This document shows, piece by piece, positions 1-64,000 of a DNA stretch of 64,000 nt. The notes beneath the pieces were generated by a model. That model saw only the letters and a program-made list of their open reading frames with translations. It was not told the origin of the DNA and searched no databases. A program made the position numbers and the translations under genes. The stretch comes from Psychrosphaera haliotis (GTDB taxonomy: Bacteria > Pseudomonadota > Gammaproteobacteria > Enterobacterales > Alteromonadaceae). Each line of letters starts with the position of its first letter. Within the stretch, counting starts at the first letter, position 1. The stretch is from assembly GCF_009728465.1 (NCBI RefSeq), contig NZ_WOCD01000005.1:620001-684000 (forward strand), given 5' to 3'.

Positions 1-137
1 GGGCTATCGCAACTGGCAAAAATGTATTGCCAAGTAAAATGCACCCAAACCAAATGGATTGAAAAAGTATAAAATTAATAAGCATAGGTAACATCCCCTG
101 TTTGCTTTTTATACGAAACGAACGTTAGTTTAGTTCA
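1..137. other. Window edge, no gene assignable
   Basis: All three plus-strand frames are open from the window edge for 11 to 23 codons and then stop (at about 37, 62 and 72). The 3' end of an upstream plus-strand gene may be here, but nothing distinguishes the frames and I recognise none of the peptides. Confidence 0.3.
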
Positions 138-167
138 TAAAAAAGGCCACCGCAGAGGTAGCCTTTA
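138..167 (-). terminator. Rho-independent terminator of the gsp operon
   Basis: A hairpin pairs AAAGGC (142-147) with GCCTTT (161-166), and ACC with GGT inside, with one C/A mismatch and a five-base loop. On the minus strand it is followed by a run of T. It lies about 28 bases past the gspN stop, so it probably ends the gsp transcript. Confidence 0.75.
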
Positions 168-194
168 TTTACAACAGAATGTGCTTTTGAATTA

Positions 195-956
195 CTAGAG
201 CTTTATTGGGTAACGACCTTGCCCATCTAGCTGAGAAAACATTTTAATACCGTTGTGAATATCTCTAGGCAAACTTGGATCTGGTTTCACAAACCCTTGA
301 AAGCCAAACGAATCCGGTGATTCAATGCGAGCATTACCTTCTAAGCCTAACTTGTTTGAACCGTCAAATGTGGCAACAACATCACCTTCATTACAAGACA
401 ACTTTGAGGCAATTGTCCCTAACTCCATTGCTTGACCAAAAACGACTTCCGCTTTTGTCCATAAAAGCTCACCCTGTAAAACATCACACATTTGCATTTG
501 CTCATTTGGGTCAGTAACGGAAGTCATATGAAACTCATCTATGTCTAAAATGACACGACCATTAAGCTCACTAGTCGGAATAGGTAGTTCCGAACGGATT
601 GCACTTGCTGGTGCTCTAAAAGTGAATTCCGATAATGACAAAGTATTGAAACCTAATCCAATTGTTCCCTTTCCGCTTAATTGATTTGCGTCCCTTGCCT
701 GTCCAAATTTAATGTCGAACGACAGTTTTCCTGTAAACAAAGCAGCGATATTCATATCCCAAGTTAAGCTATTGAACTGCCACTTATCAACTTGAATAAC
801 ATTCGCTCGTCCAGACCAAAGTGTGCCCGATAACGACTGATAAGCGACATTTTTAGGTGTATCTACATACTTTGCAATAAAGCTTACAGGCGTTAACAGC
901 ACACTAAAAACAATGAGCATGACAATAAATAGAGAAAAGAGTTTTTTAAAAGACAT
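195..956 (-). CDS. gspN: Type II secretion system protein N
   Basis: GspN is the last gene of the twelve-gene type II secretion operon. It is an accessory inner-membrane component whose exact job is not settled and which some systems lack. The 253-residue product has one N-terminal membrane segment (about residues 7-27) followed by a periplasmic beta-rich domain, the normal layout and length for the family. The start ATG overlaps the end of gspM, so the two are translationally coupled. A terminator follows directly. Family assignment rests on position plus overall character. Confidence 0.85.
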   Translation of the reverse strand: MSFKKLFSLFIVMLIVFSVLLTPVSFIAKYVDTPKNVAYQSLSGTLWSGRANVIQVDKWQFNSLTWDMNIAALFTGKLSFDIKFGQARDANQLSGKGTIGLGFNTLSLSEFTFRAPASAIRSELPIPTSELNGRVILDIDEFHMTSVTDPNEQMQMCDVLQGELLWTKAEVVFGQAMELGTIASKLSCNEGDVVATFDGSNKLGLEGNARIESPDSFGFQGFVKPDPSLPRDIHNGIKMFSQLDGQGRYPIKL

Positions 957-1456
957 TAATTACGCTCCAAGTCTAAACGTCGAACTCGTACAATACCTGT
1001 CTCGTCAGTCTTAGATAAGTCTAAGTTGCTCACATAAATACCATGTTGGTTACGTAAGTCTGCTAACCACTTTGTTAATTGATTGAAGTTCATGTCTTCA
1101 AGTCCAACCTTTACTAAGTCCGCTGTTTGCGGTTGCAACCTAGCTAACGTAATACCATTTCTTCTGGCCGTTGTATTAATTACCTGTGCCATAGAGCTAT
1201 TACTACCTGAAGCACTAGAAGTTTTACCTGAACGCTTGATCAAAGCGATTTGCTGTTCAGCCCAAGTATTTAACTCTTGTTGTTGTATCAGTTTCTTTGA
1301 TGTCTCTGATAAACCATTGGCCACAGAGCTATACACTGAAATAAGAATAAACAGGCTAAAACAAACACCTAATATAAGTATTAATTTTTGCTCACTCTCT
1401 GTTTTTGACTGATATAACGCTATCGTCTTTTGTTTAAAGTTAGCTATTGCTGACAT
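956..1456 (-). CDS. gspM: Type II secretion system protein M
   Basis: GspM is a bitopic inner-membrane protein that binds GspL and stabilises the assembly platform. The 166-residue product has a short cytoplasmic N-terminus, one membrane segment (about 24-45) and a small periplasmic ferredoxin-like domain, matching the usual 160-170 residues. Its ends overlap gspL and gspN by about one base each, showing tight coupling within the operon. Confidence 0.92.
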   Translation of the reverse strand: MSAIANFKQKTIALYQSKTESEQKLILILGVCFSLFILISVYSSVANGLSETSKKLIQQQELNTWAEQQIALIKRSGKTSSASGSNSSMAQVINTTARRNGITLARLQPQTADLVKVGLEDMNFNQLTKWLADLRNQHGIYVSNLDLSKTDETGIVRVRRLDLERN

Positions 1457-2703
1457 TATCTAGACTCCTTAATACTTAGTGAGCCTGTAACCACAGAGCC
1501 GTCATTGTTTACAGCACCCGGATTCACTTCTAACCCTAAGTCGACAATGGCCACGCGGAACTTCTCAAACTCTTGAAAAGACGGTGCCACTGCACTTATT
1601 CGGAGTTCATTTCGTTTGCCATCAAATCTTAAGTTTTCAATTTTCACCGCTGAAAAGCTTTTGAATACCGAACTTAGCTGCTGCATTACTGATAAGTAAT
1701 CAAACGATGATGTTGTGGTCCCGCCACCAGAAATGGCTTTCACTTTTGACTGTAACTGTCTTTTTAATAGGTTTATACGCAGCTTTTCTTTAGGGAATGC
1801 TTGCTGATAAGTATTCGCGAGCTCTTGCTGTGCTGACGCTAAACGAGACTTCTGTTGTTGCCACTGCGCTGTCATCATCACAAACTGTATAACAAGTAAT
1901 AATCCGCCTAATATTGCTACCGGTCGCCATGTTTGCCATGCTTTGCTGACAGGCTTTTTAGGAGCGAATTCACCTTGAAGTAAGTTCCACTTTTGCTTAG
2001 CCGCTTGTTGCGCTAATAACAACATTGGTAGCTCAGGATCTTCTGCTATTAAGGTGATCGATTTTTCTTCATCTTCCGCCGCATCAATGACTTCTTTTGG
2101 CAAAGGACTATAAAAATTAATGGTTTTGTTAGACATCTGCTGGGCATACAAAGGCAGCCAGTCTTTTTCAATAAAGCAGCCTTGCCACTCACCTTCACGT
2201 ATAAGATAGCCATTGGCTATTTCAATTAAGCTTATGTGTTCTGGTTTTTCGTCCAGCGGTATACACAATACTTCAGGAAGAATATGATTCACCCGAATAT
2301 CGTGATCCGCCAATAAACTAACCCAGCCAGCTAAACTGACTTTATTGACCACTGCAATATTAATAAAGTGCTGTTCTAACTCTTTGTCAAAACCTACGTC
2401 TTGAATCGCGAAGTGCAACTTCTCAATATCATCGGCTAATTCATCTTCGAGCATATACGGCAAGGCCTTAAGCACCTGACGCGTCGGTTTTATTGCACTC
2501 ATGTGCTTGATAAGTCGAACATCACCACTATTTGCCAGTACAGTCACTGGACGGCCTTGTGCATAACGGCTTAACGAAGACAGTTCAGACTGATCTTGCA
2601 GTTCACCAGAAACAATGACTTCGTTCGTTACATCAGACCATACTAGCCAAGATACTGGACTAGCTTTTTGGCTGCTCATCCTCAGGATTAGCTTTTCGCT
2701 CAA
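1456..2703 (-). CDS. gspL: Type II secretion system protein L (TTG start)
   Basis: GspL links the cytoplasmic ATPase GspE to the inner-membrane platform. The product has an actin-like cytoplasmic domain, one membrane segment (about residues 259-281) and a periplasmic ferredoxin-like domain. An upstream ATG at 2751 gives a longer reading frame, but I chose TTG at 2703. It has a strong GGAGGGG ribosome site five bases upstream, and it makes the N-terminus (SEKLILRMSSQ, then WLVW) line up with known GspL proteins. With this start the gene overlaps the gspK end by about 44 bases. Length is 415 residues. Confidence 0.9.
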   Translation of the reverse strand: MSEKLILRMSSQKASPVSWLVWSDVTNEVIVSGELQDQSELSSLSRYAQGRPVTVLANSGDVRLIKHMSAIKPTRQVLKALPYMLEDELADDIEKLHFAIQDVGFDKELEQHFINIAVVNKVSLAGWVSLLADHDIRVNHILPEVLCIPLDEKPEHISLIEIANGYLIREGEWQGCFIEKDWLPLYAQQMSNKTINFYSPLPKEVIDAAEDEEKSITLIAEDPELPMLLLAQQAAKQKWNLLQGEFAPKKPVSKAWQTWRPVAILGGLLLVIQFVMMTAQWQQQKSRLASAQQELANTYQQAFPKEKLRINLLKRQLQSKVKAISGGGTTTSSFDYLSVMQQLSSVFKSFSAVKIENLRFDGKRNELRISAVAPSFQEFEKFRVAIVDLGLEVNPGAVNNDGSVVTGSLSIKESR

Positions 2704-3682
2704 CTTCCCCTCCAAATCGACGCCCAATAATCCAAGCTCGATACTGTTCATCTAACTGAATCAAGCTGGTTAATGCAAATTTGGCGTCGTTATAAGTTGC
2801 ATTTGTAATTAGTTTAAAAAATTTACTCGATACCGTAAAAGCCTTTCTGTCGACATTGGCGATTCCGCTAATTGCTTTTACTGACGGTAAGTCCCAGAAT
2901 TCATTAATGTCTTGAAAACCTTTTTCAGGACGGTCACCAATCACTTTTTGTGCGGTGGACTCATCAATATTAAGCACGGCCATTAGCACTTCAGGCTCAT
3001 TCTCTTTAACAGTATTTACGTTAATCATAAGTTCGTGATATTGCGGAATAACACACACAAACTTTTTAATTTTATTCAGTGTCAGTGGGTCAAACCCGTA
3101 TATTACTCGAAGTTCGTTTTCATGAGCCAACGCACTATTACCACTTAAGTACGGAAACTCCATTGATGAGTACATATCGCCATCGTAGCCGCCCGCTTCA
3201 GTAGCGTAATCATCTGGGTCAATCCAATCGTAAACGTTATTGGCAAGGTCTTCTAGGCTTACTTCAGACTCCACTTCCAAAGATTCTAATAAACGCACAA
3301 ACATATCACGAAGCGCTTTTTGTTTGGCTTTATCAAGATTAGGTTTCCACAAGCCATTAAGATTAAAACAGCTATGTAAATCAATAATACGACCTTCAAT
3401 TAAGCCATTGCTAACCGGAAACGCCATGCCCTCTGCTGCCCAGGTTTGCTCTAAATGTGTTACGCCATTATCTTCTTTTAACGTTTCTGTTAATAACATT
3501 TTTACAAACGACTCTGAGCCTTTTGCGTACTGAAACGCTTGTTGCCGCTCAAACATATTATGTGCTCGGCTTATACCTAAACGTTGCGTTTTTAATAACT
3601 GCGAGGCCAATACAACACAAAGTGCGACAATAAGCATTACTGAAATTAAGGCGATACCTCGCTGTTGTTTAACCTTGATCAA
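2660..3682 (-). CDS. gspK: Type II secretion minor pseudopilin K (TTG start)
   Basis: GspK is the large minor pseudopilin that caps the pseudopilus tip together with GspI and GspJ. It has a short leader ending in Gly9, then a hydrophobic helix (about 10-28) lacking the Glu+5 found in other pseudopilins, as is normal for GspK. A large alpha domain is inserted in the globular part, giving 340 residues. The only sensible start is TTG, inside the last codons of gspJ and preceded by GAGGAAA. The 3' end overlaps gspL. Confidence 0.92.
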   Translation of the reverse strand: MIKVKQQRGIALISVMLIVALCVVLASQLLKTQRLGISRAHNMFERQQAFQYAKGSESFVKMLLTETLKEDNGVTHLEQTWAAEGMAFPVSNGLIEGRIIDLHSCFNLNGLWKPNLDKAKQKALRDMFVRLLESLEVESEVSLEDLANNVYDWIDPDDYATEAGGYDGDMYSSMEFPYLSGNSALAHENELRVIYGFDPLTLNKIKKFVCVIPQYHELMINVNTVKENEPEVLMAVLNIDESTAQKVIGDRPEKGFQDINEFWDLPSVKAISGIANVDRKAFTVSSKFFKLITNATYNDAKFALTSLIQLDEQYRAWIIGRRFGGEVERKANPEDEQPKS

Positions 3683-4301
3683 CTTCGGTTTCCTCTATGA
3701 ACGCAAATACCCGCTCAATTTCTCCAAATGCCTCTGTTAAAAACGTTAGTCTCACCAATAATGGTAAACCATCGTCAGGCAAATCCTCTTGCCATTCGTT
3801 ATCATAAAAATACTGTAGTTTTAGCTCAGATACACCTTCGATTAAATCTTGAATTCTAGGCTCTTCACCTCGGTCAGAGTCAACATAATTAAAATAAAGC
3901 CTTTGTAAAACACCTTCTACCACACGATAACCAACGGCTTGCAATTCGCTTCTAGGCAATATCATAACCGGGTTAATCCAACCATCACGGATAAAGGCAA
4001 AACCTATGTCTTCGGAGTCTAATAAATAAGGTTCGGCAACAAAGTATTTATCAATTGGCGGTTCACCATTAAGTCTTATTTTGCGCTGTACCACCTGCTG
4101 AAAGTCATTCTCGATAAACATCATGGCCCGTTGCAAGTGTGTTAACTGCGCTGATTGAGCTTCAATCTGTTCTTTGTTTGATATTGTATTATTGAGTACT
4201 GAATAAGTAGCAACGCCTAACATGGCAAAAATCGCCAAAGACAAAAGCATTTCTATAAGTGTGAAACCTTGCTGTGAACTTTGTGAGCGCTGGTTAATCA
4301 T
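3669..4301 (-). CDS. gspJ: Type II secretion minor pseudopilin J
   Basis: GspJ is a minor pseudopilin of the tip complex. A type III (prepilin) signal is clear: a 12-residue leader ending in Gly, then FTLIEM with Glu at +5. I chose the ATG at 4301, which gives this short leader and has GAGG eight bases upstream. Longer starts at 4322 or 4331 are possible but give unusual leaders. It overlaps gspI by eight bases and gspK by 14. Cleavage and N-methylation would be done by a GspO/PilD peptidase, not encoded in this window. Length is 210 residues. Confidence 0.92.
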   Translation of the reverse strand: MINQRSQSSQQGFTLIEMLLSLAIFAMLGVATYSVLNNTISNKEQIEAQSAQLTHLQRAMMFIENDFQQVVQRKIRLNGEPPIDKYFVAEPYLLDSEDIGFAFIRDGWINPVMILPRSELQAVGYRVVEGVLQRLYFNYVDSDRGEEPRIQDLIEGVSELKLQYFYDNEWQEDLPDDGLPLLVRLTFLTEAFGEIERVFAFIEETEVDQG

Positions 4302-4749
4302 CACTTTTGCCTCGCGGCTCATATTGAACAACGTAGGTTTCTAAATCGTAAATACTGCTTTTGCTGTCTTCAAATTCATAAACGGAAACTGTCACGGCGC
4401 GCATTCTAGGATCAGCAGTTTCCACAACTTGCTGTCGCCAAAACCATTTTAAACCTGCCATTTCAGCTTCACCTTTGTGATTTTGTTTTGGCGGCCAGGT
4501 TGTTTCGACTTGAAGCTCCGTTAAACGGTTTTGAGCTACCCAAGATGCAAAGGTCATTTGTTGCAGCAAACCAATATTACTCGCACTTTGACTAACAACA
4601 TTTAAAATTGAGGCGCTGGCATAAGCAAAAATAGCTAACGCCAATAGCATTTCTACCAATGTAAAACCGTTAACTTTTTTACGTGTTGTAATAGGTAGCC
4701 TATTAAGTGGAGCTGTAGGAACAGTATTAGGTGGAGTAAGAAGCTTCAT
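4294..4749 (-). CDS. gspI: Type II secretion minor pseudopilin I
   Basis: GspI initiates pseudopilus assembly with GspJ and GspK. The prepilin cleavage site is Gly28 before FTLVEM, with Glu+5. The 28-residue leader is long and proline-rich for this family (usually 5-10 residues), and I see no alternative ATG nearer the site. The start codon overlaps the gspH stop as TAATG. The 151-residue precursor is otherwise of ordinary size. Confidence 0.9.
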   Translation of the reverse strand: MKLLTPPNTVPTAPLNRLPITTRKKVNGFTLVEMLLALAIFAYASASILNVVSQSASNIGLLQQMTFASWVAQNRLTELQVETTWPPKQNHKGEAEMAGLKWFWRQQVVETADPRMRAVTVSVYEFEDSKSSIYDLETYVVQYEPRGKSDD

Positions 4750-5357
4750 TATCTATCAAGCTCCTCTTGTTCAGCTGGGTTGTAATGTTTTACGGGCGCA
4801 GTAAACAAACCTTGGATCACAAACATGACAACATCATCAAAGTCTTGGAACTCTAACTCAATTTCAAAAGGGGATATTTCACCAGAAGATAATAAAAACA
4901 CCTGTGGGAAAGCTAACAGTTTTTCTTCATTAGAAAGTCCTGACTGATCTTCCATTGTTTCATCATCAATAAACTGTACCGCACTTAACAAACTCTGTTC
5001 TTGCCAAGGCAAACCATCAAGCTTGAGTGTTAACGTTAAGTTTTCGTTTAAAGGCTCTGTTTCAAAAGGACGGTCTGTAAAACGAACCCATTCTTCGTCC
5101 TCGAGTATCAAAAAAACATACTGTTGTTCCGATACCGACAAACCAAGCTGTTTGTTTTTTACTGTGGCATATTCCGACGCTAGGTTAATTAGCGCCGTTA
5201 GCTTTTGCGATTCTTCTTCAACTAAGTCATAGGCATTAGGCGCAAAGCTAGGAAAGCGTACAAGCGACACTAAGTAGCCGATGATGACAATCACCAACAT
5301 CAACTCTATTAGCGTAAAGCCTTGATGTTTTGAACATCGTGCCATCGTCGCTTTCAC
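4749..5357 (-). CDS. gspH: Type II secretion minor pseudopilin H
   Basis: GspH is a minor pseudopilin, possibly at the junction between the tip complex and the GspG shaft. A 13-residue leader ends in Gly before FTLIEL, followed by a hydrophobic helix and a beta-rich domain. A second in-frame ATG at 5345 would shorten the leader by four residues. Length is 202 residues, at the high end of the family. It lies between gspG and gspI in canonical order. Confidence 0.9.
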   Translation of the reverse strand: MKATMARCSKHQGFTLIELMLVIVIIGYLVSLVRFPSFAPNAYDLVEEESQKLTALINLASEYATVKNKQLGLSVSEQQYVFLILEDEEWVRFTDRPFETEPLNENLTLTLKLDGLPWQEQSLLSAVQFIDDETMEDQSGLSNEEKLLAFPQVFLLSSGEISPFEIELEFQDFDDVVMFVIQGLFTAPVKHYNPAEQEELDR

Positions 5358-5388
5358 TTTTGTGTACTTCTATTGAATACCTTAACGC

Positions 5389-5838
5389 TTATAAATATTC
5401 GTCTGCGTTCCAGTTACCAATATCATCATCAGTACCGGCAACACCATCAGGGCCCATTGAAAATAAGTCGTATTGTGCCATTTCACCTGGGCTTACTAAT
5501 TGATATTCATTGCCCCACTTATCCACAGGCACCTTTTTCAAATAGCCTTTTTGTGGATAATTACGCGGTACTGGCTCCATTTCAGGCATGTTAACCAAGG
5601 CTTCTAAACCTTGTTCTGTTGTTGGGTACATTCCACCCTTTAACTTATACATGTCTAACGTAGATTCTAAGTTACGAATTTCTATCGCTGTACTCTGCAA
5701 TTTTGCTTCGTCAGATTGGCCCATTAAGTTTGGCACAACCAAACCAGCAATCATGCCTAAAATAGCAATAACGATCATCACTTCTAATAAAGTGAAACCT
5801 GTTTGTTTATTTGTTTTTATTGTTTGAAACTTTTTCAC
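5389..5838 (-). CDS. gspG: Type II secretion major pseudopilin G (GTG start)
   Basis: GspG builds the shaft of the pseudopilus that pushes folded exoproteins through the GspD channel. It shows a 14-residue leader ending in Gly, FTLLEVMIVIAILG with Glu+5, and the calcium-binding C-terminal region typical of GspG (aspartates near GPDGVAGTDDDIGNW). An upstream TTG at 5850 also opens the frame, but it overlaps the TTGGAG sequence that serves as ribosome site for GTG at 5838, so I chose GTG. Length is 149 residues, as expected. Confidence 0.94.
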   Translation of the reverse strand: MKKFQTIKTNKQTGFTLLEVMIVIAILGMIAGLVVPNLMGQSDEAKLQSTAIEIRNLESTLDMYKLKGGMYPTTEQGLEALVNMPEMEPVPRNYPQKGYLKKVPVDKWGNEYQLVSPGEMAQYDLFSMGPDGVAGTDDDIGNWNADEYL

Positions 5839-5883
5839 TGGATACTCCAATCGTTTTCTTTTTTTTATAGTAACCGATTCAGG

Positions 5884-7105
5884 TTACATTCCTACTAAAG
5901 TGTTCATTTGCATTATGGGCTGCAAAATTGCCATTAATATAAACATCACCATACCGGCCATCACCAATACAATTAAAGGCGTTAACAAGCCTAAGCTTAT
6001 TTTTAACGTTGCATCCATTTCATTGTCTTGGTTATCAGCAGCGCGGCCTAACATTTGTTCTAGTTCACCTGACTTCTCACCACTGCCAATCATATGGATC
6101 ATCATGGGAGGAAACGTTTTACTTTGCTGTAACGAGTTTTTTAAAGAACTACCTTCACGAACTGCATCTGAGGCGTCTTTTACACACTTCTGAATATATT
6201 TGTTGGTTAATACTTGTCCCGCTATTTTCATTCCGTCTAATATCGGCACTGCACTTGATGCTAGAATGCTCAAGGTTTCTCGCAAAACGAGCCGTATTTG
6301 CGCCCAATATAACTCGACCTATCAAAGGTAGACTTAACAACCAGCGATCAAACTTAAGTCGAATAGCTGGCTGCTTAAGCATTCGTTGCATGATCACGCT
6401 AATGCCTAAAATACCAATCAACACAAACACACCATAATCAATAATGAAATCACTGAGCGTTAATAAAAACTGTGTGGTACCAGGCAGTGTCGCGCCGGAC
6501 TCAACAAACTGACCTACTATTTGTGGCACCACCGATGCCAACAGAAACGCAACGATACCAATGGCAAATAGCGTCAGCATAATTGGGTAAATCATAGCTT
6601 GAGTAAGCTGACTTTTGGTGGCTTGACGTTTTTCTGTGTAATCGGCCAAGCGATTTAATACTTCATCCAAATGGCCAGACTTTTCGCCTGCGGCCACCAT
6701 TGAACGAAACAAATGATCGAATATTGTTGGAAACTCTTTCATGCCGTCGGCAAGAGTATAACCTTCAACCACCTTTGAACGGATAGACATGATGGTTCTT
6801 TTTAAACGCGGTTTTTCACACTGTTCAGCAACGGCTAACAGCGCCGCTTCAATAGTTAATGCTGAACCAACTAGCGTCGCTAACTGACGCGTAATTAATG
6901 CTAAGTCAGAGGCAGAAACCGTAGGTTGAAACAAAGTAAAACCTGTACTTTCTTGCTGTTCTTTTTGGCTTGCTTTGTTTATCTCAAGCGGAATAAGACC
7001 TTTGTCTCGAAGCTGTTGGCGAATTTGTTTTGATGTGTCCGCTTCAAGTATGCCTTTTTTAGATTTTCCCTTCGCATCAAGCGCTTTATATTCAAAAGCC
7101 GCCAT
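5884..7105 (-). pseudogene. gspF: Type II secretion platform protein F, split by one extra base
   Basis: GspF is the polytopic inner-membrane platform protein of the type II system, with two repeated cytoplasmic helical domains and three membrane segments. Here the N-terminal two thirds (7105 to about 6280) and the C-terminal third (to 5884) lie in different frames. Removing one A from the AAA at 6278-6276 joins them as ARFAR-TLSILASSAVPILDG, giving 406 residues, the usual length. The ATG overlaps the gspE stop as TAATG. All neighbours are intact and GspF is indispensable for secretion, so a sequencing error is more likely than a true lesion. Confidence 0.9.
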
Positions 7106-8649
7106 TATGTATCCTCGCGTGTCACTCTTAGAACTTCTTCTAATGTAGTGACACCTTGTAATACTTTACTCATTCCATCGTCACGAATGCCTGGGATATT
7201 TTGGCGAACGTACTTTTCAATTGCTTGTTCACCGTGGCCATTGTGAATTAATTCACGCACCTGCTCATCAACCACTAATAACTCATGTATACCAACTCGA
7301 CCACGGTAACCACTAAAGTTACATTTATCGCACCCTTTTGGATGGTAAATCGTGACGTTTTTAGCGCTCGCTTGTTCTGCAGTAAGTCCTAACAGTTCCA
7401 ACTCAGAGTTGTCAGGTTGCACCTCAACTTTACATTCTTTACACAAGGTTCTTACAAGTCGTTGAGATAACACAGCTAACAAACTCGATGACAACAAGAA
7501 TGGCTCAATGCCCATGTCTTCCATACGCGTAATTGCGCCAGCAGCAGTATTTGTGTGTAACGTGGAAATTACCATGTGACCGGTTAAACTGGCTTGCACG
7601 GCTATTTCAGCGGTTTCTAAGTCTCGTATTTCACCTATCATGACCACATCTGGATCTTGACGTAGTATTGCTCGTAAACCACGTGCAAACGTCATGTCTA
7701 CTTTTGGGTTAACTTGCGTTTGACCAATACCTGGTAATTCATATTCCACGGGATCTTCCACCGTAAGAATATTGCGATCTTTACTATTAATATCAGATAA
7801 ACCCGCATACAAGGTGGTACTTTTACCTGAACCTGTAGGTCCGGTAACCAATATAATTCCATGCGGTTTACGTAACAATTGACCAAACTGTAATTCGTTG
7901 GCTGATGCCATACCTAAGTCGGCAAGGTTTAAACGAGCATTGTTTTTATCTAATAGTCGCATTACTACTCGCTCGCCGTATGACGAAGGCATAGTAGACA
8001 CACGAACATCAATTGCTCGACCAGCAATACGCAAAGAAATACGACCATCTTGAGGAATACGCTTTTCAGCAATGTCTAACTGCGCCATTACTTTAATTCT
8101 TGAAACTAAAAGTGAGGCTAGTTTGCGGTTCGGGCTTAATACTTCACGTAAAACACCATCGACTCTGAAACGAATAACTAATTCTTTTTCAAAGGTTTCA
8201 ATGTGGATATCGGACGCGCCTTCTTTAATCGCTTCGGATAAGGTAGCGTTAATTAATTTGATAATTGGTGCGTCGTCTTCGCTTTCTAATAAATCTTCAG
8301 TGCCTGGTAACTCATCGGCAATAGAAAACAAGTCCACTTCGTTACCAATATCTTCCATCAGCTGCTGAGTTTCAGAGGCATTACGCTGGTAAGCCTGCTC
8401 AATCGCAATTTCAAATTCGTTATTTGTAATTACTCTGTATGGCAGTGGATGCCCAATCAAACGACGTGTTTCTAACAATGCTGACATCGGCGTGTCAGAC
8501 TTAATTAACAACTCTTTTTCGTCGTTGTTGTAAGAAATCATCACGCCAAAGCGCTGCGCAAAACCAAAAGGCAAACGTTGATTCGCTGGTATTGCTTCGC
8601 TCTCAAGCTCTTGTTCTATCTCTGGTTCAAGTTCCATTATCTTACCCAT
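7105..8649 (-). CDS. gspE: Type II secretion ATPase E
   Basis: GspE is the hexameric cytoplasmic ATPase that powers pseudopilus assembly. Visible are an N-terminal GspL-binding domain, the Walker A motif GPTGSGKST (about residue 268), an Asp box and Walker B region ([12 protein letters not shown]), the His box (STLHTN), and a zinc-binding CKEC...CDKC tetracysteine segment (about 401-440). Length is 514 residues. The start may be ATG 8649 (overlapping gspD) or ATG 8637, four codons later; both are in frame and neither has a strong ribosome site. Confidence 0.96.
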
Positions 8650-10789
8650 CTTTTTTAGGGCTATCTTTAGATACGGTTGGTGGTTTTACACCTTTTTCTT
8701 GGCTTTCAAGATAGTCTTCAAAACGAGGCGGCAACGCTAGGCTGTCATCCCACTCTTTTAAAACAGGTTGGTCCGTTAGTGGCATTAATGAAATACCGTC
8801 TTGGTCTTTCTTAATTTGCTCGGCACGAATGTAGTTATATTTTTGCTTACTCACATCAAGCGCTGAAGCACCGTCACGTAAAATTCTCGGGCGAATAAAG
8901 ACCATCAAATTACGTTTACGTTTTGTTGTACCTGTAGAACGGAATAAATGCCCTAAAATAGGTAAGTCGCCAAGTAATGGTACTTTAGAAATACTCTCTT
9001 GAACGTCTTCGTCAATCAGGCCGCCGATAACAATCGTGCCGCCATCTTCGGCTAATACATTGGTTTTAATTGAACGTTTGTTAATGCCAACGTCCACACC
9101 TACCGCACCACTAACACTTGATACTTCTTGCTCAATTAATAATTGTACTGCTGAACCTTCGTTAATTTGTGGCGTTACTTTTAACTTAATACCCACTTCT
9201 TTGCGGTCAACTTTTTGGAATGGGTTTGAATTTGCAGAGCTTGCTGTAGAGCCAGTAAGAATAGCAATTTCTGAGCCCACCAATATTGAAGCTTCTTCGT
9301 TATCAATAGTTGTTATGGATGGCGTAGCAAGAATGTTGGTATTGGTGTCGTTGCGAACCGCTTGTAAAACTGCACCCCAGCCGCCATTTACCACGCCCGT
9401 TGCGAAACCAGAGATACCGCCAAGTACTTGCGCTAAACCTGAATAGTCACCACGTTCTTTAGTGGTTACCTTGTTTTGAGTAGTATTCCCATTTTCATCA
9501 AAGCCATTAACTATGCTTTCTGTTTCCTGGTCACGAGCCTGATATGCAGCACCCGCAATGGTAGAAATTGGCGTCACGCCATTATTATATTGAGTAAACC
9601 CAATGTCCGTGCTGCCCCACTGAATGCCAAGGTTAATACCATCGCTTTCAAATACTTCAACAATAATTGCTTCAACCAAAACCTGCTGACGTCGGACATC
9701 TAACTGACGAATAATTTGCTCTAGTGAACGCATCATGTCTGGCTCTGCGTTAATAACTAATGAATTAGAGTCAGTGTGAGCTTGAATAGAATAGTCTCGT
9801 GTAGATGACGTTCTTGCGCGTTTATTTGTTGTTGGCGTTCCACCTTGAGCATCGGCTGCAATAGAATCCGATACGCCCGTTAAAACTTTTACGACTTCTT
9901 CAGAGTTTGCATAATTTAAGAAGTAAACTTTTGTATTACCTGTGCTTTCAAGCTCAGAATCTAGACGCTTTATTAACTCAATGACTTTGTCACGCGCTTC
10001 TTGCTCACCTGTAACAATCACGCTATTTGTTCGGTCATCAGCCACAATTTTTGGCACCAAAAAGTCAGGTTGCCCTTTATTTCCAGCTGAAGACTTATTA
10101 ATACTTTCAACAATGCGCACCATTTCACTCGCTGACGCATATTCTAGCTTAACAATAACCACTTTTTGATCGCCAGCGCGGTCGACGCGGTTAATGATTT
10201 CAACCATTCGATTAACCATAGCGACAGAGCCTACAACCATTACTACATTTGAAGGCTCGTAATGCACCACATGTCCGCTGCCTGATTGATCGCTAAGTTG
10301 ACGCAATAGTGGAGATAGTTCTCTTACTGATACATTTTTAACTTCAACAACACGAGTGACCATTTCGTCACCTTCGCCTAAATAGCCTTCACCCACGACA
10401 GGAGTAGGCGAGCTTTTTACGTCTTTGGCACGAATGACTTTTAATATGCCATTGCCCATATCAATAACGCCATAACCGTAAACCTGAAGTACATTTAAGA
10501 AAAAGTGATAATACTGCTCTTTAGTTAATAGATCGTAAGAACGAACGTTAACTTTGCCTCGTACGGCGGGATCAATAATGATGGTTTTCTGTAATATCTT
10601 GCCCACAATATTAATAAATTCATTAATATCAGTGCCTTTAAAATTAGGTGAATATTGCGTTGCATTAGCAACCGGGGAAACCCACGCTGTCGATAACAAA
10701 CCTAAAGTCAGAATAGCGGAAAAAGCCGACACCTTGGCCGAACGAGTAACTTTTGCTTGTATGTTCTTAGATTTACTGAAAAATCCCAT
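8642..10789 (-). CDS. gspD: Type II secretion outer membrane secretin D
   Basis: GspD forms the 15-fold secretin channel in the outer membrane. A signal peptide (about residues 1-43, with a long positively charged n-region) is followed by the N0 domain and N1-N3 domains. The C-terminal secretin core carries the typical [15 protein letters not shown] signature. The last residues (about 660-715) are polar and could be a pilotin-binding S domain. Length is 715 residues. It starts 18 bases after gspC and overlaps gspE by eight bases. Confidence 0.96.
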
Positions 10790-10807
10790 TTAAATAAACT
10801 CCAGGGC

Positions 10808-11833
10808 TTATAATGCCAAAATTATTTGAACCGGTGAATCATCGCGTAAAACAGTAATATCTGCTTCCGTTAGTTCTTTTAATTCACTCATCAACGACAA
10901 TGCTTGTTGCATGTCCGTTAAGTCATAACCGTTAATATTCACCGCTAAGTCGTTTTGCTTTAAACCGGCTTGGTTAAAAAGCGTTGGGTCATTACCAGGA
11001 GACAATTTATACCCCAATAATTCACCTTTTTCTCTATGCGGTGTAATTTTTATAATATCCATCAACTGTTTAGGATCTTCAAACAGTTGCTCTCGTTGTT
11101 CACGTAATGAATCTGCTAATTCAGTATCATCACGATTATCAATTCTTTCTGGCTCTCTATCGTAAGCCGCTGGCTTTCCAAACTTGTTGTTTGGCTTTCT
11201 TGCTTTTGTATTACGCGGTGGTCTCGTTGGACCAACGTCCACAGCATCGACATCAATATTGTCATTAAGTTCAGAGGCAGAACCAGGAATTGATGTGGAA
11301 TATTCAATTCCCTCTAACATTAACGTCTCGTAACCAACGCCAACGGACAATATAACTCTGTCTAATAAGATTTGACTCACTGACGCTGAGGTACCCTCAA
11401 TTTTTTGCCCAATTCCATAAGTATCTTGACTACCTGATGACTCAATAATGGCAACGGATGTTTCAGATACTTCACTGGAGCTGTCAGCAACAATTCCCGT
11501 TAAAGTTAAATTCAATCGCGTTTTAGGAGCCACTGAGGTTGTTGGCTTAGGCTTTGTTGGTGCTTTTTTAGCTTCTTCCTTACCAAATAAGTTAAGGCTT
11601 ACTAACTGGCTAATATTTATACTTGAAGTGTTTGATGAAGAGGATGTAGTTAATGGCTGAGCAGCAGAAATGCGACCTGAACTGGCAGGTTCATCAATGA
11701 ATTTCCAAATAGTAAGCGCGGCAAGGTAAGCGCTATAAAGCACCAATAGCACGGTGATAATTTTGGCAATTTTATTTTGCGGAATTTTTTGAGCCAATTG
11801 GCTGAACTGCTCTAACAAGCGAGGCGACTCCAT
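10808..11833 (-). CDS. gspC: Type II secretion system protein C
   Basis: GspC connects the inner-membrane platform to the secretin and helps select substrates. The 341-residue product has a cytoplasmic N-terminus, one membrane segment (about 23-42), a proline/threonine-rich linker, the HR domain (about 75-170) that contacts the N0 domain of GspD, a charged low-complexity stretch (about 195-240), and a C-terminal PDZ domain (about 245-341). It is the first gene of the operon; the promoter must lie in the gap before hslR. Confidence 0.93.
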   Translation of the reverse strand: MESPRLLEQFSQLAQKIPQNKIAKIITVLLVLYSAYLAALTIWKFIDEPASSGRISAAQPLTTSSSSNTSSINISQLVSLNLFGKEEAKKAPTKPKPTTSVAPKTRLNLTLTGIVADSSSEVSETSVAIIESSGSQDTYGIGQKIEGTSASVSQILLDRVILSVGVGYETLMLEGIEYSTSIPGSASELNDNIDVDAVDVGPTRPPRNTKARKPNNKFGKPAAYDREPERIDNRDDTELADSLREQREQLFEDPKQLMDIIKITPHREKGELLGYKLSPGNDPTLFNQAGLKQNDLAVNINGYDLTDMQQALSLMSELKELTEADITVLRDDSPVQIILAL

Positions 11834-12024
11834 TTCTTATTATTATCCAAGCAATTTATAATCAACGATGACAGATTGCGGCGCCATACATTATCAAACT
11901 AAAAGTAAAAATGCTTGTGCTCGATGTTGAAAAGTCGAGTATAACCTTTCAAGTAGTTTAAAATCACTAATTATGATAAATTCACGACGTTTTCACGGCA
12001 CATTTAACATTACTGAAACATAAC

Positions 12025-12420
12025 ATGACAGAATCAAAAATTCGATTAGATAAATGGCTTTGGGCCGCACGATTTTTTAAAACTCGTTCTATAGCTACTG
12101 ACATGATCAATGGTGGAAAAGTTCACTATAATGGTCAACGATGCAAAGCGTCTAAAGCAATAGATGTGGGCGCGGAAGTTAAAATACGTCAGGGATTTGA
12201 TGAAAAGATTGTGGTAATAAAAGAAGTCAGTGACAAACGACGCAATTTTACTATTGCACAAACACTCTATGAAGAAACAGAACAGAGCATTGCTAACAGA
12301 GAGAAACAAGCGTTGGCAAGGCAATCTAGTGCAGCGATGTCGCCGCGCCCAGATACAAAACCAGATAAAAAACAGCGCCGAACGTTATTAAACTTTAAAA
12401 ATTCAGATTTATTTGAGTAA
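12025..12420 (+). CDS. hslR: Heat shock protein 15 (Hsp15)
   Basis: Hsp15 binds free 50S subunits carrying nascent chains and helps recycle stalled ribosomes. An S4 RNA-binding domain (about residues 7-70, with IRLDKWLWAARFFKTR) is followed by a basic C-terminal tail. Length is 131 residues, matching E. coli HslR. It is divergent from gspC and followed seven bases later by hslO, the usual heat-shock pairing. I did not find a convincing sigma-32 promoter upstream. Confidence 0.95.
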   Translation: MTESKIRLDKWLWAARFFKTRSIATDMINGGKVHYNGQRCKASKAIDVGAEVKIRQGFDEKIVVIKEVSDKRRNFTIAQTLYEETEQSIANREKQALARQSSAAMSPRPDTKPDKKQRRTLLNFKNSDLFE

Positions 12421-12427
12421 CTTATCC

Positions 12428-13315
12428 ATGACTGACATTAAACAACCAGACCTACTACACCGTTACCTTTTTGATAAGTACCATGTTCGTGGAGAACTAG
12501 TACAAATTTCAGACTCATTTACGGCAATGCTTGAAAATCACGACTACCCAAATGTCGTAAAACGAATTCTTGGTGAATTGCTGTCTGCAACGTGCTTGCT
12601 TACAGCAACGCTAAAGTTTGAAGGTGAAATTAGTGTTCAGCTTCAGGGTGATGGGCCGCTTAACTATGCTGTGGTAAATGGCAACAATAAACAGTCTATG
12701 CGAGCGTCTGCTAAGTTTGATGAAAACATCAAAGAAGGCACATTATTAGACCTAATTGGTTCTGGCTTTATGGTTATTACTATCGCACCTAAAGGCGGCG
12801 AACGTTACCAAGGTGTTGCTGCATTAGACAAAGATACGCTTGCAGAGTGTATTGAACATTACTTTGAAACCTCAGAACAATTGCGCACCCGAGTTTGGTT
12901 AGCGACTGACGTTCAGCAAGAGCAATGCAAAACCGCTGGCATGTTATTACAAGTACTACCGGTTGAAGAACGCGCTAAAGAAGACTTCACGCATTTAGAA
13001 GCTTTAACAAATACGATTAAAGACGAAGAGTTATTGCACCTTGATCCAACTCAAGTATTGATTCGCTTATATCATGAAGACAACCCGCAATTATTTGAAC
13101 CTCAAGAAGTTAAATATGCCTGCGGATGTAGCCGTGAAAAAACAGGTGATGCTATTTTAAGATTATCAAAAGACGACGCGCTTTCGTTAGTTGAAGAGAG
13201 AGGTAATATTGAAATAATTTGCCAATTCTGTCTTAAACAATATTTGTTTGACTCTATTGATGTTGAAGCACTTTTTAATGCAAATGCCGACTCAGATAAT
13301 TCAACGGTAAACTAG
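12428..13315 (+). CDS. hslO: Redox-regulated chaperone Hsp33
   Basis: Hsp33 is a cytoplasmic holdase that is activated when oxidation releases zinc from its cysteines. The C-terminal redox switch is complete: CGC at about 232-234 and CQFC at about 265-268. The N-terminal domain shows the family sequence up to residue 220. A TTG at 12413 would extend the frame by five codons, but ATG 12428 is the natural start. Length is 295 residues. It is probably cotranscribed with hslR. Confidence 0.96.
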   Translation: MTDIKQPDLLHRYLFDKYHVRGELVQISDSFTAMLENHDYPNVVKRILGELLSATCLLTATLKFEGEISVQLQGDGPLNYAVVNGNNKQSMRASAKFDENIKEGTLLDLIGSGFMVITIAPKGGERYQGVAALDKDTLAECIEHYFETSEQLRTRVWLATDVQQEQCKTAGMLLQVLPVEERAKEDFTHLEALTNTIKDEELLHLDPTQVLIRLYHEDNPQLFEPQEVKYACGCSREKTGDAILRLSKDDALSLVEERGNIEIICQFCLKQYLFDSIDVEALFNANADSDNSTVN

Positions 13316-13329
13316 AATTTAGTATTTTA

Positions 13330-13362
13330 GCTGTCTAAGCCGGTTAAACGTGCTTGGGCAGC
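13330..13362. terminator. Hairpin between convergent hslO and tlpA-like gene
   Basis: GCTG..AAGC pairs with GCTT..CAGC around a 12-base loop, an 11-bp stem including GU pairs. No T-run follows on either strand, so termination strength is doubtful, but its position between converging genes fits a shared terminator. Confidence 0.4.
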
Positions 13363-13432
13363 TACGATTTAAATAAACTTTCAATTTGCCAGTGCCTAAC
13401 TATTCACAGCTATGACGATACAAACGTCTTAG

Positions 13433-13939
13433 TTAGCGTTTTAGTAAAATAGAAATTCCTTTCTCTAGTTTTTTTTCGTCGCCAGGCAAAAAGCCGTGAT
13501 GAATTGCACGTACGATGCCCTTTCGGTCAACCAAATACCCCACCGGCATTACACTCACATTAAAAGTATTACTCACATCGCCATTAGCGTCATAAAGGTT
13601 GGTGTAATCAACGGGCTTTTTATTTAAGAAGTCTTCGGCATTGCGTTTTTTCTGATCTAGATTCACCGCAACGATTTCAAAACCCTGTTCTTTTTTTCTG
13701 TTGTAAATGTCGTTTAATAGCGGAAATGACTTTAAACAGGGTTTACACCAGCTTGCCCAGAAATCGACGTAAACCACCTTCCCTTTTAAGGAATCCATTT
13801 TAACAACCTGAGTGCCATCCATTGTTTTTAACTCGAAATTTGGCAACGGCTCGCCTACTTTTACTTTAGCGATTGCGTTAAAAGAACCAAACCCGATGAA
13901 CAGTGCCGTTAAAACGATGAGCTTAGTAGGTAATTTCAT
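13433..13939 (-). CDS. TlpA/ResA-like periplasmic thioredoxin
   Basis: This is a predicted exported thiol-disulfide oxidoreductase of the AhpC/TSA-thioredoxin superfamily. A signal peptide (residues 1-24) precedes a thioredoxin fold with WASWCKPC (active Cys65 and Cys68) and the cis-proline region (VMPVGYL). Such proteins reduce periplasmic disulfides, for example in cytochrome c maturation, but no maturation genes adjoin it, so the substrate is unknown. It converges with hslO. Length is 168 residues. Confidence 0.88.
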   Translation of the reverse strand: MKLPTKLIVLTALFIGFGSFNAIAKVKVGEPLPNFELKTMDGTQVVKMDSLKGKVVYVDFWASWCKPCLKSFPLLNDIYNRKKEQGFEIVAVNLDQKKRNAEDFLNKKPVDYTNLYDANGDVSNTFNVSVMPVGYLVDRKGIVRAIHHGFLPGDEKKLEKGISILLKR

Positions 13940-14080
13940 GGTTATCCTTTATGATGAGAGTGTGTAAGTGCCATTTTAGGCTAACTATGCATAAGAAAAG
14001 GAAGTTTTCACGACCGTTTTTATGAAACCAAGTGTGTAAACTAGAATACTGATTTCCATCCAAAAAGTAAGCAAAATAAT

Positions 14081-15724
14081 ATGAAAACAATAATTTCAAG
14101 CGTTGGCCTGATGTTAGTGTTGGCGGTAACTACCGCCTGTTCTGAAAAGAAAACAGAGCAAACTAACGTTGAGGTAGAAAAATCACGTATCCAAGCTCAC
14201 CTAGAATTTTTAGCTGATGATCTTTTAGAAGGTCGTGACACAGGCAGCAAAGGTTATGACCGAGCGGCTCTTTATGTAGCCACTGAATTCAAGAAAATGG
14301 GCCTACAGCCTGCTGGTATCGACGGTTCTTACATGCAACCGGTAACTTTTCGTAAAGGTTATTTAAATCAGCAAAGTCCTAAAGCTACTATCAAAACCGC
14401 TGATGGCGAAGTTGAATTAAAATTCCCACAAGACTACATCATGGGCCCTAACATGTCGGCTACAGAGTCTGCTTTAGAAGCAGAAGCGGTATTCGTTGGT
14501 TACGGTATTGTGGCGGAAGACTTTGACTACAACGACTACGAAGGTCTTGATGTTGAAGGAAAGATTGTTGTTACTTTACGTGGTCGTCCAGCAGAATGGC
14601 CATCTGAAGAAGGCGCTCACTTAAACCGTGAGAAAACACGTTTTGCTGCAGAGCGCGGTGCCGTAGGTGTTGTTTCACTTCACTCACCTAAGCGTGAAAA
14701 AGTTCGTCCTTATACGAGCTCTTTAAACTATTTACGCGCTCCTTCAATGCGTTGGATAGACGAAAATGGTAATCCTTTTGGTGGATATGAAAACATCAAA
14801 ATGGGTGCGTACTTAAATATTGGTGCTGCTGAGAAGTTATTTGCGAATGCAGAAACATCTTTAGAAGATGTATTTGCTGCAGACAATGACGATAAGCCAG
14901 TAAAAGGTTTCCCATTAAACGCATCACTATCACTTGCGTCTAAAGCAAAACACGAAGAAGTATCATCGCCTAACATTGTTGCGATTCTTCCTGGTACGGA
15001 TCCTAAACTGAAAGACGAATATGTCGTATTTACTGCGCATTTAGATCACGTTGGCTTTACACAAGATGTTAGTAAAGAAGACCGTATCAACAATGGTGCA
15101 ATGGATAATGCGTCTGGTGTTTCTATTTTATTAGAAACAGCTCGTGTATTAAAGGAGTCTGGTTCTCTTCGTCGCTCAGTATTGTTTACTGTTGTAACGG
15201 GTGAAGAAAAAGGACTACTAGGTTCAAGCTATTACGCGAACAACCCAACAGTTCCAATTAACGACATGGTTGCTAACATCAACTTAGACATGCCTGTTTT
15301 ACTTTACGATTTTGCCGATATCATTGCCTTTGGTGCTAACCACAGTTCAATGGGTCCTAGCGTAGAAAAAGCAGCGGCTAAATTTGATATCGCTTTAAGT
15401 CCAGATCCAATGCCTGAGCAAGCTATTTTCACTCGCTCTGATCATTACAACTTTGTAAAACAAGGCGTTCCTTCTGTTTTCTTAATGACAGGCTTCACTT
15501 CAAAAACTGAAGGCGAAGATGGCGGTAAAGTATGGGGTGACTTCTTTGCAAATCATTACCATCAGCCAAGTGACTCTTTAGACTTACCTATCAACTATAA
15601 CTCAGCAAAACTATTCACTGAGATTAATATTGGTATCGCAAGAGAAGTTGCAGAAGCGGATCAACGTCCAACATGGAACGACGATAGCTTCTTTGGCAAA
15701 ACATACGGCCAAAAAGATAAGTAA
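14081..15724 (+). CDS. M28 family zinc aminopeptidase, probable lipoprotein
   Basis: This is a secreted peptidase with a PA-domain insertion. The N-terminus looks like a lipoprotein signal (hydrophobic stretch then TTAC at about residues 17-20). The two-zinc M28 ligands are all visible: His in TAHLDH, Asp in DNASG, the Glu pair in GEEKG, Asp in NLDMP, and the final His in RSDHYNF. Length is 547 residues. It probably degrades peptides at the cell surface or in the periplasm. It is a single-gene unit with a strong terminator after it. Confidence 0.92.
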   Translation: MKTIISSVGLMLVLAVTTACSEKKTEQTNVEVEKSRIQAHLEFLADDLLEGRDTGSKGYDRAALYVATEFKKMGLQPAGIDGSYMQPVTFRKGYLNQQSPKATIKTADGEVELKFPQDYIMGPNMSATESALEAEAVFVGYGIVAEDFDYNDYEGLDVEGKIVVTLRGRPAEWPSEEGAHLNREKTRFAAERGAVGVVSLHSPKREKVRPYTSSLNYLRAPSMRWIDENGNPFGGYENIKMGAYLNIGAAEKLFANAETSLEDVFAADNDDKPVKGFPLNASLSLASKAKHEEVSSPNIVAILPGTDPKLKDEYVVFTAHLDHVGFTQDVSKEDRINNGAMDNASGVSILLETARVLKESGSLRRSVLFTVVTGEEKGLLGSSYYANNPTVPINDMVANINLDMPVLLYDFADIIAFGANHSSMGPSVEKAAAKFDIALSPDPMPEQAIFTRSDHYNFVKQGVPSVFLMTGFTSKTEGEDGGKVWGDFFANHYHQPSDSLDLPINYNSAKLFTEINIGIAREVAEADQRPTWNDDSFFGKTYGQKDK

Positions 15725-15755
15725 GCACCGTTAGATTTAACAATGTTTAACTATG

Positions 15756-15784
15756 AAAGCAGCGGCTTATCCGCTGCTTTTTTT
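15756..15784 (+). terminator. Rho-independent terminator after the M28 peptidase
   Basis: A perfect 10-bp stem AAAGCAGCGG/CCGCTGCTTT with a five-base loop runs into TTTTTTT. Confidence 0.93.
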
Positions 15785-15960
15785 ATGCCTGCAAGCACCT
15801 CATAAACTATTCAAATACTATTCAACGCATACTGAATAAAATTACATTCCGTTGAAATGCTGTGTTTCCTGTTGTGCTGTGTTGTTTTCTACTGTGCTAC
15901 TCTCTAGCTACTTTCCAACTACTTAAGCTGAGTCACTTTCCCTTGGTGAATTTTAGGCAC

Positions 15961-15988
15961 AAAAAAACCAGCTCGAAAGCTGGCTTTT
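15961..15988 (-). terminator. Rho-independent terminator of fadE
   Basis: CCAGCT pairs with AGCTGG around a four-base loop, flanked by an A/T outer stem. On the minus strand it ends in seven T. It lies about 30 bases past the fadE stop. Confidence 0.9.
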
Positions 15989-16016
15989 ATTATTTAGATT
16001 TAACTAAGTATATGGA

Positions 16017-18255
16017 TTAAGCCGTTTTTAGGATTGGCTTAGGCTCATCAATGTTTGATAACAATTCCATATCAAAAGTATACTCATCAACAGCAATCGC
16101 AAGCTTACGCTTTTCGTTGTATGCCATTAACTTGTCACTTTCTTCAGCTGTTACTACGTTTGCTTGTAGTGATACTTCTACTAACTCTTCAAACGTTAAC
16201 TGCTTAGTTACTTTACCAGCACGTTGTGCTTTCTTAATCTTGTCTAGTAAAGGAAGAACGTCTAACTTCGCTTTGTATGCGTCAGAAAGAACAGTGAAAC
16301 CATCACGGCCTTTCATGCTTACTAAGCTAGTTAACTCTTCTTTAGCGCCGTCATTACGTAACGTTGCTTCTGCTAAGTCAGTGATTAACTTGTCAGAGAT
16401 TTTAGTTTTACCTAAGAACGCATTACCAGTAGATACTTTTAAGAATCCAGCAACAACACGATTAGGGAAGTTATCAACATAAGCTTCTAGTGCTTCTTCA
16501 GCTTGTTGTAATGCCCAACGTGTTCCGTACTCAAAGTAAGGAGTTAGATCTTTACGGTTTTCACTTTGTAGGTAGAACTTAATGTTACCCATCGCCATGA
16601 ATAAGAAGCTAAGAATGTCGCCTAAACGAGCAGATAACATTTCTTTACGCTTAAGGTCGCCGCCTAATACTAACAATGCAAAGTCTGATTGAACTGCTAA
16701 TACGCTTGATAAACGCTTAATACGCTTTTCAAACTGGTTAACTAGTTTGTCAGGATTGTTTGAACCGCCAACACCTGGTACATAGGCAGTTGTTAAACCA
16801 CGGAAGAAGTTCTTAACACTGTAACCAATTGTTTTACGGAACAATGAGTTAAATTTAGCGTCTGCGTCTGAATCTTCAGAGTGAATTGCTGTAATTAAGT
16901 CTTGTACGTATGGGTGACAACGAGTCGCACCTTGACCAAAGATCATAAGGTTACGAGTTAGAATGTTCGCACCTTCAACGGTAATACCGATTGGCGTTGC
17001 AAAATAAGCCGTAGCCAATACGTTACCAGGACCCATTTGAATTGCTTTACCAGCTTGAACGTCCATCGCCGCTTCTAGCGTATCACGACCAAGTTCAGTC
17101 ATGTGGTACTTAGCCATTGCAGTGATAACTGAAGGTTTGAAACCTAAGTCTAGAGAGTTAAGAACTAAATGACGCATCGCTTCAAGGTTATAAGTTAAAC
17201 CACCGATAAGCGCTAACTGCTCTTGGATACCTTCGAATTTACCAATTGGCATACCAAACTGTTCACGGATTGCCGCGTACTCAGAGGTAGACTTTAAACA
17301 TGCGTGTCCAGTTGCACAACCGTTTGCTGGTAATGAAATACCACGACCTGCACCTAAACATGCAACAAGCATTTGCCAACCGCGACCAACATTGTTTTGA
17401 CCACCGATTACAAATTCCATTGGTACAAATACGTCAGTACCACGAGTAGTACCGTTGTAGAAGTTAACGCCTAATGGATTATGACGATTACCCGTTTCTA
17501 CGCCTTCATAGTCAGCTGGAAGTAGTAAACAAGTGATACCTAAATCTTTCTCAGCACCAATTAATCCTTCTGGATCAAATACTTTAACCGCTAGACCAAC
17601 TAAAGTAGCGATAGGCGCTAGTGTAATATAACGTTTTTCCCAAGTAACACGTAAACCAACAACTTCTTCGCCGTTGTACATGCCTTTAGTTACGATTGCA
17701 CGGTCTGGAATACCACCAGCGTCAGAACCAGCTTCAGGGCTAGTTAGTGCAAAACATGGGATGTCACGACCATCTACTAAACGAGGTAGGTAATGATTTT
17801 GTTGTTCTTCAGTACCGTAGTGAGCCAATAACTCACCTGGGCCTAACGAGTTAGGTACCATTACGGTAGTAGCGATTGGGTTGCTCTTAGTTGAGATACG
17901 CGCAACGATTGTTGAACTTGCGTATGCACTGAACTCTAAACCACCAAATGCTTTTGGAATGATGAACGAGAAGAATTTATTGTCTTTTAAGTGCTGCATT
18001 ACATTTGCAGGGATATGGTTGCTGTTATGCACTTCCATATCATTAAGCATTTCTAACAATTCTTCTAAAGGACCGTCGATAAACGCTTGCTCTTCGTCTG
18101 TTAATTTAGACGGGGCAGTATTAAGTAGCGTTTCGAAATCTGGCGCACCTTGATAAATAGAGGCTTCAATCCATGTGTCACCTGCGTCTAACGCTTCTTG
18201 CTCTGTTTCGAGAGATTTCAGGAAGTATTTTCTTGAATTTTGTTCTTAGGCTCAT
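16017..18255 (-). pseudogene. fadE: Acyl-CoA dehydrogenase FadE, 5' end shifted by one extra base
   Basis: FadE catalyses the first dehydrogenation step of fatty-acid beta-oxidation. The main frame covers the catalytic acyl-CoA dehydrogenase fold and the FadE-specific C-terminal domain. It reads upstream as far as TEQEALDAGDTWIEAS without any start codon. Upstream in another frame is ATG 18255 with GAGGGG five bases before it, encoding MSLRTKFKKILPEISR. Removing one A from the AAA at 18208-18206 joins the two as ISR-TEQEALDAG, colinear with E. coli FadE, giving 745 residues. The N-terminal membrane helices of E. coli FadE are absent. A 24-bp inverted repeat about 110 bases upstream may be its operator. 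Confidence 0.9.
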
Positions 18256-18561
18256 GTTTCGCCCCTCAATTATAATTAAATAAAGTGTTTCCCAATATAC
18301 GCTACTTATCCCTCGGTCGTAACTCTAATTAGTATAGACCATCTTTGAGACAACTCACGCACAACTGGTACGATGTCTTACCAGTTTATTCATTTTTAAC
18401 AAAAATAAAGTTAATTTTGCATATATATCTCAGTTAGGTACTACGGAAGTGCCTACAGGTCGGATCAGTAGGTCTAGTTGTTTACCATTTAAGTCTAGGA
18501 TTTCTCGATAAATTTAGTTTTCTTGTTATACCTGTTTAATTAATGACCAGATGGGTAAAAA
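18256..18561. other. Divergent fadE/comM intergenic region
   Basis: This 306-base gap separates two divergent genes and must hold both promoters. It contains a long AT-rich stretch (about 18385-18440), a possible short hairpin near 18435-18455 (AGGTACT/AGTGCCT) and the inverted repeat listed separately. I see no open reading frame of interest. Confidence 0.5.
18363..18386. promoter_or_regulatory. 24-bp inverted repeat, putative fadE operator
   Basis: AACTGGTA (18363-18370) and TACCAGTT (18379-18386) are perfect inverted copies separated by eight bases. The arms resemble FadR half-sites (ACTGGT), but E. coli FadR sites have almost no spacer. The length fits a TetR-type dimer such as PsrA or a related fatty-acid regulator. 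Function is inferred only from position. Confidence 0.5.
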
Positions 18562-20080
18562 ATGTCACTTGCGATCATATTTAGTCGAGCACGAGTTGGA
18601 ATAAATGCGCCTTTAGTCACAATTGAAGTGCATTTATCTAACGGATTACCCTTTTTTACTATTGTTGGGCTGCCAGAAACTTCCGTACGTGAAGCAAAAG
18701 ATAGAGTACGAAGTGCCATTATCAATTCAGGCTTAGAGTTTCCACAAAGACGAATCACAGTTAATTTAGCCCCGGCAGATTTACCCAAAGACGGAGGGCG
18801 TTTTGATTTAGCCATCGCCATTGGTATTTTAGCCGCCAGTAAACAGATATCTGACAAACAACTTTACCAATATGAATTTTTAGGTGAGCTAGGATTAAAC
18901 GGTGACATCAGAACCGTCATTGGCGAAATTCCATCGGCAATTGCTTGTAAGAAGCGTAATCGAATTAACATAATGCCTTCTTTAAATGCCGTGAATGCAA
19001 CTATTATTAACGGCGCGCAGACCTTGGCGGCAAATTCATTGTTAAATGTAGTTGAGCACTTTAAAAATGAAAAATACCTTTGCCAACCAGAGGAGTTATT
19101 TACTGTTGATGCTGATACTTTAGATCAGCCTGATATCGCTGATGTTATCGGTCAACCGTTAGCAAAACGAGCCTTAGTGATTGCCGCTGCTGGGCAACAC
19201 AACATCGTGTTTACTGGACCTCCTGGCACAGGTAAATCTATGCTAGCACAACGAATTGCTAGCCTTATGCCTGAACTGTCCGACGATGAAGCACTTGAGT
19301 TAGCGGCAATAAACTCTGTTAGTGGTAAAACATTCGATATTAAAAAGTGGCGTCAGCGCCCTTTTCGTTCTCTCCCATCATACGGCTTCCGCGATAGCCT
19401 TAACGGGTGGCGGTCGCCCTCCTAGACCCGGAGAAATTAGTTTGGCACACAACGGGATTCTTTTTTTAGATGAACTTCCCGAATTTAATCGGTTTGCCCT
19501 TGATGCGTTGCGTGAGCCGCTAGAAAGCGGCGTTATCTCTATTTCACGCGCGGCTCTTCAAGTTGAGTTCCCAGCCCAGTTTCAACTGGTGGCCGCTTTA
19601 AACCCTAGTCCAACAGGCCATCACACTGATGGTCGCGCTAACTCAGCTCAAGTTCTAAAATATTTAAACCGGATTTCTGGCCCGTTTTTAGATCGTATTG
19701 AACTGCAAGTAGACGTGCCAGCTTTGCCTCAAGGGGCGATTAACGCTAAAAATAACAAAGACGATAAAAGCTCAGCTTATTACAAAGAGAAAATATCTGT
19801 AGCTCGCGACCTCATGATAAAAAGAGCAAACAAACCAAATGGGCTGCTTTCGAGTAAAGAAACTGCCCTTCATTGTAAACTAGACACCGCCGATGCTAAG
19901 TTTTTAGAAGATACTATCTACCGCCTAAATATGTCGATAAGGGCATACCACAAGATTTTAAAAGTAGCGCGTACCATTGCCGACTTAGAAGGCTACCAAC
20001 ATATTAAACGTACGCATTTATCAGAAGCATTGGGGTATCGCTCCCTGGAGCGTTTGCTAAAACAACTTTCCAACTTCTAA
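18562..20080 (+). pseudogene. comM: ComM/YifB AAA+ protein, split by one extra base
   Basis: ComM is a hexameric AAA+ helicase of the magnesium-chelatase-like family that promotes branch migration during integration of transforming DNA. The first frame carries the N-terminal Lon-like domain and the Walker A motif (GPPGTGKSML). The second carries Walker B (ILFLDELPEF), sensor and C-terminal domains. Deleting one T near 19371-19373 turns the junction into FRSPHHTASAIALTGGG, as in E. coli YifB, and yields 505 residues (E. coli 506). With that correction the gene is complete, so I suspect a sequence error. Confidence 0.9.
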
Positions 20081-20170
20081 TCTCTCATTTACTAATTTCT
20101 TACCTGACCCCGACTGGAGACTGAGTGTTGGCAAGGTACTACTTCCAAAACGGCTCAAGCACAACTTAAG

Positions 20171-21151
20171 TCAAAGTCGGTTTTCCGATTTCAGCCATTC
20201 ATAAGTATCCTTGAGCATAACGTCTAGTTGCACAGTATTATTGTAACCAAGCTCACTTACCGCCTTGTCACTGGAGGCCACTACCCTTTTAGTAACCATA
20301 AGCGCTTTTTCTGGCGTCATGCTTGGCTCCTTACCAGTTACTAGTGAACCCCAATAAGATAAGCGACCCACCAGCTTTAATAACCATGGTGCGATAGTTG
20401 AACTTTGTTTAGGTTTATTTAGCAGCACAGAGATTCGATTCACCACATCTAAAAAGCGATGATCAACACCCGCAAGAATGTAGTTATGGCCAACTTGGCC
20501 TTTAGTGACTGCAGCAATATGGGCTTTAGCCACTTCATCTACATGACAGTAAGAACCCTCTCCCGACGGCACGCCCGGCAATGCGTCATCATTAATCATG
20601 GTAAATAGCTGTGACCAATTATGTTTATCAAACCGGCCCATAATGGCACAAGGATTTAAAATAACAGCGGGTAGGTTTTGCTTTAACGCAGCTTGCTTCA
20701 CAACTTGTTCGCCAAGGTATTTCGTTTTTAAGTAATTAACATTGGAAGTCATGGCTAAAGACTCAGAGCTTTCATTAATCACACCAGAATGAAAACCATA
20801 AGCCGATATAGAAGAAGTATGAATAAAGCGCTTAACGTTTCGTTTTAGCGCAGCATCTACAACATATTGGGTGGCAGTGACGTTCAACTCATACTGTGTT
20901 TCATTATTTTTTGTCCACAAATTAGTGTCACCAGCAATATGAAAAACAACGTCAATATCATTGTCCATGCAAACTTCTATGTCATCTTTATTGGTCATTA
21001 ACCCAGTTCGCCAATCAACTGGCACATCAGCCAACAAACTCGTATCTGAACCTGGTCGACATATAGCGGTAACACCCCAACCTAAATCGTCTAATTGACG
21101 AATTAAATTAACACCTAAAAAACCCGTTCCACCAGTAACAAATGCCTTCAC
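20171..21151 (-). CDS. NAD-dependent epimerase/dehydratase family protein (extended SDR)
   Basis: The 326-residue product is an extended short-chain dehydrogenase. The Rossmann motif GGTGFLG is at residues 7-13, and the catalytic YxxxK is in the segment NYLKTKYLGE. It resembles dihydroflavonol-4-reductase / 3-beta-HSD type reductases, which act on sugars or hydroxy-ketone substrates, but nothing in the sequence fixes the substrate. It lies downstream of the S9 peptidase with a terminator between them, so it is probably transcribed alone. Confidence 0.85.
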   Translation of the reverse strand: MKAFVTGGTGFLGVNLIRQLDDLGWGVTAICRPGSDTSLLADVPVDWRTGLMTNKDDIEVCMDNDIDVVFHIAGDTNLWTKNNETQYELNVTATQYVVDAALKRNVKRFIHTSSISAYGFHSGVINESSESLAMTSNVNYLKTKYLGEQVVKQAALKQNLPAVILNPCAIMGRFDKHNWSQLFTMINDDALPGVPSGEGSYCHVDEVAKAHIAAVTKGQVGHNYILAGVDHRFLDVVNRISVLLNKPKQSSTIAPWLLKLVGRLSYWGSLVTGKEPSMTPEKALMVTKRVVASSDKAVSELGYNNTVQLDVMLKDTYEWLKSENRL

Positions 21152-21174
21152 GTATAATCCTTATTTAAGATATG

Positions 21175-21199
21175 AAAAAGCCGCTAATAAAGCGGCTTT
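21175..21199 (-). terminator. Rho-independent terminator of the S9 peptidase
   Basis: A perfect 9-bp stem AAAGCCGCT/AGCGGCTTT with a five-base loop. On the minus strand it is followed by T5. It sits between the S9 peptidase stop and the SDR start. Confidence 0.9.
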
Positions 21200-21244
21200 A
21201 CTAAACTCAATGTAAGCTAATGAATCTGATATTAAAAGCTTAAA

Positions 21245-23200
21245 TTACTTTGCTTTTAAGTGCTTTTTCAAAAACTTCTCAATGTGCATAAACGCATCTA
21301 AACGGTTGTTGTATTCGTCAAGGTAATGCGTACCAGTTTCATATTCGATGTAATCAATATCTAAGCCTGCCTTTTTGCCTGCTTCATAAAACATCTCAGA
21401 TTGCCCGTAGTGAACTTGGGTATCATTCTTACCATGTATTAATAATACCGGTGCTTCAATTCGTTGAAGATAATTAATTGCAGACGCTTTTTTCAGTTGA
21501 GCTAAGTCTTCTTCAATACTTACATCACCAATTGCTTCGCGAGTGAAGTCAGTCAATGCGCTTGTTCTACGAGAATGTTCGTCTGCATGAAGGGCAATAT
21601 CACTCAAACCAGCAATACTGACGATACATTTATAATCTCCAGGCTTTTGGTATGCCGCAGTCAAAGCGGCGTAACCACCGTAGCTCCAACCAACAAAACA
21701 AGCATTTTTGGTATCAGCGACTTTGTTTTTCTTTACCCAGCTAACTGCATCGTAGAGGTCTTCTTGCATCTTAGCGCCCCATTCTTTATAACCTATCGCT
21801 TGGAACACAGAGCCATAACCGCCTGAACCTCTGTAGTTAGGTTGAATAACGGCATATCCTAAGTTTGCTAGAAATTGAACCATATAATCAAAGCTTTGAT
21901 TGTCACGAACACCAAATGGACCACCATGAGGTAAAATAACTAGTGGTGGCTTTTTATTACCCTTCACACTTGGAGGCATAGTTAAGTAAGCATTAATTTC
22001 TAAACCGTCTCGAGCTTCATAAACAATATGCTCAGTTTTACCTAAAGTTTGACCTTCTAAATACGGGTATTGGCTATACCAAAAGCCGCCGGCTTTTTTG
22101 TTTAAATCTAACCAAAAATATTTAGCTGGAGAATCATTTTTATAAGCCAACACTAACAGTTTTTTACGATCTAAATCGCCACTCGCTATTACCGTTTCAT
22201 AACCAGGAAAACTGTTTGCTACAAGCTTGTTGAGATCTTGATCGGTAGTATCAAAATAATGAATTCTGTTGAAGTGTTCCATATAGCGAACACCTATAAT
22301 TTTAGTTTCATCGCTATTTTCCACCACGCCAGTGATGTCATATTCAGGGTGTGAGTAAATCATTTTACCAAATTCACCCGTTGAAATATCGAACTCCCAT
22401 AAGGACTCTCGGTTTGTCTCACGATCACTAATTACTAGAAGCTTTCCGTCTTGAAAACCTGCTGGGCTAAATGTATCGCCCGTCATATTTTTGTATTCTT
22501 TTAGCAGCTTCCAGTCATTAGTTTTAGGATCTTTAATCCACTGTTGTAAAACGTCAGGGTAGTTTTCTTTTGTTGCAAAACCAAATCGTACTTCACCCTT
22601 ATTATCAACAACCCACGTATGTACGTTGTATTTATTGATGAAGACTTTAGAAAACTCATTTGAATGGATGTTTACTTTGAATACCGCTTCCGCTTTGTCT
22701 TTATAGTCATACACTTGAACCAGAATATGATCGTTATCTTCTGGCATTGTATCTACTAGTCTAATGTTTTTGGCTCGTTGGCGTTCCCACGACGCTGCTT
22801 GGCGATATTCCGGAGCCGCAATTTCTAGCAGATTTGAACCATCGATGTTAACGGCAAAGTATCTAGTTTGACGCCATCTCTTTTTGCTGTATTCCATTGC
22901 ATAACTAGCTGCTATTAGCAGGCGTTTTGAGCCAATCCAAGTAATACCATCTACTCTATCTCGGCCTTCTTTTAAAATGGCTAAGGTTTTAAGGTCTGGG
23001 CTACCAAATTCTGATAAAACAACAGACGGGCCATCTTTAGAATTTAAGATTGCTGTTACATACTTTCCGTCTGGTGATACAGAGGCTTGAGTAACAAGAG
23101 GCATGTGTGCGAAGTGTTGATAGTTTAAGCCCTCAAACGAAGCTGCTTTCGCTGCGAACATTAGAACTAAACCTACGCTTAGTAATTTAGCTAATTTCAT
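21245..23200 (-). CDS. S9 family prolyl oligopeptidase-type peptidase
   Basis: This is an exported serine peptidase that removes di- or oligopeptides. A signal peptide (about 1-20, ending AKAAS) is followed by a seven-bladed beta-propeller (about 30-380) and an alpha/beta hydrolase domain. The triad is visible: Ser in GWSYGGY (about 503), Asp in HGKNDTQV (about 592) and His in GTHYL (about 625). Length is 651 residues, close to the acylaminoacyl-peptidase-like group common in Alteromonadales. Confidence 0.93.
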   Translation of the reverse strand: MKLAKLLSVGLVLMFAAKAASFEGLNYQHFAHMPLVTQASVSPDGKYVTAILNSKDGPSVVLSEFGSPDLKTLAILKEGRDRVDGITWIGSKRLLIAASYAMEYSKKRWRQTRYFAVNIDGSNLLEIAAPEYRQAASWERQRAKNIRLVDTMPEDNDHILVQVYDYKDKAEAVFKVNIHSNEFSKVFINKYNVHTWVVDNKGEVRFGFATKENYPDVLQQWIKDPKTNDWKLLKEYKNMTGDTFSPAGFQDGKLLVISDRETNRESLWEFDISTGEFGKMIYSHPEYDITGVVENSDETKIIGVRYMEHFNRIHYFDTTDQDLNKLVANSFPGYETVIASGDLDRKKLLVLAYKNDSPAKYFWLDLNKKAGGFWYSQYPYLEGQTLGKTEHIVYEARDGLEINAYLTMPPSVKGNKKPPLVILPHGGPFGVRDNQSFDYMVQFLANLGYAVIQPNYRGSGGYGSVFQAIGYKEWGAKMQEDLYDAVSWVKKNKVADTKNACFVGWSYGGYAALTAAYQKPGDYKCIVSIAGLSDIALHADEHSRRTSALTDFTREAIGDVSIEEDLAQLKKASAINYLQRIEAPVLLIHGKNDTQVHYGQSEMFYEAGKKAGLDIDYIEYETGTHYLDEYNNRLDAFMHIEKFLKKHLKAK

Positions 23201-23372
23201 GTTATCCCTAATTCATTATGTTTTTTTGTGATTCTATCGGCTTTTTTAGCAAAATAAATATGTTTATACACTTTGACATACTTTCTTACATTTCAGATTT
23301 AGTTGTTAGTATTTCAAAATAATGCACAATTAAATCAATATCAAATAGCCATTTATTAATTGGACTGCAAAC

Positions 23373-23855
23373 ATGAGTAACCTTGGAAATATCGCAATAT
23401 TTGTAGATGTACAAAATATTTATTACACCACCAAACAAACCTTTAACCGTTCCTTTGACTACCGCTTGTTTTGGAAAGAGATGTCTGAACAGGGCAACAT
23501 AGTTACCGCTATTGCTTATGCAATAGATAGTAATAACGATGGCCAACGAAAGTTTCAAGATGCGCTAAGACACATAGGCTTTGATGTAAAACTAAAACCT
23601 TATATTCAAAGGGCAGACGGCAGTGCTAAAGGAGATTGGGATGTGGGGATTACTATTGATGTGCTAGATAATGCACCAAACGTAGACACAATCGTATTGA
23701 TGTCGGGCGACGGTGATTTTGAGCTGCTATTAAGAACCATTACAAAACGAAATAAATGTAAAACTCAAGTTGTTGGAGTTGAGAAATTAACAGCAAATTT
23801 ACTCATTGATGCGGCTGATATTTACACGCCAATAAACCCGGCTTGGTTGAAATAA
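23373..23855 (+). CDS. NYN domain (LabA/DUF88 family) protein
   Basis: The 160-residue product has the PIN-like NYN fold. Acidic metal-binding positions are visible in IFVDVQN near the N-terminus, KGDWDVGITIDVL in the middle, and LMSGDGDF. The family is predicted to be RNA nucleases; the real substrate is unknown. It stands alone, divergent from the S9 peptidase. Confidence 0.85.
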   Translation: MSNLGNIAIFVDVQNIYYTTKQTFNRSFDYRLFWKEMSEQGNIVTAIAYAIDSNNDGQRKFQDALRHIGFDVKLKPYIQRADGSAKGDWDVGITIDVLDNAPNVDTIVLMSGDGDFELLLRTITKRNKCKTQVVGVEKLTANLLIDAADIYTPINPAWLK

Positions 23856-24200
23856 AGGTTTTGAGCGATGGTTATTTTTTCTAAAAATTTAATTTAAAAT
23901 ATATCTGTAACAAGACGTTAACAGTATTGTGCATTCACTTTTCATCAGATCGAATAGTTTTAACTAATGAAGTCGATTGTTTAAAGAACAAACATCCAAC
24001 AAACCTCTTATTGATAAAAAATTTCGCTGGAGAATAATTTTCTAACCCACTTGATGAGCCTGCTTATATACCCTTTGTAAGGTTTTCGAGGCTATCTATT
24101 ACATTTTCATTATGTTCATAATCATTGCGCTTATGTCTAGCTATTTACATGAGCAAATAAGAATTAATAAATTCTAAGAAAATAAATTTAGGGACATATA
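23856..24200. other. Upstream region of the TonB-dependent receptor
   Basis: This 345-base AT-rich stretch has no supportable gene. It must carry the promoter of the following receptor. A 14-bp palindrome at 24109-24122 (ATTATG TT CATAAT) is the only clear structure; it is vaguely Fur-like in base composition but does not match the 19-bp Fur box. Confidence 0.5.
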
Positions 24201-27122
24201 ATGATGAACTTTAAAAATAGTTTAACTGCTTTTGCAGTTGCTGCAGCGCTAGGTCTTTCTAGCTCTGTTATGGCAGCCGAGACCGGCGGTCTGAAAATCA
24301 AAGTTACCGACCAAAACGGTAACCCAATCGCAGGTGCAACCGTATTAGTAAAAGCACCAGATAGCCTAGTTAGCAAAAATGCAGTATCAGATGCAGAAGG
24401 TTTTGTTTCTCTTCGCGGACTAGACGCTTCAAACCAATACACTGTAAGTATTAACGGTACCCAAATTCAAGCTTTTGAAGCAAACAACGTACGTGTTATC
24501 ACGGGCAAAAGTTTGAACCTAAGCTATGCAGTTAGCAACGCGTCTAGCAACATGGAAACAATTGTTGTATCTGGACGTGCGGTATCTGCTATTGATACAA
24601 CGTCAGCAACAACAGGTATGGACATTACATTGGATATGACTGAGTCATTGCCAACTGGTCGTTCTTACCAAAGCTACCTACAACTTACTCCTGGTGTAAA
24701 ACCAAGTAGTGGTGGTAACCCGTCTTCAAAATCTGGTGTTAACTACTCAGATGCTGGTGGTGCCGTAGGTACTTCTTCAGACAATGTTTACTACATTGAC
24801 GGCGTAAACGTAACGGATAACGTGACGGGTACATTTGGTGGCAACATCAACTCTGAAATCATTCAGGAACAACAAGTTATTACTGGTGCAATTCCTGCAA
24901 AATATGCGGGCGGTTCTGGCCTTGTTTCACGTGTTGTTACAAAATCGGGTAGTAACGAATTCCATGGTTCAGTTAACTACTACTTCCAAAACGACAGCCT
25001 AGTTGGTGACTATGACAGCCCAACTAAATCTCAGAGTGGTTTCTCTACTTTTGATACAGCTGTAACACTTGGCGGTCCAATTATTGAAGACGAACTATGG
25101 TTCTTTGCTTCATACCAGCTTAAAAACCGTAAAGATGACGTAGCTGATCCAGAAACTGGTGCAATTGCTCGTTCTGTTGAAAATGAAAGCACATTAGGTT
25201 TTGGTAAATTAACTTGGCAGGCAACTAACGATGACCGTTTAGTATTTACATACTTTAACGATCCTACTGATGTTTCTGGTAGCAGCGCGTTTGATACTTT
25301 ATCAAACCGAGATCGTTCACGTAAGCAAGGTGGCGACAACTACAAGATTGACTACACGCATTCTTGGGACGACGTAGTTCTTAATGCTGGTTACATGCGT
25401 CATGAATCAGAACTTTCTGATATCGCTAAAGATAAAAGCACTCGTAACGACGTTGCTTACTTTGCTGACGCTTCAACTACAACACAGTCAGATACTGACC
25501 TTGGTGGTTTAGGTTCAGACACGCTACGTGAGCGTAATAAAGAAAGCTACTATGTTAATGCTGAATACTATTTAGATACTAACGACTTTGGTTATCACAC
25601 AATTGAAGTTGGTTACTCAGCAGAAACGAATGAAAACATCACAAACTCTGTTTACACAGGTGACTCTGCACAATATACCTCTATTGGCGCGGCAGATGCT
25701 GGAACAACATATGACCAGTATGCAAATGCTGACGGTTGGATTGGTAACAGAGATTTATCTGACGATGATGCAGCTCGAATTGCAGCAGCAACAGGTATCG
25801 CAGAAGCTGATGTAGCAAATATTGTATTTAATAGCACGGCTGGCAACCCTACAGGCGATGTGAACGTTTACCGTATCATTCAAACACAACAAGCTGAGTC
25901 TAAACTTGAAACTAAAGGTCAATCTTTTTATGTTCAAGACAGTATCAACATTGATGACCTAACATTAAACGTTGGTTTACGTGCTGAAAAATGGTCTCAC
26001 TACGCTTCAACAGGCGAAAAGATCTTCTCATTTGATTGGGACGTTGCGCACCGTTTAAGTGCTGTTTATGACATCAACGGTGACGGTGATTCAAAAGTTT
26101 GGGCATTCCACGGTCGTTACTACGATCCGGTTCGTACTGACATGACATCATTTGCTGGTAACCTAACTGGTTCAGTTCGTGAAGAGCAAGTGTTTGTAGA
26201 TGGTTCATGGCAGACATTCCGTACGCGTGGTGGTGTAGCTACTCAAGATGCATTCTTCTCGCCTACAACTAAAACACCTTACACAGATGAATTTTTAGTA
26301 GGTTACTCAACTAACCTTACTGAAGATACAAACATCTCTGTAACGTATACAAACCGTAAAACTCGAGACATTCTTGAAGATTACGACTTAGGTGTTTATA
26401 CAGAAGGCGGCCAATTAGATGGTTCATCTTTAGCATTGCCTCTGTCTTACTTTGGTTACACAGAAAACCCTGGTTCAAACTATGTTCTAGCTACGCTAGA
26501 AGGCGGTAAACGTGACTACCAAGGTGTTGAAGTAACATTCAAGAAGCTTCGTACTGACAACTGGAACCTATTAGCGTCTTATACATATAACGATGCGGAA
26601 GGTAACACTAACTCAGACGGTAACGCGGATTTACAAGGTGACTTCTACTACCTAGATCCACGTGCTCCTAACATGTACGGCAAACAGCCTGGTAACGTTG
26701 ATCACCAGTTCAAAATCTTAGGTACATATTACTTTGACAATGGTTTTGAAGTAGGTGCGGTTTATAACTGGAACTCTGGTACAGCATATAACCGAGCTTC
26801 AAACGTATATGGTCGTTACTTACCACTACGTGAAGAAACTACATATGACTTTGGCGGTTACGACGGACGTTGGATTGCTCCTGGCAACTTAGCAAGCCAA
26901 GAAACACCAGCATTTGGAACACTAGACGTTCGCTTGAAGTACGTTCAAGACTTTGGTGACTACGAAGCTGAGTTCTTCTTAGATGTATTTAACATCTTAG
27001 ATGACCAAGCGGTTACTGAAGAAGAGCAACTTGTTGCTGGTAGTGGTTCATTTGAATTTGGTGAAGCAAAAGACTGGGTTGCGCCTCGTCGCTTCTACCT
27101 AGGTGCTAAAGTTTTATTCTAA
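24201..27122 (+). CDS. Oar-like TonB-dependent outer membrane receptor
   Basis: The 973-residue product has a signal peptide cleaved near VMAAE (about 25), then a carboxypeptidase-regulatory-like domain (about 27-105, with DQNGNPIAGATV). A TonB plug follows (about 120-250, including GRSYQSYLQLTPGV), then a long beta-barrel ending in an aromatic strand with terminal Phe. This architecture belongs to the OmpA-related (Oar) receptors of marine bacteria, thought to import oligopeptides or other bulky substrates. Codon use is strongly biased, suggesting high expression. Two adjacent ATG codons (24201 and 24204) could serve as start. The PepSY genes next door are convergent, not in the same operon. 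Confidence 0.93.
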   Translation: MMNFKNSLTAFAVAAALGLSSSVMAAETGGLKIKVTDQNGNPIAGATVLVKAPDSLVSKNAVSDAEGFVSLRGLDASNQYTVSINGTQIQAFEANNVRVITGKSLNLSYAVSNASSNMETIVVSGRAVSAIDTTSATTGMDITLDMTESLPTGRSYQSYLQLTPGVKPSSGGNPSSKSGVNYSDAGGAVGTSSDNVYYIDGVNVTDNVTGTFGGNINSEIIQEQQVITGAIPAKYAGGSGLVSRVVTKSGSNEFHGSVNYYFQNDSLVGDYDSPTKSQSGFSTFDTAVTLGGPIIEDELWFFASYQLKNRKDDVADPETGAIARSVENESTLGFGKLTWQATNDDRLVFTYFNDPTDVSGSSAFDTLSNRDRSRKQGGDNYKIDYTHSWDDVVLNAGYMRHESELSDIAKDKSTRNDVAYFADASTTTQSDTDLGGLGSDTLRERNKESYYVNAEYYLDTNDFGYHTIEVGYSAETNENITNSVYTGDSAQYTSIGAADAGTTYDQYANADGWIGNRDLSDDDAARIAAATGIAEADVANIVFNSTAGNPTGDVNVYRIIQTQQAESKLETKGQSFYVQDSINIDDLTLNVGLRAEKWSHYASTGEKIFSFDWDVAHRLSAVYDINGDGDSKVWAFHGRYYDPVRTDMTSFAGNLTGSVREEQVFVDGSWQTFRTRGGVATQDAFFSPTTKTPYTDEFLVGYSTNLTEDTNISVTYTNRKTRDILEDYDLGVYTEGGQLDGSSLALPLSYFGYTENPGSNYVLATLEGGKRDYQGVEVTFKKLRTDNWNLLASYTYNDAEGNTNSDGNADLQGDFYYLDPRAPNMYGKQPGNVDHQFKILGTYYFDNGFEVGAVYNWNSGTAYNRASNVYGRYLPLREETTYDFGGYDGRWIAPGNLASQETPAFGTLDVRLKYVQDFGDYEAEFFLDVFNILDDQAVTEEEQLVAGSGSFEFGEAKDWVAPRRFYLGAKVLF

Positions 27123-27184
27123 GCACTACTTATTAAGGAGCTTGGTAATAGTGACTATTACCTTGGTTCCTATAAAGTACTAAT

Positions 27185-27211
27185 AAAAGGCCATCGAAAG
27201 ATGGCTTTTTT
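27185..27211 (+). terminator. Terminator between the receptor and the PepSY genes
   Basis: GCCATC/GATGGC stem with a GAAA tetraloop and flanking A/T pairs, running into TTTTTT. The symmetric A and T tracts suggest it may work for both converging transcripts. Confidence 0.9.
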
Positions 27212-27228
27212 GTCTGGAATCAAACGCG

Positions 27229-27954
27229 TTAGTCTTTAAGTCTTGCAATAAACAACCACCTTAAGCCAGTTATTGCCAGCATTAGCGTTAACAAAGCAAA
27301 CACTTTTGAAAAGATATTGTTAAACCCGCCGGTATTAAAGTAATCCATAAAGTGCAGCTGAAACATAAGGTTCTTTAACCGTTTATGATCATCAACATGC
27401 GCTATTACTTTCCGAGAAACGTCAGAAATATAGATGGTTGTATTGTCGGTATTATTTAAAGCCACAGCCCAAATTGTATTGCGCTCACTAGGAATGTCTT
27501 TTGTGCCCCTTGAAATCAAATTTATAGTAGCGTTTTCCATCAGCTTGGCTTTTTCTGTGTGCTTTAAAGACTGCTGCGCTAGCTCAGTAACATAATTCTC
27601 ATTAATAACCCAAAGCGCTCCCGTTTCCGCGTCAAACCACTTAACGCTTTGTTTTTGATAACCGTGAGGTTTTTCTTGAAAAAATGCCAAGTAATAAGGT
27701 TTATCTAATCGCCAAACTAGCGATACTCTTTTTGCGTCAGTAAGTTTAGAGCTCAACTTTTCTGGTGCAATTAAGGTTGGCGTCTGCAGACCTTCACTTT
27801 TATGCTCAACCTTTTGCCTAAATTGATTGCCGCTTGCTTTAGGATCATCTGCTAGGCCAAAATAAAGGCCTGTACCAAGCCAAATTACCAATTGAATCGA
27901 GACAATAGTGGCGAGCCATTTATGCAGTACTGCGTTTGCTCTTTTAGTTAACAT
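27229..27954 (-). CDS. PepSY domain membrane protein (second of pair)
   Basis: The 241-residue product has an N-terminal membrane helix (about 11-32), a periplasmic PepSY-like domain with conserved tryptophans (WFDAETGALWVI), and a C-terminal membrane helix ending in a basic tail. It is a single-unit relative of the PepSY-TM proteins often found near iron or TonB receptor genes, where some reduce ferric siderophores; that role is an inference here. ATG 27954 overlaps the end of the upstream PepSY gene by 11 bases. An upstream TTG at 27987 is less likely. Confidence 0.82.
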   Translation of the reverse strand: MLTKRANAVLHKWLATIVSIQLVIWLGTGLYFGLADDPKASGNQFRQKVEHKSEGLQTPTLIAPEKLSSKLTDAKRVSLVWRLDKPYYLAFFQEKPHGYQKQSVKWFDAETGALWVINENYVTELAQQSLKHTEKAKLMENATINLISRGTKDIPSERNTIWAVALNNTDNTTIYISDVSRKVIAHVDDHKRLKNLMFQLHFMDYFNTGGFNNIFSKVFALLTLMLAITGLRWLFIARLKD

Positions 27955-28693
27955 GAGTTGTTCGCCTTTTAGCCCACCTATTGACAAACTTGCGGAAAGA
28001 GTTAAGGAAAGAGTTACTTAAAACGCGTTGGTACACTAAACAACAGCCTGCCAAAGTAGATAAAAGCGTAGTGATAGAAATGGCTAAGAAAAAGACATTT
28101 CCAACGTCTTCTCCATGTAAATAATCCATAATATGAAAACGCCAAAACCAGTCAAATATTCGCCATGGGTTATGTCGCTTAGTAACCACTTGCCCACTTG
28201 ACTCACTAATATAAAACGTAGGTGAGGCGATGCCTTCAAACTGTACTTCCCAAACCGGTAAATGTCGTGCCGATAACTCACTTGGCGCGCTAACCTTTAA
28301 ATAACTAATTTTTGCAATCACACCCGCTGAATCATGAAACTGAAACAAGGCGATTTCCCGCGCTTCTTGTTCCGTCACTTTAGGCATTAACTCTTTGGTG
28401 GTTGCATTAACTAACGTAGACTCTCGCCCTTCCTGAACCATAAAAACAGGCTCACCGACTCTATTAAACAATGAAATGCTATCGGCATTTGGGTAGCTTT
28501 TTAAAACGTCAGCATGATTGAATTTCAACGACGATACATCCAATGTAGGACTTGGCTTTTGCAAATGCTCACCATGGGTATAGTGAATATTTGTCATCAC
28601 CATATATAAGCCTGTCACCGACCAAATAAACACCTGCAGGCCGACAAACAACATAAGCCATTTGTGTATTTTTCTAGGTAGTTGGGATTTCAT
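27944..28693 (-). CDS. PepSY domain membrane protein (first of pair)
   Basis: The 249-residue protein is a paralogue-like partner of the next gene: membrane helix at about 9-33, a periplasmic PepSY-type domain (with TFYISESSGQVVTKR) and a C-terminal membrane helix around 205-227. The histidine-rich segment FHIMDYLHG is shared with its neighbour and could bind metal or haem. Its ATG follows a purine-rich hexamer repeat that takes the place of a normal ribosome site. It starts 33 bases after the helicase stop, so both PepSY genes may be read from the helicase transcript. Confidence 0.82.
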   Translation of the reverse strand: MKSQLPRKIHKWLMLFVGLQVFIWSVTGLYMVMTNIHYTHGEHLQKPSPTLDVSSLKFNHADVLKSYPNADSISLFNRVGEPVFMVQEGRESTLVNATTKELMPKVTEQEAREIALFQFHDSAGVIAKISYLKVSAPSELSARHLPVWEVQFEGIASPTFYISESSGQVVTKRHNPWRIFDWFWRFHIMDYLHGEDVGNVFFLAISITTLLSTLAGCCLVYQRVLSNSFLNSFRKFVNRWAKRRTTHVN

Positions 28694-28695
28694 TA

Positions 28696-28728
28696 CTTTT
28701 CTTTTTCTTTTTCTTTTTCTTTTTCTTT
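28696..28728 (-). repeat. Hexanucleotide microsatellite (AAAAAG)n at a translation start
   Basis: On the plus strand four perfect CTTTTT units (28701-28724) are flanked by partial units CTTTT and CTTT. On the minus strand this is an AAAAAG tract running from the helicase stop codon almost to the PepSY ATG at 28693. It fills the position of the ribosome-binding site. Confidence 0.9.
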
Positions 28729-31700
28729 AGGCTAACGACAATTTAGCTGCTTGTTTCCACATAAAGGCAGGCATTAACGAACGAAGCTTCCAAGTGATAT
28801 TCATTGGTTGACTCCCGGTATGAGACACGTACCGTACTTCGCCAAAATTCACAAACCCCATTGTCTTGCCAAACTCATCATTTGATTGCTCTCGAACAAA
28901 AAGGAAAACCCGCTTTCCTATATACTCGTGATCAATATATTCCTTTCCTTTACCCGAGTCTGGTCGCGAAGAGTTTTGACTTTGCCAATGGAATAGCTCT
29001 TCGTTTATCGCATAGTCATGGTACATGGTTGTTGGAGAAAACTGCTTGTCACTTTTGTTCAGCGTCACAAATAACAGCTCAATGTTTTTTGACCTAATAT
29101 TGTAAACACCTTCACGAGATGTAGGTTGAGTCTCAAACGTTGTAGCACCAAAGCCCACTAAAATTTGCTCTCGCGTATATCGAGCGTGCAGTTTGATTGG
29201 GTGGTTTCCCATCATCGGCATCGACATTTGCTTGTGTTGCACTTTATTTATCTGTAACTCAATAACCGATAACAACTCACTTTTTAGTCGCTCATCATAA
29301 AGGACATTTAAACTTTCATGCACACTACTAAAACCGACCGCACCTCCCGGCTTTTGCCACAAATCATAATGCAGCATTAGTCCATGCAGAGCGTTAACAT
29401 CTGCCTCTTTGGAAAGAAGCATCCGTTGTATTGCGCCTAAGTAATCATAGTCATCGCACACCAATAATCTTGTCTTTACCATTCGAGCAAAGTTTTTAAG
29501 CGGTAGCTCACTATTAACTTGAACTTTACCGGCTTCCTGGCATAACTCAGTCCATGTGCCCTTTTTATATACAAGATCTAAACTCACCTGAGGATGAACT
29601 TTCATAAAGTTTTGAAGCGATAACGGCAACGTCGAGTGCTGTTCAAAATGTTTTATTAATCCAATAAGGCGGTTTTTGCTAAGTAAAGCGTTTCGAATAT
29701 TCGACAATACTCTTTCTTGTGTTAACTTTGATAACTCTATACGACACCCTAACGGTGCATGAGGAAAGCCTTGTTTGACTTCATCGCTCATAGAAGTACT
29801 AGTTTTCCCTACCAGAGCCCTGAACTTATTAGCAAAGTCATAATTTGCATTAGCATTTCCCACAAAGTCCAGTACGGTACAAGCATCCTTGCCCTCAGCT
29901 AAACGTAAACCTCGACCCAACTGTTGTAAAAATATAGTTAAACTCTCTGTTGGCCTCAAAAATAGTAAGGTGTCTACTTCCGGTATATCAATACCTTCAT
30001 TAAAAATATCAACAACAAATAAGATATTTATAAGTCCACTTCTTAAGGCCAACTGCTTTTGTGACCGTTCATGGCTATTTACACTGGTTAGATAATCACA
30101 CTTAATACCCTTTAATGTAAATTGCTTACACATGTACTCAGCGTGAGCCTGACTCACGCAAAATGCCAAAGACTTCATGTCATGAACTGATGTAATAAGT
30201 TCTTGCATCGTTTGGTATATTTTATCTACACGATGTTGATTGTTTGTATATACATTAGTTAACTGAGCTATATCGTAACGACCTTTACTCCAACTAATAC
30301 CAGAAAGGTCGGTGTCGTCATCTACTCCGAAGTACTGAAATGGGCACAAGTGACGCTTATTAATTGCTTCCGGCAAACGAATTTCAGCGGCAATAACACC
30401 GCAAAAATCATCTAAAATACTACTTCCATCATGCCTTTCTGGTGTTGCTGTTAAACCAAGCAGAATATTGGGGTTAAAGTAACTTAAAATATTTCTATAA
30501 GAAGCCGCACTCACATGGTGAACTTCATCAATAACAATATAGTCGTAATAATCACTCGACAGCTGGAAGTCGTTTGAAGGGTCATTTAATTGGTTATTCA
30601 GAGTCTGCACTGAGGCAAATAAATGTTTAAAACTTTCAGGTCTATAGTTACCAACCCAAAGGTCTCCAAACTGCGAGTCTTTTAAAACTCCTTGATAGGC
30701 TAGCCTGGCCTGCTTTAATATTTCCTCACGATGCGCAACAAATAGAAACTTTGCATTAGGTGCTTTCTTTAAAAAATCAGCAAAGTCAAAAGCCGATATT
30801 ATCGTTTTTCCAGTTCCGGTTGCCGCAACAACTAGGTTCTTAAACCTTTTGTGCAAACTCCTCTCAATTTCTAATTGCTCTAATATTTCTTTTTGGTGAG
30901 AAAACGGCTTGATTTCAAAGTAATGAGCACCTGGTTCAGACAAAGAGTTTGTTGCCTGTTTCAGAGCATTGTTTAATTTTTCTTTAGCTTCAACATTACC
31001 ATCAAATAATTCAAAATCTGGTGAGTTCCAGTAGGACTCAAAAGTGTTTATTGAACGCTCAATAATATGCGGGATCTCTTGAGAGGTGATCTTTAAGTTC
31101 CACTCTAAACCACTGGTTAGTGCTGAGTGAGATAAATTAGAAGAGCCTATATAACCAGTATGAAAGCCAGTATCTCTAATAAATAGGTAACTTTTAGCAT
31201 GCAGGCGTTCGCGTTGAGTATTATAGCTAAGCTTAACTTTTGTATTCGGTAAAGACGCCAAGAACTCAACAGCTTTAGCATCCGTTGCACCCATATAAGA
31301 AGTTGTAATCACCCTCAGCTGTCGCCCACTTCTTGTAAATTCTTCAAGTTCCTTTTTAAAAATTCGTATACCCGACCATTTAACAAATGACACTAGCCAA
31401 TACACTGTATTTGAGGACATTATTTCACGCTTGAGCTCACTTTCTACAGACAGCCCAGCATTACTGCCACAAAACAATTCACTTTGCGTTAAACCTGTTA
31501 ATGGAAATACATTACCAACATACTCTTTTAAATTCGCGGCAACGGGGTTTTCAGTTTCATACAAAGCCGTGAGTATTTTCCCTTGGTTGTCTAAAAGGTT
31601 GTCTTCAAAAAACTGGTCATCTTGAAGTTTGTCCTTTAACCATAGAATGAGTTGATTGGATAATTCGATTTGATTACCAAGCTTCTCTTCTCCACTTGGT

Positions 31701-31864
31701 AAACTATTTAAAGAGAATTCGACAATTTTGCTTAAAAAACGTGAAAGCCAAATAGCAGCGTCTGCTTTTTCTAAAACCTTCTCACCTACATAAAATTTAT
31801 CATGATTTAGGTTTTTAGAAATTAGAGTCGTGATGAGTTGTTCATATATTCCAGTATGATTCAT
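28727..31864 (-). CDS. PLD-like nuclease / SF2 helicase / DUF3427 protein
   Basis: This 1045-residue protein combines a phospholipase-D-like (HKD) domain, with HAKSYLF...GSSNLS near residue 221, and a superfamily II helicase core. Visible helicase motifs are Walker A ATGTGKT (about 350), the DEVH box (about 447), LTATP and the motif VI region QQLGRGLRLAEG. A DUF3427-type C-terminal region follows. Proteins of this layout occur sporadically in bacterial accessory regions and are suspected of acting on foreign nucleic acid; this is inference. It ends the stretch beside the 3' end of tRNA-Arg, a typical island position, though no integrase is present. Confidence 0.88.
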   Translation of the reverse strand: MNHTGIYEQLITTLISKNLNHDKFYVGEKVLEKADAAIWLSRFLSKIVEFSLNSLPSGEEKLGNQIELSNQLILWLKDKLQDDQFFEDNLLDNQGKILTALYETENPVAANLKEYVGNVFPLTGLTQSELFCGSNAGLSVESELKREIMSSNTVYWLVSFVKWSGIRIFKKELEEFTRSGRQLRVITTSYMGATDAKAVEFLASLPNTKVKLSYNTQRERLHAKSYLFIRDTGFHTGYIGSSNLSHSALTSGLEWNLKITSQEIPHIIERSINTFESYWNSPDFELFDGNVEAKEKLNNALKQATNSLSEPGAHYFEIKPFSHQKEILEQLEIERSLHKRFKNLVVAATGTGKTIISAFDFADFLKKAPNAKFLFVAHREEILKQARLAYQGVLKDSQFGDLWVGNYRPESFKHLFASVQTLNNQLNDPSNDFQLSSDYYDYIVIDEVHHVSAASYRNILSYFNPNILLGLTATPERHDGSSILDDFCGVIAAEIRLPEAINKRHLCPFQYFGVDDDTDLSGISWSKGRYDIAQLTNVYTNNQHRVDKIYQTMQELITSVHDMKSLAFCVSQAHAEYMCKQFTLKGIKCDYLTSVNSHERSQKQLALRSGLINILFVVDIFNEGIDIPEVDTLLFLRPTESLTIFLQQLGRGLRLAEGKDACTVLDFVGNANANYDFANKFRALVGKTSTSMSDEVKQGFPHAPLGCRIELSKLTQERVLSNIRNALLSKNRLIGLIKHFEQHSTLPLSLQNFMKVHPQVSLDLVYKKGTWTELCQEAGKVQVNSELPLKNFARMVKTRLLVCDDYDYLGAIQRMLLSKEADVNALHGLMLHYDLWQKPGGAVGFSSVHESLNVLYDERLKSELLSVIELQINKVQHKQMSMPMMGNHPIKLHARYTREQILVGFGATTFETQPTSREGVYNIRSKNIELLFVTLNKSDKQFSPTTMYHDYAINEELFHWQSQNSSRPDSGKGKEYIDHEYIGKRVFLFVREQSNDEFGKTMGFVNFGEVRYVSHTGSQPMNITWKLRSLMPAFMWKQAAKLSLA

Positions 31865-32000
31865 GGCTTTGGCACTAAGTCCTTTTGTTGCTTTTTCATA
31901 TCATTGCAGCCTGTACGTTCTGGTGCAAGTAAAACAAAAGCTACTTAATGTTTTTGGTCACAAGGTTTGCGGACATTTTAACGGTTGGAAATTTTAAGAA

Positions 32001-32075
32001 TGGCGCTCCCGACAGGAATCGAACCTGTAACTTATCTTCCGGAGAGACACGTGAGATCCATTTCACCACGGGAGC
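32001..32075 (-). tRNA. tRNA-Arg (anticodon CCG)
   Basis: The minus strand folds as a complete cloverleaf: acceptor GCTCCCG with CGGGAGC, D stem GTGA/TCAC, anticodon stem TGTCT/AGATA with one G-U pair and loop CTCCGGA (anticodon CCG, reading CGG), T arm CAGGT TCGATTC CTGTC wait-free of mismatches apart from G-U, discriminator G and encoded CCA. Length is 75 bases. The 3' end faces the helicase gene. Confidence 0.95.
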
Positions 32076-32447
32076 GTTTACTAACTTTTTTGCGTTTTCG
32101 ACATTGCGTCGAACTGTTTCAAATTTACTGCATTTTCACCAAAACGACGTAACCCTCAATTTGGGTCTTGCCAAATGGCGTAACCTCCTCAGAGATACGT
32201 CATGTTGGTTTCGCTAGGAAAGTACCAAATGACTTACTGCTAGTTATGGTCGCGCCTAAGACGCTGCTAATTAGCGTCGTGAATCATACGCATTTTACAA
32301 GAATGAGTCTAGCGCGTTGGTTTTTAGACGGTTAATTTTTAATCTTGGTTAAAATATGGTAAAAAAAAGGTCATGAACTAGTATGGTTTACTAAATATCA
32401 GCTATAGTTTTATTAAATTTTATACAATTACTTTCAGGAGATAGCCA
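32076..32447. other. Intergenic region between tRNA-Arg and the small HTH gene
   Basis: This 372-base stretch has no supportable gene. It must hold the tRNA promoter (minus strand) and the promoter of the HTH gene (plus strand). The only clear structure is a short hairpin GACGCT/AGCGTC near 32269-32287 with a seven-base loop and no T-run. Confidence 0.5.
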
Positions 32448-32630
32448 ATGTCATTAATGACGGTGGATGAAGTTGCAGAGTTTTTAGGTGTTAAAGACGT
32501 ACGAGTAATCCGATTAGAGCGTGAGCATTTATTGCGTGCTGCAGATAAAGATGACGATGGTAACCCGTTATTTGATCAAACTGATGTAGAGAAGTACAAA
32601 GAGATTGCACAACGACTTGGTGGAATCTAA
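32448..32630 (+). CDS. Small excisionase/MerR-type helix-turn-helix protein
   Basis: The 60-residue product starts with TVDEVAEFLGVKDVRVIRLE, the winged-helix form of helix-turn-helix seen in excisionases and MerR-like DNA-binding domains. A good ribosome site (AGGAGA) precedes the ATG. It has no sensor domain and no integrase next to it. It may be a chromosomal regulator or a leftover of an element beside the tRNA; I cannot tell which. It converges with the thiamine operon with seven bases between stops. Confidence 0.72.
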   Translation: MSLMTVDEVAEFLGVKDVRVIRLEREHLLRAADKDDDGNPLFDQTDVEKYKEIAQRLGGI

Positions 32631-32637
32631 GTCGTTA

Positions 32638-33483
32638 TTAAAACTGCTGGATTATCGATTTCATATCTTGAGTAAGATTTCGATAATCTAACGTTTTAAA
32701 CTCATTCTGTTCTGACCAATCCATAGTCACAAGCCAATAATAAACTAGCCAATATTCCGCTTCGCTTAAGAATAAGTGGCAGTTGTAATTAGCTACTTGG
32801 CAATATTGTTTCAGCAACTCGCTAAATTCCGCTCTTGGTAATGCGTGCTCAACGGCAAGCGCCGCTAAGTCCCAACGAACATCGCCAATTGCAGCAAATT
32901 CCCAGTCTATTAAACCCACTTTTTTATCATTTGTTAGGTAAATATTACCTTGTGATAAATCGCCATGTAAAACGCCCTGAAACGCACTGTCCGTTATACT
33001 TAATTCAATTTGCTGTAGCTTTTCATAAACCTGAGATGGACTATTTGGTAGGTATGTATCAATTAACGGTGTTACGGATGGCAGTGTTAGCTCCACAAGT
33101 TGTGGCCACTGCGGCATTGTGTGAACTTGCCTTAAAGCCCGTACTACTAACTCGTTATTGTTGTTGCTCGTGCTATTACTATTACTAGATAAGTTAATTG
33201 AGCCGACGTAAGGCACATTACTTAGTAATGCGAACTTTTGGTTGTCGTATTCAAATATTAACACTTTTGGTATTGAGGCTTGAGGGATTAATCTTGAGTC
33301 AATATTAGCAACAGATGTTTCATGAAAATGCGGTGAGTGTGGTAATTGCTTTAAAAACCAAACGGAATCATCTTGAAGGTGTATTTTAAACACGCTGTTA
33401 CGCGCTTCTTTTTGCGGCTCAAATGAAATCACCGAGCTACCAAGCAGCCCAGTGATTTTTTCTAATACGCTTGTTTTATCCAA
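32638..33483 (-). CDS. Phosphotransferase (APH/choline kinase fold), putative thiamine kinase
   Basis: The protein has the aminoglycoside phosphotransferase fold with catalytic GVLHGDLSQGNIYL and the metal-binding GLIDWEFAAIGDVRWD. As the last gene of a TPP-riboswitch operon with a thiamine transporter, it most likely phosphorylates imported thiamine, like ThiK. The frame is open to 33546 within pnuT; I prefer TTG 33483, which overlaps the pnuT stop (TTGGATAA) and gives 281 residues starting just before the conserved region. The ribosome site is weak, so the start is uncertain. Confidence 0.78.
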   Translation of the reverse strand: MDKTSVLEKITGLLGSSVISFEPQKEARNSVFKIHLQDDSVWFLKQLPHSPHFHETSVANIDSRLIPQASIPKVLIFEYDNQKFALLSNVPYVGSINLSSNSNSTSNNNNELVVRALRQVHTMPQWPQLVELTLPSVTPLIDTYLPNSPSQVYEKLQQIELSITDSAFQGVLHGDLSQGNIYLTNDKKVGLIDWEFAAIGDVRWDLAALAVEHALPRAEFSELLKQYCQVANYNCHLFLSEAEYWLVYYWLVTMDWSEQNEFKTLDYRNLTQDMKSIIQQF

Positions 33484-34105
33484 GCGTTGTTGCCTGCTTT
33501 TTATCGCCAATGGGCTTGTCTTGTAATTCGTCTCGCCACTCCACATAACCTTTTAACGCTAAGAAAGTATAAAGTACGAATAAAGCCGCAGTTGGCAAGT
33601 ATCCAGTTTGGTAATAAAGGTAAATAGACGCTACATCTATAAATAACCAGTACAGCCAGTTTTCCAATACTTTTTGCGTCACCATATAAGTTGTATATAC
33701 AGCAAAGCAAGTAGTGAAAGAGTCTAAATAGGCCATTTTTTGAGTGGTGTACTCATCGGCTAAAAAGCCAACCACTAAACTTATAATAGTTAATACAACC
33801 ACTATTTTTGTGTGTTTGTTCAATGACCAAGACACGACAGGCTTAGTATTAGATTCCTCTAAACCACCGTTCCATTGCCACCAACCATAAATAGCCATTA
33901 ATAAATAATAAAAGTTCAGCGCACTTTCAAGCAACAAAGCACCCTGCCAAAATAGATTCATATAAATTAGCGTGCTTACAAAAGCAGCTGGCCAACACCA
34001 GCTACTTTGCTTGATCGCTAGCAACAAATACATCAGTCCTGTTGCAACGCCAATGTATTCCCACACTGACATTGCATTAAAACCTGTTAACAGTTGTTCC
34101 ATCAT
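33476..34105 (-). CDS. pnuT: PnuC-family transporter, probable thiamine transporter PnuT
   Basis: The 209-residue protein has about seven hydrophobic segments and the PnuC-family pattern of aromatic and glycine positions (GWWQWNG, NWLYWLFIDVASIYLYY). PnuC proteins carry vitamins by facilitated diffusion, trapped by phosphorylation. Thiamine is inferred from the TPP riboswitch and the kinase partner in the operon; nicotinamide riboside would be the alternative substrate. The start may be ATG 34105 or the adjacent ATG 34102. Confidence 0.85.
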   Translation of the reverse strand: MMEQLLTGFNAMSVWEYIGVATGLMYLLLAIKQSSWCWPAAFVSTLIYMNLFWQGALLLESALNFYYLLMAIYGWWQWNGGLEESNTKPVVSWSLNKHTKIVVVLTIISLVVGFLADEYTTQKMAYLDSFTTCFAVYTTYMVTQKVLENWLYWLFIDVASIYLYYQTGYLPTAALFVLYTFLALKGYVEWRDELQDKPIGDKKQATTLG

Positions 34106-34124
34106 AACGGTCTACCTAGTTTGA

Positions 34125-34391
34125 TTATTTATTGCCGTATTTGGCCTGTAAATCTCCAGGAATAAATTTGCATACAAAGATACTCGTGCCGTGTTTCTCA
34201 AAGCTTGTTTTAAGCTCCTTGTTTAACGCATTTGTCACTGTATCAAAATCACCAAATAGTTGGGTGCTCATGTAATTTGTGATCACACTGATGTCTTCGT
34301 ACGCATTAATACGGTCAATAAAGTCTTGAATAGCCGCAACGTAGTCGCCTTCAGTTAGTGGATACTTACTTATTTCTACACTTAGTTTCAT
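34125..34391 (-). CDS. YkoF/MTH1187-like thiamine-binding protein
   Basis: The 88-residue product (MKLSVEISKYPLTEGDY at the N-terminus) resembles the small ferredoxin-like domain of YkoF and the DUF77/MTH1187 group, which bind thiamine or its pyrimidine. It has no signal peptide, so it is predicted to be cytoplasmic. A clear AGGAGA site precedes the ATG. It sits between the riboswitch-controlled receptor and PnuT, which supports a thiamine-binding role. Confidence 0.75.
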   Translation of the reverse strand: MKLSVEISKYPLTEGDYVAAIQDFIDRINAYEDISVITNYMSTQLFGDFDTVTNALNKELKTSFEKHGTSIFVCKFIPGDLQAKYGNK

Positions 34392-34402
34392 AATAGTCTC
34401 TC

Positions 34403-36532
34403 CTAAAATAACACGTCTAACTTAAGGCCAAATACACTTGGCTCACCTAGCTGCTCATATGACTTTGCAACCCAACCATCTCGTGGATCGTTACCAAAGT
34501 AAAATCCGCGAACTCCATAGTCTTTATCACCAAGGTTACGACCCCATAGCGTCACGTCAAAATTGTCACCTTGATAAGTTACTGACATGTTTACTAGGTT
34601 AATTGCTTGTGACTTTTCATCGTGACTAAAAGAGTAATAGTACTCATCACGACCATTAATTGACGTATTCCACGTAATTCTATCCGCAACCTGCCAATTG
34701 AAGCCTAGCTGATATTGATAGCTTGGTGCGTGTGCCTGTTCACGTCCGTTGATATTTACGCGCACGTCTTCCCATGTTTCAGGATCAGTCTCTAAGCGGT
34801 ACATGTCATCAATTTCAGTACTTAACAACGAAACGCCTGCAAATACCGACACGTTTTGATTTAGTTGATATTGAATATTTGTTTCAACACCATAGTTAGC
34901 ACCATTTGGCGTATTAGAAACATAACCTACAAACTCTGGTTGCTCACCTAATTCACGAACTTCTGCTTCATTGGTAAACCACTGCTTGATTTGCATGTCG
35001 TGTCGGCTAGAGTAAAACACCACGGCACTGGCTTTTACACCACGGTCTGTATTGTTATAACGCATACCTAATTCAACGTTGTTTAATACTTCTGGGTCAA
35101 AGCTGCCATTCTCTCGAAGTAAATTGTAGTAACGCTCTAGGCCTGGTTCGTTTAATTTACTTAAAGCTTCGCCGTTAGCACCACCAGACTTAAATCCACG
35201 ACTTAAACGTGTATAAACCATAGTGTTTTCGTCATACTGTTTGGTCGCCGTTAAATGGCCGCCAATCATAGTGTCCGAGGTACTTTCGTTCACTAAGTTA
35301 GAGTCTGAATAGTCGCCATCGTGGTTTTCGATTCGTAAACCTGCAGAAATATTAATGTCGTTTGTTAGCGCATAACGTTTTTCACCATAAATAGCGGCGT
35401 TTGTTTGCTCATAGTTACTAACAAAGTTATTTGATAACCAAGTGTATTCACGTGTTAAATCAACGTCTTTAGATTGAAAATAAACTCCGGCTACCCAGCT
35501 TTTATCTTTGCTTACAAACCTGATGTCAGCTTGGTTTGCCACTCGGTCACGCATATAGTTGTCAGTGGACGAATAACCATCTTCGTGAATGCCAACAAAT
35601 GTCCAATCTTCGTCATAACCGTAGGCTAAGTCTGAATCGCTATGACTTAACATCACGGTAAGGTCGGTGTTTTCAAATCCGGTATACGTTGTATTAACAC
35701 CTAATGCTAAAGTCTCTTGTTTGTCTTCACCAGGCTCGTCCGACAGTGTTGTACGGTCTTGGTCTAGTGAAAATGCGTCATAACCGTTATCAATGTCAAA
35801 GTAATGCAAAACAAACTGTGAAGTCACTTCGTTGTTAAACTCTACATCTAACAAGCCTCTAAACGACAATTCATTAATGTCATTTGTATCGTCTTTGTTC
35901 AGTGTTTTGTTTTCAACAAAGCCGTCACTTGTTAGCTGGTTTAACGAAAAACGCCCTTGTACATCAGAATTGAATTCCGTGCCTGCGGCAATACCTACAT
36001 TAAACAAGCCGTAGTTACCGGCTTCTACACGAAAGCGGTTAGCGGCGTTTTCTTGAGGTTGCGTGCTATACATATTAATGAAGCCGGCCATTGCGTTTGC
36101 TCCAACGCTACTACCTTGTGGCCCTTTGTAAACTTCTACTTGGCCAATATCAAACAAGCCAGCGGCGGTACCAATACCCGAGTAATCAATACCGTCTATC
36201 GCCATACCAACAGATGGGTTTATTGGGTCAACAAACTGGCTACGTTCGCCAATGCCTCTAATTTGAATAAAACGAGCACGAGAAGCACCTGCGGCAAAGT
36301 TCACATTACCAAGTTGCTGTAATGCGTCTTGTAAATGGCTAGCGCCTGATTGCTCTAAGCTTTCTTGCGTTAAAACTTGCAACGAATTTGCGGCTTTGCT
36401 TTCTGGAGTGGGTAAAAGTTCACCCTTTACTTCAATGGTTTCAATAGCGTTGTTTTTGCTTGTTGGCTCTGCGGCCAAACTGAAAAACGGAAGTGCGGTT
36501 AATACTGCAATTGCAGTTTTATTAAGTGTCAT
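34403..36532 (-). CDS. TPP-regulated TonB-dependent receptor, probable thiamine uptake
   Basis: This outer-membrane receptor is the first gene of the thiamine operon. The N-terminus from ATG 36532 is a good signal peptide (about 21 residues, ending SLAAE). A TonB box-like stretch (IETIEVKGE), a plug domain (about 45-155) and a beta-barrel ending in Phe follow, 709 residues in all. An ATG at 36562 would add ten residues before the signal peptide and is less likely. Control by the TPP riboswitch just upstream indicates thiamine or a precursor as substrate, as proposed for the Omr1 receptors of Shewanella-like bacteria. Confidence 0.88.
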   Translation of the reverse strand: MTLNKTAIAVLTALPFFSLAAEPTSKNNAIETIEVKGELLPTPESKAANSLQVLTQESLEQSGASHLQDALQQLGNVNFAAGASRARFIQIRGIGERSQFVDPINPSVGMAIDGIDYSGIGTAAGLFDIGQVEVYKGPQGSSVGANAMAGFINMYSTQPQENAANRFRVEAGNYGLFNVGIAAGTEFNSDVQGRFSLNQLTSDGFVENKTLNKDDTNDINELSFRGLLDVEFNNEVTSQFVLHYFDIDNGYDAFSLDQDRTTLSDEPGEDKQETLALGVNTTYTGFENTDLTVMLSHSDSDLAYGYDEDWTFVGIHEDGYSSTDNYMRDRVANQADIRFVSKDKSWVAGVYFQSKDVDLTREYTWLSNNFVSNYEQTNAAIYGEKRYALTNDINISAGLRIENHDGDYSDSNLVNESTSDTMIGGHLTATKQYDENTMVYTRLSRGFKSGGANGEALSKLNEPGLERYYNLLRENGSFDPEVLNNVELGMRYNNTDRGVKASAVVFYSSRHDMQIKQWFTNEAEVRELGEQPEFVGYVSNTPNGANYGVETNIQYQLNQNVSVFAGVSLLSTEIDDMYRLETDPETWEDVRVNINGREQAHAPSYQYQLGFNWQVADRITWNTSINGRDEYYYSFSHDEKSQAINLVNMSVTYQGDNFDVTLWGRNLGDKDYGVRGFYFGNDPRDGWVAKSYEQLGEPSVFGLKLDVLF

Positions 36533-36595
36533 ATTTGGATCTCTTGTAGATAAAATTAACAAAAGACCCGGTCGTAAGCGCGAGTAGTCCTGGAT

Positions 36596-36693
36596 TTACC
36601 ATCCCTACGCCGGTACAAGCCGGATCAGGTTCTAAGGGTCCGATTAACGTCTCAGTATGTCGCTTTTACACGCATACACCCCTTGGTGTTTCG
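36596..36693 (-). promoter_or_regulatory. TPP riboswitch (THI element)
   Basis: On the minus strand the conserved segments appear in order: GGGGTG, CTGAGA, ACCCTTAGAACCTGATC, then CCGG(CTTGTA)CCGG and GCGTAGGGA. This is the full thiamine pyrophosphate aptamer. About 60 bases separate it from the receptor ATG. I could not identify a clear terminator or a strong sequestering hairpin, so the mode of control (transcription or translation) stays open. Confidence 0.96.
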
Positions 36694-36734
36694 GGCGCCA
36701 TTCTATTGATTTAAATAAAAAATGCTAGCCCTGT

Positions 36735-37199
36735 TTAATTTAAAATCATTCCAATGTGTGGAATATCATCTTCTAAATACATTTCTGTCACGGTTTCAAA
36801 ACCCACAGATTCATAAAAATTTTCTAAATGTTGTTGTGCCGAAATTTTGCATTTTGTCGTTGGCCACAAACGCTGAACCTCCGCTATTGCTGCTTCCATC
36901 ATTGGCGCTGCTAACTTCTTTCCTCGGTATGAATCGGTAATTAATACTCGGCCAATGGCACAGTACTCATCATACGCAATCCCTTTTGCAATAAGCCTAC
37001 AAGTTCCAACCAATTGGTCACCGTCATAAGCAAAAAGTTGATAACAATCAGGTAGTTTATCAACGCCATCCATATCTGAATAGATACAGGTCTGCTCCAC
37101 TACAAATACGTCTGAACGTGCCTGCAAAATGTCATACAGCTCGGTCACTGTGAGTTCGGCAAACGCTTTTATCTGCCATTGGATATTACGATCGGTCAT
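36735..37199 (-). CDS. elaA: ElaA family GNAT acetyltransferase
   Basis: The 154-residue product matches the ElaA group of GCN5-related acetyltransferases: LYDILQARSDVFVVEQ at the N-terminus, the acetyl-CoA region IGRVLITDSYRGKKLA and the conserved LENFYESVGFE. Its physiological substrate is not known. It is transcribed toward the thiamine operon's leader but has its own 5' region of about 130 bases to the divergent DUF3299 gene. Confidence 0.9.
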   Translation of the reverse strand: MTDRNIQWQIKAFAELTVTELYDILQARSDVFVVEQTCIYSDMDGVDKLPDCYQLFAYDGDQLVGTCRLIAKGIAYDEYCAIGRVLITDSYRGKKLAAPMMEAAIAEVQRLWPTTKCKISAQQHLENFYESVGFETVTEMYLEDDIPHIGMILN

Positions 37200-37332
37200 A
37201 CATTTAAGTTCTTTTTATTCACTAGTCGATAATGTAACCACGTTTATCGCAAAAATAACAGATAGACTTGGTTTTTTAGCCACCTGTAAGGTATTCTGCG
37301 GCCTCATATTTAATCAATTAGGTTAACGCACT

Positions 37333-37824
37333 ATGACATCACATTTAATTCGCTCTGGTTTTCTTCTCGCATTTTCACTTTTTTTAATGCCTGCCTTCGC
37401 TAATGATGACGTGAAGGAATTAGAGTGGTCTGATTTAGAACCTAAAGATTATGTGAAAGCCATTCCTACCATTGAAGAAATTGGTCATGCCATGGCCGGT
37501 CCTCAATCTATCAATGCCCCCGTAGTAAAAGAACTAGATGGTAAAACCGTTAAAATTCCTGGATTTGTTGTGCCGCTTGAAGGTGAAAATGAATTGGTAA
37601 CGGAGTTTTTATTGGTTCCGTATTTTGGTGCTTGCGTACACGTTCCACCACCGCCATCGAATCAAATTATTCATGTCACGTTTAAAGAAGGTGCGCCAGC
37701 CTCGTCAATGTACGACCCAATTTGGGTGACGGGTAAAATAGCGACGGAAACGTGGAGTGGAGAGTTAGCTCAAGTGGGTTATACGATGAAAGGCATATCC
37801 ATTGCCCCTTACGATGACTTTTAA
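37333..37824 (+). CDS. DUF3299 periplasmic protein
   Basis: The 163-residue protein has a signal peptide (about 1-23, ending PAFAN) and a DUF3299 domain with KIPGFVVPLE and the conserved FGACVHVPPPPSNQII segment, whose Cys, His and prolines suggest a metal site. The family occurs near copper or lipoprotein transport genes, but its function is undefined. It ends one base from the stop of the convergent next gene. Confidence 0.85.
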   Translation: MTSHLIRSGFLLAFSLFLMPAFANDDVKELEWSDLEPKDYVKAIPTIEEIGHAMAGPQSINAPVVKELDGKTVKIPGFVVPLEGENELVTEFLLVPYFGACVHVPPPPSNQIIHVTFKEGAPASSMYDPIWVTGKIATETWSGELAQVGYTMKGISIAPYDDF

Positions 37825-38196
37825 TTAGTCTCGTTTTCGAATAATTTCGTTTTCCAAGTCGGTAAACTGCTCAGTTACTTTTACACAGACAACTCGAACA
37901 TTGTAAGCCGACATTTTTGGGTTAAATTCACCGTTTTGACAGTAAGTACCATAAAAGGTCATTAAGTCTCTGGAGCTTTTGGTAATTTCTTTAACGTATT
38001 CCTCTTCGCGAGGCTTAAATGAATCAAATTGCATACTGATTTCATTATAAATACGTTGCGGAACTTTACCTCTTGAGTATTCGCCTTCAGCAGTTTGGCC
38101 AATAAGATTTACGAGGTAGCTTCTAACTTTATTTACTTCAGGGTGATCAACCGTTAATACAGTAATCACTAATATAATAAAAATTAAGAACTTCAT
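37825..38196 (-). CDS. Hypothetical small exported protein
   Basis: I do not recognise this 123-residue protein. It has an N-terminal hydrophobic segment (residues 1-16) that could be a signal peptide or membrane anchor, then a polar alpha-helical part with two cysteines. ATG 38196 has TTGGAG five bases upstream and is preferred over an ORF start at 38223. It converges with the DUF3299 gene with no spacing between the stops. Confidence 0.7.
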   Translation of the reverse strand: MKFLIFIILVITVLTVDHPEVNKVRSYLVNLIGQTAEGEYSRGKVPQRIYNEISMQFDSFKPREEEYVKEITKSSRDLMTFYGTYCQNGEFNPKMSAYNVRVVCVKVTEQFTDLENEIIRKRD

Positions 38197-38349
38197 GGGT
38201 ACTCCAATTTGAACAACAGCCAATAATTGGCATCAAATTTTAACAAAATGATGATCTATAGAATTAGATCAACGTTTTATAATTTAGTTTCATTATTATT
38301 TCAGTTTCTGACTTATAATTTGTTTTGACATACAGTAGCAGGTAAAACA

Positions 38350-39768
38350 ATGAACGATCGCATTGACGTAAAGAACATCCCAGCTGACGTAAAGGTATAC
38401 AAGCCTAAAGTAGATGAAAATGCAACCTATAACCTACGAAGTCGCATTTATGTGCGAGCAGTTAAAGGTTTACATCAGGCTATACGTCGTAAAATGGGTA
38501 TATTCTTTTTAGGCTTATTTGCCTTATTGCCTTGGCTAAACTGGAATGGTCAACAAGCAATTTTATTGGATATTGTGAATCAACAATTCAATATTTTTGG
38601 GCTAACGCTTTGGCCTCAAGATTTAACTATTTTCTCGTCATTGTTAATTATTTCTGCTTTCCTCCTGTTTGTTGTCACTACCTTCTATGGTCGAGTCTGG
38701 TGCGGATATATGTGTCCGCAAACCGTTTGGACCTTCATGTTTATTTGGTTTGAAGAAAAAATTGAAGGTTCAGCTAACAAACGTAAAAAGTTTGATTCCA
38801 TGCCGCTTAGCTTTACAAAGGTTTGGAAAAAAGGCTTAAAACATACTGCTTGGTGGGTTATTTCATTATTAACCTCACTTACTTTCATTGGTTATTTTGT
38901 GCCGGTTGATCAGTTATTCATCGACTTTTTCACCTTTGAATCTTCTGCCATGGTCGTAGGTTGGACCCTCTTTTTTGCAGGTTGTACTTATGCAAACGCT
39001 GGCTGGATGCGTGAAATTATGTGTTTGCATATCTGCCCTTACGCTCGTTTTCAATCATCAATGTTTGATAAAGATACCTACACAGTTACCTATGACGCTG
39101 CACGTGGTGAGAAACGTGGTCCTCGCCCTAAAAAGGCAGATCCTAAAGAGATTGGCATGGGCGACTGTGTTGACTGTAACTTGTGTGTACAAGTTTGCCC
39201 AACCGGCATTGATATCCGAAATGGCTTACAGTACGAGTGCATAAACTGTGGTGCCTGTATTGATGCTTGTGATGAGACCATGGACAAAATGAACTATCCA
39301 AAAGGTCTTATTTCTTATACTACTGAGCACAGTTTGGAAGGCAAACCTACTAAAAAGCTTCGTACTAAGTTAATTGGCTATGGATTAGTTACCGTAATAA
39401 TGTCTGCTGCATTTGTATGGCAGGTAGTGTCACGTATCCCATTGGAACTAAACATTGAACGTGATAGAAATGCGCTTTATCGTGTTAATAATGATGGTTT
39501 AGTTGAAAACACATTTACCCTACAAGTATTGAACAAGAGCCAGACAAATGCGACTTATTCAATTTCTGTTGACGGTTTATCCGACTATGAGTTTTATGGC
39601 GAGCGTGAATTTGCTGTTGCGGCGGGTGAAGTGTACAACCAACCAATAAGTATTGCCGTTGACCCGGTTGAGTTAAAGCGTCCGGTAACTGGCATAACTA
39701 TTATTATACGTAGCTCCAATGGTGAGTTAGAAGTTTCAGAAGAGACTCGATTTTTTAAGGGACGTTAA
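38350..39768 (+). CDS. ccoG: Cytochrome c oxidase accessory protein CcoG (FixG/RdxA)
   Basis: CcoG is a polyferredoxin membrane protein that reduces copper during assembly of cbb3-type cytochrome oxidase. The 472-residue product has several membrane segments, a GxWCGYMCPQTVW motif, two 4Fe-4S motifs (CVDCNLCVQVCPTG and CINCGACIDACD) and a C-terminal periplasmic immunoglobulin-like domain. The ccoNOP and ccoHIS genes are not in this window. Its stop overlaps the srkA start as TAATG. Confidence 0.96.
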   Translation: MNDRIDVKNIPADVKVYKPKVDENATYNLRSRIYVRAVKGLHQAIRRKMGIFFLGLFALLPWLNWNGQQAILLDIVNQQFNIFGLTLWPQDLTIFSSLLIISAFLLFVVTTFYGRVWCGYMCPQTVWTFMFIWFEEKIEGSANKRKKFDSMPLSFTKVWKKGLKHTAWWVISLLTSLTFIGYFVPVDQLFIDFFTFESSAMVVGWTLFFAGCTYANAGWMREIMCLHICPYARFQSSMFDKDTYTVTYDAARGEKRGPRPKKADPKEIGMGDCVDCNLCVQVCPTGIDIRNGLQYECINCGACIDACDETMDKMNYPKGLISYTTEHSLEGKPTKKLRTKLIGYGLVTVIMSAAFVWQVVSRIPLELNIERDRNALYRVNNDGLVENTFTLQVLNKSQTNATYSISVDGLSDYEFYGEREFAVAAGEVYNQPISIAVDPVELKRPVTGITIIIRSSNGELEVSEETRFFKGR

Positions 39769-40757
39769 TGTCACAATTTGATTTTTCAGAGCTAGGACCA
39801 GATTTAATTCTTGATGCAATTGAGTCAACGGGTATTTATCCGGAGTCAGGGTTACTTGCATTAAATAGCTATGAAAACCGGGTTTATCAGTTTGTAGCGG
39901 AAGAAAAAAAGCGCTACGTGGTAAAGTTTTATCGCCCTGAGCGCTGGAGCGACGAACAAATAATTGAAGAGCACCAGTTTAGTTTGGAATTGGCCGAACA
40001 CGATATTGAAGCGGTTGCGCCTATTGAGTTTGACGGTAAAACCTTGCTTGAGTATGGCGGTCACCGCTTTAGCTTATTTCCAAGCGTAGGTGGTCGAATG
40101 TTTGAACTGGATGATTTAGATCATTTAGAGCGTTTAGGTCAACTGTTAGGAAGAATCCATAATATTAGTGACGCAAAACCGTTTGAACATCGTTTAACAA
40201 TCAATATTAAACAAGACTTAACAGAAGCGGCCGAGTATCTAAGAAAGAGTGAACTTGTTCCAAGATATTTACAAGACGCCTTTTTCCAAGACCTTGATAA
40301 AGTCATAACGTTAAGCTGCCAACATTTGCCAAACAACCTGAAAAACATTCGCCTCCATGGTGATTGCCATACGGGTAATATTTTGTGGCAACCGGGTTCA
40401 GAATCAGATGACGCGGTACTTGTAGATTTTGATGACTGTATTACCGGCCCTGCCATTCAAGATATTTGGATGATGTTAAGTGGTGATAGGCAACAACAGA
40501 CGTTGCAGCTTGATACCATTATTGAGGGCTATGAAATGTTTAGGCCTTTTAATCACGAAGAGTTTGCGATTATAGAGCCACTTCGTGCAAGGCGTATGCT
40601 TATGTATATGACTTGGTTAGCAAAAAGATGGTCTGATCCAGCATTTCCAAGGAACTTTTCTTGGTTTAATACAGACAAATACTGGGAACAACAAGTTTTA
40701 GCGCTTAAAGAGCAGCTCTCTGCGATAGAACAACCATTACTTAAGTTAGGATATTAG
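39768..40757 (+). CDS. srkA: Stress response kinase A (SrkA/YihE)
   Basis: SrkA is a cytoplasmic serine/threonine kinase with a choline-kinase-like fold that counters MazEF-linked stress death in E. coli. Catalytic segments LHGDCHTGNILW and LVDFDDCITGP are present. Length is 329 residues (E. coli 328). It is coupled to ccoG by TAATG and followed by dsbA, the same yihE-dsbA order as in E. coli. Confidence 0.94.
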   Translation: MSQFDFSELGPDLILDAIESTGIYPESGLLALNSYENRVYQFVAEEKKRYVVKFYRPERWSDEQIIEEHQFSLELAEHDIEAVAPIEFDGKTLLEYGGHRFSLFPSVGGRMFELDDLDHLERLGQLLGRIHNISDAKPFEHRLTINIKQDLTEAAEYLRKSELVPRYLQDAFFQDLDKVITLSCQHLPNNLKNIRLHGDCHTGNILWQPGSESDDAVLVDFDDCITGPAIQDIWMMLSGDRQQQTLQLDTIIEGYEMFRPFNHEEFAIIEPLRARRMLMYMTWLAKRWSDPAFPRNFSWFNTDKYWEQQVLALKEQLSAIEQPLLKLGY

Positions 40758-40828
40758 TCTCCACTTTTAAGTTGTAATCTTGTATCGTTGTCGCAATAAT
40801 TATTAAAAATTTTTAAGGGTAGTATTGA

Positions 40829-41470
40829 ATGAAGAAGTTATTAAGTCTATTGGCTGTGTGCCTATTAAGTCTTTCTGTTTCTGCGGAAACATTAAAAGAA
40901 GGCGTTCATTATGAAGTTATTAGTGAAAAAGCAACGTCAACACCAGAAATTAAAGAGTTCTTTTCGTATTACTGTCCGCATTGTTTCACTTATGAACCTT
41001 TAGCAAAACGTCTGTCAGCGAAAGCAGATAACGCAAATTTCAAGTTTGAAAAAAGCCACGTCGATTTTTTAAGAGCTGCGGGGCCAGACATCCAGTTTAT
41101 GCTAACTAAAGCATTGGTGGCGGGAGACAGATTAAACAAACCAGAAATAAGCGATGCGATATTCCAATACATTCATAAAAACCGCTCTGTATTCACAAGT
41201 GAAAAAGACGTGCGCCAAATATTCATCGCGAACGGTGTAAGTGGCGAAGACTTCGAAAAAACGTTTAATAGCTTTGGCGTGAAGGCACAAGCTAAAAACA
41301 TGAAAAAGCTACAAGATGAATATGCAAGTAAACGCATTTTAACGGGCGTTCCAACGTTTGTTGTTAATGGCAAATACAAAATCCTTAGCAAAGGCTTTAA
41401 TGCACGTACTTATGGTGAGCTATTTGATCAAATAGAAAGTGCCGCACTTGAGCTAGTTAAGAAAAAGTAA
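40829..41470 (+). CDS. dsbA: Thiol:disulfide interchange protein DsbA
   Basis: DsbA introduces disulfide bonds into exported proteins. A signal peptide (about 1-19, ending SVSAE) precedes a thioredoxin fold with helical insertion. The active site is CPHC within YYCPHCF, and the cis-proline region is GVPTFVV. Length is 213 residues. DsbA would serve substrates of the type II system encoded here. AAGGG precedes the ATG. Confidence 0.95.
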   Translation: MKKLLSLLAVCLLSLSVSAETLKEGVHYEVISEKATSTPEIKEFFSYYCPHCFTYEPLAKRLSAKADNANFKFEKSHVDFLRAAGPDIQFMLTKALVAGDRLNKPEISDAIFQYIHKNRSVFTSEKDVRQIFIANGVSGEDFEKTFNSFGVKAQAKNMKKLQDEYASKRILTGVPTFVVNGKYKILSKGFNARTYGELFDQIESAALELVKKK

Positions 41471-41479
41471 TTATTTTCA

Positions 41480-42265
41480 TTGATTAGTGAATTACTAGCA
41501 CCATGGCGAACAGCTAAACATACTGTAAAGCCTGGTGCTTTTTTTATCTCTTTAACTAGCGTTGAGGCGCCCTTGCCTTATACAGTTAAAGTGCATCAAC
41601 GACGTAAACGTTTAGCTATTGAAATTCACCAGGGCGAAGTAGTCGTAAAAGCCCCTCCGCTATGCACTCAAGAATTAGTAGAAACCTTCCTAAACCAACA
41701 ACAGCATTGGCTAAAAGATCGATTAACCATTGCAGCAACAAAACCATCTTTCATACGTGAGTACAAAAACGGCGAGCCTATTTGGTTTATGGGAAAACCG
41801 CTAGAACTAAAAGTCGTGAAAACACACCAAACTTCCTGGCACTATCTCCCTGACCAAAACACATTAATGATCAGTCTTTCTGGTCGTGTGAAAAATCGAG
41901 ACATTCAAGTTAGGCAACAGCTTCATCAGTTTTACCTCAACAAGGCAAAACAATATCTGCCGACACTATTAAAGCTGTGTGAAGAAAAAACGAGTCTCTC
42001 CAGCACTGCTCTTGAGTTTAAGTTTTATCAATGGCGATGGGGATGTTGTTATAACAACGGTAAAATAATTCTTAATCCGCTGCTTATGGCTGCCCCTGAG
42101 TCGGCTATTGAATGCGTGATAATTCATGAGTTGTGTCACCGTAAACACATGAATCATAGTAAGCAGTTTTGGCAGTTAAATGCAGAGTTCTGTGATGAGT
42201 GTGGCCAAACCAAAAACTGGTTAAAAGCACACCATGATGAAGTGTATTTACCAACGCCTAAGTAA
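41480..42265 (+). CDS. YgjP-like (DUF45) M48-type metallopeptidase
   Basis: The protein carries the zinc motif HELCH within IIHELCHRKHMNHSKQFW and the N-terminal YTVKVHQRRKRLAIEI typical of the YgjP/DUF45 group of predicted zinc peptidases. The frame opens at TTG 41480, nine bases after dsbA, with no clear ribosome site; GTG 41591 would remove the first 37 residues and still keep the domain. The start is therefore uncertain. From TTG it is 261 residues. Confidence 0.83.
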   Translation: MISELLAPWRTAKHTVKPGAFFISLTSVEAPLPYTVKVHQRRKRLAIEIHQGEVVVKAPPLCTQELVETFLNQQQHWLKDRLTIAATKPSFIREYKNGEPIWFMGKPLELKVVKTHQTSWHYLPDQNTLMISLSGRVKNRDIQVRQQLHQFYLNKAKQYLPTLLKLCEEKTSLSSTALEFKFYQWRWGCCYNNGKIILNPLLMAAPESAIECVIIHELCHRKHMNHSKQFWQLNAEFCDECGQTKNWLKAHHDEVYLPTPK

Positions 42266-42278
42266 CATGCTCTAATAC

Positions 42279-43268
42279 TTATGCTACTGCAGTGAACTGA
42301 CTAGATGGGTCCGTTTCTTCTACGTAACTTGTATTGTAACGTTGTGCTATGACGCTTGAGGCTTTTTGAAGTTGAGCGCTCTCAACGTTTGACGAATAGC
42401 TTTGTGAGCTGTTTGATGAATTGTTTTCTGTACCGCTTTGCGAACCGGTTGGTGAAGTTGCGCCATCATCTACCGCTTGATCAAATGAACTTTTTACTGA
42501 CGCTGCTGCGTCTTGCCTCTTCTGCTCAGACTCCCTTACGAGCTCTACACGTGCTTCTGCGATGTTTTGACTTGCTTCCGCCGCTACCTTTCTATCTTGC
42601 GAAGAAGGTTCTGCTGGAGCTAACGCTGCGGCTTTAACCGTTTGCATTTTTTCTATTGTTTCTTGTGGCGTTGCGCCTTTAGACACGTCAATTGAAACTT
42701 CACCACCTACAGCATACTTTTTACCGTCTGGCCCAGTTTGATATTCATAACTTGGAGCACCAGCATAACTACCACCAACAGCGGCGTGCGCTAGTTCATG
42801 ATTTCGCACTTCCATGTCTCGAGCTGATAATTGCTGAATTTCGCTTAGTTCTTGCTGACGTTGTTGTTCATCAGCCTTTTTTGACTCGTCACTTTGTGCC
42901 GATTCATCGCTGCTTTCACCTTTAACAGCATTTGTAATGTCTGAAGGGTCATCACTAGCTGCGTTGTCCGGCTGTTCTTGATCTGACGGTGTGCCATTAG
43001 ACTCTTGGTTTTGATTGCCCTGTTCGCCACCTTGTGGGTCGTCAGGAATAACCTTATTACTTTGAGGTGAAATTCGCTCATAAGTTACATCTTCGGTAAT
43101 TGGTGAACGAGCTTCTTGATCTCTCGATTTTTGTGGGACATTTGCCTCCACTTTAACCGCGGCTGGAACCACTTCCTTAATGGCATTACTACGCACTAAC
43201 GCTTCAGTAGAAGGTACTGATGCATTCACAACAACTTGTGGAATATGCGGAGGAATATTTAATGACAT
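42279..43268 (-). CDS. SprA-related putative metallopeptidase
   Basis: The 329-residue product has a long Gln/Asn/Ser/Asp-rich disordered N-terminal half (about 1-145). Then comes the SprA-related domain with HELAH (about 158) in MEVRNHELAHAAVGGSYAG and YAVGGEVSID, and another low-complexity Ser-rich tail. The family (also named for Campylobacter CJM1_0395) is predicted to be a zinc peptidase of unknown role. No signal peptide is visible. Confidence 0.83.
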   Translation of the reverse strand: MSLNIPPHIPQVVVNASVPSTEALVRSNAIKEVVPAAVKVEANVPQKSRDQEARSPITEDVTYERISPQSNKVIPDDPQGGEQGNQNQESNGTPSDQEQPDNAASDDPSDITNAVKGESSDESAQSDESKKADEQQRQQELSEIQQLSARDMEVRNHELAHAAVGGSYAGAPSYEYQTGPDGKKYAVGGEVSIDVSKGATPQETIEKMQTVKAAALAPAEPSSQDRKVAAEASQNIAEARVELVRESEQKRQDAAASVKSSFDQAVDDGATSPTGSQSGTENNSSNSSQSYSSNVESAQLQKASSVIAQRYNTSYVEETDPSSQFTAVA

Positions 43269-43349
43269 TAACTAGTGTTACCTTTTCAAAGTTACTTAAT
43301 GTAAAAGACTAAAACGTGTCAAAGTTAAGTCTGGGCAAAAGTTTGTACG

Positions 43350-43427
43350 ATACCTTGGTATTTACGTCTTAGAATACGCCTTAGTACCTATACCTTGGAA
43401 TATACCTCAGAATCTATACCTTGGTAT
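43350..43427. repeat. Degenerate 12-bp tandem repeat (ATACCTTGGTAT-like)
   Basis: About six units start near 43350, 43362, 43374, 43390, 43402 and 43416. The first and last are identical, ATACCTTGGTAT, itself an inverted repeat (ATACC/GGTAT). Intermediate units are ATACCTTGGAAT, ATACCTCAGAAT, ATACGCCTTAGTAC and TTACGTCTTAGAAT. The tract lies between the SprA-like gene and the next small gene and its last unit forms the final codons of that gene. Confidence 0.75.
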
Positions 43428-43695
43428 CGATAAGTGTGCCAACAACTTCATCCGCTGTTTGAATCACTTTACTATTTGCTTTCGCTAAATGCTCATTTAC
43501 CACTAAATTAACAGCTTCAGTAGTTAAACTGACCTGCGGGGCTTGCTGTACAGCCTCTGTCGCCCCTTTGGCCGCGGTATTAGCATCAAGATTTAGTTTA
43601 CTAATATTGTCTGCAGCTTGCGCTAAACCTCGTTCAGCGGTTTGATAACCATTTAAGCCCGACTGTATCGCACTTGGAATAGATTTTAGTTCCAT
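43414..43695 (-). CDS. Hypothetical protein with flagellar-rod/hook-like N-terminus
   Basis: The 93-residue product is alpha-helical with the segment AIQSGLNGYQTAERGLAQAADNISKL, which recalls the N-terminal helix of flagellar rod and hook proteins (FlgBCEFG). It is much shorter than any of them and no flagellar gene is near, so it may be a free-standing domain of other function. ATG 43695 has GAGG six bases upstream. The last codons are made of the 12-bp repeat described above. Confidence 0.65.
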   Translation of the reverse strand: MELKSIPSAIQSGLNGYQTAERGLAQAADNISKLNLDANTAAKGATEAVQQAPQVSLTTEAVNLVVNEHLAKANSKVIQTADEVVGTLIDTKV

Positions 43696-43802
43696 GAACA
43701 CCTCTGAATTAAACTTCTACTCGAAGTACAATTATTAACCACTTTAGGCATTTTTTAAAGTGATTATTTGCTATATAAAATATGGTTAATAGACCTATTT
43801 CA

Positions 43803-44540
43803 TTACAGAATTTGTAACCACTTAATAAATTGCTCTTTTTTCGAAATAAATGGGGCATGTGATACGCCAGGCATTACCGTTATTTTTGCGCCTGGTAACA
43901 AGTCTATTAGTTTGTGCTCAACACTATTGGGCACCAAAGAGTCTAGGCGACCTAAAAGAGCATTCACAGGTACAGTTAATGAGGAAAACTCTTCTCTCAA
44001 GTCAACATTTTGAAGCATTGTTAAACCGGCATCTAAAGCTTCAATTTTTGGGTCAGGCACAGAAAATACCCACTCTTGAATTTGTTTTAAATCTGCTCGC
44101 ATCGACTCGCTACCTAACGCCTGTATCTTTAAAAAGCGCTTTACCGTGTCTTTATGATCAACCAGCAGTTGCTTTGAAAACATCGCCAATACATTCGGCT
44201 TTATACCAAGCCAGTCGCCTTCTTCCATAAACTTAGGTGTACTTGCAACTAAACCAACGCCTACCGTTAAATCTGGGTATTGCTGAGCAAATTTGATTGC
44301 TAACAAACCGCCTAACGACCAACCAACAATATGACTTGGCTGTTTAACTATAGATTTTAACCAACCCGCAAGTTCGTCGATATCATAACGTTCAAGTGTT
44401 TCGGTGTTGTTGCCATAGCCGGGCATATCCACGACGGTCACTCTGTCTAATAGCTCAGGGCTAAGTGAGTCTAATACACCGTTCCAAATTTGTTTATTCA
44501 TTCCCCATCCATGGATCAGGATTATTGGCGCATCATTCAT
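43803..44540 (-). CDS. bioH: Pimeloyl-ACP methyl ester carboxylesterase BioH
   Basis: BioH removes the methyl group from pimeloyl-ACP methyl ester to end pimelate synthesis for biotin. The 245-residue alpha/beta hydrolase has HGWGMN near the N-terminus, the nucleophile Ser75 in GWSLGG, Asp in LLGRLDSLVP and His in GVSHAPF. It is divergent from comF, the usual gammaproteobacterial bioH-comF arrangement. Length is slightly short of E. coli (256). Confidence 0.93.
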   Translation of the reverse strand: MNDAPIILIHGWGMNKQIWNGVLDSLSPELLDRVTVVDMPGYGNNTETLERYDIDELAGWLKSIVKQPSHIVGWSLGGLLAIKFAQQYPDLTVGVGLVASTPKFMEEGDWLGIKPNVLAMFSKQLLVDHKDTVKRFLKIQALGSESMRADLKQIQEWVFSVPDPKIEALDAGLTMLQNVDLREEFSSLTVPVNALLGRLDSLVPNSVEHKLIDLLPGAKITVMPGVSHAPFISKKEQFIKWLQIL

Positions 44541-44606
44541 AAGTCACTTATACCTATATTCTATTTAAAATTATCGACCCAAAGGCGAACCGTTATTGAT
44601 CAATTA

Positions 44607-45296
44607 TTGACGAAGTTTACTTGGATTATTCCCTTCATTCAAAGTGTTGCACCCTGCTGTTTATGTAATGAAAAAATAAAACAAACCCGAAGGCATCGGG
44701 TGCCAACATTATGCAGGGTTTGTTTTAATGATTTGCGCTTTTTACCCAACGGGTTGGACTTAACTCAAACTGAAATAATGGCTCAGCTTGTTTGTGATAA
44801 TGTTGATGGCATTGCCACCATTGGAGACTATAGCTGGCCATTATCAATGTGGCTTAGCCAGCTTAAATTTTCACAGGAGCTGCAAGCTAGTCGGTTAATT
44901 GGATACCTTTTAGCACGCCAAGTTGAGCAACAAAATTGGCCTGAAATCGATCTTGTATGTGCCCTTCCACTTCATCCGTTAAGGTGGGTTTCTCGCGGGT
45001 ACAATCAGTCTGTGCTTATCATGTCTGCCTTTTTAAAGGAGATTGAAATTCCTGTATATACAGGTTTAGTTCGACATAAATATACGAGAGCACAGTCGGC
45101 TAGTAATAGAGAAAAACGCTTAACCAATATTGCCAATGCGTTTATTGCCATAGAGCCAATTTTAGATAAAAAAGTATTATTGATAGACGATGTTTTGACG
45201 ACGGGCGCGAGCATAAAAGCTGCTACCCTTGCCTTAAAGAACGCGGGCGCCACCGACGTTTATATTGCCTGTGGCGCAACACGTTTGTTTATTTAA
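44607..45296 (+). CDS. comF: ComF family phosphoribosyltransferase-like protein
   Basis: ComF (GntX/YhgH) is needed for DNA uptake or its later steps in competent bacteria. The product has a small N-terminal zinc-binding part (CCLC ... CRVC) and a phosphoribosyltransferase fold with VLLIDDVLTTGAS. The frame is open to ATG 44490 and ATG 44511 inside bioH. TTG 44607 places the start about 14 residues before the first cysteine, as in E. coli, and avoids the overlap, but it lacks a ribosome site. From TTG it is 229 residues. Confidence 0.82.
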   Translation: MTKFTWIIPFIQSVAPCCLCNEKIKQTRRHRVPTLCRVCFNDLRFLPNGLDLTQTEIMAQLVCDNVDGIATIGDYSWPLSMWLSQLKFSQELQASRLIGYLLARQVEQQNWPEIDLVCALPLHPLRWVSRGYNQSVLIMSAFLKEIEIPVYTGLVRHKYTRAQSASNREKRLTNIANAFIAIEPILDKKVLLIDDVLTTGASIKAATLALKNAGATDVYIACGATRLFI

Positions 45297-47918
45297 TAAC
45301 GAACCGCAGGGGCCATAAATAAACTATTAACAAATAAACGATTTGAGCCGTACATTATTGCTCTAAAGTTAGGGTTATCCGTCATTCCGATGACCACTCC
45401 TCGGCCCATTCTTTGCGCTACTAGTCCAGTCGCTCCGGCAATTTTTTCTACATTGGTATTGTCGGCATAACCAGCCATTAAAGGCTTGTCGGTATAAGTT
45501 GCTACTGAGCTAAAAGGTACTTTTGGTGTTAACAATAAGTCTGTGCGGTTTTTAAATAGCGCAATAGTATTGTTTGTTAAACCAAAGGCCAGCGGGTGCG
45601 ATAAATCAAGCTTTGCTTCAAAGAAAGCACCAGCTACACGTTGCTTACCGCCTAGTGCTTCTTTATCGCCAAACTTTAAATCGTCCGAATTAAAACGCTT
45701 ATACATTTCGCTTTGAGCAATAGTGTCTACTTTTAACAGCCCTTCTTTGGCCAACCATAACGCAGCACGTTTTTGTCCCCAAACTGTACCGCCTTGCCTA
45801 GCAAACTCTTTTAAATCATCAGCTAATGATTCATCTTTTTAGAGTAGCTGCCGTCCGTTAATACAACGTGCGTGTAATCCGATAGGTTTACATAACCTAA
45901 GCTGCTTTTATTTATGATGGTTGGAGAAAAGCCAACATGACTATCTAGCATGTACCAAGCTTCGCCCACTTCATATAGATTTGCACCTATGCCGCCCACC
46001 ATTAGAACTTTTGGCAAGGTAACAGGCATCATCAATCGGCTACCTAAATCAATGCCCGTAGATGTTAAGCCACTCTTGATTGTAGATACGCTAACCGGGT
46101 ATTTGCTCAACGCTTTGTTGACCTTGTTTTGCCAACCTTCTTGTTGCAAACCTGCATTAATTAACATTGTGCCTGCCGCAAATGCCTTCGCGCTTTGACC
46201 ACTTGTTGTATTTGAGTTAATGCTAGCAATGGTGTTTGCATTAAATGGTTTAAGCGCAGCTCTTACTTTAATTCCGTTGTTTAATAGCTCATAAATAAGT
46301 GCTGGCGCGTTAAAGTCATGCCAATCGATAGCAATGCTATATGCTGAGTTCATATCAAGTTTAGCGGCTGTATTTTGCGGTAACTGCCAAGGTGTGTTTG
46401 ACAGCTTTAACTTTCTTGCAGACTCTACTTTTTCAAATTGAATATTAAACGCGTACGCTAAATTCCAGCTCGATACATCGTAAAAAGTATTGTCGTTAAA
46501 CGATGTTTGAGTTGAGAATATTGATTGAATTAGTCTGACTTGTGGTTGATTTAAAGGCACGTAAACAGAATTTGATGCAATTACCTTTTTACCGTTCACT
46601 TTAGTATCAGAGTTTAACGCGTAAGATTTAATATTATGTTTAGATAAAAGCGCTAACAGTTTGTTAAGTCTTGTTTTGTCGTTTTTCTCAGTTAATAAAT
46701 AACCATCAAAATCGGCTTTTTTTACTAAGCTTTTAACACTCGATTTAAATTCGTCTTGGAAGCTTTTTAAGTCATCACTACTTTTCAGGCTGCCTTCTAA
46801 CGTTGAAAACGAAGACATTACTTGATGTTTAATAGTGGTAGGGAAATCTAAATCACCGTTAATCGATTCTTGAATGTGGCCGCGACTAGAGGCTTGCTCA
46901 AACAAAATACCAATACTGCCGTGCAAATCAGGATACGTTGAACCTTTACCTGCATAAAAGTCATCAAAAGCTTCTTCAGTAAAATAAAGCTTGTTTGCTT
47001 CATCAAAGGCTTTTGCATGATACGTGGCTAACTGTTTAGTCAGCGCGACGTTTTTATCTGGCGTTAGTGGATTTTTTCGCGAAGGAATACCTGGCTGAAA
47101 AAAGAACGAGCTGTTTGTGCCCATTTCATGGTGATCCGTTAATACATGCGGACGCCATTGTTGGTATTCAGCAATTCGCGCTTGCGACTCTGGATGTTGT
47201 AGCAATAACCAATCACGGTTTAAGTCAAACCAATACTGATTTACGCGACCACGAATCCAACCTTGATTATGTTCACGGTTATTTGGGTCTTTGTTAATGT
47301 TTTTGCCTTTGTGCTGATTGGCCCAAAGCGCAAAACGACTCAAACCATCAGGATTTAGGCTTGGGTCAATAATAATCACCATTTCATCTAAGTACTGATT
47401 AACCATCGCGCTGTTTGAGGCCGCTAAATAATACGCCACCAACATTGAGGCATTGCTACCCGATGATTCATCACCGTGCACGCTGTAATTTAGGTTTACA
47501 ATGAGCGGCGCTGATTTGCTATTTGAGTTGTTTTTCTTATTTTCATTAAAATACTCAGAGCGCTGCTTTTTAAGGTTTTCTAACGAACTAACACGATTTG
47601 GATTAGTAATAGTGACATGCAACAACTCTCGTTGCTGTGTGAATAACCAATGGTTTTCACTTCTACTCGGTCACTGGCCGCGGCTAGCGCTTTATAATAA
47701 GCCACCAGCTGGTCATGCCTTACGTGCCATTCACCCACTTGGTAGCCCAATACAGACTCTGGAGTTGGGATAGCTTGATTGTAATTTTCAGCAGGCAAGT
47801 AAAACGATAATTCATTATGAAGCGGTGTTTTTGCCGCCGCTGTAAATGACAATGCTAAAAGCAGTAAAAAGGCTGTTTTTACTGTTGAGATAAGTTTATT
47901 CATGGTATCAGTAGCCAT
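45293..47918 (-). pseudogene. M14 family zinc carboxypeptidase, split by two missing bases
   Basis: The protein has a signal peptide (ending TAAAK) and an M14 catalytic domain with zinc ligands HGDE and His in DHHEMG and catalytic Glu in LFEQASSRG. A C-terminal glutamine-amidotransferase-like domain follows. Three frames carry consecutive parts. One missing base at 47630/47631 would restore GYSHSNRELLHVTITN. One missing A in the A-run at 45840-45836 would restore SYSKKDESLADDLKEF. The corrected length is 875 residues, normal for marine gammaproteobacterial members. It converges with comF with a short overlap. Confidence 0.85.
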
Positions 47919-48123
47919 CTTTTATTATTAATTAAGTTAAAGATAACAAGTAACTATATGAAACAACAAGTCTGACTAAAAGTTAGTCGTTGAATAACTG
48001 TAAACAGGGGTTTATTTGTTAAAAATTGCCCAAACATATAGATAACTAAAAGGCGTCAAGGTTGCAGTAAATAAGCGATAGACGTATCATTGCAAATAAC
48101 CGAGTAATTAGTCAGATATTATT

Positions 48124-48698
48124 ATGATCAATATTTCAGAATCAGCGCAACAGCACTTGTAAAGCTGTTGGACACGCAAGCACCAAACACTAGAATTAGA
48201 GTTTTTGTAGTAAACGCCGGTCTAGCAGTGCTGATGTGGCGTATCTTACTCCCAGAAGATTCACTAGAGCCAGAAGACAAAATCCTTTCTTATGAAGGCT
48301 TTGAAGCTGCTGTAGATGAAGAAAGTCAGCCGTATTTAGAAGACGCTGAGATTGATTTTGTTACCGATCAAATGGGTTCACAATATACGCTGAAAGCGCC
48401 GAATGCAAAAGCACGTAAAGTGTCATCAGATGCTCCGCTTAAAGCTAGAATTCAATACTTCATTGAGTCTGAAGTTAATCCAGGGTTAGCGAGCCACGGT
48501 GGTCACGTAAACTTAGTTGAATTGACGGAAGACGGTATCGTTGTTCTTCAATTTGGCGGCGGTTGTAACGGCTGTTCTATGGTAGATGTGACACTAAAAG
48601 ATGGTATTGAAACTCAAATGCTACAACAGTTTGACGGCGAAGTGACTGGCGTTAAAGACGTCACTGAACACCAAGCTGGTGAGCACTCTTACTACTAA
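48124..48698 (+). pseudogene. nfuA: Fe/S biogenesis protein NfuA, with several apparent missing bases
   Basis: NfuA carries 4Fe-4S clusters to target proteins. The C-terminal Nfu domain is intact with [15 protein letters not shown] and the family ending EHSYY. The A-type N-terminal domain is disturbed. ATG 48124 ([11 protein letters not shown]) runs into TAA, and one added T at about 48158 rejoins it to [19 protein letters not shown]. Further single-base gaps near 48221, 48234 and 48251 garble the next stretch, where CGVSY is readable in another frame. With four added bases the length is 192 residues (E. coli 191). Confidence 0.88.
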
Positions 48699-48712
48699 GT
48701 TGATTGTTGAGC

Positions 48713-48961
48713 ATGGCAAAGCCAGATAAATTACAGCGGACATTAGTGCGATGGGGCGAAACCCAAAGCGCAGTGTTCGCTTTTTATTATTGGACTATGT
48801 CTTTTTGTATTGGGTGGTTCGGTCTTTACTTAGGTGCAAACGTTGGATTGGTGGCAAATCCCCGCTGTTGCGATAATGTTGCTGGTGTTCTGGTCACACT
48901 TAAAGGCTACCTAGGTATTGTTGCTAATCGATTGGCGTTCTTTCGTCATCAGCACAATTAA
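48713..48961 (+). CDS. Unrecognised small membrane protein, frame doubtful
   Basis: An 82-codon frame starts at ATG 48713, 15 bases after nfuA, and encodes one clear hydrophobic segment (FYYWTMSFCIGWFGLYLG). A second hydrophobic segment (AVAIMLLVFWSHLKA) lies in the next frame just beyond CCCC at about 48860, followed in that frame by a TAG and a basic ending KQRKFKHLENA. I read this as one small two-helix membrane protein whose sequence is garbled, but I do not recognise it. Confidence 0.4.
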   Translation: MAKPDKLQRTLVRWGETQSAVFAFYYWTMSFCIGWFGLYLGANVGLVANPRCCDNVAGVLVTLKGYLGIVANRLAFFRHQHN

Positions 48962-48972
48962 ACAAAGAAAAT

Positions 48973-48995
48973 TTAAGCATTTAGAAAATGCTTAA
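48973..48995. terminator. Hairpin between converging genes
   Basis: A perfect 10-bp stem TTAAGCATTT/AAATGCTTAA with a three-base loop. It lies between the small gene after nfuA and the 3' end of the MATE gene. There is no T-run beyond the stem itself. Confidence 0.55.
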
Positions 48996-49026
48996 GCTAA
49001 CTTAGTTGTTATCTCAGACTTAAATT

Positions 49027-50371
49027 TCATTCGTAAATAAACCACTGCGACAAGCCCCTTGCCAACATGAATATTGTAAATGCAGCCCATAAATATGATT
49101 TTGAAGGCGTAGGTGTAGTTGAAGGCATTGCTTAACGAATCAGTTAACGCGTTTGACAGTAAAATAATAGAAAAGAAACACAAAGCGGCGACAATCATAC
49201 TGTTCCTCATGCTTTATCCCAACCTAAGCCAACAAATATCCCATCAAATATAGCTTTAAAAAACCCTTAATGGCAGTAGATAAATCCAAATATAGTAACC
49301 AGTAATTCCGCTCTTCAGTGACTCAATATCCGTTAAAAGCCAAACAATGGCATCAACTGTTAATACATAAAATGCAGCATAACCGAGTGCGAAGGCTAGC
49401 CCCATTTTGATCCCTTGAGTAATGTACAATCGAAGTCTACGTTGCTTTTTTTGACCTACACAATTGCCCACTAATGACTCTAACGCAAAGGCAACGCCAT
49501 CCAATGAAAAAGAGATAAACAAGAAAACTGCATAATTAAGGAATTAATAGCCACCGTTTGGCTGCCAAACTGCGTCGCGTAAATAGTCATGAACGACAAA
49601 CAAAGTTGCAATACAGCGCTTCGTATAAACAAATTGCCGTTCATTCTTAGTAACGCTATCCAGCCTGTTAATACTGACTGTAAGGACACCGCTACCTTAT
49701 TTAACTCTGGTCGAATTAAGTAAATCATCATGCCAAACTGAACAATTTCAGCAAGCACTGAGGCAAACGCAACGCCAGCAACGCCAAAAGACAAAACAGG
49801 CACAAACAAAATGTCAGCAAATAATTCACTACATTACAAACGATTAAGGCTCTAAGCACCCATTTGGTTTTGCCCGAGCCAATCAAAAAACCAGACAAGG
49901 CCATATTCGCCAATACAAAAGGGGCGGCCCAAATACGGATATCAAAATAGGTTTTTGCCGATGCATAGGTCGCTTGCATGGCAAGGTCATCGCTAGATAC
50001 AAAAGTTAAAGAGAGAAGAGTGGTGATTGAAATAGCAGAATAAAGCTCGCTAAGATTACGCTTAAAAGCAACCCTTGATACAAGTGCAATATTGCTGAAG
50101 TTGCCGATTTTTCACCTCTAGCTTTAGCCACTAGGCCAGTTGTAGACATTCTGAGGAAGCCCAACAACCAAAATATTACCGAAATAAACAAACCAGCTAA
50201 CGCTGTACCAGCAAGAAATTGGCTATCGGGTAAATGCCCAATAACCGCAGTATCAACAAATCCCAACATAGGAATGCTAATGTTTGCTAGAATCATAGGC
50301 CAGGCTAAATGCCAAATTTTTAAATTGATGCGGGTACCTGACCACGCAGAGGATTGGAATAGAGATAACAT
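49027..50371 (-). pseudogene. MATE/DinF family efflux transporter, broken by about six indels
   Basis: The N-terminus (LAWPMILANISIPMLGFVDTAVIGHL) is a clear DinF-type MATE exporter, which drives drugs out with Na+ or H+. The rest appears in successive frames: TYFDIRIWAAPFVLANMALSG, then FVPVLSFGVAGVAFASVLAE, then FISFSLDGVAFALESLVG, then FKAIFDGIFVGLGWDKA, MRNSMIVAAL, and finally SYLWAAFTIFMLARG before TGA at 49027. Joins need single-base corrections near 50010, 49812, 49526, 49252, 49210 and 49108, mostly at homopolymers. The corrected length is about 448 residues, normal for the family. Its ATG abuts that of the next gene. Confidence 0.85.
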
Positions 50372-51460
50372 ATGATTAGATTATTACTTAAGCCTATTAG
50401 TGTTTTATTGATGTTAACGACGATGACTAGCTTGTTATGGCATCAATCTGTTTCCGCCGCAACGGTAGTACTTTACCACCATGTTAGCGAAACTACCCCA
50501 AAATCTACTAGTGTCTCTCCGCAACAGTTTGCTGTGCATTTAGCCATGATTGAAGAACTAGGCCTAGAAGTTGTGCCATTAACTCAAATTGTGGATGCCA
50601 TAAAGGCCAATAAGCCGGTTAACCCAAATTGGATTGCAATTACCTTTGATGATGGCTTTAGAAATGTTTATGACACGGCCTTCCCTATGCTCAAAGAAAA
50701 AAACTGGCCTTTTACTGTGTTTGTAAATCCGCTAATGGTCAAGCCAAGCAAACTATATATGGATTGGTCACAGCTTAAAACCTTAACGGAACATGGCGGT
50801 GACATAATGAATCACACCTTGGAGCATGAAAACTTAGTGCAAGGTGGACTGACCAACAAACAAATTGAAACGAATATACTAGTCGCAGAAGAAATGATTA
50901 AAGAGCAGTTAGGACAAAATCACAAAATGGTCGCTTATCCGTTTGGTGAGTATTCTGACAATATTAAAGCTATCCTGGGCAAAAATGGGTTTGTGGGTTT
51001 TGCTCAACACTCGGGTGCTATTAATGAAACTAGCGACCTTTTAGCATTGACTCGTTTTCCTGCTAATGGCATTTACGCCAATCCAAAAACACTAAAAAAC
51101 AAAATTAAAAGCTTAGCGTTTGATTTTGAGAACCAGTCTCCAACAGAAACTTTAGTTCGCAACATTGAAAAAATAGACACTGAGCAAGGACCTCTATGGA
51201 GAGTTAAACTTAAAGGAAAAGACTTTTACCAAAGTCAGTTAGCCTGTTTTATCACGGGTCAATCAGGTCCGGTAAAACCAACTTGGATTTCCGATCTCGA
51301 ATTTGAAATTGCAGCGCCTAAATCTCTTCAAACAGGACGCGTCAAATATAACTGTACGGCACCATCTATTAAAAATAGTGGCCGCTTTTATTGGACCAGT
51401 AAGCTTTGGATTACATTGCCTGATGACTTATCAAGTGAGTTAAATGAGGAAAGTGAATAG
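50372..51460 (+). CDS. Polysaccharide deacetylase family protein
   Basis: The 362-residue exported protein has a signal peptide (about 1-29, ending SVSAA) and a NodB-type domain with the metal Asp in TFDDG and the HxxxH ligand in NHTLEH. The start VVLYHHVS resembles the N-terminal domain of PgaB-like deacetylases. A C-terminal beta-rich domain (about 265-355) is unassigned. The substrate may be a surface N-acetylglucosamine polymer, but no synthase is near. The start ATG directly abuts the MATE ATG. Confidence 0.88.
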   Translation: MIRLLLKPISVLLMLTTMTSLLWHQSVSAATVVLYHHVSETTPKSTSVSPQQFAVHLAMIEELGLEVVPLTQIVDAIKANKPVNPNWIAITFDDGFRNVYDTAFPMLKEKNWPFTVFVNPLMVKPSKLYMDWSQLKTLTEHGGDIMNHTLEHENLVQGGLTNKQIETNILVAEEMIKEQLGQNHKMVAYPFGEYSDNIKAILGKNGFVGFAQHSGAINETSDLLALTRFPANGIYANPKTLKNKIKSLAFDFENQSPTETLVRNIEKIDTEQGPLWRVKLKGKDFYQSQLACFITGQSGPVKPTWISDLEFEIAAPKSLQTGRVKYNCTAPSIKNSGRFYWTSKLWITLPDDLSSELNEESE

Positions 51461-51504
51461 TCTCTAACCATGCGATATTCACTTAAAATTATATTTGTTT
51501 AAAG

Positions 51505-52551
51505 CTATATCGAACGGGTCGCTAACTCCATTAGGCGTTTAGCGATCTTATCCAACGGTAACTCCTCATTTCCAGCACCTAGCTCTTTTGCCGCTCTTGG
51601 CATGCCGTAAACCACACTGGAGTTCTCATCTTGAGTAATGGTATATGCACCTGACTCTTTGAGCCTTAACAAACCCTTAGCGCCGTCAGCGCCCATTCCC
51701 GTTAAAATCACTCCCGAGCTATATTTGCCCATGTACTTTGCGATGGAATCAAATAACACATCGACTGCAGGTTTGTGTCTATTTACTGGTTCAGAGTCAT
51801 CCAGCTGACATAACAACTTACTGCCCCTTTTTAATACCGTTAAATGCTTATCACCTGGCGCAATATAGATATGCCCAGGTTCAATGACCTGACCATGACT
51901 TGCTTCATGCACCGTCATTTTACAAACTTTATTTAATCGTTCTGCGTACGTTTTACTAAACACGGGAGGAATATGTTGGGTCACAACAATTGGACAGAAA
52001 TTCGCGGGTAAGTTAATCACTACCTCTTTTATAGCTTCTGTTCCACCTGTAGATGCACCAATGGCGATTAAGTGGTTCTTTTTAAAATCTCCAGTCGCTG
52101 CTGGGGCTGCATCACTTTGTTGCGCTCTCTTTCTTGAGCGAATGATTTGACTTAGTCGAGCGCCGGCTGCCGCTCTAATTTTCTCCACTAGTACGTCGGC
52201 ATACTTACCAAGACTTTCTTTAACATCAACTTTGGGCTTTTCTAAAAAATCCACAGCACCTATCGACAATGCTTCTAACGTTATTGGTGCACCTTCTGCT
52301 GTAAGTGTTGATAACATTACAACGGGCATTGGCCTTAATCGCATTAAGTTTTTAAGAAAAGTAATGCCATCCATTTTTGGCATTTCTATATCAAGCGTTA
52401 AAACGTCTGGGTTTAAAGACTTGATGAGATCTCTGGCCTCTAGCGGATCTTCAGCTTCACCTACCACCTGCATATCGGGTGCGGCACTTATTATTTCATT
52501 TAGAATCATCCTAATCAGCTTGGAGTCATCTACTATTACAACCTTAATCAT
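51505..52551 (-). CDS. cheB: Chemotaxis protein-glutamate methylesterase CheB
   Basis: CheB demethylates and deamidates chemoreceptors when phosphorylated by CheA. The N-terminal receiver has the phospho-Asp in LTLDIEMPKMDG (about residue 56). The C-terminal esterase has the Ser in IGASTGGTEA, His in VTQHIPP and Asp in GMGADGAKG. Length is 348 residues. It is the last gene of the chemosensory operon, 11 bases after cheD. Confidence 0.97.
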   Translation of the reverse strand: MIKVVIVDDSKLIRMILNEIISAAPDMQVVGEAEDPLEARDLIKSLNPDVLTLDIEMPKMDGITFLKNLMRLRPMPVVMLSTLTAEGAPITLEALSIGAVDFLEKPKVDVKESLGKYADVLVEKIRAAAGARLSQIIRSRKRAQQSDAAPAATGDFKKNHLIAIGASTGGTEAIKEVVINLPANFCPIVVTQHIPPVFSKTYAERLNKVCKMTVHEASHGQVIEPGHIYIAPGDKHLTVLKRGSKLLCQLDDSEPVNRHKPAVDVLFDSIAKYMGKYSSGVILTGMGADGAKGLLRLKESGAYTITQDENSSVVYGMPRAAKELGAGNEELPLDKIAKRLMELATRSI

Positions 52552-52562
52552 TGATTTACCTT

Positions 52563-53201
52563 TTAGAACAATTCTATATCGGACGTTTCATGCTCTGGTT
52601 TTTCTATTTTCGAGCGGTATTTAACTTCACGAAGTTTAATCGTATCGTTATGCATACTTTGTAAACGTTTAACCAATCCCTTTCCTTCTTGAGGATAAAA
52701 AAGCACCTTTCGTGGCCAAGGCCCACCCATATCAGAAGCAACTAACGGCAACTCTTCTTTTAGAATAAACTCCTTAGCAAAGGCAATATTCTGTTCCCCT
52801 ATCGGCGTTTGCATCTCTTTAATAATATTGCCACCACCAAACAGTTTCACTTTCATTCTATTGCGATGGCCACCATGTTTTATAATTTCATTTATCAAAC
52901 ATTCCATCGCCCAGATCCCATACCGACAACTGTAACTATCGTGAAACTTCCACATTTCTTGACCATGGTTATTCCCCTTTAATGGCAGCATAAAGTGGTT
53001 CATTCCGCCTAGGCCTGCGTATTCGTCCCAAATACAGGCTGAAATGCATGATCCTAATACTGTTGCGATGGCTTCTTTTTCTTTTGTTACATAAAACTCG
53101 CCCGGTAAAATTTTTGCGACTACGATATTCCGACCATTGTCCACATAACGTTTTATGTGTTCAAAACCCGGCAGTGTCGCTTTGAACTGCGTTGCACTCA
53201 T
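52563..53201 (-). CDS. cheD: Chemoreceptor glutamine deamidase CheD
   Basis: CheD deamidates receptor glutamines and can interact with CheC or CheY-type proteins. The catalytic Cys is in VLGSCISACIWD and the His in GGMNHFMLP. Length is 212 residues. Its ATG overlaps the cheR stop as ATGA. CheD in a gammaproteobacterium is typical of secondary chemosensory clusters such as Pseudomonas Che2. Confidence 0.95.
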   Translation of the reverse strand: MSATQFKATLPGFEHIKRYVDNGRNIVVAKILPGEFYVTKEKEAIATVLGSCISACIWDEYAGLGGMNHFMLPLKGNNHGQEMWKFHDSYSCRYGIWAMECLINEIIKHGGHRNRMKVKLFGGGNIIKEMQTPIGEQNIAFAKEFILKEELPLVASDMGGPWPRKVLFYPQEGKGLVKRLQSMHNDTIKLREVKYRSKIEKPEHETSDIELF

Positions 53202-54021
53202 TGCGCTATCTTCTGATAAACGTTTTGCCCTAACCCTTTAAACTGAAGATTTTCCCTTCCCATTGACTCAGAGTGTCCCAAAATTAAGTACCCGCCCGGA
53301 GCCAGTAAGTTTGCATAACGGTTAAACAGCTTTACCTTGGTTTCATGATCAAAATAAATAATCACGTTGCGACAAAATATAACGTCAAATGGCCCTTTTA
53401 TTGGCCACTCTTTTAATAGATTAAGTTGTTTAAAACTGATGTTTTGTTTGAGATAAGGCTTGGCCTTATAGCGCTTTGCACTGCCATCTTTAAGGAAGTA
53501 TTTTTTTAGTTGAGCATCACTCAATCCTGATACTTGACCACCTTCATATATAGCTTCTCTGCCAGACTCTAAAACATTGGTATCAAGGTCTGTTGCCAAA
53601 ATTTTGAAGTCCCAGTTTGAAGGGATAAGCTTGTCTAAGCATATTGCAATTGAGTAAGGCTCCATTCCAAGTGAGCAGCCTGCCGACCATATTCGCACGC
53701 GGTGATCACTTTTATGCCGACTCAATATCTCAGGTACCGCCGTTTTCTTCAAAAAATCGAAGTGATGTGTTTCTCTAAAAAACGACGTTAAGTTTGTGGT
53801 AATTGCATTTATAAACTCACCAAATTCAACTGACTCGTTATTGTTTAAATACGAGATATACTCAGAGAACGAAGATAACCCTAGCTTCCTCAGTCGTCTT
53901 GAAATGCGCGCGTATACCATGTCTTTTTTTGCTCAGATAAAACAATGCCACAGGCTTCATAAACTCTTTCACTTATGAAGCTGTAGTCCTTGCTTGTCAT
54001 TAGAAACTCTTTGTTATCCAA
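53198..54021 (-). pseudogene. cheR: Chemotaxis methyltransferase CheR, broken at an A-run (possible programmed frameshift)
   Basis: CheR methylates receptor glutamates using S-adenosylmethionine. The main frame (from GTATACGCGCGC onward) has most of the N-terminal helical domain and the methyltransferase fold (RIWSAGCSLGMEPYSIA, FDVIFCRNVIIYF). The first 30 residues lie in another frame: TTG 54021, with AAGGAG seven bases upstream, encodes MDNKEFLMTSKDYSF...ACGIVLSEQ. One added A in the run at 53930-53924 joins them as SEQKKDMVYARISRRL, 274 residues, the standard length. The break coincides with an A_AAA_AAG heptamer in the right phase for -1 slippage. ATG 54000 is an alternative start. Confidence 0.88.
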
Positions 54022-54068
54022 TCACCTACTCCTTGCTGTTACCCGTGTTCCAAGCAAATTTGGTTAAA

Positions 54069-56378
54069 CTAAAACTCCTGCCATTCTTCATCGTCACTAG
54101 GCTGCGACGAAACCGGAGACTTAATTTCCGCTCGTGCTGGCTGCGCAATCGCCTTACGGCTATTACTTTGGGACAATCGAGGCGCGGCGTTTAATTGTGA
54201 CTCAGACATTTTGAAGAAGGTTAAGAGCTCTCTCATAGAACGAGCTTGCTCCGACATTGACTCGCCAGCTGCTGATGCCTGCTCAACGAGTGCCGCATTT
54301 TGTTGCGTCATCTCATCCATTTGGGAAACGGCTTTATTAACTTGCTCTATGCCAGATGTTTGCTCGATAGATGCAACACTAATATCACTAATAGTGTCGT
54401 TCACCTTTCTAACGGCTTTAACAATTTCTTGAAGCATCTCACCCGATTGATTTACCAATGAGGTACCATCTTCAACTTTTGAAACAGAATCTCTAATTAA
54501 ATCTTTTATCTCTTTTGCTGCAGCAGCAGAACGTTGAGCGAGGTTTCTTACTTCACCGGCAACAACCGCAAAACCACGGCCTTGTTCGCCAGCTCTCGCG
54601 GCTTCAACAGCAGCATTTAACGCTAATAAGTTTGTCTGGAACGCAATTTCATCAATGACGCCAATGATGTCAGCAATCTTCTTACTAGCCTCATTAATTT
54701 CCGCCATACTTTCTACAGCTCGACCTACAACCGAGCCGCCAGATTCAGCTTTGCTTGCCGCTTCTTCAGCTAAGTCATTGGCCATTTGGGCATTATCAGC
54801 GTTTTGCCTTACCGTTGCCGTCATCTCTTCCATACTAGATGCCGTTTCCTCAAGCGAAGATGCTTGCTCTTCGGTTCTTTGGCTTAAATCGGCATTACCT
54901 TGTGCAATTTCCTCAGCTCCAGAGCTCACTGTAGTAGCGGAGCGATCAATTTGCCCAATCACTTCTGTTAACTTATCTACAGTAGCGTTGGCATCGCGTT
55001 TCAGTTTATCGAACATGCCTTGATATTCTGTATCGATACGGCGAGTTAAATTACCGTGAGCCAAGGCATCAAAAATATTAACGGTATCTTGAATAACACC
55101 TTCGGCTATACCAACGACTTGGTTTAAGCCCATAGACAACTCTTTGAAAAAGCCTTCTTTGTCATCTTCTGCAATTCTTATCGTTAGATCACCGTTAGTG
55201 GCAGCATCTATAACTTTTGCAATTTCGTTTTGAATAGTCATTTCATTGGTTTTATCAACCCACTCTACAATCGTTCCAAGTCGATTACCGTTTGAGTCAA
55301 CCCAAGGGGAAGCAAATAATTCAAACGTTAATTTCCCAACTCTTATATTTGTTTGATACGGTTCTGAAAGTTTTTTTAGCATATTACGTTGATGAGAAGC
55401 ATCTTTATGGAAGTCATCAACACAGGTGCCAATAAGCTTATCGGCATTAAAGTTTGGTAGCGTTTTTGTGATTTCTCTTTCTCGTTTACGGAACATTTTT
55501 GTCACTTCATTGTTCATATAAACAATTTCTAATTCATTATTAGCAATCATGACATTTGCCTGACAAAGCGTTAGTGCCTGTGCCAAATTGCCAGCTTGTC
55601 GAGCCTCTTCTTCCATCTCTTTCTGCTCGGTAATATCAGTTGCAAACTTAACCACTTTAATTGGGTTACCGTCTAAGTCCTCAATAGGGTTATAACTTGC
55701 TTGAATCCATATGGTTTTGCCTCCTTTGCCAAGCCTTTTGTACTCGCCAAAATCAAATTCACCGCGATTCAACTTCGCCCAAAACTCTTTGTATTCGCTA
55801 GTCTCAGCTATTCCATCCGGCGCAAACATACTATGATGGCGCCCTTTAACTTCCTCTAGTGAATAGCCCATTGTGGATAAAAAGTTAGCGTTGGCAGTAA
55901 TGATTGTACCGTCCATTTCAAATTCAATGACCGCTTGAGACTTGTTAATAGCGTTTAACTGACCGTTTGATTCAGACGCTTTTTTCTTTTGCTCTGTTAT
56001 GTCAGATGCGTATTTAACAACCTTAAAAACCTTATTTTCACTGTCCATTATTGGGTTGTACGTGGCTCTAATCCAAATGTCTTCACCGTTTTTGGTTACT
56101 CGTTTAAATTCGTCAGATTTAAACTCACCTCGAGCCAAGTCTTGCCAGAATTTTCGATATTCATCACTGGCTACGTCACGTCGATCTACAAATATGCTGT
56201 GATGTTGACCTTGGATTTCTTCTAATCGATATCCAAGTACATTTAAAAAATTATTATTGGCCGTTTTAATCGTGCCATCTGGATAAAACTCAATAACAGC
56301 TTGAGACTTGTCTAGTGCATCTAGAACAAGTCGATCTGTGGAATCAGAAGAACCCAATAAATTTTTTAAAAAACCCAT
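54069..56378 (-). CDS. Cytoplasmic PAS-containing methyl-accepting chemotaxis protein
   Basis: This 769-residue receptor has no membrane segment. Two near-identical PAS domains (about 15-135 and 137-257, each with a GxHHSxF loop and a DITEQK exit) resemble those of BdlA/Aer-type sensors. A third PAS-like domain (about 265-380) and HAMP-like repeats (about 385-480) follow, then the signalling coiled coil with the hairpin tip ending near residue 640 ([26 protein letters not shown]). The protein ends EEWQEF, a WxxF-type pentapeptide that can dock CheR or CheB, as in the Pseudomonas Aer2/McpB receptor. It lies between cheW and cheR. Confidence 0.95.
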
Positions 56379-56394
56379 ACCATCACCTGCCTTG

Positions 56395-56874
56395 TTATAT
56401 TAATAACACTTTTTCTAGATCTAAAAGGACTACCATTTTGTCGCCTACATTTATGAGGCCTTCAATATAGTTTTTTGTTTCAGAGTCACCAATGTCTGGT
56501 GCCTTTTTGGCTTTTTGTTTTTCGATGTTGTAAACATCAGAAACTGCATCAACAACTATGCCCATTATTTTCGTTTTTTTGTCTATCATCACTTTTACAA
56601 TAATGATGACCGTCAACTCGTTGTAATCAAATTTACTGAGATTAAAGCGAATACGCAGATCCACGACTGGAACCACGGTTCCTCGCAAATTAATCACACC
56701 TTTTACATATTCTTCTGAGTTAGGAATGCTCGTCATTGATTCCCAACCTCTAATTTCCTGTACCGATAAGATCTCAATACCGTACTCTTCGTCGTCCATC
56801 ATGAACGTCAAATACTGAACCAGATCGACGTTATCGTCGTTACCAAGCTGACTTGTTGATAAAACTTCATTCAT
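56395..56874 (-). CDS. cheW: Chemotaxis coupling protein CheW
   Basis: CheW links the receptor to CheA in the signalling array. The 159-residue product has the CheW fold, with [32 protein letters not shown] and the C-terminal hydrophobic strand. ATG 56874 is one base after the cheA stop (TAG C ATG); an upstream TTG at 56904 inside cheA is unlikely. Confidence 0.95.
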
Positions 56875-56875
56875 G

Positions 56876-59104
56876 CTACACCGCTTCCGATAGAGGTTTG
56901 TCAAAATCTAAACCTACATGGCCAGCTCGTTTTAAGCCTGCCATTTTAACTACACTGGATATGTCGATAATGAGCGATACGCTGCCACTACCTAAAATAG
57001 TTGCGCCCGATATGCCGTCTACCTTCTTATAGTTCTCTTCCAAGCTTTTGATTACAAACTGCTGCTGAGCCAACAACTCATCAACTAGTAGGCCGACCTT
57101 TTCGTTGTCACTTTCCACTACAACTAAAAGCCCACCTTGAAGTTTTTGACAAGCTTCTGGATGGTTGAACAACTGATGCATTCTTAAAATAGGGATGTAG
57201 TCATCACGTAATCGCAATACATCCATACCACCGCCTACAGAATTTACTTTTGACATATCTATTTGTAATGACTCAACAATAGAAACTAACGGAATGATAT
57301 AAATATGGTTGCCAACCTTAACCAACTGACCATCTAATATGGCTAATGTTAAAGGTAGTCTAATTGTAAATGTGGACCCTTTATTGGGTTCAGAGACAAC
57401 TTCCACTGTGCCATTTAACGCATTAATATTCCGCTTAACCACATCCATGCCTACTCCGCGACCAGATATGTCACTAACTTCATCAGCAGTAGAAAACCCG
57501 GGTTTGAAAATGAGTTCGTTGATTTCTTGATTACTTAACACGGACTCTTCTGTAATTAGCCCGTTCTCTATTGCTTTTGACCTGATTTTTTCCGTATTAA
57601 GGCCACGTCCGTCGTCTATTATTTCGATAATAATATTACCGCCTTGATGGTAGGCATTAAGAATCACTTTACCCGCTTCACTTTTTCCTGCGGCTAAACG
57701 TTCTGGCGTGGTTTCTAAACCATGGTCTAACGAGTTTCTAATCAAATGCACCATAGGGTCGGATATTTTTTCCATCACCGTTTTATCTAACTCAGTGCCC
57801 TCACCCTTCAAAACTAAATCAACTTTTTTGTCTAATTTTTGAGAGATATCTCGTACTAGTCTAGGAAATCTAGAAAACACAAAACTAATAGGTAACATCC
57901 TAATGCGCATAACATTTTCTTGTAAGTCACGGGTGTTGTGAGCCAATTGCGCAAGCCCTTCTCTAAGCGCTAGTAATTTTGCGTGATCAATCTGCTCATC
58001 TTCACCTAACTCATTCAACATCGCTTGCGTGATTACAAGTTCGCCTACCATGTTTATAAGTGAGTCAACTTTATCTGTGCCTACTCGTATTGAGCTTGAT
58101 TCTTGTTTTGTTGGTTCTTTTTTATTGTCTGTTGACGCTTTTTGTACCGGTCTAAATTCTGCTTTCACCGGATCACTGGTTGCTGAATCGTTCTGCTTTG
58201 AATTATCTGTTGGTAGAGACTCTGGAGTTGTTGCTGGAGTCGCTGAAGCCAAATCTACAGAAGTTGACGATTCCGTTAATGAGGGCTCATGTTTAGACGC
58301 TTCAATCTCGTCAAGTTCACTCTCCACTTCGATTTCATCTTCAAACTGGGCAACTAGTTTAATTTCTATTTCAGCGTCGTCTTCAACCCACTCAAATACA
58401 CTTTTTACGGTTTCTTCATCACTAGTGGTATCTAAATTGATTGTCCAGCCTAAGTAACAATCATCAGCAACTAAGTTATCAAGCTCAGGAATGCCTTTAA
58501 TATTTGCTTCTACCGATAGCTCTCCATGCTCCGCTAGATCTTCAAAAATAAATAGAGGTTCATTTCCCGTCTTAAATACATGAGACTCAGGGTTAAACTT
58601 AATTTCAAAGAAGTTGGTAATCTGTATTTTTGTTTGTTTACTCGCAACGCCATTGGATTCAGGTTGCGTAGCTACCGCGTCACTATTGCTTGTATTGCTA
58701 TCATCAGTGGTGTTCTTCTGTTCCAAAATAGCTTCAAATTGAACACGAAGCGTATTCGCTTCTTGTGACTCTTGTTCGTCATTATTTTGAATCGACCTAA
58801 GCATATTCCTAAGGCAATCAATACTTTTGAGCATTAGGTCTACATGATTTGCAGCTAATTCACGCTCACCGTTTCTAATTTCATCTAATAACGTTTCTAT
58901 TACGTGAGTGAAATTGGCAATCGCATTAAAACCAAAGGTACCACTGCCACCTTTAATAGAATGAGCAGCTCTAAAGATGTTATTGATAATTTCACTGTCT
59001 ACGTCACCCGGGGACAAATTAAGTAACTCGGATTCCATAGTTTCAAGGCCTTCAAAACTTTCATCGATGAAGACTTCGTAAAATTGTGAGAGATCAATAC
59101 TCAT
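56876..59104 (-). CDS. cheA: Chemotaxis histidine kinase CheA
   Basis: CheA phosphorylates CheY and CheB in response to receptor state. Domains in order: P1 Hpt with phospho-His48 in AAHSIKGGSGTFG; a long acidic linker region (about 135-330), where a CheY-binding P2 would lie; P3 dimerisation helices; P4 ATPase with N box (HLIRNSLDHG), DDGRGLN and GRGVGMDVV; and P5 CheW-like regulatory domain. Length is 742 residues. Confidence 0.97.
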   Translation of the reverse strand: MSIDLSQFYEVFIDESFEGLETMESELLNLSPGDVDSEIINNIFRAAHSIKGGSGTFGFNAIANFTHVIETLLDEIRNGERELAANHVDLMLKSIDCLRNMLRSIQNNDEQESQEANTLRVQFEAILEQKNTTDDSNTSNSDAVATQPESNGVASKQTKIQITNFFEIKFNPESHVFKTGNEPLFIFEDLAEHGELSVEANIKGIPELDNLVADDCYLGWTINLDTTSDEETVKSVFEWVEDDAEIEIKLVAQFEDEIEVESELDEIEASKHEPSLTESSTSVDLASATPATTPESLPTDNSKQNDSATSDPVKAEFRPVQKASTDNKKEPTKQESSSIRVGTDKVDSLINMVGELVITQAMLNELGEDEQIDHAKLLALREGLAQLAHNTRDLQENVMRIRMLPISFVFSRFPRLVRDISQKLDKKVDLVLKGEGTELDKTVMEKISDPMVHLIRNSLDHGLETTPERLAAGKSEAGKVILNAYHQGGNIIIEIIDDGRGLNTEKIRSKAIENGLITEESVLSNQEINELIFKPGFSTADEVSDISGRGVGMDVVKRNINALNGTVEVVSEPNKGSTFTIRLPLTLAILDGQLVKVGNHIYIIPLVSIVESLQIDMSKVNSVGGGMDVLRLRDDYIPILRMHQLFNHPEACQKLQGGLLVVVESDNEKVGLLVDELLAQQQFVIKSLEENYKKVDGISGATILGSGSVSLIIDISSVVKMAGLKRAGHVGLDFDKPLSEAV

Positions 59105-59131
59105 AGCAACCCCATTTAAAAATGTGCAGAA

Positions 59132-59494
59132 TTAACGAGCGACTTTTTTAATGACGGTCAACAACTGCTCTGGATTAAAGGGCTTAACTATCCAGCCTGT
59201 TGCCCCCGCCGCTTTGCCTTCACCTTTTTTGTTGGTACCAGACTCCGTGGTAAGCATTAATATGGGTGTGAATTTAAATTGCGGTAGTGTTCTTAAGTTC
59301 CTAACGAGCTCAATGCCATCCATATTAGGCATGTTTACGTCTGATATGATCACATCAAATTCAGCGTCTCTAGCTACGTCTAGTGCTTCTTGACCATCTT
59401 TAGCTTCGGTTACATCATAACCTGCGTTTTTTAGAGTGAAGCCAACCATCTGCCTCATAGAAGCAGAATCATCAACGGCCAGAATCTTTTTCAT
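59132..59494 (-). CDS. cheY: Chemotaxis response regulator CheY
   Basis: A single-domain receiver of 120 residues. Acidic pocket in AVDDS, phospho-Asp52 in IISDVNMPNMDG, the Thr in MLTTES and Lys in VKPF are present. ATG 59494 has AAAGGTG just upstream and is preferred over the in-frame start at 59515. It sits directly before cheA, so it is likely the output or phosphate sink of this pathway rather than the flagellar CheY. Confidence 0.95.
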   Translation of the reverse strand: MKKILAVDDSASMRQMVGFTLKNAGYDVTEAKDGQEALDVARDAEFDVIISDVNMPNMDGIELVRNLRTLPQFKFTPILMLTTESGTNKKGEGKAAGATGWIVKPFNPEQLLTVIKKVAR

Positions 59495-59523
59495 AAAGTC
59501 ACCTTTTATGTTCAAACTTGAAT

Positions 59524-59787
59524 TTAATTAGGTAATTTTAGAAACTCTTTAATCCCGATTTGATTTGCAATGTTTGATAAGGATTCACTTTCTCCTTTCC
59601 AAGTTATTGCACTATCGGTTAACGAGAGGGACTTTTGCAGTGAACACAATACTTGAAGCGAAGCGGTGTCAGCGTCACTAACTTCACTAATGTCTATACA
59701 GACTTCTTGTTCTGAAGACAGCAGTTCAATTAGAGATTTACTGAGTGCTTCAGCTTCACTAATGTGTAATTTTGATGCAAGTTTCAT
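59524..59787 (-). CDS. STAS domain protein at head of chemosensory operon
   Basis: The 87-residue product looks like a STAS (anti-sigma factor antagonist-like) domain: an SDADTASLQVLC segment corresponds to the conserved Asp-Ser region that is phosphorylated in SpoIIAA-type proteins (here the residue is Asp-Thr-Ala-Ser). It is the first gene of the operon, ahead of cheY by about 30 bases. A role as an output or scaffold switch in this chemosensory system is inference. Confidence 0.78.
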   Translation of the reverse strand: MKLASKLHISEAEALSKSLIELLSSEQEVCIDISEVSDADTASLQVLCSLQKSLSLTDSAITWKGESESLSNIANQIGIKEFLKLPN

Positions 59788-59875
59788 CAGCTCTGTGGAG
59801 TTCTATAAAAATCATTTAACTTTAGCGTAGTCTGAAAAATCTATATTTCCAGATATTTACCGTTATTACCGATTT

Positions 59876-60505
59876 TTATTCCACAGTTATAATTTTAAAG
59901 TCTGACAATAGAACTTCAGGATTAATGGAAGGTATTTCGCCAAGCTCTACATGGGGTTTAAACATGGCGTGAATTTGTCCCTGCGGGTTAATTAGAACAA
60001 CCGAGGCACTGTGATCAACAAAGTAACCTTCTGAAACTTCTTCAGGAGGAATGGAGTACATAAGGCCGAGGTTTCGAACAAATGGATATAAGGATTTATG
60101 TTCCGCTCGAAGGCCTAATATTGATTCGTGAAAGTAATTTGTATATTGCTGAATATTATCAACTTTGTCTCTTTTTGGATCCACCGACAAAAACAGTACT
60201 TGAGTGTTTTCTTGAACCTGAGTTAAGTCTGGAATTAGACGGCTCAACTTCATCATCGTTGTAGGGCAAATATCTGGACACGACAAATACCCCAAAAATA
60301 GTACGCTCCACTGCCCCATCATATTGCTTTTGGAAAAGCGCTCACCATTCTGATCGATTAATTCAAACTCTTTAAGTTCCCTTGGTTGTGTATACAAGTG
60401 TGTATTTTTCGATACCGATTCATCTTTATCCAACGACGAGTAAATACCCACAGCAAATGCTACACAGGCTAATATTGAAACGATAAGAGTTTGAGTTTTT
60501 GTCAT
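59876..60505 (-). CDS. SCO1/SenC family copper chaperone
   Basis: SCO proteins deliver copper to the CuA site of cytochrome c oxidase. The 209-residue product has one N-terminal membrane anchor (about 7-24), a thioredoxin fold with copper ligands CPDIC in SCPDICPTTM and the His in VDHSASVVLI. It lies immediately downstream of cyoE in an aa3-oxidase assembly cluster. Confidence 0.94.
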   Translation of the reverse strand: MTKTQTLIVSILACVAFAVGIYSSLDKDESVSKNTHLYTQPRELKEFELIDQNGERFSKSNMMGQWSVLFLGYLSCPDICPTTMMKLSRLIPDLTQVQENTQVLFLSVDPKRDKVDNIQQYTNYFHESILGLRAEHKSLYPFVRNLGLMYSIPPEEVSEGYFVDHSASVVLINPQGQIHAMFKPHVELGEIPSINPEVLLSDFKIITVE

Positions 60506-60508
60506 AAT

Positions 60509-61420
60509 TTAAAATCTAATTATATAGAAATGATCAACGAGTAAAGCAACAAAGAGAATTAACAAATGCCAAATGGAAAACTTAAAGGTGTCCATCGCTA
60601 TTTTTTTGTCTTCGCTTACTTTTAATTGCCAAGCATATTTAAGAAACAGTAGGTTTAGGATTGTACTTGATATCAAATAAATTAAGCCAGACATCGCGAC
60701 CAAATAAGGTAAAAAACAGACCAGCGTAAGTAGTACCGTATATAAAACAATAGCGTTTTTTGTAAATGCTAAACCATGAGTCACTGGCAACATAGGAATA
60801 TTTACCCTTGCGTAGTCATCTCTACGATGAATAGCCAATGCCCAAAAGTGCGGAGGTGTCCAAGTGAAAATAATCATCACTAACAAAAAGGCGTTGGGAT
60901 GCAAATCACCGGTCATGCTAACCCAACCTAAAAGTGGTGGCATTGCACCGGCTAACCCGCCAATAACAATATTTTGGGGAGTAAGTCTTTTTAATACCAA
61001 GGTATAAACTACGGCATATCCAAACAAACTGGCTAACGTTAGCCACGCTGTGAGTGGATTTACGAAGGCGTATAACAATGCAAAACCAAATGCCGCTAAA
61101 GAGAATGAGAATATGATAGCTAAGCGATTTGTTACTCGTCCTTTAGCAATGGGCCTGTTGTATGTGCGTGCCATTTTTGCATCAATTTTCTGATCTACAA
61201 TGTGGTTCATGGCCGCGGCGGCAGCTGAAAGCAAACCAATTCCAATGGACGATACTAAAAGTAGATCTAGAGGAGGCCAACCTGATTGAGCTAAAACCAT
61301 GCCGACAATTGCCGTTATCACTAACATGAATACCACTTTAGGTTTAGTGATTTCATACAAGTCTTTTAACAGGCCTGAAAATGAGTTGAATGAACTAGTT
61401 AGGGTATTTGAATAAGCCAT
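60509..61420 (-). CDS. cyoE: Protoheme IX farnesyltransferase (heme O synthase)
   Basis: CyoE (CtaB) converts heme B to heme O with farnesyl diphosphate. The 303-residue polytopic protein has the prenyltransferase aspartate motifs NHIVDQKIDAKMART and HRRDDYARVNIPMLP. Three bases separate it from sco1 and two from ctaA, so the genes form one operon. Confidence 0.96.
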   Translation of the reverse strand: MAYSNTLTSSFNSFSGLLKDLYEITKPKVVFMLVITAIVGMVLAQSGWPPLDLLLVSSIGIGLLSAAAAAMNHIVDQKIDAKMARTYNRPIAKGRVTNRLAIIFSFSLAAFGFALLYAFVNPLTAWLTLASLFGYAVVYTLVLKRLTPQNIVIGGLAGAMPPLLGWVSMTGDLHPNAFLLVMIIFTWTPPHFWALAIHRRDDYARVNIPMLPVTHGLAFTKNAIVLYTVLLTLVCFLPYLVAMSGLIYLISSTILNLLFLKYAWQLKVSEDKKIAMDTFKFSIWHLLILFVALLVDHFYIIRF

Positions 61421-61422
61421 TG

Positions 61423-62505
61423 TTACGCCCCTTGTTGCATTAATATGCTGTTATTATTGGGATTTTCACTTGGTACTTTATTAAATTCTATTTGTTGATG
61501 TAGCTTTTGTTGCCTTGAAACGTAATGCCATAAAACCAGCAAACTGGCGAGTAGCAACAAGCCAACAAAGTTATGACTCACTGCAACATACAGCGGGAGA
61601 TGGAATACAACATTTGAGATCCCCAAGGCAATCTGTATTGTGGTGATTGCCATGATTACAATGCCAAAAGGCCTTAGCTGGGTTTGTCTAAACAAAAGAT
61701 AGAGCAGCATAAGAATACTAGCGGTTACAACCATTGCTCCTACTCTATGTAAAACATGGATCGTCATTCTTGCTTCGTAAGGAAATACTCCAAACTCGTA
61801 ATCTTCATAACCCGTTGGCACTGATAGTGCGCTACCAATATCAAACTTTTGTTGCCAACCTGGTTCACAAATAGGTAGGTCGGTGCAAGCAACCGCTGCA
61901 TAATTAGCTGCTGTCCAGCCACCTAAAGCAATTTGAAGTACAACCAAAAGGAAACTGGCTTTGATAACTAGTTTTAGTTTTGACGATACATTAACCGACT
62001 CAGGTACACCATGGAGTATGTCGCTTTGATTTAGGCTTTGTGTTCGGAGTTTGAGCGTCAAAAGGAGAATTAAACAGAAGGTAGTAAAACCGCCAAGTAA
62101 ATGACCCATTACCACGAGTGGCATTAAATTCATGGTCACTGTCCACATCCCTAATACTGCTTGAAAGCCAACGGTAACAAGCAATAATCCAGAAAGCTTT
62201 ACATGTTGTCTAGCCATAACATTTAGTATAAACATGACAAAAACCAACATGCCAAGTCCACCAGCAAAATAGCGGTGAACCATCTCATTTCTAGCTTTGT
62301 GGTATTCAACTGGACGCTCTGGATAAGCTGACTCTGCTAATTCAATATGCGCAACTTCAGTAGGTACGGTAAGAAACCCATAACAACCAGGCCAGTCGGG
62401 GCAGCCCAACCCAGCATCAGTCAACCGAGTATAAGCACCTAATATAATAACGACACAAACTAACAACAAAGATAAAATAGATAATCTATAACGAAAATTT
62501 AACAT
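61423..62505 (-). CDS. ctaA: Heme A synthase (CtaA/COX15)
   Basis: CtaA oxidises heme O to heme A for aa3-type oxidase. The 360-residue product has eight hydrophobic helices, the N-terminal GAYTRLTDAGLGCPDWPGCYG motif and conserved histidines (EMVHRYFAG, HVLHRVGA). It precedes cyoE. Confidence 0.96.
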   Translation of the reverse strand: MLNFRYRLSILSLLLVCVVIILGAYTRLTDAGLGCPDWPGCYGFLTVPTEVAHIELAESAYPERPVEYHKARNEMVHRYFAGGLGMLVFVMFILNVMARQHVKLSGLLLVTVGFQAVLGMWTVTMNLMPLVVMGHLLGGFTTFCLILLLTLKLRTQSLNQSDILHGVPESVNVSSKLKLVIKASFLLVVLQIALGGWTAANYAAVACTDLPICEPGWQQKFDIGSALSVPTGYEDYEFGVFPYEARMTIHVLHRVGAMVVTASILMLLYLLFRQTQLRPFGIVIMAITTIQIALGISNVVFHLPLYVAVSHNFVGLLLLASLLVLWHYVSRQQKLHQQIEFNKVPSENPNNNSILMQQGA

Positions 62506-62545
62506 CTGAACCCTTCTTATTTTTATTATTCGGGATGTTTAATTA

Positions 62546-63049
62546 TTAACCTATACGAGCATAATTTAACAGCTTTTTCAAATCAGAAAGTATGTCTTTA
62601 CTAGTTCTAATTGTGATTTCACGCGTTTGACTTCCCGGGTACTTCAAAATAACTTTGCCCATTGGGTCGATTACATAAATATGATCACTGTCTAAGTCTT
62701 GATTATTAGCAGAATAGGCTTTTGTCGCTGGATAATCTTGCAATGGCATTTCATTTGTTAGTACCCACGCATTGACTCTTTTTTGCAGTTTACCTAACGC
62801 TAAATACGTTTGATTTAGTCCATAAAGTTGCTCTTCACAAAACGCATCACAACCTGATGTTTGTGGCTGATAAACAATGCTCCACATGGGCGTTTCAGTT
62901 TTTATAGGTAAAACTATTTCTTGTTGTAAAAACTCACCTTTATTAGTCGCTGCTGGCGTATACCAACCCATTTTTAATACTAAATATGCAAGCACCAATG
63001 GCACTACAGCCATCGCCACAAATATCCCAAAGAATGATTTAGACTTCAT
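62546..63049 (-). CDS. Small membrane-anchored protein of the oxidase cluster
   Basis: The 167-residue protein has one N-terminal membrane helix (about 7-27) and a thioredoxin-like periplasmic domain lacking a CxxC pair but having CDAFCEEQL, reminiscent of SCO proteins with an altered motif. It matches the conserved hypothetical gene usually found between SURF1 and CtaA. ATG 63049 with AAGGAA upstream is preferred over the longer frame to 63106. It overlaps the surf1 stop by 11 bases. Confidence 0.82.
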   Translation of the reverse strand: MKSKSFFGIFVAMAVVPLVLAYLVLKMGWYTPAATNKGEFLQQEIVLPIKTETPMWSIVYQPQTSGCDAFCEEQLYGLNQTYLALGKLQKRVNAWVLTNEMPLQDYPATKAYSANNQDLDSDHIYVIDPMGKVILKYPGSQTREITIRTSKDILSDLKKLLNYARIG

Positions 63050-63863
63050 TATTATTCCTTTTAGTTTTAGAACTACCTGATCGCAAACTAGCGAAGAGAA
63101 ATACAATCACCGCCGCTACCGCTAGCAAAAACCACTGCATCGCATAGGCAACATGTTTTTCTGGCGGCATAACAACGGGTTTATAAAGTTGAGGGTGTTG
63201 GTTTATCGTGTTTGAACTTGCATACAAAAACACTGGGCTCGTGGAAGGCGTCTTATTTTTGTGAAATTCCAAAATTGCATTAACCGACTGAACTCGCTGT
63301 GGAAAAGAGTATTCACCTGTTTTGTCACTTAATGTAAATTGCTCAAGATCAGTGGTTTTTAGTAGGCCCGTAACGTTCACCTTTTCCGGTAATAACACTT
63401 CTGGCAACTCGGCTCGTGTTGCTGGCGCTTTCCACCAACCTAAATTAACAAAAACGTAAGCATTACCATTGTTAACAGAACTATTGCTAACAAAGCCATC
63501 ACTCTTGCCAACAAAGCTATCATTGTTAGTGTGAGTAACTGAGCTACCAACAAGTGCCGGCACCACTACGTCATAACCTGCTTGACCTTGGTATATCTTG
63601 TTGTCTATCAACCAAATTGACCGGTTGTCTAATGTTAATTCTAACGTAACTTCTTTATTGTTTAACTCAGAGACGTCACCAAGTGTGATGCTGTTTAAGA
63701 GATTTTGTTGAGATAAAACAACGCCACTGGTTTGCTCTAGGAGAATACGTTTCTGTTCGGCACGCTCAAGTTGCCAAAAGCCTAACTTGCACAAAATCAA
63801 AAATGCCGTCACAGTAATCACTAACGACCATGGTGTGAATTTAAAGCGTTTTAAAATATGCAT
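63039..63863 (-). CDS. SURF1 family cytochrome oxidase biogenesis protein
   Basis: SURF1 takes part in haem a insertion into cytochrome oxidase subunit I. The 274-residue product has N-terminal and C-terminal membrane helices bracketing a periplasmic domain, with the typical GFWQLERAEQKR start and YVFVNLGWWKAP. It is the first of the leftward assembly genes and is divergent from the DUF2909 gene. Confidence 0.93.
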   Translation of the reverse strand: MHILKRFKFTPWSLVITVTAFLILCKLGFWQLERAEQKRILLEQTSGVVLSQQNLLNSITLGDVSELNNKEVTLELTLDNRSIWLIDNKIYQGQAGYDVVVPALVGSSVTHTNNDSFVGKSDGFVSNSSVNNGNAYVFVNLGWWKAPATRAELPEVLLPEKVNVTGLLKTTDLEQFTLSDKTGEYSFPQRVQSVNAILEFHKNKTPSTSPVFLYASSNTINQHPQLYKPVVMPPEKHVAYAMQWFLLAVAAVIVFLFASLRSGSSKTKRNNNEV

Positions 63864-63919
63864 ACGTTTTTCATGACCAATTCAACCTAACAACCAACTA
63901 CTAAAATATAGGCAAGACA

Positions 63920-64000
63920 ATGGAATTTATAGTTAAAGCCATCATCGTCATTTTACTTTTAAGTATTATTTTCAACTTGTTTAAAGCAATGTTTACTATG
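63920..64000 (+). CDS. DUF2909 small membrane protein (partial, cut by window end)
   Basis: From ATG 63920 the frame encodes MEFIVKAIIVILLLSIIFNL and continues past the end of the window. The twin-helix DUF2909 protein usually lies between coxC and surf1, which fits this position. Only the first 27 codons are visible. Confidence 0.72.
   Translation, partial: MEFIVKAIIVILLLSIIFNLFKAMFTM

Follow-up and report, generated by a model that had tools for sequence, protein, structure and literature searches.

A cluster of missing bases across nfuA and a MATE transporter gene of a Psychrosphaera-like bacterium, most probably an uncorrected consensus error

The window analysed here, a stretch of 64,000 nucleotides (G000:C5:620001-684000) within a 3.24-Mb assembly of five contigs, comes from a Psychrosphaera-like marine gammaproteobacterium and carries a dense cluster of frame breaks across nfuA, a small unnamed gene and a gene for a MATE family transporter. 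We conclude, with a probability of about 95%, that this cluster stems from consensus errors left uncorrected in a long-read draft, at a place where few reads probably carried the contig. Four observations form the basis of this conclusion: the bases of the cluster are missing, the same signature recurs at several contig ends, nfuA is unbroken in the relatives, and the constraint on the MATE gene is not reduced. The feature is almost certainly an artefact, and a warning about sequence quality, rather than biology.

Breaks were called with a frameshift-aware dynamic program for protein-DNA alignment, comparing the translated open reading frames of G005, the closest of the relatives searched and our main reference, with the window. 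The trimmed alignment covers 52,038 coding bases of the window and contains 23 indel frame breaks, 17 of which belong to the cluster (1,979 aligned bases within 47,600-50,050; Table 1). Every one of the 17 is a missing-base break, 16 single and one double, with no extra base in the protein alignment; one affects the M14 peptidase gene, four affect nfuA, seven the small gene and five, amounting to six bases, the MATE gene. The six breaks outside the cluster, three missing and three extra bases, are found in 50.1 kb. When 23 breaks were placed at random 20,000 times, the fullest interval of 2,450 bp never held more than eight, versus the 17 observed. The original prediction had counted about four bases to be added in nfuA and about six corrections in the MATE gene, with similar breaks in the small gene between them and a density far above that of the rest of the window, and all of this agrees with our alignments. 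It had placed the cluster at 48124-50371; breaks are indeed clustered there, but they start ca. 500 bp earlier, and include the M14 gene and the DNA upstream of nfuA. Likewise, what it called indels are all missing bases, so the latter term is more apt.

Table 1. Location in the window of the break cluster and of the features that it affects.
Feature	Position	Strand	Remarks
Missing-base break cluster, first to last break	47636..50011	.	17 breaks, 18 bases, in the frameshift-aware alignment to G005
M14-type peptidase gene	45296..47903	-	865 aa in G005; of its two breaks, the one at ~47,636 belongs to the cluster
Conserved non-coding DNA upstream of nfuA	48082..48123	+	Two single-base gaps versus G005 in the DNA alignment
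nfuA (Fe-S biogenesis protein NfuA)	48124..48698	+	N-terminal A-type part affected by four missing-base breaks
Small unnamed gene	48713..48986	+	94 aa in G005; 7 to 8 missing-base breaks
MATE family transporter gene	49022..50380	-	446 aa in G005; 5 to 8 missing-base breaks

Without trimming, end-to-end alignment adds one break in the small gene and three in the poorly aligned C-terminus of the MATE gene, as well as two outside the cluster and near gene starts (a missing base at ~53,931 and an extra base at ~62,530). At the DNA level, positions 48,082-50,380 align with 15 single-base gaps on the window side and one on the G005 side, versus none and one, respectively, in control alignments of three stretches totalling 9,942 bp. 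Because gaps also occur in the conserved non-coding DNA upstream of nfuA, the losses ignore gene boundaries. Of 17 gaps of a single base, ten fall in runs of at least two bases, versus 48% of bases, which is a weak enrichment. A tract of ~500 bp, from 48,250 to 48,752 (nfuA), is free of breaks, and three longer window stretches of 10, 26 and 28 bases are unpaired with G005 in a poorly aligned part, at ~48,970-49,120, near the MATE C-terminus.

The background differs from the cluster both in density and in sign. Close to the window, L050, L051 and L052, three interior stretches with 53,987 aligned bases, contain six breaks, two missing and four extra; together with the window outside the cluster, they give 12 breaks in ~104 kb, five missing and seven extra. 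This is equivalent to ~0.12 breaks per kb with mixed sign, against 8.6 per aligned kb in the cluster and 6.8 at the start of contig C1. Missing bases account for 17/17 breaks in the cluster versus 5/12 in the background (one-sided Fisher test, 0.0005, or 0.0004 if the two breaks from the untrimmed alignment are included).

Isolated single extra bases at window positions 6277 and 19372, in genes that are 90% and 71% identical to those of G005, are part of this mixed-sign background. The start region of a 766-aa gene carries three mixed-sign breaks within 130 bp (36537-36667) and a stop between them; this could be either a second small error patch or an altered start region; there is also a stop near 37,324. 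The missing base at 53931 is near the start of a gene, presumably cheR (274 aa in G005), that adjoins a cheD-like gene. This break appears only in the untrimmed alignment, and in tblastn as a piece of its own that lies in a different frame.

We searched 29 relatives, seven of which are of the same genus as the window. Against all seven same-genus relatives, the five MATE breaks reappear to within a few bases, as does the M14 break at ~47,636. The nfuA breaks recur as well, with exceptions: the first is visible with two of the seven relatives, the initial residues being unaligned in the other five, and with three of the seven, two adjacent breaks merge into one double break. The small gene was aligned to G005 alone; for the M14 break at 45,840, the alignment to G007 gives a double insertion. 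The NfuA protein of G005 aligns without breaks to 29/29 relatives and to 80/80 named loci (two sets that share some genomes), whereas the same alignment to the window's own locus yields four breaks. Alignment to this locus in close relatives, put forward as a check in the original prediction, shows nfuA unbroken in the relatives and the breaks of the window recurring against them.

The C-terminal NifU domain of the window nfuA is in frame, and this gene is the sole NifU-domain match in the assembly (E value of 0.001). Its open reading frame matches the two NfuA models, NF008392 and TIGR03341, from model position 16-17 to the end, scoring 265.4 and 241.6 bits against cut-offs of 268 and 269.35; it stays 2.6 and 27.8 bits below them, with the first part of the protein out of frame. 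The size of an open frame cannot prove that nfuA is intact, because the frame through the broken gene of the window is still 196 aa long. For the MATE gene (Pfam PF01554; nearest NCBIfam model PRK10367, DinF), the window fragments match consecutive parts of the model but, unlike in intact family members, are split across several frames; the intact protein of G005 is also below the DinF cut-off (274.8 versus 409 bits). The M14 fragment in the window and the protein of the relative both match Pfam PF00246. For the small gene, including its intact form in G005, we obtained no matches in Pfam (E value of 0.001) or NCBIfam (E value of 1e-10).

If low read depth is the cause of the cluster, contig ends should show a like signature. 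We thus compared the rRNA copies of the assembly, classed by hand as end or interior, in edit-distance alignments to one reference copy on contig C4, because a high gap penalty gave false runs of substitutions. Contig-end copies show 76 missing, 10 extra and 3 substituted bases in 10,751, versus 2 missing, no extra and 1 substituted in the 14,771 bases of interior copies. By contig, there were 37 missing, 7 extra and 2 substituted bases in 2,849 at the right end of C5; 7 missing and 1 extra in 469 at its left end; 24 missing, 2 extra and 1 substituted in 3,756 at the right end of C1; and 8 missing in 3,677 at the right end of C3. The signature varies in strength: the tip of C3 lacks a single base in 805 rRNA bases, whereas the tip of C1 has 19 missing and 2 extra bases in 882. 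The reference copy, located 0.8 kb short of the right end of C4, carries no such errors, indicating that not every contig end is bad. Runs of at least two bases contain 56 of the 76 missing bases in contig-end rRNA.

Protein-coding genes at contig ends are likewise affected. The first 3.3 kb of C1 (L055 1-3315), with rplT, infC and thrS, contain 18 missing-base breaks and one extra-base break, and the next seven aligned genes contain none. The first 5.6 kb of C3 hold eight missing-base breaks and one extra-base break, versus a single break in the next 12 aligned genes. The genes rplT, infC and thrS, named from their G005 orthologs, to which they are 94-97% identical, code for ribosomal protein L20, IF-3 and threonyl-tRNA synthetase, and are generally indispensable. 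Their breaks are a stronger argument than the importance of NfuA for fitness, which the original prediction had invoked: the available text of a study with P. aeruginosa (PMC6084964) does describe stress and anaerobic defects, but loss of NfuA is tolerated there in aerobic conditions, so the fitness argument alone is not decisive.

Contigs C3 and C4 have in common a 2.3-kb non-rRNA stretch that differs by 11 internal unpaired bases, five missing in C4 and six in C3, and by no mismatches (this count omits eight unpaired bases at the very end, an end effect). The two copies resemble separate drafts of one sequence; the other reading is that of a real recent duplication. We did not use a longer C3/C4 comparison that runs towards the rRNA, with misaligned patches (14 mismatches), or a C4/C5 comparison with a 15-base unpaired run and four mismatches.

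The rRNA operons appear in tandem, ~6.56 kb apart, in L058 (G000:C4, 15.4 kb), L153 (end of C1) and L156 (start of C5), and both C4 and the C1 end hold two large-subunit genes; those of G005 occupy five separate places among the matches listed. Where it overlaps the ends of C3, C1 and C5, C4 is more than 99% identical to them. It may be that C3, C1, C5 and C4 are joined through a tandem rRNA array, or that the duplication is an effect of assembly. The low coding density of contig ends does not reflect ruined genes, because rRNA operons are located there. We used a reference-free gene-finder HMM with frame-switch states solely to point us to contig ends, since it is confounded by overlapping gene junctions and loses the coding signal in dense error patches; on the cluster, it recovered 4 of the 17 breaks, one of them 63 bases off. 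Calls of this HMM alone also include missing-base frame switches at L056 11929-12062 and L154 9914-11416 (contig C2).

In all, the differences are deletion-biased single-base indels with few substitutions, affect coding and non-coding sequences alike (the DNA upstream of nfuA and the rRNA genes), and recur with variable strength at several contig ends. We propose that few reads spanned the contig at the cluster, and that skipped bases, which would be the dominant raw error of a presumably long-read platform, were left in the consensus because of the few reads there; living cells would then carry intact genes. The assembly is 88.9% complete, versus 99-100% for six of the seven same-genus relatives, despite a size similar to those of G005 and G007, and this incompleteness would fit the same cause; the seventh relative is likewise just 89% complete, in 290 contigs. 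Several points do not sit easily with consensus error: the cluster is interior to a 976-kb contig instead of terminal, and it includes no extra bases among its 17 breaks, versus 10 of the 89 differences in contig-end rRNA. The variation among contig ends, the break-free tract in nfuA, the weak enrichment in runs and the longer stretches unpaired with G005 also count against it.

An interior spot of low depth needs a reason, and this could be that the assembly was patched there from a minor strain, or followed a minor path at a structural variant, with most of the reads going elsewhere. The completeness of 88.9% in just five contigs would also fit a metagenome bin. However, gene order around the cluster is the same as in the relatives, with no extra or missing genes seen, and such a patch would explain solely why depth was low; we therefore consider it an unlikely sub-case of the consensus error.

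Much less probable is real gene decay, by which this lineage would have pseudogenes in place of nfuA, the adjacent small gene and the MATE gene. Their frames are certainly disrupted in the given sequence relative to those of the relatives, as in pseudogenes, and the three longer stretches unpaired with G005 would suit decay. Moreover, a P. aeruginosa nfuA deletion mutant plates normally in aerobic conditions with a small growth defect, according to the portion available of PMC6084964. Nevertheless, decay does not account for the damage to non-coding DNA, for the like signature in rplT, infC, thrS and rRNA, or for the absence of nfuA breaks from every relative and named locus compared, and the substitutions also argue against it. 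We counted lineage-specific changes outside the breaks in the window versus G005, with G007 as the third sequence. The MATE gene is as constrained as its intact relative, with 27 amino-acid changes in the window and 26 in G005 and a ratio of changes in positions 1+2 to position 3 of 0.78 versus 0.74. The corresponding values, window versus G005, were 8 and 5 changes for nfuA (ratio 0.43 versus 0.24) and 6 and 4 for the small gene (0.91 versus 0.83), both from small counts, and 42 and 49 for the M14 gene (0.57 versus 0.78); ratios for five other neighbour genes were 0.47-0.69 in the window and 0.46-0.72 in G005. There is thus no relaxed selection in the MATE substitutions of the window compared with G005, and the values are slightly raised for nfuA and the small gene. 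We see no sign of long-term decay, and the small excess in nfuA consists of few changes.

Even less credible is a real burst of single-base deletions, such as an error-prone polymerase copying a tract of ~2.4 kb might leave. It would have to be recent, because substitutions in the affected genes look ordinary, and it would account for a tight cluster composed exclusively of missing bases in such genes. But it requires at least 17 deletions within 2.4 kb while substitutions did not increase to match, and a like signature appears at several contig ends and in the rRNA of the same assembly. Programmed frameshifting is dismissed by the excessive number of sites, including non-coding DNA and rRNA; a misjoin, by the gene order shared with relatives; and a sequencing artefact from motif-tied modified bases, by the reasoning that it would recur across the genome and not cluster. 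The preference of the original prediction for consensus error over decay or a mutational hotspot is therefore upheld by the contig-end signature, the indel-only differences between C3 and C4 and the constraint on the MATE gene.

For users of the assembly, the consequence of a consensus error is that annotation would score nfuA and the MATE gene as absent or as pseudogenes; the same error breaks rplT, infC and thrS at a contig end. Comparing contig-end with interior rRNA copies offers a simple gauge, independent of reads, of the error signature in long-read drafts. Were the deletions true, they would represent an unusual mutation burst.

Errors of this kind have been described in other drafts, as far as the accessible parts of the following reports go. 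In one nanopore draft, false indels were mostly deletions and broke genes (PMC12007338). Frameshift correction had a larger effect in low-coverage contigs, and raised the completeness of two MAGs from ~85% to 94-95% (PMC8103633). Likewise, indels in the consensus lead to frameshift calls, and polishing is needed for bins of low coverage (PMC9262707). Compared with what these parts describe, our case differs in that the errors are concentrated in one interior patch of 2.4 kb plus several contig ends, and in that their tie to homopolymers is weak. It resembles the published long-read drafts, as covered there, in the dominance of single-base deletions, the broken frames with intact homologs, the reduced completeness of marker genes and the presumed worsening at low coverage.
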